Assembly: GCA_013043965.1 (NCBI GenBank)
Contig: JABEVF010000155.1
Coordinates: 1-32,632, forward strand
Direction of reading: 5' to 3'
DNA from: Gallionella sp.
Lineage (GTDB): Bacteria; Pseudomonadota; Gammaproteobacteria; Burkholderiales; Gallionellaceae
DNA: 32,632 nt
In this document: piece by piece, positions 1-32,632 of the stretch
Layout of the letters: each line of letters begins with the position of its first letter
Position numbering within the stretch: the stretch's first letter is position 1
Made by a program: the position numbers and the translations under genes
Notes under the pieces: model-generated
Told to the model about the DNA's origin: nothing
What the model saw: the letters and a program-made list of their open reading frames with translations, nothing else
The model's database searches: none

Positions 1-1
1 G

Positions 2-757
2 TCCGGGCCGCGCCGCGCTTATGCGGGTGCGGCGCGCGACTATGTGCTCGGCGTGCGCATGATGGATGGCAAGGGCGGCGTGTTGAATTTCGGCGGACAG
101 GTGATGAAGAATGTCGCGGGTTACGACGTGTCGCGCTTGCTGGCCGGGTCGCTAGGCACGTTGGGGTTGCTGCTGGACGTGTCGCTGAAAGTGTTGCCGT
201 TGCCTGCCGAAGAGTTGACGCTGCGTTTCGAGAGGAACGAGAGCGACGCAATCGCTGCGATGAATCACTGGGCAATGCTGCCGCTGTCGCTGTCCGCCAC
301 TTGCTATCACGACGGTGTGCTGACCGTGCGCTTGTCCGGCGCGCCCGCTGCCGTGCGCTCGGTGCGGCAAAAACTCGGCGGCGACATCGTGGAGCATGCG
401 CAAGATTTTTGGCGTGGCGTGCGCGAACAACAGCATGCGTTTTTTCAGGACGGCGCATCGCTGTGGCGGCTCGCTCTTCCCTCCACCGCGCCCGCCGTGC
501 CGGGGCGGCAGATGATAGAGTGGGGCGGTGCGGTGCGCTGGCTGGTGAGCGATGTCTCCGCTGCAAGCCTGCGTGAGCGCGTCGCCGCGCTCGGTGGCAA
601 GGCGACCTTGTTCCGCAGCGTGGAAGCGAGCCCGGAAGCGAACTGGGAGCCGTTCCATCCGCTGTCGCCTGCGGTGTTGCAAGTGCATCAACGCTTGAAG
701 CGATCTTTCGATCCGCACAGCATCTTCAATCCCGGCCGTATGTACCCAGAGCTCTAA
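2..757 (+). CDS. glcE: Glycolate oxidase FAD-binding subunit GlcE (5' end missing)
   Basis: The open frame runs in from the left edge and ends with TAA at 755-757, so only the C-terminal 251 residues or so are visible. Near the start it carries SGPRRAYAGAARDYVLGV and GGQVMKNVAGYDVSRL, typical of the FAD-binding PCMH-type domain of GlcE. The end, FDPHSIFNPGRMYPEL, is the usual C-terminus of this subunit family. GlcE works with GlcD and GlcF in membrane-associated oxidation of glycolate to glyoxylate. glcF follows after 5 nt, so the two are co-transcribed; glcD would be expected just outside the window. The first in-frame ATG (44) is internal and not a real start. Confidence 0.93.
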   Translation, partial: SGPRRAYAGAARDYVLGVRMMDGKGGVLNFGGQVMKNVAGYDVSRLLAGSLGTLGLLLDVSLKVLPLPAEELTLRFERNESDAIAAMNHWAMLPLSLSATCYHDGVLTVRLSGAPAAVRSVRQKLGGDIVEHAQDFWRGVREQQHAFFQDGASLWRLALPSTAPAVPGRQMIEWGGAVRWLVSDVSAASLRERVAALGGKATLFRSVEASPEANWEPFHPLSPAVLQVHQRLKRSFDPHSIFNPGRMYPEL

Positions 758-762
758 TTACT

Positions 763-1989
763 ATGCAAACCAATCTCATCGAGTCTTACAAAAACACCGC
801 CGATGGACTGGAGGCGGAATCCATCTTGCGCGCCTGCGTGCATTGCGGATTCTGCACCGCCACTTGCCCGACCTACCAACTGCTGGGAAACGAGCTGGAC
901 AGCCCGCGCGGACGTATCTATCTGATCAAGGAGATGCTGGAAGGAGCAGCGGTGACGGGCAAAACCATGCTGCATCTGGATCGTTGCCTCACCTGCCGCT
1001 CTTGCGAGACCACGTGCCCGTCGGGTGTGCAATATGGCCGTTTGGTGGATATCGGCCGCGCCATCGCGGAACAGAAGACGCAGCGCAGCCTGGCGCAAAC
1101 CGTGCAGCGCGGGCTGTTGCGTGCGGTGCTGCCGCGCACCGCCGTGTTCAACGCCTTGCTGGCGCTCGGGCGACTCTTGCGCCCGCTGCTGCCCGGTGGT
1201 TTGGCAAAGAAAATTCCGGTCGCACAACACACCAAGGCACGCCCGTCCGCCCGCCATGCCCGCAGCATGCTGGTGTTGGAAGGCTGTGTGCAACCCGGCC
1301 TCGCGCCTGCCACCAATGTCGCGGCGGCGCGCGTGCTCGACAGGCTGGGGATCACGCTGTTCAGCGCCAAGCAAGCCGGTTGCTGCGGCGCGGTCAGCTA
1401 TCACTTGAACGCTCATGCCGATGGCTTGGACTACATGCGCCGCAACATCGATGCCTGGTGGCCTTACGTGGAACAAGGCACGGAGGCGGTGGTGATGACG
1501 GCCAGCGGCTGCGGCGCGATGGTCAAGGAATACGGCCACCTGCTGCGCAATGATCCGGCCTATGCCGTTAAGGCGGCGCGCATTTCCGGGTTGACCCGCG
1601 ATTTGGGCGAGATACTCGCCGCCGAAAAAGACGGTTTGTCGCGCGTACTCGCGCCAGCCTCGCGCGGCAAGGTGGCGTTCCACGCGCCGTGCACCTTGCA
1701 GCACGGACAGAAAATAACTGGCGTGATCGAGGCGTTGCTGACCCAGACGGGCTACGAGCTGACCCAAGTGGCCGATAAGCACCTGTGTTGCGGTTCGGCG
1801 GGAACGTATTCGATCTTGCAGAAAGATTTGTCGCAACGGCTGCTGAACAACAAGCTGGAAGCGTTGCAAAACGGCAAGCCCGCGCAGATAGCCAGTGCCA
1901 ACATCGGCTGCCAGACGCACTTGCAAAGCGGCACCGACCTGCCGGTGCGCCACTGGATAGAGCTGTTGGACGATGCGCTCGCCGGATGA
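763..1989 (+). CDS. glcF: Glycolate oxidase iron-sulfur subunit GlcF
   Basis: This 408-residue protein has two N-terminal 4Fe-4S motifs: CVHCGFCTATCP (Cys25, 28, 31, 35) and CLTCRSCETTCP (Cys75, 78, 81, 85). Two CCG-type cysteine-rich domains follow (QAGCCGAV in the middle, HLCCGSAG near residue 345), the layout of GlcF and related heterodisulfide-reductase-like subunits. It passes electrons from the GlcD/GlcE flavoprotein towards the quinone pool. The ATG at 763 lies 5 nt after the glcE stop and the length is normal for the family. No frameshift or missing cysteine was seen. Confidence 0.95.
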   Translation: MQTNLIESYKNTADGLEAESILRACVHCGFCTATCPTYQLLGNELDSPRGRIYLIKEMLEGAAVTGKTMLHLDRCLTCRSCETTCPSGVQYGRLVDIGRAIAEQKTQRSLAQTVQRGLLRAVLPRTAVFNALLALGRLLRPLLPGGLAKKIPVAQHTKARPSARHARSMLVLEGCVQPGLAPATNVAAARVLDRLGITLFSAKQAGCCGAVSYHLNAHADGLDYMRRNIDAWWPYVEQGTEAVVMTASGCGAMVKEYGHLLRNDPAYAVKAARISGLTRDLGEILAAEKDGLSRVLAPASRGKVAFHAPCTLQHGQKITGVIEALLTQTGYELTQVADKHLCCGSAGTYSILQKDLSQRLLNNKLEALQNGKPAQIASANIGCQTHLQSGTDLPVRHWIELLDDALAG

Positions 1990-2128
1990 GAAACCCGAAA
2001 GAAGCGGGCGCGGTATTGTGATATTCTTTTCTCGAGTGGCGCGCGGCGCGCATCATTTGAGTGACGGCTGGTGAGTTCCACCGCCCGTGCGCGACCGGCC
2101 ATTTAATCTTTTTCGGAGTTCTAGTTCC

Positions 2129-2341
2129 ATGGGGCGTTTATTCTTTCTCATCGCGGTTGCGGTCGTGGTCTACCTGCTAATCAAATCCTTTCGCCGCAAC
2201 ACGCCCCGCCAGAACGACACGGTGACCGAGAATATGGTGCGTTGCGCGCAATGCGGTGTGCATCTGCCCCAGGGTGAGAGTGTGCAGGCCGAGGGTGAAA
2301 ATTTCTGTTGCGCGGCACATCGCGATGCGTATCGCAAATAA
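2129..2341 (+). CDS. PP0621-type small membrane-anchored zinc-ribbon-like protein
   Basis: This is a 70-residue protein. One hydrophobic N-terminal helix (MGRLFFLIAVAVVVYLLIKS) is followed by a basic linker and a small cysteine cluster, CAQC at 39-42 and CC at 60-61 with His64, which could bind a metal. The start chosen is ATG 2129, because GGAG at 2115-2118 lies 10 nt upstream and the membrane helix begins there; a longer in-frame reading from 2087 would add an unlikely arginine-rich leader. Proteins of this kind commonly sit directly before pilS-like kinases in betaproteobacteria, as here (pilS starts 21 nt later). Molecular function is unknown. Confidence 0.8.
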   Translation: MGRLFFLIAVAVVVYLLIKSFRRNTPRQNDTVTENMVRCAQCGVHLPQGESVQAEGENFCCAAHRDAYRK

Positions 2342-2362
2342 TTTTGTCGCGGCCAGCGCGGA

Positions 2363-3952
2363 ATGATGTTGCCTCTTTCTCCTGAAAACCACCCGGTCGA
2401 CTTTTGGCGCTCGCTGCGCTACTACAACATCTATCGTCTCGCCTTGGCTTTGCTGTTCGTGATGCTGGGCGGGCTGGTGGGCCAGAAGCTGTCACTGGGG
2501 GCTTATAACTTGCTGCTGTTTTTCTCGGCAAGCGTGGTTTATCTCGTGGCCGCCCTGCTGTCTTTCGTTTTGCTGCGCATGCGCAAGCCCAGGTTCGCTT
2601 TGCAGCTGGCCTTGCAGGTGTGCGGCGACATCGTTTTTTTTCCGATACTTTCCTATGCCAGCGGCGGCATGCAAAGCAATGTCGGGCTGCTGCTGCTGAT
2701 CTCGCTTGCCGCCGCCGGCCTGATTAGCCGGGGCAGAATCACCCTGTTCTTCGCCTCGCTGGCGAGTATCTCCACGCTGTTGGCGCAAGCTTTTGCCGTG
2801 CTGCATGACGATGCCCCGGTCTCCCAGTTCGTGCAAGTGGGGATGCAATGCATGGCTTATTTTGCGGTTGCATGGATGGCGCATAGCCTCGCGAAATACG
2901 CCGTGGACAGCCAAATGCTGGCGCAGCGTCGCGGCCGGGATCTGATCAGCATGTCGGAAGCCAACCGCCTGGTGATGCGCGACATGCAAGACGGGATACT
3001 GGTGGTCGATGCGCACGGTGTGATCATGCAGACGAATCCCAGCGCCGCGCGGCTGTTGCGTCATACCCCGATATCGGGCGAGCTCTTGTCCGCGACTTTC
3101 CCTATGTTGTTCGGGCAGTACGCGATATGGAAACAGAACGGCACGACGCGTCGCGACACCTTGCAGCTGGATGTGGGGATGCAGGCGCGCCTGCGTTTTG
3201 TGGCGGTGGAGCGCGATGCCGCACATGGCGCGGTGATCTTTCTGGAAGACATGCAGCGCGTGCAGGCGGAGGCGCAGCAAATCAAGCTGGCCGCGTTGGG
3301 CCGCTTGACCGCCAATATCGCGCATGAAGTGCGCAATCCCTTGTCGGCGATCAGCTACGCCACCGAGTTGATGCAAGAAGGGGCGGTTGATGTACAGCAG
3401 CAACGCTTGTTGCAGATCGTGCTGGACAACACGCAACGTATCAACCAGATCGTGCAGGACGTGATGCAGCTCAACCGGCGTGACCGCGCACAGCCCGAAC
3501 GATTCGATTTGCACGAGCTGCTGGTGACGTTCGTCGATGAGTTCAACCGTGCCGAGCGACTCGATCCCGGCATGCTGGTGTTGTTGGCGGCCGGGGAGCA
3601 TGCGGTGGATTTTGATCGCGGGCATTTGCGCCAGGTGCTGTGGAATCTGTGCGGCAACGCCGTGCGTTACGGGCGGCGCAAGCCGGGTAGTTTGATGTTG
3701 ATCGTGGGGCGCGAGGAGGGCGCGGTGGTGCTGGATATGCAGGATGACGGCCCCGGTATTTCGGCCGAGCATAGTGCCAGACTATTCGAGCCCTTCTTCA
3801 CCACGGCGGCGCAGGGCACGGGCCTGGGTCTGTATATCGCGAAGGAATTGTGCGATGTTAATGGCGCGCAGCTGCACTATCGCCCGCGCTTGGGGCATCG
3901 CGGGGCATGCTTCCGCATCACGTTTGGAGGGTCGAATGAGCATGGCGAATAA
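2363..3952 (+). CDS. pilS: Sensor histidine kinase, PilS-like
   Basis: The 529-residue kinase has about six hydrophobic segments between residues 22 and 175, then a PAS-like region (about 200-295). The kinase core follows: H-box IAHEVRNPLSA with phospho-acceptor His321, N-box NLCGNAVRYG (Asn432), G1 DDGPGI (461-466) and G2 GTGLGL (485-490). The multi-pass N-terminus plus PAS, paired with a sigma-54 activator, matches PilS, which senses pilin level and controls type IV pilin transcription through PilR. Two ATGs (2363, 2366) are possible starts. The 3' end overlaps the regulator gene by 17 nt, suggesting translational coupling. The target pil genes are not in the window, so the PilS name rests on architecture and pairing. 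Confidence 0.85.
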   Translation: MMLPLSPENHPVDFWRSLRYYNIYRLALALLFVMLGGLVGQKLSLGAYNLLLFFSASVVYLVAALLSFVLLRMRKPRFALQLALQVCGDIVFFPILSYASGGMQSNVGLLLLISLAAAGLISRGRITLFFASLASISTLLAQAFAVLHDDAPVSQFVQVGMQCMAYFAVAWMAHSLAKYAVDSQMLAQRRGRDLISMSEANRLVMRDMQDGILVVDAHGVIMQTNPSAARLLRHTPISGELLSATFPMLFGQYAIWKQNGTTRRDTLQLDVGMQARLRFVAVERDAAHGAVIFLEDMQRVQAEAQQIKLAALGRLTANIAHEVRNPLSAISYATELMQEGAVDVQQQRLLQIVLDNTQRINQIVQDVMQLNRRDRAQPERFDLHELLVTFVDEFNRAERLDPGMLVLLAAGEHAVDFDRGHLRQVLWNLCGNAVRYGRRKPGSLMLIVGREEGAVVLDMQDDGPGISAEHSARLFEPFFTTAAQGTGLGLYIAKELCDVNGAQLHYRPRLGHRGACFRITFGGSNEHGE

Positions 3953-5306
3953 CAGAACAGGCAAGCCGCCACTCGTCTTGCTGGTGGATGACGAACCGGA
4001 CATACTCGAGCTGTTGGAGATGACCCTGCTCAAAATGGGGCTGCAAGTCGACAAGGCCGGCAATGTGCGGCAGGCTTTGGCCAAGTTGTCTGAACAGCGT
4101 TATGACTTGTGCCTGACCGATATGCGCATGCCGGACGGGGAGGGGCTGCAGATCGTGCGGTACATCGCTCAGCATAATCTGGATGTGCCGGTGGCGGTGA
4201 TCACCGCGCACGGCAATATGGAAAACGCCATCAGCGTGCTCAAGGCGGGCGCGTTCGATTATCTGGCCAAGCCCGTCGCGCTCGATCAGTTGCGCAGCCT
4301 GGTCAAGGCGGCATTGAGCCTGCCGCAATCCGCCGCGAGTGGCGACAAGATGCTGTTGGGACATTCGCCCGCCATGCAAAAGGTGCGCGATCTGATAGCG
4401 CGCGTCGCACGCAGCCAGGCCCCGGTGCATATCAGCGGCGAGTCCGGCAGCGGCAAGGAGCTGGCGGCGCGGTTGATTGTGCAAAGCGGGGCCAGGCGCG
4501 ACCAACCGTTGATCGCGGTGAACTGCGGCGCGATCCCGGAAAACCTGATGGAGAGCGAATTTTTCGGCTACAAGAAAGGTGCGTTCACCGGGGCGGACAA
4601 GGACCGGGACGGTTTCTTTCAGGCTGCCCACGGCGGAACCCTGTTCCTGGACGAGGTGGCCGACCTGCCTTTGGCTATGCAGGTGAAACTGCTGCGCGTC
4701 ATACAGGAAAAACGCGTGCGCAAGGTCGGCGCCACGGGCGAAGAGCCGGTCGACGTGCGCATTATCAGTGCCACGCATAACGACCTGGCCGAACGCGTCA
4801 GACAGGGAAAGTTCCGCCAGGATATGTATTACCGCCTGAATGTCATTCCGATACATATGCCGCCGCTGCGCGAGTTGCGCGAGGACATCGGCGAGATCGC
4901 CCGGCAAACACTGGATCGTTTGCGCGGCTCTTCCGCCGCCACTTTTTCCGAAGGGGCGTTGCGGGTGCTACGCGCTTACGCTTTCCCGGGTAATGTGCGC
5001 GAATTGGAGAATGTCCTCGAGCGCGCGCTTGCGTTGTGTTCGGACGGGCTGATCACCGAACAGGATCTGCAGCTGGCACCCGTCGAGGCCGAGCAGGCGG
5101 CGACTGCCGTACCGGGTGGCAAGTATTCTCTGCCGGACTATCTCGATCAAGTCGAGCGGCAAGCCCTGTTGGCGGCATTGGAGCAGACACGCTTCAATCG
5201 CACCGCCGCCGCCAAGTTGTTGGGGCTGACCTTCCGCACCATGCGCTACCGTATGGAGCGACTCGGCATCAAAGCACCTGAAGGCCACGACGATGAGGAT
5301 AACTGA
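3936..5306 (+). CDS. pilR: Sigma-54-dependent response regulator, PilR-like
   Basis: This 456-residue NtrC-class activator has a receiver domain with acidic pair Asp18/Asp19, phospho-acceptor Asp62 in LTDMRMPDG and Lys112. The AAA+ domain follows, with Walker A GESGSGKE (168-175), the sigma-54-contacting GAFTGAD loop (215-221) and Walker B GTLFLDE (234-240). A Fis-type helix-turn-helix forms the C-terminus (FNRTAAAKLLGLTFRTMRYR). The ATG at 3936 (or 3942) is chosen because GGAGG at 3926-3930 precedes it and the receiver domain begins right after; the open frame extends upstream only as an out-of-frame reading of the kinase. It overlaps pilS by 17 nt and ampD by 14 nt. It probably activates type IV pilus genes from -24/-12 promoters. 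Confidence 0.9.
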   Translation: MSMANNRTGKPPLVLLVDDEPDILELLEMTLLKMGLQVDKAGNVRQALAKLSEQRYDLCLTDMRMPDGEGLQIVRYIAQHNLDVPVAVITAHGNMENAISVLKAGAFDYLAKPVALDQLRSLVKAALSLPQSAASGDKMLLGHSPAMQKVRDLIARVARSQAPVHISGESGSGKELAARLIVQSGARRDQPLIAVNCGAIPENLMESEFFGYKKGAFTGADKDRDGFFQAAHGGTLFLDEVADLPLAMQVKLLRVIQEKRVRKVGATGEEPVDVRIISATHNDLAERVRQGKFRQDMYYRLNVIPIHMPPLRELREDIGEIARQTLDRLRGSSAATFSEGALRVLRAYAFPGNVRELENVLERALALCSDGLITEQDLQLAPVEAEQAATAVPGGKYSLPDYLDQVERQALLAALEQTRFNRTAAAKLLGLTFRTMRYRMERLGIKAPEGHDDEDN

Positions 5307-5826
5307 ACAAGGCTGGTTGACGGGGGCAGAACATGTCCTCTCGCCCAACTGCGACGAGCGGCCGGCCGGGGAGGTCTCATTGCTGGTGATACACAACATC
5401 AGTCTGCCGCCCGACCAGTTCGGCGGCGATGGCGTGCAGCGCCTGTTCACCAATACGCTGGATCCCAGCGAGCATCCCTACTATCAAACCATCGCCGGGC
5501 TGAAAGTCTCCGCGCATTTCTTTATCCGCCGCGACGGGCATCTCATCCAGTTCGTCTCCTGTTCGCAGCGCGCCTGGCATGCCGGGGCGTCTTGTTGGCA
5601 GGGTGCGCATCGCTGTAACGACTACTCGATAGGGATAGAGCTGGAGGGTAGTGACTGCACCCCTTTCACCGATGACCAATACGCGGTGTTGCGGCAGCTG
5701 ACCCGGGCCTTGCGTACCCGTTACGCCTTGCGCGGTATCGCCGGACATAGCGATATCGCGCCGCAGCGCAAGACCGATCCGGGCCCGTATTTTGACTGGC
5801 TGCGCTACCTCACCAGCCTGTCCTGA
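5293..5826 (+). CDS. ampD: 1,6-anhydro-N-acetylmuramyl-L-alanine amidase AmpD
   Basis: A 177-residue zinc amidase of the AmpD (amidase_2) family that cleaves the peptide from anhydro-muropeptides in the cytoplasm during cell-wall recycling. The zinc ligands are visible: His34 (LLVIHNISLPP), His152 (GHSDIAP) and Asp162 (KTDPGPYFDW). Glu117 (IGIELEGSD) and Lys160 match the catalytic positions of the family. No signal peptide is present, as expected for cytosolic AmpD. The start overlaps the end of pilR by 14 nt, so the amidase is very probably translated from the pilSR message. A terminator follows at 5848. Confidence 0.94.
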   Translation: MRITEQGWLTGAEHVLSPNCDERPAGEVSLLVIHNISLPPDQFGGDGVQRLFTNTLDPSEHPYYQTIAGLKVSAHFFIRRDGHLIQFVSCSQRAWHAGASCWQGAHRCNDYSIGIELEGSDCTPFTDDQYAVLRQLTRALRTRYALRGIAGHSDIAPQRKTDPGPYFDWLRYLTSLS

Positions 5827-5847
5827 ATAAAATTCCATGCGTAATAA

Positions 5848-5877
5848 ACGACCTAATTATCTAGGCCGTTTTTTTTC
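5848..5877 (+). terminator. Rho-independent terminator after ampD
   Basis: An 8-nt arm ACGACCTA (5848-5855) faces TAGGCCGT (5862-5869) across a 6-nt loop, with one A/C mismatch, and is followed by a run of eight T (5869-5876). It closes the pilSR-ampD unit just before the nrdA promoter. Confidence 0.8.
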
Positions 5878-5905
5878 TTGCTAAATTCCCGTTAGACACT
5901 ACAAT
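5878..5905 (+). promoter_or_regulatory. Predicted sigma-70 promoter of nrdAB
   Basis: TTGCTA at 5878-5883 (-35) and TACAAT at 5900-5905 (-10) are separated by 16 nt. Transcription would start near 5912, giving a leader of about 85 nt. The -10 element lies inside the first NrdR box, as expected for a repressible promoter. This is a prediction from sequence only. Confidence 0.55.
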
Positions 5906-5942
5906 TAGCGCGCCAACTGATAAAAAATACTATATGTAGTGG
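5896..5942 (+). promoter_or_regulatory. Pair of NrdR boxes upstream of nrdA
   Basis: The known NrdR-box consensus is ACACTATATATAGTGT. ATACTATATGTAGTGG at 5927-5942 matches it at 13 of 16 positions, and ACACTACAATTAGCGC at 5896-5911 at 11 of 16. The boxes are 31 bp apart start to start, about three helical turns, the spacing usual for NrdR tandem sites. The upstream box covers the predicted -10 element, so binding would block RNA polymerase. NrdR itself is not encoded in the window. Confidence 0.75.
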
Positions 5943-5996
5943 TTTTATATTCTCAGTGCCCAATTCAATACCAGCCAAATTCATAGGGAGAAGCAC

Positions 5997-8858
5997 ATGC
6001 AGCAAGCCGCTACCGATAGCGTTTCATCCTCTCCAATACAGACCAAGAACATGTCCGATTCCATTATTACCTCCGCTGCGCCTTCCGCTCAATTCGACCA
6101 ATACAAAGTGATACGCCGCAATGGTGCGGTAGTGCCGTTCGAGCCATCCAAGATCGCAGTCGCCCTGACCAAGGCATTCATTGCGGTGGGCGGTGGTCAC
6201 GGTGCGGCCTCGGCGCGCGTGCGCGAGATGGTCGAGCTGCTGACTTCGGGTGTGGTGAGTGCCATGCTGCGTCGCATGCCGCACGGCGGCACGATGCATA
6301 TCGAAGATATCCAGGATCAGGTCGAGCTGGGTCTGATGCGTTCGGGTGAGCATGACGTGGCCCGCGCTTACGTGTTGTATCGCGAGGAGCGTTCCCGCTC
6401 CCGCGTGAAGTCAAAGAACTTTGAGCCGGTGCATGTCATCAATGTAAAGCATGCCGACGGTTCGCTGCACCCGCTGGATCTGGACCGCCTGTCGTCGCTG
6501 GTGCAGTCCGCCTGTGTGGGCTTGGGCGATGCGGTGAATGCCGATGTGGTCATTAAATCGACGCTCAAAGATCTGTACGACGGCGTGCCCCAGCATGAGG
6601 TGGGCAAGTGCCTGATCTTGTCGGCTCGTTCCCTGATCGAGAAGGAGCCGGCTTACGATTTTGTGACGGCCCGTTTGCTGCTGAATAGTTTTTGCAGCGA
6701 GGTGCTGGATGAAGATGTGGCGCAAGCGGATATGTCCACACGTTATGCCGAGTACTTCCCGAAATTCATCAAGCAAGGGATAGCCGCCGATTTGCTGGAT
6801 GCGCGTTTGGCGCAATTCGACTTGCAGCGTCTGGGCAAGGAGCTGGACGCGCAACGCGATTTGCAGTTCGGCTATCTGGGTTTGCAAACTTTGTATGACC
6901 GCTATTTTTTGCACATCAGCGAAAAGCGTATCGAGCTGCCGCAGGCGTTCTTCATGCGCGTCGCGATGGGTTTGGCGTTGAGCGAGATCGACAGGGAAGC
7001 GCGCGCGGTGGAATTCTATCGCCTGCTGTCCAGTTTTGATTTCATGAGCTCCACGCCGACCCTGTTTAATTCCGGCACGCAGCGTTCGCAATTGTCCTCC
7101 TGCTACCTGACCACGGTGGCGGACGATCTGGACGGCATCTACGAAGCTATCAAGGAAAACGCGCTGCTTGCGAAATATGCGGGCGGCCTGGGTAACGACT
7201 GGACGCCGGTGCGCGCGCTGGGCGCGCATATCAAGGGAACCAACGGGCAGTCGCAGGGCGTGGTGCCGTTTCTGAAGGTGGTGAACGATACGGCCGTGGC
7301 GGTGAACCAGGGAGGCAAGCGCAAGGGCGCGGTGTGCGCCTACCTGGAAACCTGGCATCTGGATATCGAGGAATTCCTGGATCTGCGCAAGAACACCGGC
7401 GATGACCGCCGCCGCACCCACGATATGAACACCGCGAACTGGATCCCAGACCTGTTCATGAAGCGCGTCATGGAAGGCGGCGAATGGACCTTGTTTTCGC
7501 CGAATGACACGCTCGACCTGCACGATAAGTTCGGCGCGGACTTCGAGCGCGCTTACTCGGGTTATGAGGCCAAAGCGGCCAACGGCGAGCTGAAATTGTT
7601 CAAAAAGGTCCAGGCCGCAGGGCTATGGCGCAAGATGCTCACCATGTTGTTCGAGACCGGCCATCCGTGGATCACCTTCAAGGACCCGTGCAACATCCGT
7701 TCGCCGCAGCAACACGTCGGCGTGGTGCACAGCTCCAATCTGTGCACCGAGATCACACTCAATACCAATGAAAACGAGATCGCGGTATGCAATCTGGGCT
7801 CGGTGAATCTGGCGGCGCATTTGTATCCGCGCGGGCATGAGAAGTTCGGCCAGCTGGATCACGAAAAGCTGCGTCGCACCATCAACACCGCGATGCGCAT
7901 GCTGGACAACGTCATCGACATCAATTATTACGCGGTGGCCAAGGCGCGCAATTCCAACCTCAAGCACCGTCCGGTGGGGCTGGGCATCATGGGTTTTCAG
8001 GATTGCCTGCACGAATTGCGCATCCCTTATGCTTCGGCCGCGGCGGTGGAATTCGCCGACCGTTCCATGGAGGCCGTGTGCTATTTCGCATACTGGGCAT
8101 CCACCGAATTGGCCGAACAGCGCGGCCGCTACGCGAGCTATCGCGGCAGCCTGTGGGATCGGGGCATCCTGCCCCAGGACACGCTGGATATGTTGCGCGC
8201 CGAGCGCGGCGGCTATGTGGAAGTGGATACCTCGGTGAGCATGGATTGGGATGCCTTGCGCGCCAGAATCAAGCAGTTTGGCATGCGCAACTCCAATTGC
8301 GTGGCCATCGCGCCGACCGCGACCATCTCAAACATCATCGGCGTGTCGGCATGTATCGAACCGACTTACCAGAATATTTTCGTGAAATCGAACCTGTCCG
8401 GCGAGTTCACCGTGATCAACGAGCATCTGGTACGCGACCTCAAGCAGCTCGGCCTGTGGGACGAGGTGATGATCGCCGACCTGAAGTATTTTGACGGGAC
8501 GCTGGCAAAAATCGACCGCATCCCCGCCGAGCTGCGTACTTTGTACGCCACCGCGTTCGAGGTTGAGCCGAGCTGGCTGATCGAGGCGGCTTCGCGTCGC
8601 CAGAAGTGGATAGACCAGGCGCAGTCGCTGAATATCTATATGGCGGGTGTGTCGGGCCGCAAGCTCGATGAGACGTACAAGCTGGCCTGGCTGCGCGGTT
8701 TGAAAACCACCTACTACCTGCGTACTTTGGGGGCGACCTCGGCGGAAAAATCGACCGGCAAGGCGGGTGCGTTGAATGCCGTACCGACGACCGGCGGCGT
8801 AGTGGAAGAAACCCAGTTCTGCTCGATTGACAATCCTGAGTGCGAAGCATGTCAGTGA
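5997..8858 (+). CDS. nrdA: Class Ia ribonucleoside-diphosphate reductase, alpha subunit
   Basis: This 953-residue NrdA reduces NDPs to dNDPs with the NrdB radical subunit. Two ATP-cone domains lie in tandem (about 35-130 and 146-235), longer than the single cone of the E. coli enzyme. Catalytic residues are in place: redox pair Cys369 (SSCYL) and Cys598 (AVCNLGS), thiyl Cys583 in NLCTEITL with Asn581 and Glu585, radical-transfer tyrosines 906-907 (TTYYLRT), and the swinging C-terminal pair Cys949/Cys952 in CEACQ. AGGGAG about 6 nt upstream supports ATG 5997; an in-frame ATG at 6051 is less likely. The TGA stop is followed by C, a leaky context, and the frame stays open for 37 more codons to a second NPECEACQ tail (8946-8972). 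Confidence 0.97.
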   Translation: MQQAATDSVSSSPIQTKNMSDSIITSAAPSAQFDQYKVIRRNGAVVPFEPSKIAVALTKAFIAVGGGHGAASARVREMVELLTSGVVSAMLRRMPHGGTMHIEDIQDQVELGLMRSGEHDVARAYVLYREERSRSRVKSKNFEPVHVINVKHADGSLHPLDLDRLSSLVQSACVGLGDAVNADVVIKSTLKDLYDGVPQHEVGKCLILSARSLIEKEPAYDFVTARLLLNSFCSEVLDEDVAQADMSTRYAEYFPKFIKQGIAADLLDARLAQFDLQRLGKELDAQRDLQFGYLGLQTLYDRYFLHISEKRIELPQAFFMRVAMGLALSEIDREARAVEFYRLLSSFDFMSSTPTLFNSGTQRSQLSSCYLTTVADDLDGIYEAIKENALLAKYAGGLGNDWTPVRALGAHIKGTNGQSQGVVPFLKVVNDTAVAVNQGGKRKGAVCAYLETWHLDIEEFLDLRKNTGDDRRRTHDMNTANWIPDLFMKRVMEGGEWTLFSPNDTLDLHDKFGADFERAYSGYEAKAANGELKLFKKVQAAGLWRKMLTMLFETGHPWITFKDPCNIRSPQQHVGVVHSSNLCTEITLNTNENEIAVCNLGSVNLAAHLYPRGHEKFGQLDHEKLRRTINTAMRMLDNVIDINYYAVAKARNSNLKHRPVGLGIMGFQDCLHELRIPYASAAAVEFADRSMEAVCYFAYWASTELAEQRGRYASYRGSLWDRGILPQDTLDMLRAERGGYVEVDTSVSMDWDALRARIKQFGMRNSNCVAIAPTATISNIIGVSACIEPTYQNIFVKSNLSGEFTVINEHLVRDLKQLGLWDEVMIADLKYFDGTLAKIDRIPAELRTLYATAFEVEPSWLIEAASRRQKWIDQAQSLNIYMAGVSGRKLDETYKLAWLRGLKTTYYLRTLGATSAEKSTGKAGALNAVPTTGGVVEETQFCSIDNPECEACQ

Positions 8859-8972
8859 CATGCTCGCGTTCATGTTCATGATTACGGCGTAGGCTCATGT
8901 GAGCATAGCGAACGTGAAGCCCGCATCGCGGGTGGCCGTAGCCACAACCCCGAATGTGAGGCTTGCCAGTAG
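8859..8972 (+). other. In-frame extension with a second copy of the NrdA C-terminal tail
   Basis: After the nrdA TGA (8856-8858) the same frame continues for 37 sense codons and ends in NPECEACQ followed by TAG (8946-8972). The eight residues are identical to the real NrdA C-terminus. Seven of the eight codons differ, every time at the third base, and the stop differs too (TGA versus TAG). This pattern means the copy was under protein-level selection, here or in a donor. The codons between show no similarity to NrdA. An imperfect hairpin (arms 8859-8880 and 8896-8916) starts one base after the TGA. Stop readthrough, or a remnant of another nrdA, are both possible. Confidence 0.6.
8920..8950 (+). 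repeat. Overlapping GC-rich hairpins in the nrdA-nrdB spacer
   Basis: CCCGC (8920-8924) pairs with GCGGG (8928-8932) around a 3-nt loop. Overlapping it, GTGGC (8932-8936) pairs with GCCAC (8941-8945) around CGTA, so the two stems are partly mutually exclusive. They lie immediately before the second NrdA tail. The TGGCCGTA core recurs in the spacer after nrdB (10327-10334). Confidence 0.5.
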
Positions 8973-9020
8973 GCCCGGTTTGATGCACAAGGAAACGGAA
9001 AAAAACGCAAGGGTCCTGTC

Positions 9021-9050
9021 AAAAAATTGCCGCCCAAGGGCTGGTTTTTT
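9021..9050 (+). terminator. Possible attenuator/terminator between nrdA and nrdB
   Basis: A short GCCC/GGGC stem (9032-9035 / 9038-9041), extended by CC/GG, is flanked by A6 on the left (9021-9026) and T6 on the right (9045-9050). It resembles a weak, possibly bidirectional, intrinsic terminator. The loop is very tight (2 nt unless the inner pair opens), so efficiency is doubtful. It could lower nrdB relative to nrdA. Confidence 0.35.
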
Positions 9051-9098
9051 GAATGAAAAATCAGCAGTGATGCCCAGCAGAAAAAAGGAGAAAAAAAT

Positions 9099-10265
9099 AT
9101 GTTGACTTTTGACGAAGAAATTAAACCTAACGCTCAAGCTTTAGGTATGATGCGCACATCGACGTTTGACGATGTTCCAGGAATGCAACCACAACAGGCG
9201 AGAGTGACAGCAAGCAGCGTTCCACCGACACCCGCAAAGACAGTGTCTACCGGACGTATTCGCGTCGAGGATAAACGCATCATCAATTGCAACGCCGACG
9301 TGAATCAGCTGGTCCCGTTCAAGTACAAGTGGGCGTGGGAAAAATATTTAGCCGCTTGCGCCAATCACTGGATGCCGCAAGAAGTGAATATGACCGCAGA
9401 CATCGCGTTGTGGAAAAGCAATAAACTGACAGACGATGAGCGTTTGTTGATCAAGCGCAACCTCGGCTTCTTCAGTACCGCTGATAGTCTGGCTGCCAAC
9501 AATATCGTGCTTGGCACCTACCGCCACATCAGCAATCCAGAATGCCGCCAATATTTGCTGCGCCAGGCTTTCGAGGAGGCGATACACACGCACGCCTACC
9601 AATACATCGTCGAAAGCCTGGGCTTGGATGACGGCGAAATTTTCAATATGTATCACGAAGTGGAAAGCATACGCGCCAAAGACGAGTTCCTGCTTCCCTT
9701 CATCGATGTGCTGACCAACCCCGAATTCAAGACCGGCACGCCGCAAGCCGACCAGGCTTTGCTGCGCAGTCTGATCGTGTTCGCCTGCATCATGGAAGGT
9801 CTGTTCTTTTATGTGGGTTTTGTGCAGATTCTTGCACTGGGTCGGCAAAATAAAATGACAGGCGCTGCGGAGCAGTATCAATACATCCTGCGCGACGAGT
9901 CCATGCATCTGAATTTCGGTGTGGATGTCATCAATCAAATCAAGATGGAAAACCCCCATCTGTGGACAGCGGAATTTCGTGAAGAGATACGTGGCCTGAT
10001 GCAAAAAGGCGTTGAGTTGGAATATGCTTACGCCGAAGACACGATGCCGCGCGGCGTGCTGGGCCTGAATGCGACCATGTTCAAAGAGTATCTGCGCTTT
10101 ATCGCCAACCGCCGCTGCCAGCAGATCGGTGTCGATATTCTGTATCCGGGTGCGACCAATCCATTTCCATGGATGGCTGAGATGATAGACCTTAAAAAAG
10201 AAAAGAACTTCTTCGAGACCCGCGTCACGGAATATCAAACCGGCGGAGCGTTGTCGTGGGATTGA
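9099..10265 (+). CDS. nrdB: Class Ia ribonucleoside-diphosphate reductase, beta subunit
   Basis: The 388-residue radical-generating subunit carries the di-iron ligands Asp101, Glu160, His163, Glu233, Glu267 and His270 (motifs [28 protein letters not shown]). The radical tyrosine, Tyr167, is at the position of E. coli Tyr122, so this is a standard tyrosyl-radical class Ia enzyme. The C-terminus [14 protein letters not shown] is the tail that docks on NrdA. A strong AAGGAG box precedes ATG 9099. The first 55 residues form a low-complexity extension. The 240-nt gap from nrdA is long for subunits of one enzyme and contains the second NrdA tail and a possible attenuator. Confidence 0.97.
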
Positions 10266-10572
10266 GAACAGGAGCTATCTCGGTGTCAACCAACATGCGC
10301 AGCATGTTAAGGGCGGCTTTCCCGTCTGGCCGTAACCAAAATAACTTCTTAGAGTTCGCGTCACGGAATACCAAATGGGTAGTGCATGGTCATGAGATTA
10401 GATAGATGAATTTTACTCCGCGTCATCGGATGTTGGACTGGTGGCGTTTGATTCTGGAGGTCGGCAGGATCAGGGGGTGCTGGCTTTAGGTCGTGCTTGA
10501 GGCTGAGCGCGGGCTGGGGGTGTAGTCGTCGTAGGTGTTGTATTTTTAACTTTCATTGTGAAGGAGAACGAA
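10266..10572 (+). other. Spacer after nrdB with hairpins and a degraded copy of the nrdB 3' end
   Basis: No gene is seen in this stretch. It holds a perfect hairpin AACATGC-GCA-GCATGTT (10292-10308), then GGCGGCTTTCCC and TGGCCGTAACCA (10327-10338), then a second nrdB tail at 10343-10395. The rest, to the ribosome-binding site AAGGAG at 10561-10566 of the next gene, shows nothing further. Its order (hairpin, TGGCCGTA motif, tail copy) mirrors the spacer after nrdA. Confidence 0.55.
10343..10395 (+). pseudogene. Frameshifted fragment of the nrdB 3' end
   Basis: This segment aligns with the last 60 nt of nrdB (10206-10265): AACTTCTT then GAG, then an almost unbroken match around CGCGTCACGGAATA and CAAA. 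One base is missing after GAG. If it is restored, the reading is NFLE-x-RVTEYQMGSAWS-stop, against [19 protein letters not shown] in NrdB. The frameshift and amino-acid changes indicate a decayed, untranslated remnant. Confidence 0.65.
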
Positions 10573-11067
10573 ATGGCAGCAGTAAAGAAAACTAAACCAG
10601 CAGCAAAGAAGGCCGTGCCAGCAAAAAAACCGGCAGCCAAAAAAGCGGTCGCAGCGAAGAAGCCAGTCGCCAAGAAAGCCGTCGCGGCCAAAAAACCGGC
10701 AGCCAAAAAAGCGGTCGCAGCGAAGAAGCCAGCAGCCAAAAAAGCGGTAGCGGCGAAGAAGCCAGTCGCCAAGAAAGCCGTCGCGGCCAAAAAACCGGCA
10801 GCCAAAAAAACGGTAGCGGCGAAGAAGCCAGTCGCCAAGAAAGCCGTCGCGGCCAAAAAACCGGCAGCCAAAAAAGTGGTCGCAGCGAAGAAGCCAGCAG
10901 CTAAAAAAGCGGTAGCGAAGAAGCCGATCGCAAAACCGATGGCAGCTAAACCGGCGGCTCCTGCTGCTGTCGTTAGCAAACCTGCGCCGGCTCCTTCTGC
11001 ACCGGCACCTGTCCGTCCAGCTGCTTCTTGGCCTTTTCCTACACCTGGAATCGGTAAGCCGAACTGA
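10573..11067 (+). CDS. Histone H1-like lysine/alanine-repeat DNA-binding protein
   Basis: A 164-residue, extremely basic protein consists mostly of about ten-residue units of the type AAKKAVAAKKP, followed by a Pro/Ala-rich C-terminus. Such repeats resemble the C-terminal tail of eukaryotic histone H1 and are found in bacterial HctB/AlgP-like proteins, which bind DNA without sequence specificity and compact the nucleoid. ATG 10573 is chosen because AAGGAG (10561-10566) sits 6 nt upstream; GTG 10558 lies before that site. No folded domain is visible, so the specific role (nucleoid structure or regulation) is inferred from composition. A terminator follows at 11136. Confidence 0.85.
   Translation: MAAVKKTKPAAKKAVPAKKPAAKKAVAAKKPVAKKAVAAKKPAAKKAVAAKKPAAKKAVAAKKPVAKKAVAAKKPAAKKTVAAKKPVAKKAVAAKKPAAKKVVAAKKPAAKKAVAKKPIAKPMAAKPAAPAAVVSKPAPAPSAPAPVRPAASWPFPTPGIGKPN
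10615..10920 (+). repeat. Tandem ~30-bp coding repeats in the H1-like gene
   Basis: Units of about 30 bp, grouped in near-identical 60-90-bp blocks (for example the sequence around AAGAAAGCCGTCGCGGCC and around AAACCGGCAGCCAAAAAA), repeat roughly ten times. High identity between blocks makes copy-number change by slippage likely. Confidence 0.8.
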
Positions 11068-11135
11068 TCAGGGCGTGGGGGTAGCCCCTGATTGCTTAGG
11101 CAGAGGGGGCCCATCCTAGGGGCTTGAGTTTATTT

Positions 11136-11164
11136 GGCGCACTACCCGGTGCGTGCGCCTTTTT
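11136..11164 (+). terminator. Rho-independent terminator after the H1-like gene
   Basis: A perfect 7-bp stem GGCGCAC (11136-11142) / GTGCGCC (11153-11159) with a 10-nt loop is followed by T5 (11160-11164). It ends transcription of the + strand unit before the convergent protease gene. Confidence 0.75.
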
Positions 11165-11239
11165 GATTGCACTTTACTTTATGGTGCGGTCTTTTTGTCT
11201 TCGTCAGAAACCAATCATTTCCGGCAGGTCTTTTGCGCC

Positions 11240-11815
11240 CTAACGGTTGCCGTCCAACCGGATGCTGTAATGCGTGAGTGGTGCCGCGCTATTTTTGTCC
11301 AAGGCGATTCCCGCCTCCACTCCAGCCAGTGCGATTTTTGTCGCATCCTTACGCTGTTTATAAGCCTGATGCAACGCGCCTAGCGCGAATTCGTGTCCCG
11401 AACCTATCGCCCAGTATTGGGTGTATTCAAAAACCTCGCGCATGGAATAAATGCCGAATATGCCATTGCTATTGGCGATGAGAGCGGTGATCTGGCTAGA
11501 CTCGTAAGGGTCTTCCTCATCCTCTTTGGGATTTAAGAAGCACTCTTCTTTCAGGATGGGATGCAGCTTGCGAAACGTTTCATAAATCTGGGCCTTGCTG
11601 TTAAGCTGCACGTCTGGTGTCCTGGCCAGCAGATTCGCCAACACCAAGTGATGGGCCGCGCTGCCACACACGCCGACATAGCTGTCGCCGATATGTAATA
11701 TTTTGTCATGCGAGGCGTCCAGATGCGACGGCAATCGCGTGTTGCCAAAGGTGGTGAGGGTGTCGGCGGCGATGGTGGCGACACCGTTTTTCCTGACTGC
11801 GACTATCGTGGTCAT
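11240..11815 (-). CDS. Proteasome/HslV-like Ntn hydrolase, probable BPH
   Basis: A 191-residue protein with the N-terminal-nucleophile fold of 20S beta subunits and HslV. After Met removal the chain begins TTIVAVRKNG. Thr1, Asp17 (IAADTLTTFG) and the Lys at residue 37 of the mature chain (ASHDKILHIG) fit the catalytic Thr/Asp/Lys set, and GVCGSAAHH and YWAIGSGHEFALGAL are typical structural motifs. It is closer to the betaproteobacterial proteasome homologue (BPH) than to classical HslV or Anbu. No hslU-like ATPase is adjacent. ATG 11815 is chosen because AAGGA lies 7 nt upstream and this places the nucleophile at the N-terminus. It is divergent from pabB. Confidence 0.72.
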   Translation of the reverse strand: MTTIVAVRKNGVATIAADTLTTFGNTRLPSHLDASHDKILHIGDSYVGVCGSAAHHLVLANLLARTPDVQLNSKAQIYETFRKLHPILKEECFLNPKEDEEDPYESSQITALIANSNGIFGIYSMREVFEYTQYWAIGSGHEFALGALHQAYKQRKDATKIALAGVEAGIALDKNSAAPLTHYSIRLDGNR

Positions 11816-11870
11816 GTGTGTATCCTTCGGGTTTTTTGCAAGGCTGACATTATCCCCGATTAACGCGAGA

Positions 11871-13208
11871 TTGAACCTCTTGAGCTTCCATTCTGTAGAC
11901 CTGCCGTACCTCAACGATGCCGCGCATTACTATGCCGCACTGGCCGACCTGCCTAGCGCGGTGTGGCTGGATAGTGGCGGCATGGCGCGCTACGACATAC
12001 TCAGTGCGGCACCGCACCACAGCCTGGTGTTGAACAACAACGAGCGCGATGCGTTCGACTGGCTGCGTGACGAGTTGGGCGAAGTCGTGGCGGCGATAGT
12101 CGATGTGCCGTTCGCGGGCGGCGCGCTGGGCTATTGGAGCTATGACTTGGCGCGCGAAATGTCCGGCGTGCCGGACATCGCCGACGATGCGGAAGGCCTG
12201 CCGCGCATGGCGATAGGCATATACGACTGGGCGTTGCTCATCGACCATCAACAACAGCGCGCACGTCTGGTTTCCCATCTGCGCTACCCGGAAACGTCCG
12301 CATTGCTGTTGGACATGGGCGCGCGTTTACAGCAGCCCCCCGCGCTATCACGCACACCATTCAAAGTGCGGGGACGCGTGAGCTCCAACTTTACCAAGCG
12401 CAGCTACGAGCAAGCCTTTATCCGGGTGCAAGATTATTTGCAGGCGGGTGACTGCTATCAGATCAACCTCGCGCAACGCTTCAGCGCGCGGGCAACGGGA
12501 GATGCGTTCAGCGCCTATCTGCAATTGCGCGAACTCAGTCCCGCGCCTTATTCCGCCTATCTGAACTTGCCGGACGTGCAGATACTGTGCGCTTCGCCGG
12601 AACGATTTTTGAGCGTGCAAAACGGCATCGTCGAAACCAAACCCATCAAAGGCACCCGCCCGCGCAGCAGTGATAAGGCGACCGATATGCAACTGGCCGC
12701 CGAACTGGCGCAGCATCCCAAAGACCGCGCGGAAAACCTGATGATCGTTGACTTGTTGCGCAACGATCTGGGCAAGAGCTGTGTTCCCGGCTCGGTGCGC
12801 GTGCCCAAACTGTTCGAGGTGGAGAGCTACGCCAACGTCCACCACTTGGTCAGCACCGTGCAAGGCAAACTCGCTGCCGGATGCGACGCGCTCGATGTGT
12901 TGCGCGATTGTTTTCCCGGCGGCTCCATCACCGGCGCGCCCAAGCAACGCGCCATGCACATCATCGAACAACTCGAACCCAACCGGCGCGGCGTGTATTG
13001 CGGCGCGATAGGCTACGTGGGTTTTGACGGGAACATGGACACCAACATCGTCATCAGAACACTGGTCTATTCCGAAAATGAAATCCGTGGCTGGGCGGGG
13101 GGTGGCATCGTCGCCGACTCGCAATGCGAGGCGGAGTATCAGGAGACCCTGGACAAGGCATCCGCGATGTTGAGTGTCTGCCGGAAATTTGGCGGAGAGA
13201 TGTGTTAA
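11871..13208 (+). CDS. pabB: Aminodeoxychorismate synthase component I (PabB)
   Basis: This 445-residue chorismate-binding enzyme makes 4-amino-4-deoxychorismate for folate synthesis. It shows the family motifs KPIKGTRPR, ENLMIVDLLRNDLGK, GSITGAPKQRAMHIIE and GAIGYVGFDG. The N-terminal part (LPYLNDAAHYYAALADLP) suits PabB rather than TrpE. Length is typical of PabB without a fused PabC domain. No ATG fits: the first usable codons are TTG at 11871 or 11880, and 11871 is preferred because it gives the common start MNLLSFHSVDL; longer readings would run into the divergent protease gene. The glutaminase partner PabA is not nearby. Confidence 0.9.
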   Translation: MNLLSFHSVDLPYLNDAAHYYAALADLPSAVWLDSGGMARYDILSAAPHHSLVLNNNERDAFDWLRDELGEVVAAIVDVPFAGGALGYWSYDLAREMSGVPDIADDAEGLPRMAIGIYDWALLIDHQQQRARLVSHLRYPETSALLLDMGARLQQPPALSRTPFKVRGRVSSNFTKRSYEQAFIRVQDYLQAGDCYQINLAQRFSARATGDAFSAYLQLRELSPAPYSAYLNLPDVQILCASPERFLSVQNGIVETKPIKGTRPRSSDKATDMQLAAELAQHPKDRAENLMIVDLLRNDLGKSCVPGSVRVPKLFEVESYANVHHLVSTVQGKLAAGCDALDVLRDCFPGGSITGAPKQRAMHIIEQLEPNRRGVYCGAIGYVGFDGNMDTNIVIRTLVYSENEIRGWAGGGIVADSQCEAEYQETLDKASAMLSVCRKFGGEMC

Positions 13209-13242
13209 TGCAAGACCTCGTGTTTTTTGCGTTGCAAAACAT

Positions 13243-13620
13243 TCAGCCCTGTTTCTTTTCAAATGGGGCGCGACAAACCTCGGTGATCATTTGACCATCT
13301 TCTGCACACCAGCGCAGTGCCAGTTTGCTCATCTGGTCGAGCAGGGTTTTCAGCTGTTTTCCACGCTCAGTCAGACCATAGATCACCTGCGGCGGTGTAG
13401 TGGGTTCGCAGCGGCGAAAAACTACGCCACCTGTTTCCAATACACGCAGGCGTTCGGTCAATACCTTTGCCGAAATGCCCCCCACCTGGCGTTTTAATTC
13501 ACCAAACCGGGTCGGTCCGTTGCTGCGCAAAACCCACAGGATGTAAGTCGTCCATGGGCCGCTCAATAACCGCAGAAAACTATCAATCGCACAACCTTTT
13601 GGGCTTTCTGGCAGTGGCAT
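13243..13620 (-). CDS. HxlR-family winged-helix transcriptional regulator
   Basis: A 125-residue HxlR/YtfH-type regulator. The core LLSGPWTTYILWVLRSNGPTRFGELKRQ leads into the DNA-recognition helix GGISAKVLTERLRVLETGG and a wing ending in VIYGLTERGKQL. Cys and Trp near the end (LRWCAEDG) could allow redox or thiol sensing, as in some HxlR members, but this is inference. The gene is divergent from an NmrA-type oxidoreductase. That is a common pairing, and a perfect palindrome lies in the shared 129-nt intergenic region, so it probably regulates itself and its neighbour. Confidence 0.9.
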   Translation of the reverse strand: MPLPESPKGCAIDSFLRLLSGPWTTYILWVLRSNGPTRFGELKRQVGGISAKVLTERLRVLETGGVVFRRCEPTTPPQVIYGLTERGKQLKTLLDQMSKLALRWCAEDGQMITEVCRAPFEKKQG

Positions 13621-13674
13621 TTTTCATCTCCTTACTAAAATATAACTTGATAACTATATCGTACCTTATTTACT

Positions 13675-13696
13675 TTTAATAGTAGTTACTATTAAA
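13675..13696. promoter_or_regulatory. Perfect 22-bp palindrome, candidate HxlR operator
   Basis: TTTAATAGTA (13675-13684) and TACTATTAAA (13687-13696) are exact inverse complements separated by GT. The site lies midway between the divergent HxlR and oxidoreductase genes in an A+T-rich stretch, the expected place for a shared operator. It lacks a T-tract, so a terminator is unlikely. Confidence 0.6.
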
Positions 13697-13749
13697 TACC
13701 AGATATCTAAAGGCGGCTTTAGACAACCCTCAATTTTTAAGGAGATTTT

Positions 13750-14634
13750 ATGTACGTCATTACTGGAGCAACTGGCAATACGGGCCAGCACATTGTCCGC
13801 ACACTGTTAGCCAAAGGCGCGCGGGTGCGCGTGGTGGGGAGGGATGCAGAGCGTCTGAAACCGTTAGCAGCGCTGGGCGCAGAACCCTTTGTCGGCGCGG
13901 CGGGAGATGTAAAATCCATGACGCGGGCTTTTGCTGGTGCCACAGCGGTATACACGCTGGTGCCGCCTCCCTATAGCGCGCCGCAGGTGCGCAACACCCA
14001 AAATGCAGTGAGCCAGACCTACGCAGAGGCGATCATTGCCAACCAGGTACGCTATGTGGTCAACCTCAGCAGCGCAGGCGCACAGCTCGCGCAAGATTTT
14101 GGTCCTGTGAATGGCCTGCATGATCACGAGCAGCGCTTGAACCAGATCGGCGATACCCATGTGCTGCACTTGCGCGCGGGATTTTTCATGGAGAACCAGT
14201 TTTTTAACATCGCGCTGATCAGAGCACAGGGTATCAACGGTTCGCCGCTACGCGCCGAACTCGCCATCCCGATGATCGCCACCCAGGATATTGCGGCGGT
14301 TGCGGCGCAGCATTTGCTGGCACTGGATTTTTCCGGAAAAAGCACCATTGAATTGCTCGGGCAGCGCGACATCTCCATGCAGGAGGTCACTCGCATACTC
14401 GGTGCTGCAATCGGCAAACCGGATTTGCCTTACTTGCAATTTGGCTATGAGGATGCGCGCGCGGCGATGGTAGGAATGGGTTTATCTGCGGATATGGCCG
14501 ACGGGTATATTGAGCTTTATCGGTATATTAACGACCACGGCTATCCGCAATTAGAGGCGCGTTCAGTCAAAAATACCACCCCGACACGCTTTGAAGACTT
14601 CGCACAAGGGTTTGCTGCCGTGTACGGGAAGTAG
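13750..14634 (+). CDS. NmrA-family NAD(P)-binding oxidoreductase
   Basis: The 294-residue protein is an atypical short-chain dehydrogenase. The Rossmann motif GATGNTGQHIV (residues 6-16) is followed by the basic cofactor-selecting segment RVVGRDAERLK, suggesting NADPH. The NmrA-like body includes YVVNLSSAGAQ and LHLRAGFFMENQF. The classical YxxxK pair is not evident, so it may be a redox sensor or a quinone reductase-like enzyme (QorB type). TAAGGAG sits just upstream of ATG 13750. It is divergent from the HxlR regulator and probably induced when that repressor is released. The substrate is unknown. Confidence 0.85.
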   Translation: MYVITGATGNTGQHIVRTLLAKGARVRVVGRDAERLKPLAALGAEPFVGAAGDVKSMTRAFAGATAVYTLVPPPYSAPQVRNTQNAVSQTYAEAIIANQVRYVVNLSSAGAQLAQDFGPVNGLHDHEQRLNQIGDTHVLHLRAGFFMENQFFNIALIRAQGINGSPLRAELAIPMIATQDIAAVAAQHLLALDFSGKSTIELLGQRDISMQEVTRILGAAIGKPDLPYLQFGYEDARAAMVGMGLSADMADGYIELYRYINDHGYPQLEARSVKNTTPTRFEDFAQGFAAVYGK

Positions 14635-14724
14635 CTGCGGATATCTATAGCGTTGCCTGGCCTCGTCACCAAAATCTCGGGGTCTTGCATCACAACATTT
14701 CTTTCAAATATATAGAACTACAGC

Positions 14725-16836
14725 CTACCCCGCGCCCTTGACCCGGATGATTCTGACCACTTCCGGGATCTTGCGCAGGCTGCGCATGACATTGGCGAGG
14801 TGGACGCGGTGGCTGACTTCCAGCGTGAAATACAACGCGGTGTATTCGCCTTCGTTGTTGAAATTGACATTCTCGATGTTGGATTCGGCTTCTGAGATCG
14901 CGGCGGCGATCTTGGCCAATACGCCGCGCTGGTTGGCGACCAACAGTTTGACCCCGACCACAAAATTGCGGTTGATATTTTTGTCCCACGCCACGTCCAG
15001 CCATTGTTCGCCGCTGCGGCCCCGGCGCAAGGTCGGGCAGTCGTGGGTATGCACCACCAGGCCTTGCCCGCTCTTGATTACGCCGATGATAGGGTCACCC
15101 GGGATGGGGCGGCAGCATTTGGCGAACTGTACCGCCATGCCTTCCGTGCCCTGGATGGTGATGACCGATGCGGTGGCCGGTTCGCCATGTTGCGTGTCTC
15201 CCACATGCGAGAGTTGGCGCGCCACGACCATATTGAGACGGCGACCCAGGCCGATATCGGCGAGCATGTCCTGGCGCGATTTCACACCGGTATCGCGCAG
15301 TAATTTTTGCCAATGTGCCTCGTCCATGTCTTGCAGCTTCAGCCCCAGCGTGTGCAGGGCTTGGCTGAGCAACCGTTCGCCCAGTTGCGCCGATTCGCCG
15401 GACTGCATGGTTTTCAGGAAGTGGCGGATATGGCCGCGCGCCTTGCTGGTCGTGACGTAGTTCAGCCAGGCCGGATTGGGTTTGGCATGGGCGGCGGTGA
15501 TGATCTCCACGCGGTCGCCGTTCTTCAATTCGCTGCGCAAAGGCACCAGCTCGAAGTTGACCTTGACGGCGACGCAACGGTTGCCGATGTCGGTATGCAC
15601 GCTGTAGGCAAAATCCACCGCCGTCGCACCGCGCGGCAAGGAAAGAATTTTCCCTTTGGGCGTGAACACATACACTTCGTCGGGGAACAGATCGACTTTG
15701 AGATGTTCCAAAAATTCCGCCGAGTCGCTGCTCTGGCTCAAACTTTCCAGCAAGTCTTGCAACCACTGGTGGGTTTTCTTGTGCAGGTCGTTGATGTTGT
15801 CGTGCCCGCTCTTGTACAGCCAGTGCGAGGCCACGCCGGCATCGGCGATTTTGTGCATTTCGTGGGTGCGTATCTGGATCTCGATCGGCGTACCGAACGG
15901 GCCGAACAGGGTGGTATGCAGTGACTGGTAGCCGTTTAGCTTCGGGATGGCGATGTAGTCTTTGAACTTGCCCGGGATAGGGTTGTACAGCCCGTGCAGC
16001 GCGCCCATCGCGATGTAGCAACTGGCGGGGTCGTTGACCAGCACACGGAATCCATAAATGTCCAACACCTCGGAGAAGGCTAGCGACTTGCTCTGCATCT
16101 TCTTGTAAATGCTATAGATGTCTTTTTCGCGCCCCGTCACATCGGCTTCAACGTGCCAGTCCGCCAGGCGTTGGCGCAAGGCGTGCAGTATTTTTGTGAC
16201 CACCTCGCGACGGTTGCCGCGCGCGACTTTCAGGGCTTTGGCCAACACCGAATAGCGGTTGGGATGCAGGTGTTTGAAGCTGAGATCCTGCAACTCGTGG
16301 TGGATGTCATTCAGGCCCAGACGATTGGCGATGGGCGCATATATCTCCATGGTCTCGCGCGCGATGCGCTCGCATTTTTCACGCGACATCGCACCCAGCG
16401 TGCGCATGTTGTGCAAACGATCCGCCAGCTTGATGAGAATGACGCGCACATCCCGAGCCATTGCCAACAGCATTTTGCGGAAGTTCTCTGCCTGTGCATC
16501 CTCGCGCGTCTCGAACTGGATCTTGTCCAGCTTGCTCAAGCCATCGACGAGCTCCGCGACGGGTGCGCCGAATTTTTCCGCGACTTCTGCGGCGGTGACA
16601 GGCGTGTCTTCGATGACATCGTGCAGCAGAGCGGCGATGATGGACTGCACATCGAGGTGCAGCGGGGTGAGGATGCGCGCCACCGCGATCGGGTGGGTGA
16701 CATAAGCGTCGCCGGAATGGCGCATCTGGCCCTGATGCGCCACGCGGCTGAATTCGATGGCGGCACGTACATGCTCCACGTCCTGCGGTTTAAGGTAGGT
16801 GGTAACTTCCTCCAGAAGTGATTCTGCGTCCGCCAT
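14725..16836 (-). CDS. spoT: Bifunctional (p)ppGpp synthetase/hydrolase SpoT
   Basis: The 703-residue RelA/SpoT homologue has all usual domains. The HD hydrolase region includes THPIAVARIL, LLHDVIEDTP (His72/Asp73) and KLADRLHNMRTLG. The synthetase region (about 230-350) includes YGFRVLVND, GKFKDYIAIPK and NGYQSLHTT. The TGS domain (about 390-450) includes VYVFTPKGKI and the C-terminal ACT domain lies in the last 80 residues. The intact HD motif shows hydrolase competence, and the synthetase G-loop is also intact, so both activities are plausible. It is the last gene of gmk-rpoZ-spoT, 25 nt after rpoZ, and the ATG at 16836 fits the family start. It adjusts the stringent-response alarmone. Confidence 0.95.
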   Translation of the reverse strand: MADAESLLEEVTTYLKPQDVEHVRAAIEFSRVAHQGQMRHSGDAYVTHPIAVARILTPLHLDVQSIIAALLHDVIEDTPVTAAEVAEKFGAPVAELVDGLSKLDKIQFETREDAQAENFRKMLLAMARDVRVILIKLADRLHNMRTLGAMSREKCERIARETMEIYAPIANRLGLNDIHHELQDLSFKHLHPNRYSVLAKALKVARGNRREVVTKILHALRQRLADWHVEADVTGREKDIYSIYKKMQSKSLAFSEVLDIYGFRVLVNDPASCYIAMGALHGLYNPIPGKFKDYIAIPKLNGYQSLHTTLFGPFGTPIEIQIRTHEMHKIADAGVASHWLYKSGHDNINDLHKKTHQWLQDLLESLSQSSDSAEFLEHLKVDLFPDEVYVFTPKGKILSLPRGATAVDFAYSVHTDIGNRCVAVKVNFELVPLRSELKNGDRVEIITAAHAKPNPAWLNYVTTSKARGHIRHFLKTMQSGESAQLGERLLSQALHTLGLKLQDMDEAHWQKLLRDTGVKSRQDMLADIGLGRRLNMVVARQLSHVGDTQHGEPATASVITIQGTEGMAVQFAKCCRPIPGDPIIGVIKSGQGLVVHTHDCPTLRRGRSGEQWLDVAWDKNINRNFVVGVKLLVANQRGVLAKIAAAISEAESNIENVNFNNEGEYTALYFTLEVSHRVHLANVMRSLRKIPEVVRIIRVKGAG

Positions 16837-16861
16837 TCATCGCTCTATTGGGTTCAGTCAG

Positions 16862-17068
16862 TTAAGCCATGCCGCGATTCAGGATCTCTTTGCCGACCTT
16901 GCCTTCGCTGATTTCACGCAGGGCAACCACGGTGGGTTTGTCTTTGCTCTCTGCCACCAGATGGGTTGCGCCATTCGCCAATTGGCGCGCCCGGTAAGCC
17001 GCAGCAAGCGTCAGTTCAAAGCGGTTAGGGATGTAGGACAGACATTCTTCGATGGTGATACGAGCCAT
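16862..17068 (-). CDS. rpoZ: RNA polymerase omega subunit
   Basis: A 68-residue protein beginning [20 protein letters not shown], with the family signature [12 protein letters not shown] and the acidic/basic tail region [15 protein letters not shown]. Omega helps assemble beta-prime into RNA polymerase and contributes to a ppGpp-binding site. It starts 3 nt after the gmk stop and is followed by spoT, the common proteobacterial arrangement. Confidence 0.96.
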
Positions 17069-17071
17069 GAT

Positions 17072-17689
17072 TTACTCCGGTTTCTGTAGTTGATTGATAA
17101 GGGCCTGATGACGGGACAATTGCTTGCTGCAGGTGAGCTGCGCGCTCAAAATGACAGCATCCAGTTCGCGCAATGCCTCGTCCAACACATCGTTGATGAT
17201 AACATAATCGAATTCCGCGACATGGGCGACATCGACTCTGGCCGCCGCCAACCGGCGTGCGATCACATCGGCATGATCGGTGCCGCGTCCGGTGAGACGT
17301 AGTCTGAGTGCCTCGAGCGACGGCGGCAGAATGAAGATGCTGATGGCGCGCGGGAATGAGCGACGCACTTGTTCGGCACCCTGCCAATCGATTTCCAGCA
17401 AGATATCGCGCCCTTTGGCGTTCTCCTGGGTGATCCAGGTTTGCGAAGTGCCGTAAAAATTGCCGTACACCTCGGCACTTTCCAGAAACTCCCCGCGCAT
17501 CTGCATCGCGACGAACGTCTCACGACTGACGAAGTGATAGTCCTTGCCGTTCACCTCACCGGCGCGCGGTGCCCGGGTCGTGTAGGAAACAGACAAGTCG
17601 ATCTGCGGGTTGATGTTGAGCAGGGCATGCACCAGGCTGGTCTTGCCCGCGCCGGAGGGGGCGCTGATAATGAATAAATTTCCAGACAT
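17072..17689 (-). CDS. gmk: Guanylate kinase
   Basis: This 205-residue enzyme phosphorylates GMP to GDP. The P-loop SAPSGAGKTSL is at residues 9-19. The GMP-binding region follows with SYTTRAPRAGEVNGKDYHFV and GEFLESAEVYGNFYGTS, and the lid with RLTGRGTD. Length and motifs are normal. It lies 3 nt upstream of rpoZ (same strand) and 19 nt after the RND permease stop, so it is probably read through from the upstream genes. Confidence 0.96.
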   Translation of the reverse strand: MSGNLFIISAPSGAGKTSLVHALLNINPQIDLSVSYTTRAPRAGEVNGKDYHFVSRETFVAMQMRGEFLESAEVYGNFYGTSQTWITQENAKGRDILLEIDWQGAEQVRRSFPRAISIFILPPSLEALRLRLTGRGTDHADVIARRLAAARVDVAHVAEFDYVIINDVLDEALRELDAVILSAQLTCSKQLSRHQALINQLQKPE

Positions 17690-17708
17690 AAAAACCCCGA
17701 ATCAAAAG

Positions 17709-20700
17709 TTAAATAATCGTTGCTGGCGACGGTGCGGCGTGCGGCGGGTTGACCTTGTACCACAGGGCATACAGCGCGGGCAAATACAGTAAAGTCAAAA
17801 AGGTCGCCACCAGTAGTCCGCCCATGATGACGATGGCCAGAGGTCCCCAGAACACACTGCGCGTGAGCGGGATCATCGCCAGGATCGCGGCAGCGGCGGT
17901 GAGCATGATGGGACGGAAGCGGCGTACCGTGGCTTCGACGATGGCATCGTAGCGACTCATACCCGCCGCTATGTCCTGACCGATCTGGTCGAGCAGGATG
18001 ACCGAGTTGCGTATGATCATTCCGCTCAGCGAGATCATCCCCAGCATCGCGACAAAACCGAACGGCACATGGAACAGCAGCAATGCCGCCGTCACACCGA
18101 TGAGGCCCAACGGGGCGGTGAGCAGGGCCAGCGTCACTAGGCCGATGCGATGCAATTGCAGCATCAGCAAAGCCGCGATCAAGAAGCCCATCAGGGGCAA
18201 CACCGCGATGATGGAATCGGTGGCTTGATCGTTCCCTTCCATCGCACCGCCCGCCTCGATGCGGTAACCGGCGGGCAGGGTTGCGCGCAAATCCGCAAGC
18301 TGGCGGTCAATGGCGAGGCTGACATCCGGCGCGCTGATGTTATCCGGCACGTCACCGCGCACGGTCACCACCGGCAGGCCATCCATACGCCAGATGATGC
18401 CGTCTTCCAGTGCCGGTTTAATGGTTGCGATTTCGCCCAGCGGCACAAACTTTCCTCGGGCGGTGTGGATGTTCAGTCGCGCCAGCGCGTCGGGATTGTC
18501 GCGATCCGCCGCACCAGCTCTGACGATGATGTCCACGCGCAGCCCCTTTTCGCGGAAATTCGACACGGTCAGCCCCGACAGCAGGGATTGCAGATTTCGC
18601 GATATGGTCTGAGAGGACAAACCCAAGGCCCTGGCCTTCTCCTGGTCGACCGTGACATTGAACACGCGGACCTTTTCGTTGGAATCCAGGCTGATGTTTT
18701 TGGTGTGCGGATTCTGCTTGACGCGCTCCGCGACCTGTTCGGCGATGCGGCGCAGTTTCTCGGGGTCCGCGCCCAGCACCCGGAACTGCACCGGATAGCC
18801 TACCGGAGGACCATTTTCCAAGCGGGAGATGCGTATCCCCTGGTTCGGGTAATCGTCATCGAGCATCTTGCGCACGCGTTGCAAAACGGCCTCGCGCGCG
18901 CGCATGCCGCTGGTGGCGATCACCATTTGCGCGTAATTCACCGAGGGCAGGGACAGATCCAGCGGCAGATAGAAACGCGGCGTGCTGCCGCCGATGTAAC
19001 TGGTGTAATTGACGATGCCGGGATAGCCCCCCAGTTTTTTCTCCAGTGCTGCGGTCACATCTTCTGTGGCGGCGAAAGTGCTGCCCTCAGGCAGCCAGAT
19101 ATCCATCAATAACTCGGAGCGTTCGGAAGGCGGGAAGAACTCCTGATCCACTTTGTCAAAGCCGGCCACAGCCAGCAAAAAAATCGCCAGCGTAAACCCG
19201 ACCACGCTTTTTTTGCGGTATAGGCACCAACGCACCACGGTGCGGAAATGTTTGTAGAACCCTTGCTGGTAATGCTCATCAGCGTCGGCGTGACCGCTGT
19301 TATCTCGCAAAAGCCGATGCCCTATATAGGGCGTGAAGATCACTGCCACCAGCCAGGACATGACCAGCGCGATGGTGACCACGGCACAGATCGAAAACGT
19401 GTATTCACCCGCCGAGGATTTGGCCAGGCCCACCGGCAAAAATGCCGCTGCCGTAATCAGCGTACCGGTGAGCATGGGGAAGGCCGTGCTGGTGTAGGCG
19501 AACGAGGCGGCTTTCAGTTTGCTCCAGCCCTGCGCCAGTTTGACTTGCATCAGCTCCACGGTGATCATCGCGTCGTCCACCAGCAGTCCCAGTGCGATGA
19601 TGAGCGCGCCCAGCGACACGCGATGCAGCGCGATGCCCAACACGTCCATCACCAAAAATGTGCCGGCCAATACCAGCGGGATCGATAGGCCGACCACCAG
19701 GCCCGCGCGCAATCCCAGGCTGAGAAAGCTCACCGCGAGCACGATGGCCAAGGCTTCGAGCAAGGCGCGCATGAATTCGCCTATGGATTTTTGTACCACC
19801 GCCGACTGATCGGCGACTTGATGGATGGTGACGCCGGCAGGCAGCCGGATTTGGATACGCGCGATCTGGCGCGCCAGATCTTTGCCCAGTTGCGTCACGT
19901 TGCCCTGTTCGGACATGGACACCGCCAGCACGACGGCCTCTTTGCCCATGCTATGGATCTTGAACGAGGCGGGATCGGCATAGCCGCGATAGACATGGCA
20001 GATGTCGCCCAGCCGGTAAGTCTGGTCGTCCACCCGGATGCCGATGTCCTGGATGCTCTTGAGTGACTTGAAGTCACCGCTCACGCGCAGCCGGGTGATG
20101 TCGTCATGCGACACCACTTCACCGGCCGGTTCCATGTCGTTCTGCGCTTTGAGTGCCGCAGCCACACGTAACGGGTCGATGTTCAGCCCGGCCAGTTTTT
20201 GACTGGAGAACTCGATATATATCTTTTCGTGTTGCGCGCCCAGCATGGCCACTTTGCTGACGTTGGCGACAGTGAGCAAATCCTCGCGCGCCGTCTCCAC
20301 TTGGGCTGCCAGTCCGGCGTAATCCAGCGAGTCCGAGGTGAAGGCGTAGATCGCCGCAGCGGTATTGCCGAAATCGTCGTCGATGATGGGTTCGCCCACG
20401 CCATCGGGCAGCGTGCCGCGCAAGTCCGCGAGGATCCTGCGCACGCGATACCAGGAGTGATCCAGTTCGGCGGGCGGCATCGCATCTTTGAGCGTGACAA
20501 AGATTACCGCCTCACCTGCTTTGGAATAGCTGCTCACGTTATCCAACCAAGGCGTTTCCCGCAGCTTGCGTTCGATACGGTCAACCACTTGCTGTTCGAT
20601 CTCGCCGGCCGACGCACCGGGCCAGCGCAGCTTGACGGCCATCACCTTGAAGGTGAAATCGGGGTCTTCTTTTCTCCCCAGCTGCCCGTATGAGAACCAT

Positions 20701-20783
20701 CCGGCCAGCAGCAGCGCGCACAGCGTGTACAGCAGCATCGCCCGATGTTTGAGCGCCCAGGCGGATAAGTTGTAGGGTTTCAT
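17709..20783 (-). CDS. RND-family efflux permease (orphan)
   Basis: A 1024-residue inner-membrane RND transporter has the two-fold layout of HAE/AcrB-type pumps: TM1 near residues 12-30, a large periplasmic loop, TM2-6 (about 335-485), a second loop and the final TM block (about 860-1015). The proton-relay acidic pair is present in LGLLVDDAMITVE. The N-terminal GRKEDPDFTFKVMAV is typical of proton-driven RND permeases lacking obvious metal-binding motifs, so drug or lipophile export is likelier than CzcA-like metal export. No membrane-fusion protein or TolC-like gene is adjacent. ATG 20783 is used; a TTG one codon earlier is also open. It lies 12 nt after the yicC stop. Confidence 0.9.
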   Translation of the reverse strand: MKPYNLSAWALKHRAMLLYTLCALLLAGWFSYGQLGRKEDPDFTFKVMAVKLRWPGASAGEIEQQVVDRIERKLRETPWLDNVSSYSKAGEAVIFVTLKDAMPPAELDHSWYRVRRILADLRGTLPDGVGEPIIDDDFGNTAAAIYAFTSDSLDYAGLAAQVETAREDLLTVANVSKVAMLGAQHEKIYIEFSSQKLAGLNIDPLRVAAALKAQNDMEPAGEVVSHDDITRLRVSGDFKSLKSIQDIGIRVDDQTYRLGDICHVYRGYADPASFKIHSMGKEAVVLAVSMSEQGNVTQLGKDLARQIARIQIRLPAGVTIHQVADQSAVVQKSIGEFMRALLEALAIVLAVSFLSLGLRAGLVVGLSIPLVLAGTFLVMDVLGIALHRVSLGALIIALGLLVDDAMITVELMQVKLAQGWSKLKAASFAYTSTAFPMLTGTLITAAAFLPVGLAKSSAGEYTFSICAVVTIALVMSWLVAVIFTPYIGHRLLRDNSGHADADEHYQQGFYKHFRTVVRWCLYRKKSVVGFTLAIFLLAVAGFDKVDQEFFPPSERSELLMDIWLPEGSTFAATEDVTAALEKKLGGYPGIVNYTSYIGGSTPRFYLPLDLSLPSVNYAQMVIATSGMRAREAVLQRVRKMLDDDYPNQGIRISRLENGPPVGYPVQFRVLGADPEKLRRIAEQVAERVKQNPHTKNISLDSNEKVRVFNVTVDQEKARALGLSSQTISRNLQSLLSGLTVSNFREKGLRVDIIVRAGAADRDNPDALARLNIHTARGKFVPLGEIATIKPALEDGIIWRMDGLPVVTVRGDVPDNISAPDVSLAIDRQLADLRATLPAGYRIEAGGAMEGNDQATDSIIAVLPLMGFLIAALLMLQLHRIGLVTLALLTAPLGLIGVTAALLLFHVPFGFVAMLGMISLSGMIIRNSVILLDQIGQDIAAGMSRYDAIVEATVRRFRPIMLTAAAAILAMIPLTRSVFWGPLAIVIMGGLLVATFLTLLYLPALYALWYKVNPPHAAPSPATII

Positions 20784-20795
20784 CAAGTGATGGGT

Positions 20796-21674
20796 TTACT
20801 CCAGATTTTGGATCTGTTCGCGCATTTGCTCGATCAGGATCTTCATTTCCATCGCGCTGCGCGAGACTTCCGCGTCCACCGATTTCGAGCCCAGCGTGTT
20901 GGCTTCGCGGTTCAACTCCTGCATCAAGAAATCCAACCGTTTGCCCGCCGCGCCGCCCAAAGTCAGGATGCGGCGCATCTCGACCAGATGGCTGGACAGC
21001 CTGGACAGTTCTTCGTCCACATCGATCTTGCTGGCGTACAGCACGATCTCCTGGCGCATCCGCTCGTCCCACACCTCTTGCGACGCGGTATTCTGCAGTG
21101 CCTCGCGCAAACGCGTGATGAGCTTTTGCTCGTAAGCGGCGACGGCCGCGGGGACGTGGGGCATGACGGCCACGCGCAGGGCCTCGATCTTTTCCACGCG
21201 TTGCAGCAAAAACTCTTTGAGTTTCTCGCCCTCTCTGGCGCGGCTGGCGGAGAATTCATGCAAGGCATTCTTGAGCAAATCGAACAGCGTCGCGCGCAAC
21301 TCATCGCCTTCATCGGCGGGCGTTTCCAGCACGCCGTTCCAGCGTAACACATCGGCCACGCTCAAGCTGTCGGAACCCGGTATGGTGGTTTGCACTTGCC
21401 GGTTCCACGCCGCCAGCTGCAACAACAGCTCGTGGTTCAGACGGGCGTGATTTTGCGGGTTGCGCGCCGCATAGTTGATACGGCATTCCACTTTGCCGCG
21501 TTGCACGGACGTGCTGATCGCTTCGCGCATCGCGGCCTCAAAGCCGCGCAACTCGTCGGGCATGCGCATCTGTATATCCAGATAGCGGTGATTGACCGCG
21601 CGTAATTCCAGGCTCAGTGAGCCGCTGGCAAAGTCCGCGCTGGTGTTGGCATAGCCTGTCATGCTGAGAATCAT
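20796..21674 (-). CDS. yicC: YicC-family endoribonuclease/stress protein
   Basis: A 292-residue protein starting MILSMTGYA, the hallmark N-terminus of YicC/YloC proteins, with SLELRAVNHRYLDIQMRMP and the C-terminal KRLDFLMQELNREANTLGSK domain (DUF1732) ending in KILIEQMREQIQNLE. YicC members have been reported as endoribonucleases acting on RNA such as the sRNA RyhB. ATG 21674 is chosen because GGAG lies 6 nt upstream and it gives the conserved start; the open frame extends 18 codons further without similarity. It is normally next to gmk; here the RND gene lies between. Confidence 0.93.
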   Translation of the reverse strand: MILSMTGYANTSADFASGSLSLELRAVNHRYLDIQMRMPDELRGFEAAMREAISTSVQRGKVECRINYAARNPQNHARLNHELLLQLAAWNRQVQTTIPGSDSLSVADVLRWNGVLETPADEGDELRATLFDLLKNALHEFSASRAREGEKLKEFLLQRVEKIEALRVAVMPHVPAAVAAYEQKLITRLREALQNTASQEVWDERMRQEIVLYASKIDVDEELSRLSSHLVEMRRILTLGGAAGKRLDFLMQELNREANTLGSKSVDAEVSRSAMEMKILIEQMREQIQNLE

Positions 21675-21782
21675 AGGGAGCTCCAAAATCGTGACGCGAG
21701 AATAAAGGGCTGGGCGGCGGGCGCGCATTATATTACGATTGCAGCCTTAAGCGATTTTCTACGTGACACTTGGCCGTCCCCC

Positions 21783-22574
21783 ATGAAATTTTCCGTTCAT
21801 CAAGCCAGTCTGATCGGCGACCGCAAGTACAACCAGGATCGTGTCGCTTACGCCTATCGTAATGACGCGTTGTTACTGGTGTTGGCGGACGGGATGGGCG
21901 GGCATTTTCACGGTGAGTTGGCCGCCGCCATGGCGGTCGAGTCCTTTGTCGAACTGTTTGCGCGGCATATCGATGCGACGTTCGCCGATCCGCAGGCCTT
22001 CTTGGCCGATGCGATGCGTCATGCCCATCATCGCATCATGCAGTTGCCGCACGATAAAGATGTCGGCTTCCCCGGCACGACCTGTGTGGTGGCGTTGATC
22101 CAGAACGGGAATCTTTATGTGGCACACGCCGGCGATTCGCGCCTGTATGTGCTGCGCGATCAGGCCGTGTTGAGCCGTACCCGTGACCACTCGATGGTGC
22201 AACAGTGGCTAGACTGGGGCGTGATCTCCGAGGAGGAGGCGCGCATCCACCCCAGGCGCAACCAGATCACCAACTGCCTGGGCGGCATAGAGGACATGTT
22301 CTATGTGGAATCGGCCATCCCGCTCGGGCTGCAACAAGGCGACATTCTGCTGCTGGGCAGCGATGGCCTGTGGGGACCGTTCACCGATCAGGAGCTCGTC
22401 GAATCATTCGTGTTGTTGCCCGTGGCAAAATCCCTGGATAACTTGGTGGTGCGCGCCTACGAGCGCGAATCGGGCTATTCCGACAACATCACCGGGCTGG
22501 TCGTGGCTTGGGGGGAGGATGAGCATGACCACGTCACCGAACATACTGCCAGCCACGAGCTCAAGATCGACTAA
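21783..22574 (+). CDS. PP2C-type serine/threonine phosphatase
   Basis: The 263-residue PPM/PP2C phosphatase carries the metal-binding motifs in order: GDRKYNQDR (about 12-20), LVLADGMGG (Asp36), GTTCVVALI, VAHAGDSRLYVLR, LLLGSDGLWG and GYSDNITGLVV. All acidic ligands of the binuclear Mn/Mg centre appear present, so it should be active on phosphoserine/threonine proteins. No kinase partner is adjacent. No signal peptide or membrane segment is visible. It is divergent from yicC (108-nt gap) and 57 nt upstream of rph. No clear Shine-Dalgarno is seen. Confidence 0.92.
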   Translation: MKFSVHQASLIGDRKYNQDRVAYAYRNDALLLVLADGMGGHFHGELAAAMAVESFVELFARHIDATFADPQAFLADAMRHAHHRIMQLPHDKDVGFPGTTCVVALIQNGNLYVAHAGDSRLYVLRDQAVLSRTRDHSMVQQWLDWGVISEEEARIHPRRNQITNCLGGIEDMFYVESAIPLGLQQGDILLLGSDGLWGPFTDQELVESFVLLPVAKSLDNLVVRAYERESGYSDNITGLVVAWGEDEHDHVTEHTASHELKID

Positions 22575-22631
22575 CCCATTTCCGCGATTTACGACGTCAC
22601 CACTCCCATTCACCACTTTCCATTCCCGACC

Positions 22632-23351
22632 ATGCGCCCCAGCTCCAGACTTCCCGACCAGCTTCGTTCCATACGCATCACCCGCCACTACACCAAACAC
22701 GCCGAAGGCTCGGTGCTGATCGAATGCGGCGATACCAAAGTGATTTGTACCGCCAGCGTGGAGGAGCGCGTGCCGCCGCATAAGAAAGGCAGTGGTGAAG
22801 GCTGGGTCACGGCAGAGTACGGCATGCTGCCGCGCTCCACCGGCGAGCGCATGGGCCGGGAAGCGGCCAAGGGCAAGCAGTCCGGGCGCACCCAGGAGAT
22901 ACAGCGCCTGATCGGGCGCAGCCTGCGCGCCGTGGTCGATTTGAAGAAGTTGGGCGAGCGCACCATCCAGATCGACTGCGATGTGATCCAGGCCGACGGC
23001 GGCACGCGCACCGCCAGCATCACCGGCGCGTTCGTCGCGTTGCATGACGCGGTCACGGGTTTGATCAACAAGGACTTGATCAAGGCAACGCCACTCAAGG
23101 ATTTTATCGCCGCGATCTCGGTCGGCATCTATCAGGGCACAGCGGTGCTGGATTTGGACTACGTCGAAGATTCCGCCTGCGACACCGACATGAACGTCGT
23201 GATGCTGGGCAACGGCCACTTCGTCGAAGTGCAGGGCACGGCCGAAGGCCACGCGTTCAGTCGCGCCGAGATGAATGCCATGCTGGACCTGGCGCAGGGC
23301 GGGATCGCGGAGTTGATTGAGATGCAGCGCGCGGCATTGGCGAAGAACTGA
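22632..23351 (+). CDS. rph: Ribonuclease PH
   Basis: A 239-residue phosphorolytic 3'-5' exoribonuclease that trims tRNA and other RNA 3' ends. Typical segments are [20 protein letters not shown] at the start, [36 protein letters not shown] (phosphate/RNA-binding arginines), [19 protein letters not shown] and VEVQGTAEG. Complete and full length, unlike the truncated rph of E. coli K-12. It precedes rdgB, a common betaproteobacterial order, but a 106-nt spacer with two palindromic repeats separates them. Confidence 0.96.
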
Positions 23352-23387
23352 TTTCATTCTATTGCCAAGGCCTAACAATTTGGTAGA

Positions 23388-23450
23388 GGCGTGATTCATC
23401 ACGCCCTTCTTCTGGTACATGAACAAATCAGGGTGCAATGAATCGCACCC
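23388..23450. repeat. Two inverted palindromic (REP-like) repeats between rph and rdgB
   Basis: Hairpin 1: GGCGTGA-TTCA-TCACGCC (23388-23405). Hairpin 2: GGGTGC-AATGAATC-GCACCC (23431-23450). Read on the opposite strand, hairpin 2 follows the same pattern as hairpin 1 (GTAGnGG, 3-4 variable bases, ATTCAT, complementary bases, CCC), so the two are inverted copies of one short palindromic element. Hairpin 1 could also terminate rph transcription. Confidence 0.6.
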
Positions 23451-23457
23451 CTACGAT

Positions 23458-24045
23458 ATGAAAAAACTCATCATCGCTTCCAACAATCCCGGCAAGCTCG
23501 CCGAATTCCAAACCCTGCTTGCCCCTTTGGGCATCGAGGTTGTGACCCAGGCGCAACTCGGTATTAAAGAAGCCGAAGAGCCGCACTTCACCTTCATCGA
23601 GAACGCCCTCGCCAAGGCGCGCCATGCCAGCCGTGAAAGCGGACTACCCGCATTGGCGGATGATTCCGGCATCTGTGTCGATGCACTCAACGGGATGCCG
23701 GGTGTGATCTCGGCGCGTTATTCCGGCTATCCCCTGTCCGATATACGCAATAATCAAACCCTGCTGGAAGCCATGAAGATGCACACTGATCGCAAGGCCC
23801 ATTATTATTGCGTGCTGGTGTTGGTGCGAGCGGCGGACGATGCGCAACCGCTGATCGCGGAAGGCGAATGGCACGGCGAGATCGCACTCGAACCGCGTGG
23901 CGAAGGCGGTTTCGGTTACGACCCGCTGTTCTGGTTGCCGGAGCTGGGCAAGATGAGCGCGGAACTGACGCGCGATGAAAAGCACGCGATCAGTCACCGG
24001 GGCCGTGCGATGAAAGTGTTGCTGGAAAAATTGAAGAACGCTTGA
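23458..24045 (+). CDS. rdgB: dITP/XTP pyrophosphatase RdgB
   Basis: A 195-residue Ham1/ITPase-family enzyme removes non-canonical purine triphosphates (ITP, XTP) from the nucleotide pool. Motifs: IIASNNPGKLAEFQ (start), PALADDSGICVDALNGMPGV, SARYSG, GGFGYDPLFWLPELGK and KHAISHRGRAM. ATG 23458 is chosen because it gives the family start MKKLIIASNN; an earlier in-frame start at 23419 would add residues read from the palindromic repeat. No good Shine-Dalgarno is visible, the repeat lying directly upstream, so translation may be weak or structure-dependent. Confidence 0.95.
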   Translation: MKKLIIASNNPGKLAEFQTLLAPLGIEVVTQAQLGIKEAEEPHFTFIENALAKARHASRESGLPALADDSGICVDALNGMPGVISARYSGYPLSDIRNNQTLLEAMKMHTDRKAHYYCVLVLVRAADDAQPLIAEGEWHGEIALEPRGEGGFGYDPLFWLPELGKMSAELTRDEKHAISHRGRAMKVLLEKLKNA

Positions 24046-24139
24046 TGCAACCCCCATGTTTCCTATAGGGGTGTCACCAAGCATTCCGCGAGTTTAGATA
24101 TAGAATGCCCATCCCTAATTTTTGTTACGGAGAATTTTT

Positions 24140-24694
24140 ATGAAGCGCATTTTTCTGACCGTTGTTCTATCCGCTGTTTCTGCATGGACTTATGCCTCGG
24201 ACTTCAAGCTTTTCAGCCCGGAAATCAAGGCCAATGGCAGCATCCCTAAAAGCTTCGAGTTCAACGGGTTCGGCTGCTCAGGTTCGAACAAATCCCCCGC
24301 GCTCAAGTGGAGCGGGGCGCCCAAAGACACCAAGAGTTTCGCTGTGACGGTGTATGACCCCGATGCGCCTAGCGGTTCGGGTTGGTGGCATTGGATGGTG
24401 ATCAATATCCCGGCGGATGTGCAGGAGCTGGCGTCGGGCGCGGGCGATCTGAACAGCACGACGCTACCGAAGGGGGCGGTACAGAACCGCATCGACTATG
24501 GTGTGGCCGCCTGGGGCGGAACCTGCCCCCCCAAAGGCGACAAGCCGCATCGCTACATCTTTACGGTCTACGCCTTGAAGACCGACAAGCTTGAAGTGCC
24601 CGCCGATGCAACCGCCGCACTGACGGGTTTTATGATACGTGCCAACGCGCTGGGTCGAGCCGGTTTCACCGCCAGATACGGTCGCGCAAAATAG
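24140..24694 (+). CDS. YbhB/YbcL (PEBP, Raf-kinase-inhibitor-like) secreted protein
   Basis: A 184-residue protein with a signal peptide (MKRIFLTVVLSAVSAWTYA, cleavage near residue 19-20), so exported to the periplasm. The mature part is a phosphatidylethanolamine-binding fold: GFGCSGSNKSPALKWSG, FAVTVYDPDAPSGSGWWHW, YGVAAWGGTCPPKGDKPHRY and FTVYALKTDKLE. The conserved DPDAP and GxxPP/HRY residues form the anion-binding pocket. ACGGAG is 7 nt upstream of ATG 24140. Bacterial YbhB proteins lack an agreed function. It is downstream of rdgB but probably transcribed on its own. Confidence 0.9.
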   Translation: MKRIFLTVVLSAVSAWTYASDFKLFSPEIKANGSIPKSFEFNGFGCSGSNKSPALKWSGAPKDTKSFAVTVYDPDAPSGSGWWHWMVINIPADVQELASGAGDLNSTTLPKGAVQNRIDYGVAAWGGTCPPKGDKPHRYIFTVYALKTDKLEVPADATAALTGFMIRANALGRAGFTARYGRAK

Positions 24695-24860
24695 TCTGCA
24701 CCCGGTGGCTTGCGCTATGCCCTCGTATCCTTCGGGGTCACTCGCAGCACGCAGGAACACCCGTCCCCTTGCAAGCTATGTTCTAAATGTGCTGAGCTGC
24801 CGGTAGTGGAATAGTGGATCAGCCTGCTCGGGGGGCGCCGCAGCTTGCGCTGCCGGATGT

Positions 24861-25820
24861 TTATGGCAGAGATTCCACACAGTTGCCGCCACTGTCCCTG
24901 GCGAGCTGCAACGCTTCGCCAGCGCGAGTGAGCAGGTTTTTCAGCGTGTCGTCCGAACGCGTCTGGCTGAGCCCTATTGATATGGTGACAGCCGGCAAAG
25001 CATCGCCGCTGGGCAGTACGACCAACGACTGGCTGATGCTAGCCATTAACCTGTCTGCCGCAGTGTGGGCATCAGGCAGGGAGGTGTCCGGCATGAAGAT
25101 CGCGAAACTTTCGCGGCTGTTTTGTCCCGCTTCGTCATGCGGACGCAGACAGGACAGTATGAGGTGGGCGGTATTGCGCAGTGCCTGATCTCCGCCTAGC
25201 TGCCCATATCGGTCATTAAATTCCCTGAGCCTGTCTATCTCCAGTAGCAGCAGGCAACTGGGTTTTTTCCCGACGATACCGCGATGCAAATGGCGTTCGA
25301 ATTTATCGAGCATCCAGTGCCGGTTGTAAAGCCCGGTCAGCTCGTCAACCAGACCACCTGCTGAGAAACCCTGCTGACGCTCAAGGTTTTCCGCAGCGAT
25401 CTGGTTGGTGTTGCGGATACGGCTGGTCAGTATGTTCAGCATATTATGCGCGGCCGCATGGGAGTTGTTGATTAACTCCCACATGACCCCATGGCCGAGC
25501 GCCAGCAGTTTGCAGTCCGTTGCGGCGATGACGTACGCCGAAACCGGTGCGCCTCCCAGCATGGACATCTCACCGACGCACTCCCCGGCACCCAGGATGG
25601 CGATCGGCTCGGCTTCAAATTCTTTTGTCTGGATGCGCAGACGTCCGGAAAGGATCATATAAATCGTATCGTTAGACTGGCCGGGGGTCAGCAGAATACG
25701 CCCGGATGTAATAAATTTCAGCTCGGACTTGCTTAAATAACCCGCGAGTAAATGATCGGGTATCCCGCGAAACAAGGGTGCCGATCTTAATACGTTGAGT
25801 GTCTCTGGAGTGCTAGTCAT
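24861..25820 (-). CDS. cNMP-binding domain plus degenerate GGDEF domain protein
   Basis: This 319-residue cytosolic protein has a cyclic-nucleotide-binding/CRP-like sensor domain (about 10-125: LFRGIPDHLLAGYL, IYMILSGRLRI, GAGECVGEMSMLGGAPVSA). A helical linker follows, then a GGDEF-type domain (about 158-319) beginning DELTGLYNRHWML. The signature itself is lost: where GGDEF is expected the sequence reads SRESF (NSRESFAIFMPD), and the first metal aspartate is Glu (LLEIDRLREFND). Diguanylate cyclase activity is therefore unlikely; it may act as a c-di-GMP or cNMP-responsive scaffold. It stands alone, convergent with the ybhB-like gene and divergent from hemW. Confidence 0.85.
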   Translation of the reverse strand: MTSTPETLNVLRSAPLFRGIPDHLLAGYLSKSELKFITSGRILLTPGQSNDTIYMILSGRLRIQTKEFEAEPIAILGAGECVGEMSMLGGAPVSAYVIAATDCKLLALGHGVMWELINNSHAAAHNMLNILTSRIRNTNQIAAENLERQQGFSAGGLVDELTGLYNRHWMLDKFERHLHRGIVGKKPSCLLLLEIDRLREFNDRYGQLGGDQALRNTAHLILSCLRPHDEAGQNSRESFAIFMPDTSLPDAHTAADRLMASISQSLVVLPSGDALPAVTISIGLSQTRSDDTLKNLLTRAGEALQLARDSGGNCVESLP

Positions 25821-26033
25821 GTCATTGCTTTCGTGCGGTTAACCCGAATGGCGTACCTGCGATTTTCGGGCGCGGGACACTTGCTGATGCGGTATTGTAA
25901 GGCAACCAACAGGGGTTGGCGTCCCCGTTTTTGCAAGCGAATAGAATCAGTTTGTTTTCTGGCTTGATCCCAACGCAAGGGCTTGCCCGATGCGCGCCGG
26001 CTTGGTAGGGTGCGCCCCCACGACATTTTGTAC

Positions 26034-26060
26034 GGGGTCAACAGCGGCGTTGTTGACCCC
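26034..26060. repeat. 10-bp-stem hairpin just before hemW
   Basis: GGGGTCAACA (26034-26043) and TGTTGACCCC (26051-26060) are exact inverse complements with a 7-nt loop. The hairpin ends 3 nt before the ATG at 26064, where it could hide the ribosome-binding region; no T-tract follows. The preceding GTAGGGTGCGCCCCCACGAC looks like part of a dispersed repeat. Confidence 0.6.
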
Positions 26061-26063
26061 GGC

Positions 26064-27308
26064 ATGACAATAACTATGATCATCCATCCCCTGCAGCCCG
26101 TCTCAACGAAGTCGCAAGCCTTGAGTTTTAAGGCGTTACCGCCGTTGTCGCTGTATATCCATATCCCGTGGTGCGTGCGCAAATGCCCGTATTGCGATTT
26201 CAACTCACATGAGATGCGGGGCATGCCCTCGCCACAGCCAGAGGGCAGTATCCCCGTTGCCCTGGAACGGCAATACGTCGCGGCGCTGGTGCGCGACCTG
26301 GAAATGGCGTTGCCGCAAATCTGGGGGCGTAGAATCTACACGGTGTTTTTCGGCGGTGGCACGCCCAGCTTGTTGAGCGGCGATGCGATCACGGAAATAT
26401 TGCGCAATGTGCGTATGCTGTTGCCGTTGAGCGGCAGCGCGGAGATCACGCTGGAGGCTAACCCCGGTACGGTGGAAGCCGGTAAATTCGCGGCTTTCCG
26501 CGATGCGGGTGTGAACCGCCTGTCGATGGGCATACAAAGCTTCAACGATGCACACCTGCAAGCCTTGGGGCGCATCCACTCGGCGGATGAGGCGCGCCGC
26601 GCCATCGGGATCGCGCGGCAGTATTTCGACAACTTCAATCTCGACCTGATGTACGCGCTGCCCAAACAAACGCTGGATGAGGCCTTGCGGGATGTGCAGA
26701 CCGCGCTGTCATTCGCGCCGGATCATCTGTCTTGCTATCACCTCACACTTGAGCCGAATACGCTGTTTCACCGCAATCCGCCGCCCTTGCCGGACGATGA
26801 CGCGAGCGGCGAGATGCAGCAGCGCATCGAGGAATTGCTGGCCGCACACGGCTACGAACATTACGAGACTTCGGCTTTCGCGCAGCCGGGCCGCGCTGCC
26901 CGCCACAATCTCAACTACTGGAAGTTCGGTGACTATTTGGGCATAGGCGCGGGGGCGCACAGCAAGCTGAGTTTTCCGGATAAGATCATCCGACAGGTGC
27001 GCTATAAACAGCCGCAAGCCTATATGCAGCAGGCCGCCAGGGATGCCGCGATACAAACCGAGAGCCAGGTGACGCGGGAAGAGTTGGCGTTTGAATTCAT
27101 GCTCAACGCGTTGCGCTTGAACGCAGGCTTCGAGGCGACGTTGTTCGCCGAGCGCACCAGCCTGTCCCTGCTGGATATTCAGCGCGAATTGAATGAGGCG
27201 CAGCAGCGCGGGCTGTTATTCAGGGATCACCGGCGCATCGCGCCCACGACTATGGGGCAACGTTTTTTGAACGACTTGCTGGAGCTTTTTCTGGCAGACA
27301 AAAATTAA
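26064..27308 (+). CDS. hemW: HemW, radical SAM haem chaperone
   Basis: A 414-residue HemN-like radical SAM protein. The 4Fe-4S motif is CxxxCxxC in IHIPWCVRKCPYCDFNSH, followed by VFFGGGTPSLLSG, EITLEANPGTVE, RLSMGIQSFND, DLMYALPKQTLDEAL and the C-terminal GIGAGAHSKL. The fourth cysteine (CxxxCxxCxC) of true coproporphyrinogen III dehydrogenase HemN is Phe here (CDF), which identifies HemW, a haem-binding chaperone. ATGs at 26064 and 26076 are both possible; both lie close after a hairpin and neither has a strong Shine-Dalgarno. Its usual neighbour rdgB is separated here by two genes. Confidence 0.92.
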   Translation: MTITMIIHPLQPVSTKSQALSFKALPPLSLYIHIPWCVRKCPYCDFNSHEMRGMPSPQPEGSIPVALERQYVAALVRDLEMALPQIWGRRIYTVFFGGGTPSLLSGDAITEILRNVRMLLPLSGSAEITLEANPGTVEAGKFAAFRDAGVNRLSMGIQSFNDAHLQALGRIHSADEARRAIGIARQYFDNFNLDLMYALPKQTLDEALRDVQTALSFAPDHLSCYHLTLEPNTLFHRNPPPLPDDDASGEMQQRIEELLAAHGYEHYETSAFAQPGRAARHNLNYWKFGDYLGIGAGAHSKLSFPDKIIRQVRYKQPQAYMQQAARDAAIQTESQVTREELAFEFMLNALRLNAGFEATLFAERTSLSLLDIQRELNEAQQRGLLFRDHRRIAPTTMGQRFLNDLLELFLADKN

Positions 27309-27442
27309 CCGGGTTACGGCCTCATCGGTTGGCGGATCGGCCACCTCGCTCAAGCTGTGCGGCCGTTGCGGGCATCGCTTTCGACTTCAGCCGCGGGGTG
27401 CTTGCAGTGGCAGACCCAGGCATCCTCCGGGTAGAGGTTGCA

Positions 27443-28192
27443 CTAAGCGATTTTTTTGAATACCAGATCCCACACGCCGTGCCCCAATTTGATACCGCGT
27501 TTTTCAAATTTGGTGAGCGGGCGATACGCGGGACGCGTTGCATAACCGCTTGCGGTGTTTTGCAGCAAGGGCTCCGCGTCCAATACCCTCAGTGCTTGTT
27601 CGGCATAGTCCTGCCAATCGGTGGCGGCATGCAGGTAGCCGCCGGGTGTGATTTTTTGTGCCAATGCGGCGATGAACGGTGCTTGGATCAGACGGCGTTT
27701 GTTGTGGCGCGCCTTGTGCCACGGGTCGGGGAAAAAGATGTGCACGCCATCCAGCGAGCCATCGCCCAGCATATCGCGCAACACCTCCACCGCATCGTGC
27801 TGGATGATGCGGATGTTGGTGATGGCTTGCGCATCGATCAGCTTGAGCAGATTGCCCACGCCAGGGGTATGTACTTCCAGGCACAGGTAGTCGTTTTCGG
27901 GATGAGCCAGCGCGATGGCCGCAGTGCTGTCGCCCATGCCGAAACCGATCTCCAGGATTTTGGGTGCGCTGCGCCCGAAGGCTTGCGTGAGGTCTAACGG
28001 TTGCGCGGCATAGGGAATGCCGAAGCGCGGCAACCAGGTCTCGACAGCGCGCTGCTGAGCGGGCGAGACGCGGCCCTGGCGGCGCACGAAGCTGCGGATG
28101 TGACCATGGCTGCTCGGCTGAACGTCAGCTGCGCTTGCGCCGGTCTGCGCAACCGTGTTGTGGCGATCGCCCGGTTCTGTGGTGACCGTCAT
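27443..28192 (-). CDS. trmB: tRNA (guanine-N7-)-methyltransferase TrmB
   Basis: A 249-residue SAM-dependent enzyme makes m7G46 in tRNA. The SAM site is [17 protein letters not shown], followed by [12 protein letters not shown] and the catalytic/tRNA-binding [18 protein letters not shown] and TKFEKRG. The N-terminal 30 residues are a polar extension beyond the core. It starts 4 nt after the thiG stop, so the two are translationally linked despite unrelated function. hemW converges from the other side; the 134-nt gap between them holds no clear terminator. Confidence 0.95.
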
Positions 28193-28196
28193 TTGC

Positions 28197-28991
28197 TTAA
28201 CCGCGTGTGGTAGCGATGATGCCCGCTGTCGGTGAGCTGGGGCTGGCGCTGTAAAGTTTTTTCGGCATGCGCCCGGCGAGGTAGGCCGAGCGGCCTGCTT
28301 CCACCGCTTGTTTCATGGCACGCGCCATCAGCACGGGTTGTTGCGCACCTGCGATCGCGGTGTTCATCAACACCCCCGCACAGCCCAACTCCATCGCGAT
28401 GGCGGCGTCGGAAGCCGTACCCACGCCCGCGTCGACGATCACCGGGACGCTGACTCTATCCATGATGAGTTGCAGATTCCACGGATTCAGGATGCCCATG
28501 CCGGAACCGATCAGGGAAGCGAGCGGCATGATCGCCACGCAGCCGATGTCTTCCAGTTGTTTCGCGATGATGGGGTCGTCCGAGGTGTAGACCATCACCT
28601 GGAAGCCTTCTGCCACCAGCGTTCTTGCGGCGGCTAGGGTCTCGATCACATTGGGGTACAGCGATTGCGGGTCGCCCAATACCTCGAGCTTGACCAGGCT
28701 GTGCCCGTCCAATAATTCGCGCGCCAGACGCAGGGTGCGCACCGCATCCTCGGCGGTGTAGCAACCGGCGGTGTTGGGCAGCAGCGTGTATTTCGACGGC
28801 GGCAAGATTTCCAGCAGGCTCGGTTCGTTGGGGTTTTGCCCGATGTTGCTGCGGCGGATCGCGATGGTGATAACCTCCGCGCCGCTGGTTTCAATCGCCG
28901 CCTGGGTCTCGGCAAAATCCTTGTATTTCCCGGTGCCGACCAGCAGGCGCGAGTGGTAGGTCTTGCCTGCGATAATTAATGTGTCATTCAT
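28197..28991 (-). CDS. thiG: Thiazole synthase ThiG
   Basis: The 264-residue (beta/alpha)8 enzyme condenses dehydroglycine, 1-deoxyxylulose 5-phosphate and ThiS-thiocarboxylate to the thiamine thiazole. Family motifs: [46 protein letters not shown], the Schiff-base lysine in [25 protein letters not shown] and [23 protein letters not shown] 28991 is chosen as it gives [12 protein letters not shown] and has AGGA 7 nt upstream; the open frame extends 14 codons more. It follows thiS by 51 nt. No thiamine riboswitch was found. Confidence 0.95.
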
Positions 28992-29042
28992 TTTGTTTTC
29001 CTGGTTCTCGAGGATGGGGGCAGCGTGCAGCAAGGGGCGCGG

Positions 29043-29246
29043 CTATCCCCCGCCAACAGCCACCACCACTTCCAGTTGGTCGCCATCCGCGAGTTGCTGG
29101 GTGGTGAAGGTGCTGCGCGGCACGATTTCGCCGTTGCGTTCCAGCGCGATGCGTTTGCCGGTGTAGCCCAGTATTTCGATCAGCGCGGCAACGTTGATGG
29201 ATACGGGGAGTTGGCGGCTTGCGCCGTTGATGCTGACGGTAATCAC
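29043..29246 (-). CDS. thiS: Sulfur carrier protein ThiS
   Basis: A ubiquitin-like sulfur carrier of 67 residues ending in the essential Gly-Gly (VVVAVGGG), which is thiocarboxylated before sulfur transfer to ThiG. Body: TVSINGASRQLP, RIALERNGEIVPRS, LADGDQLEVV. There is no ATG; GTG 29246 gives MITVSINGA, the usual family start, while a TTG at 29264 would add six residues. The lack of a clear Shine-Dalgarno leaves the exact start open. First gene of thiS-thiG-trmB. Confidence 0.9.
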   Translation of the reverse strand: MITVSINGASRQLPVSINVAALIEILGYTGKRIALERNGEIVPRSTFTTQQLADGDQLEVVVAVGGG

Positions 29247-29291
29247 GTTTAATTTAGTGCCCAATTGGATATGCTGCGATGATGTTGGTAA

Positions 29292-29341
29292 GCGGGACTC
29301 TCGTATGCGGCTTGCGACTCTGCCATACGGAGTACGCCCGC
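29292..29341. repeat. 50-nt imperfect palindrome in the thiS upstream region
   Basis: Paired blocks run outward: GGC/GCC, CGTAT/ATACG, ACTC/GAGT and GCGGG/CCCGC, in all 17 pairs with small bulges and a roughly 11-nt loop. On the minus strand it would sit about 45 nt upstream of the thiS start, in the leader if transcription begins further up. It has neither the conserved CUGAGA nor the other core of a TPP riboswitch. It could be a terminator-like or dispersed palindromic element. The rest of the 276-nt gap (29247-29522) shows nothing further. Confidence 0.55.
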
Positions 29342-29522
29342 GAGTGGGGCGATTTTACGTGGGTTGCCGGCATTACTCAACTTTGCCGTGCGTCGTGGGC
29401 TGATAAGGCTGGCTTGGGGCGGTAATGTCGCACAGTCATCGGGTAAGGCCGCATCCCTACCGTCCAGCGCTACTCAAACTGCACCTCGTCACTGAGCCCG
29501 CCTGCACTTGACGAGGGTTATC

Positions 29523-30929
29523 TCATTTGGTGAATTCCAGATACTCGGCTATCGAGATCGAAACCGGTTTGGAATCGATTTCTCGCGTAAGCGCACGCGC
29601 GGCTTCTATCTTGGATGCGGACATTTTGGCGGCAAGTTTGTCTCGGTTGGACGCGGCGGTATTGTTGCCGGACGCATCCGTCTTCGCAGAGAGATTGAAC
29701 AGTGCATACGCTATGACGCTATCCTGCGTCACGCCCTGTCCGTTGGCATACATGATCCCCAGATTGTCCTGCGCGGCCGCATTACCCTGATCCGCTGCCT
29801 TGCTGATCCACATATCCGCTTGGCCGTAATCCTGCGCTACGCCTTGGCCTTTGATGTACAGAAGCCCCAGGTTGGATTGCGCGGCAGCATAACCCTGGTC
29901 TGCCGCTTTGCGATACCACAGGGCCGCCTGCGCGTAATCCTGCGCCACGCCCTGCCCGTTGGCGTACATGGCACCCAAATTGGACTGCGCGGCAGCGAAT
30001 CCCTGGTCCGCCGCCTTGCGATACCACAGCACCGCCTGCGTATCATCTCGCGGCACGCCTTCGCCTTTGGCGTACATGGCACCCAAATTGGATTGCGCTT
30101 CCGCATTACCCTGATGCGCCGCTTTGCCGATCCACAGGGCCGCCTGCGCGTAATCTTGGCTCACACCTTGGCCTCTGGCGTACATGGCACCCAAGTTGGA
30201 CTGCGCTTCCGCATTACCCTGATACGCGGCCTTGCGATACCACAGGGCCGCCTGCGCGTAATCCCGCGCCACGCCCTGCCCGTTGGCGTACATGATTCCC
30301 AAGTTGTATTGCGCTTCCGCGTACCACTGATCCGCGGCCCTGCTGATCCATTGATAGGCCTGCTTATCATCCCGCGCTACGCCTTGGCCTTTGATGTACA
30401 TGAGCCCCAGGTTGGACTGCGCGGCAGCAAACCCTTGGTCCGCCGCCTTGCGATACCACAGCACCGCTTGCGCATCATCCTGAGCCACGCCTTTGCCGAT
30501 GGTGTACATGACACCCAGGTTGTATTGCGCGTCAGGGTGACCCTGGTCTGCCGCCTTGCGATACCACTGCGCCGCCTGCGCGTCATCCTGAGCCACGCCT
30601 TTGCCGATGGCGCACATAAGCCCCAAGACGTACTGTGCGGCCGGATATCCCTGGTCTGCCGCCTTGCGATACCACTGCGCCGCTTGCGCGTCATCCTGAG
30701 CCACACCTTGACCGTTGGCGTACATGACACCCAATGTGTACTGCGCTATCACATCGCCGGATTCCGCAGCTTGTTGCAGCTGTTCCGGATAAAGGGCGTC
30801 TGCTCGAGAGGCCTGGTCGGCCGATTGCCTGATCTGTGCTTCATCGATTGTGAACGCCTGCGCTGCAAGCGAAACCAGCATCGTGGCTACAGCAACTGTG
30901 AATATTGAAATTGGTTTTTTGATATTCAA
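29523..30929 (-). CDS. Exported Sel1-repeat protein (ten repeats)
   Basis: A 468-residue protein with a signal peptide (hydrophobic IFTVAVATMLVSLAAQA, cleavage about residue 25) and ten consecutive 36-residue Sel1-like repeats from about residue 55 to 414. The pattern is ADQGxxxAQxNLGxMYxxGxGVxxDxxQAxxWYRKA. Sel1 repeats form alpha-helical solenoids used for protein-protein contact; bacterial members often act in envelope processes or signalling. The start is TTG 30929, preceded by GGGAG at 7 nt; no ATG fits the signal peptide. The C-terminal 54 residues are polar and lie outside the repeats. Partners and role cannot be told from the sequence. Confidence 0.88.
   Translation of the reverse strand: MNIKKPISIFTVAVATMLVSLAAQAFTIDEAQIRQSADQASRADALYPEQLQQAAESGDVIAQYTLGVMYANGQGVAQDDAQAAQWYRKAADQGYPAAQYVLGLMCAIGKGVAQDDAQAAQWYRKAADQGHPDAQYNLGVMYTIGKGVAQDDAQAVLWYRKAADQGFAAAQSNLGLMYIKGQGVARDDKQAYQWISRAADQWYAEAQYNLGIMYANGQGVARDYAQAALWYRKAAYQGNAEAQSNLGAMYARGQGVSQDYAQAALWIGKAAHQGNAEAQSNLGAMYAKGEGVPRDDTQAVLWYRKAADQGFAAAQSNLGAMYANGQGVAQDYAQAALWYRKAADQGYAAAQSNLGLLYIKGQGVAQDYGQADMWISKAADQGNAAAQDNLGIMYANGQGVTQDSVIAYALFNLSAKTDASGNNTAASNRDKLAAKMSASKIEAARALTREIDSKPVSISIAEYLEFTK
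29688..30767 (-). repeat. Ten 108-bp tandem repeats within the Sel1 gene
   Basis: Each 36-codon unit is 108 bp long. Several share long identical runs, for example around CTTGCGATACCACAGGGCCG and ACGCCCTGCCCGTTGGCGTA on the + strand, so homogenisation or copy-number change by recombination is likely. Confidence 0.85.
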
Positions 30930-31241
30930 GCTTTAACTCCCGTAGTGGATGTTTCTCCAGTGAAAAATCAACCTCTAACGGCCTGTGAGACACGGATGAT
31001 TTACGCATGTTCCTGCGATTGGGCCGCATGAATAAAAATTAATTTTGTAAGGAATTGTTAGGTGCGATCCCAGTCGTTGCCCGCTCTGCCGGCAACGACT
31101 GGGGGTCTTGGGTTCTCATCCCGGTAGCCGATGATTGCACCCCGATAAACCCCTGTCGCTTTTGTCGGGGCTGCAATACTTGAGTGTTGCGAATAGTCGT
31201 TTGCAGGAAACCAGAGCGGCAACAGGGAGTGCCGCTGCGTG
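30930..31241. other. Intergenic region with left inverted repeat and a 13-bp hairpin
   Basis: There is no gene here. It contains the upstream signals of the Sel1 gene (minus strand), the left copy of the 43-bp inverted repeat (31023-31065), and a hairpin of 13 perfect pairs (arms 31069-31081 and 31091-31103, 9-nt loop). The hairpin lies downstream of the TPR gene on its strand and may be its terminator, although no T-run follows directly. Short open frames on either strand show no recognisable protein. Confidence 0.5.
31023..31065 (+). repeat. 43-bp inverted repeat, left copy
   Basis: This block begins GCCGCATGAATAAAAATT and ends GGAATTGTTAGGTGC. It matches the reverse complement of 32387-32429 at 42 of 43 positions. 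No target-site duplication is evident outside it. Confidence 0.85.
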
Positions 31242-32072
31242 TTAACCCCAATCGCCCCCGCCAACGTCTGAGCTGTTATCGGCGACGCTTGAACTGTCGC
31301 TCCAAGACGAGTTATCGGCGATACCGAAATCTGAACCGCCCATGTCATTGGAGGAGTTCCCCCATGAGTCTGCAACGGGCGTCGCGCTGTCAGCGGTGTT
31401 GCGTCCCCCGTCCATGAAGTGATGGGCCAGCGCTTCACCTGCCACCATGCCCACGCCAACCGCAGCACCGGTAGCCAGTCCCCCCATGATGCCGCTGCCT
31501 ATCCCGCCACCGGCAGGCCCCATCGGTGCCATGCCGCCACCATAGGGCTGCATGGGGGATCCCGGAGTGTTTTGCATGCCCGGCTGATAGTTGCTTGGGA
31601 ACGTGGCGCGGTTACGCGAATTCATCGCGCGCATCACGAGAACGATAGCCGTGATCGCACCGATCCCGAGCAACAGCATACCCCAGGGGAAACTGTTACC
31701 CGACTCGGCCGGATAGCTGCTGACAGGAGACTGGCGGTGGGCAGCGGCAATCCGGATTTTCAAATCCTGTACGGCTTGCGGATTGGCAAATGACAAATCG
31801 GGTTTCAAGCGTTCAGCGTTGTTCAGCTCGTCCTCGGCCTGCCCTAACCGACCTTGCTTGGCTAACAGCTCAGCCTCGACAAAATGGGCTTTCGCGCTGT
31901 TGGGATGTTCCTGGAGAACTTTATCCATCATCCTTTGCGCATCATCCAGTCTGCCCGCATGGGCCGCTTGATAGACCTGGTCCAGGGTTGGGGAATTATC
32001 CGCAAACGCAACGCCATTCGAGCAGCACATTGCAGCCAACAAAATAAAAACGTAAGTGACATTCTTTAACAT
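31242..32072 (-). CDS. Exported/membrane TPR protein with Gly/Ser-rich tail
   Basis: A 276-residue protein: signal peptide (MLKNVTYVFILLAAMCCSNG, cut near residue 24), two TPR-like helical repeats (about 28-95: YQAAHAGRLDDAQRMMDKVL, VEAELLAKQGRLGQAEDELN), a transmembrane helix (about 133-153: GMLLLGIGAITAIVLVMRAM), a Pro/Gly/Met-rich stretch, a GlyxxxGly hydrophobic segment (GIMGGLATGAAVGVGMVAGE) and a Ser/Asp/Gly-rich end GGGDWG. ATG 32072 has GGAGGAG 6-8 nt upstream; the reading upstream of it is not coding-like. The gene is the only one between the 43-bp inverted repeats. Function is not known; an envelope scaffold is possible. Confidence 0.8.
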   Translation of the reverse strand: MLKNVTYVFILLAAMCCSNGVAFADNSPTLDQVYQAAHAGRLDDAQRMMDKVLQEHPNSAKAHFVEAELLAKQGRLGQAEDELNNAERLKPDLSFANPQAVQDLKIRIAAAHRQSPVSSYPAESGNSFPWGMLLLGIGAITAIVLVMRAMNSRNRATFPSNYQPGMQNTPGSPMQPYGGGMAPMGPAGGGIGSGIMGGLATGAAVGVGMVAGEALAHHFMDGGRNTADSATPVADSWGNSSNDMGGSDFGIADNSSWSDSSSVADNSSDVGGGDWG

Positions 32073-32610
32073 TTCAACTCCTCCATTAAATTTCTGGCCA
32101 TGTTCGGCCTCTCCACAATCCGGGTTATCTGCTTGCGTCTCACATGATCCACCTTGTTTTCTTGCTGGTGTCCCAGGGGTCTGCTTTTCACTCGGCATCA
32201 GACCAAGCAAACTCCCCATAAGTTCAAGTATGACTCACGGCGTGTCGTTGAACCAACGATGCCGATTGGGACCAAGGATCATTCTGTCACCTGTTGCGTG
32301 AGGCTACACATGGGTAATCGGGTTTGATGACGGGGAAAGACTATCCCATTTCGGGGGCTCGATGAACTTACCCTGAAAATTCTACGGCACCTAACAATTC
32401 CTTACAAAATGAATTTTTATTCATGCGGCTCGGTCGCGCGACCATGCTTAAATTGCAAGCGTCGTGTTGCGGTCAGCGGGGAATCCCCCATGGTGTCGAG
32501 GTGTATCGGTTCGTATCAAATAATATTGGCTTAAGGCGGCGATGATTGAATGTGCCGACTAGACCTCCCCGGTGTCAGACCCCGACTTTTAAAATTCTAA
32601 GGAGCTATTG
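32073..32610. other. 538-nt intergenic region between divergent genes
   Basis: No gene is supported. It contains the upstream region of the TPR gene, a small hairpin TCGTTG-AAC-CAACGA (32245-32259), the right copy of the 43-bp inverted repeat (32387-32429), a GGGG-AAT-CCCC stem (32478-32488) and the leader of the gene that starts at 32611. An A+T-rich stretch around 32515-32530 could hold that gene's promoter, but no clear -35/-10 pair can be defended. Confidence 0.5.
32387..32429 (-). repeat. 43-bp inverted repeat, right copy
   Basis: It begins GCACCTAACAATTCC and ends ATTCATGCGGC, and is the inverse complement of 31023-31065 with a single mismatch. The inner ATGAAT-TTTT-ATTCAT makes a small perfect hairpin in this copy; the mismatch weakens it in the left copy. 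Confidence 0.85.
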
Positions 32611-32632
32611 ATGAAAAAAATCCAGCACATGA
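32611..32632 (+). CDS. Start of an unidentified gene (truncated by window end)
   Basis: ATG at 32611 follows AAGGAG (32599-32604) at 6 nt, a strong ribosome-binding site, and reads MKKIQHM to the window edge. The basic start fits a signal peptide or small protein, but seven codons do not allow identification. Confidence 0.6.

Follow-up and report, generated by a model that had tools for sequence, protein, structure and literature searches.

The second NrdA tail downstream of nrdA in this Gallionella genome is likely one end of a small, gene-free and probably mobile repeat that inserted in the 3' end of the gene. A 60-nt structured repeat, which we call the core, lies between the two NrdA tails. 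Our sequence comparisons favor an element that is non-autonomous, REP-like and mobile, and that would enter gene ends carrying a recoded end; we infer its movement. The window, i.e. the whole 32,632-nucleotide stretch that we analyzed, holds two copies of the element, at nrdA and at nrdB.

Two synonymously recoded NrdA tails flank a structured repeat

The copy at nrdA comprises the following features:

5997..8858, forward strand: nrdA, a complete gene for the alpha subunit of class I ribonucleotide reductase, with the end NPECEACQ-TGA (NF005544, 1750 bits; cut-off 965)
8831..8858, forward strand: T1, the in-frame end of nrdA from its GA|CAA junction through the stop codon (placed by sequence and the junction rule)
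8859..8884, forward strand: spacer and T', an inverted imperfect copy of T1 that ends TTA and can pair with T1 (stem 6/8 at this copy)
8885..8944, forward strand: core, a conserved structured repeat with an outer stem, a GNA/GNA internal loop, two hairpins and the end GCCA (model R1 match)
8945..8972, forward strand: T2, the second NrdA tail with its own stop TAG (7 synonymous and 0 non-synonymous codon differences from T1)

After the nrdA TGA, 29 codons are open in the same frame and are followed by NPECEACQ-TAG at 8946-8972, giving 37 sense codons from the TGA to the second stop. The first tail is written AAT CCT GAG TGC GAA GCA TGT CAG and the second AAC CCC GAA TGT GAG GCT TGC CAG. Seven of the eight codons differ; all seven differences fall at third positions, and none of the 16 first and second positions has changed. 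If seven differences were placed at random among 24 positions, the calculated chance that all would be third-position is 8/346,104 (2.3e-5). A search of both strands of the window for the back-translated tail and stop returns two occurrences, T1 and T2.

The second tail reported in the initial annotation, an in-frame repeat of the NrdA end with third-position differences only, is thus real. The imperfect hairpin that it placed right after the nrdA stop is T', the inverted tail copy, followed by the core (model R1 match at 8882-8947, 54.4 bits, E 1.2e-14 in the window search). The feature extends beyond the 8829..8972 drawn there, and a second, decayed element follows nrdB (10202-10402):

9099..10265, forward strand: nrdB, ribonucleotide reductase beta subunit (NF005550, 691 bits; cut-off 309)
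10202..10265, forward strand: T1 of the nrdB copy, the end of nrdB from its GA|AAA junction through TGA (from sequence)
10266..10280, forward strand: T' of the nrdB copy, decayed (from sequence, by eye)
10281..10338, forward strand: core of the nrdB copy (model R1 match 10278-10341, 31.8 bits, E 1.4e-7)
10339..10402, forward strand: T2 of the nrdB copy, decayed, with a one-base deletion relative to T1 (from alignment)

The core belongs to a dispersed family with a shared site anatomy

BLAST matches to the core occur in 95 of 158 genomes of the family, and covariance model matches in 86 of 300 genomes of the order. This genome has 14 model matches at E<=0.1, of which nine reach E<=1e-5. Searched against this genome by BLAST, the window's own element is significant only to itself (next matches E 0.18 and worse), and a short sequence pattern gave no signal above its backward control (14 matches vs 31); the family becomes visible only via a consensus core and then the covariance model. 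Among 38 cores and 22 pairs, 97.4% of 831 cells are paired and 91 cells have changed on both sides, compared with 23.5 in shuffles. The three-way-junction fold is kept, and GNAG stands two nucleotides before hairpin 1 in every one of the 38 cores (GAAG 19, GCAG 9, GTAG 7, GGAG 3). One core used as query had no match on plasmids, and searches of viral contigs yielded 0 and 2 stretches.

A shared anatomy was found at 84 of 148 core sites and at 1 of 566 decoys; the remaining 64 core sites failed this test. Its order is the gene ending in GA, T1 with the stop, T' (the reverse complement of the start of T1), the core ending in CCA, and T2. The 84 sites comprise 65 gene 3' ends, 6 gene 5' ends (four look sound; L375 and L393 look like chance frames) and 13 units directly after another core, which are the inner units of tandem arrays. 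Affected genes, whose identity rests on family models at most types of site, include nrdA, nrdB, ftsW, glmS, proB, argF, smpB, metK, dapD and dnaJ, and also some gene starts. The left junction is mostly GA|[AC]AA and the right junction CCA|[AC]AA. GA forms the two bases before T1 at 81 of 83 sites, at 69 of 84 with a different filter that retains inner array units, and at 64 of 75 if only the direct repeat is used to position T1. T1 is 19-76 nt long and usually not identical to T2, and 91-206 nt separate the start of T1 from the start of T2 (68 sites). Among 99 nrdA tails, several of them from genomes of the same order, 26 are occupied (two, L117 and L125, doubtfully) and 73 are empty.

The core could instead be an immobile cis-acting RNA element, conserved as a terminator, a processing signal or an mRNA-end structure. 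Its strong covariation and its usual position, in sense orientation after a gene, would suit such a role. However, cores are antisense at some gene 5' ends (galU, a weak copy; murG; a thiolase gene), nrdA tails are occupied patchily, and cores form tandem arrays. Rfam at its gathering threshold returned only tRNAs (16 loci), and at a looser E-value window positions 8600-9200 and positions 1380-1720 of L369 each gave one weak, unrelated match far below gathering. We consider an immobile RNA element very doubtful.

Both tails were probably functional gene ends

Comparison of T1 with T2 at 68 sites gives 343 synonymous and 73 non-synonymous codon differences, a synonymous share of 0.825 compared with 0.225 under random change. 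Because the differences are mostly synonymous, T1 and T2 probably both once served as functional gene ends. An ordinary decaying duplicate is accordingly disfavored. Where T1 and T2 differ, T' agrees with T1 160 times and with T2 16 times when sites are selected for the T1:T' stem, and 154 and 57 times without the stem filter (75 sites); the T1/T2 and T' site sets, filtered for this stem and for T1-T2 identity, contain related genomes and array copies, and their sites are therefore not independent.

A long target duplication (about 20-75 bp) would make T1 and T2 identical at insertion, and the surviving sites would be those in which the duplication spans a gene end. Such a process accounts for the location of sites at gene ends, 3' and some 5', and T1 does equal T2 over the tail at a few sites (L226, L221, one L397 copy and G027). 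A duplicated T2 should, however, decay regardless of codons, which is at odds with the synonymous excess, and we find this origin improbable.

The initial annotation had put forward readthrough, a left-behind gene end and a separate tail peptide. Readthrough of the nrdA TGA, programmed or leaky, would yield an NrdA with two redox tails, and it draws on the 37-codon open frame in this window and on a TGA-C context that the annotation calls leaky. Yet the second tail is in frame at just 11 of 68 sites over many genes and at 7 of the 13 nrdA sites where our script located T2 (it missed T2 visible by eye at L014, L018, L019 and L029); the nrdA tails are 82, 82 and 83 nt apart, and so out of frame, in G027, G011 and G002. 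We translated five in-frame whole-tail cases, L005 (this genome), L071, L109, L139 and L020 (from another family), and only this window is free of stops between the tails. No second tail is present at nrdA in G101, G086 and G036, whose NrdA proteins share 95-96% identity over the C-terminal 352 residues. Across relatives the frame is not kept open, which speaks against readthrough, and the same anatomy occurs at gene starts and at genes without such a redox tail. Readthrough is exceedingly improbable; no support was found for a separate tail peptide, and we reject both on frame and intervening stops. The model in which a diverged 3' end was left behind came close to the outcome, but simple gene replacement is not the agent. 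The agent is a dispersed structured repeat, with a like result at ftsW, glmS, proB, argF, nrdB, smpB, metK and others.

T2 is probably the native copy

Polarity cannot be read from T1/T2 pair statistics because synonymous sites are saturated. At ftsW (22 sites), similarity in the unpaired half of T1 follows that of spacer plus core once upstream divergence is taken into account (partial r 0.36, p 0.005), while T2 similarity does not follow the element (r -0.09, p 0.73). The T1 link has r 0.31 and p 0.020 in a slightly different window, p 0.054 with the Gly codon masked, and r 0.04 and p 0.37 with the core alone; neither nrdA (8 sites) nor glmS (6 sites) showed a significant link. A GGT codon marks T1 at 7 of 11 long-spacer ftsW sites, compared with 1 of 55 empty sites, and may be no more than a consequence of release from the ribosome-binding site of murG. 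The 55 are ftsW sites scored as empty, 6 of which later passed the T' test and were reclassed (L352 among them doubtful). We regard T2 as probably the native copy.

The same mobile repeat may have had the opposite polarity, with T1 native and a spacer-T'-core-T2 unit inserted just past the stop, its T2 derived from another lineage. At four occupied ftsW sites T1 and an empty relative's tail are identical over 33 nt, whereas the upstream 144 nt are just 86-94% identical, and T1 could be native at these four. The identity with the empty relative stops a few nucleotides past the stop codon in L202/L361 and L338/L311. When both tails are compared with the nearest of the 55 empty sites, T1 is the more similar at 9 of 14 short-spacer sites and T2 at 7 of 11 long-spacer sites. 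This polarity would make the donor T2 already untranslated, leaving its amino-acid conservation unexplained; in addition, T' fits T1 over T2, and at ftsW the element is followed by T1, not T2. We judge it unlikely, though less so than any other alternative considered here.

Relation to known elements

The cited passages on e14, a 15-kb prophage (PMC6379469), describe an element in icd that supplies a recoded end, with 12 nucleotide exchanges and two conservative amino-acid changes, while the displaced original, icdC (165 bp), remains beyond it (PMC11148124). Gene 5' ends are used as well, as by Rac at the 5' end of ttcA (PMC6379469), and in both cases entry is site-specific. Like e14 in icd, our sites have two synonymously different gene ends as direct repeats around an element; one of the two may have arrived with the element and the other may be the displaced original. 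Unlike e14, which has one site, the hairpin unit recurs at many genes with gene-specific arms, and it has no integrase and no gene of any kind; the distance from T1 to T2 is too short for an integrase gene.

The element also resembles REP sequences with TnpA-REP (RAYT), REPtrons and BIMEs in having a palindrome after a conserved tetranucleotide, many copies and arrays. The tetranucleotide is GNAG in all cores, but GTAG in just 7 of 38. REP sequences, as defined in the cited part of PMC8266576, are cleaved at CT or CA, and the right end of the hairpin element is CA|. Unlike REP sequences, the unit sits inside coding ends, carries gene tails and has a three-way junction. In IS200/IS605, guide sequences pair with the cleavage site (PMC8266576); here, too, the stretch 5' of the hairpin is able to base-pair with the flank of the target. 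The IS200/IS605 guides are 4 nt, whereas T' is longer (about 10-25 nt by eye) and gene-specific, and the unit has no transposase gene.

Neither RAYT nor IS200 was found as a linked transposase adjoining the element, in 38 distinct RAYT loci and 30 Y1 loci that form part of all matches. No core lies near the 20 best RAYT loci, and in 20 further stretches (18 new RAYT loci, 2 repeats) cores occur only in L439, the nearest at a proB end. In the 30 Y1 loci no core was found by regular expression, and the model gave one weak match (E 0.2). One genome, G056, has 17 core model matches and no NF047646 match. Across 300 genomes the co-occurrence of core and RAYT is raised (39 of 78 vs 47 of 222), of which relatedness may be the cause; the 78 RAYT genomes were picked by E-value, compared with 85 over the cut-off, leaving out 7.

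RU-1 and RU-2 are small repeats that have been found intragenically in enterobacteria (PMC2759123, in the part cited). Like these and MITEs, the hairpin element is short, non-autonomous and palindromic. Unlike MITEs, it lacks both terminal inverted repeats specific to the element and a short exact duplication of the target, and its arms, T' and T2, are gene-specific copies of host gene sequence. Integron attC sites have the outer boxes RYYYAAC and GTTRRRY; the core ends, read by eye on the alignment, are TT[K]CGG and CCA[M]AA, and we rejected attC as an assignment. No description of the hairpin family was found in the open-licence PMC literature.

A model for entry with a ready-made gene end

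We propose that the entering unit consists of T1, T' and the core. It would enter a gene at GA|[AC]AA near the gene's end, where entry would normally harm the gene by breaking it. Since the unit brings a ready-made recoded end, the gene would keep working. The previous gene end would be pushed downstream as T2, untranslated, and would then decay, as seems to have happened after nrdB in the window. Repeated entry at one end would build the observed arrays of the form T1-T'-core-T2-T'-core-T3. The fold, together with the GNAG motif close to hairpin 1, suggests that an enzyme supplied in trans may handle the element in single-stranded form, and T' could pair with the target.

More tentatively, these repeats may form an undescribed class of gene-free homing elements of ~100 nt in Burkholderiales. 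In such a class, T' pairing would find one allelic site in an essential gene, insertion at GA|[AC]AA would be rescued by the element's own synonymously recoded end, and interspecies spread would run in separate gene-specific lineages (nrdA, ftsW, glmS, proB, metK and others) with one core in common.

Known small bacterial repeats lie mostly in intergenic regions. This hairpin family occurs within the ends of housekeeping genes, next to sequence that records how the gene stayed alive. With many copies whose ends are defined, and with a target motif and an arm specific to the gene, the family makes the movement of a REP-like repeat directly testable. If our reading is correct, it would be a case of natural self-rescue by recoding in an element without a gene of its own, and the family could account for puzzling duplications of protein tails across many genomes.

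A second gene end after nrdA in the window and its relatives

The initial annotation read the peptide NPECEACQ twice in one frame, at the nrdA end before TGA and again before TAG. Both tails are there as described, and seven of their eight codons differ, every one at the third position. By family models, nrdA and nrdB are both ordinary ribonucleotide reductase genes. Below, the core is a structured repeat of about 60 nt and R1 is the covariance model built on it.

5997-8858, nrdA, ending NPECEACQ-TGA
8882-8947, core at nrdA, strong R1 match
8946-8972, second NrdA tail, NPECEACQ-TAG, in the nrdA frame after 29 open codons
10278-10341, core at nrdB, strong R1 match

Among relatives, a search pattern for the tail with its stop matched in 26 of 61 genomes. 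Closely spaced double tails occur in five (G000, 114 nt; G002, 83; G011, 82; G027, 82; G059, 108), and in three of these they are out of frame. Beyond the nrdA stop the flanks show, in this order, an inverted copy of the start of the translated tail (T', the tail with its stop being T1), a conserved stretch and a second tail (T2). T' followed by the core start is present at 26 of 99 distinct nrdA tails from the family and some genomes of the same order, two of the 26 being doubtful, and absent at 73. A script located T2 at 13 of the 26 occupied tails, in frame at seven, and missed four copies visible by eye. No element was found at nrdA in three relatives (G101, G086 and G036) that are 95-96% identical over the C-terminal 352 residues of NrdA.

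One model for the double tail was readthrough of the nrdA stop. We set it aside because the frame is often not kept at other sites and stops intervene in four of the five in-frame nrdA cases in which the whole second tail was translated (L005, the source genome's locus, and L071, L109, L139 and L020); only the window's case is stop-free between the tails.

A dispersed structured repeat

A search with a consensus core plus part of the tail gave hits (E<=0.001) in 95 of 158 genomes of the family, taken to be Gallionellaceae; many loci besides nrdA were hit. In 35 named stretches the core is exact; the label is Gallionella, Sideroxydans, Ferriphaselus, Ferrigenium or Gallionellaceae/Gallionellales for 21 of them and another or a broader one for 14. 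The 38 aligned cores are consistent with a three-way junction of two hairpins and an outer stem that contains a C.A mismatch and an internal loop of GNA/GNA. Pairing holds in 97.4% of 831 cells, and both sides of the pair have changed in 91, compared with 23.5 in shuffles. The tetranucleotide GNAG lies two nt 5' of hairpin 1 in all 38. Rfam at the gathering score matched nothing but tRNAs in 16 loci; at looser thresholds, each of two short stretches had a single weak, unrelated match.

R1 has 14 matches in the source genome at E<=0.1, nine of them at E<=1e-5. Eight of these 14 copies were read in detail, at ftsW, argF, glmS, nrdA, dps, smpB, nrdB and galU, the last being weak, antisense and at the gene start. 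In the window, nrdB has a decayed element copy of its own (10202-10402), so that both neighbouring subunit genes are occupied; two weak R1 matches (E 0.014 and 0.94) are also present. Family models checked the gene names ftsW, argF, glmS, metK, dapD, dnaJ, proB and galU, and Pfam checked smpB, the Dps-like ferritin, thiolase, AMP-binding enzyme and MraY-like transferase; the gene at locus L169 was named VWA-domain by eye only, with no Pfam match at E<=1e-10.

Two other window features were noted by eye: an ORF of AAKKxxAKK-type repeats resembling histone H1 (10558-11067), and a protein with many repeats, Sel1-type in appearance (29523-30929, minus strand).

Anatomy and junctions of the element

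The unit T1-T'-core-T2 was scored by complementarity of T' to the upstream T1 (at least 8 of 10) plus a direct repeat past the core (at least 12 of 20). At distinct core sites in loci up to L416, 84 of 148 passed and 64 failed, against one pass at 566 decoy positions. By position, the 84 are 65 gene 3' ends, six gene 5' ends (four of them credible: murG three times, a thiolase gene once) and 13 sites directly after another core's end, which are the inner units of tandem arrays. In other families of the order, similar gene ends recur at metK, proB, ftsW, glmS, nrdA and dapD.

An earlier filter began with 149 sites, of which 122 have an upstream frame and 83 a stem of at least 6/8. At these 83, GA directly precedes T1 in 81, AAA or CAA comes next after GA in 78 if two CACAA cases are included, and the core terminates in CCA (78) or CTA (5). 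GA precedes T1 at 64 of 75 sites when T1 is placed solely by the direct repeat, and at 69 of 84 in the anatomy-test set with inner array units kept.

Gene starts are also seen occupied, antisense and with the start region present twice, at galU (L293), a thiolase gene (L378) and murG (L178, L316, L324). By eye, the copies at L156, L204, L220 and L249 seem to be inside or next to tRNA genes and flanked by repeated tRNA sequence; L156 is the one locus of the four for which a tRNA was confirmed.

Two probable gene ends side by side

Over 68 sites at which T2 is at least 60% identical along the tail, a filter that favours well-kept copies, mismatches between T1 and T2 number 360 at third codon positions, 130 at first and 37 at second. 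Of their codon differences, 343 are synonymous and 73 non-synonymous, a synonymous share of 0.825 against 0.225 under equal random change (maximum 0.286 in 300 runs); the sites include arrays and related genomes and are not independent. T2 is in T1's frame at 11. A merely decaying duplicate would not give largely synonymous differences, and a conserved readthrough product would not fit a pattern in which the frame is kept at 11 of 68 sites. Working ends from different lineages, later brought side by side, would give what is observed. From these comparisons of sequence, T1 and T2 were probably both once real gene ends. Some T2 copies decay, such as that of the window's nrdB, which has a one-base deletion.

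A similar arrangement is described for Escherichia coli K-12, in which prophage e14 left icdC beside icd (PMC11148124; PMC6379469). There the 165-bp segment past e14 has 12 nucleotide differences and two conservative amino-acid changes (PMC11148124).

We lean towards T1 as the copy carried by the element, mainly because only then would both copies have been functional until insertion. Where T1 and T2 differ, T' agrees with T1 160 times and with T2 16 times in the stem-filtered set, and 154 against 57 times at 75 sites chosen regardless of stem; this less one-sided result slightly lowers the odds for T1. At ftsW (22 sites), once upstream divergence is accounted for, similarity in the unpaired half of T1 tracks the element, taken as spacer plus core (partial r 0.36, p 0.005). 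That of T2 shows no such link (r -0.09, p 0.73) and tracks the upstream gene (r 0.57). Other results speak against T1. Its link to the element gives r 0.31 and p 0.020 with another alignment window and p 0.054 with the Gly codon masked; it is absent with the core alone as the element, and not significant at nrdA (eight sites) or glmS (six sites). At four ftsW sites T1 is identical over 33 nt to the tail of a relative whose site is empty, lacking the element. T1 is nearer to the nearest empty sites in 9 of 14 cases of the short-spacer class and, oppositely, T2 in 7 of 11 of the long-spacer class; synonymous codon identity is about 0.4 in every pair class, that is, saturated.

Distribution and possible mobilisation

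At E<=1e-7, R1 matches 86 of 300 genomes and 43 of 134 genera of the order, which we take to be Burkholderiales (GTDB). Phylum-wide it matches nine of 398 genomes: eight belong to the order, the ninth to the class. Tandem arrays occur at L397 (genome G056, period about 145 bp) and L398 (G238, 99-117 bp). Two IMG/VR contigs, L417 (7348-7627) and L418 (701-2664), each hold two cores in opposite orientations; these may represent vectors, or host DNA called viral.

GNAG, the right-end CA and pairing of the 5' arm with the target recall the REP/TnpA-REP and IS200/IS605 logic described in PMC8266576. A trans-acting HUH enzyme is only our best guess for mobilisation, as few of the Y1 and RAYT loci examined have cores nearby. 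Thirty Y1 loci held no core beyond one weak match, 20 RAYT loci held none, and among 18 further RAYT loci cores occurred only in L439, the nearest at a proB end. No RAYT match was found in G056, despite 17 R1 matches. The element is present in 39 of 78 genomes with a strong RAYT match versus 47 of 222 others, a co-occurrence that relatedness may explain.

The open-licence literature searched describes this family nowhere. In its REP-like motif and its e14-like gene-end arrangement the family partly resembles known classes; the combination appears new. The nrdA double tail is a single case of a wider family of gene-free structured repeats, centred on Burkholderiales, that occupy the ends of housekeeping genes, many of them with a working gene end and a second, synonymously recoded one.
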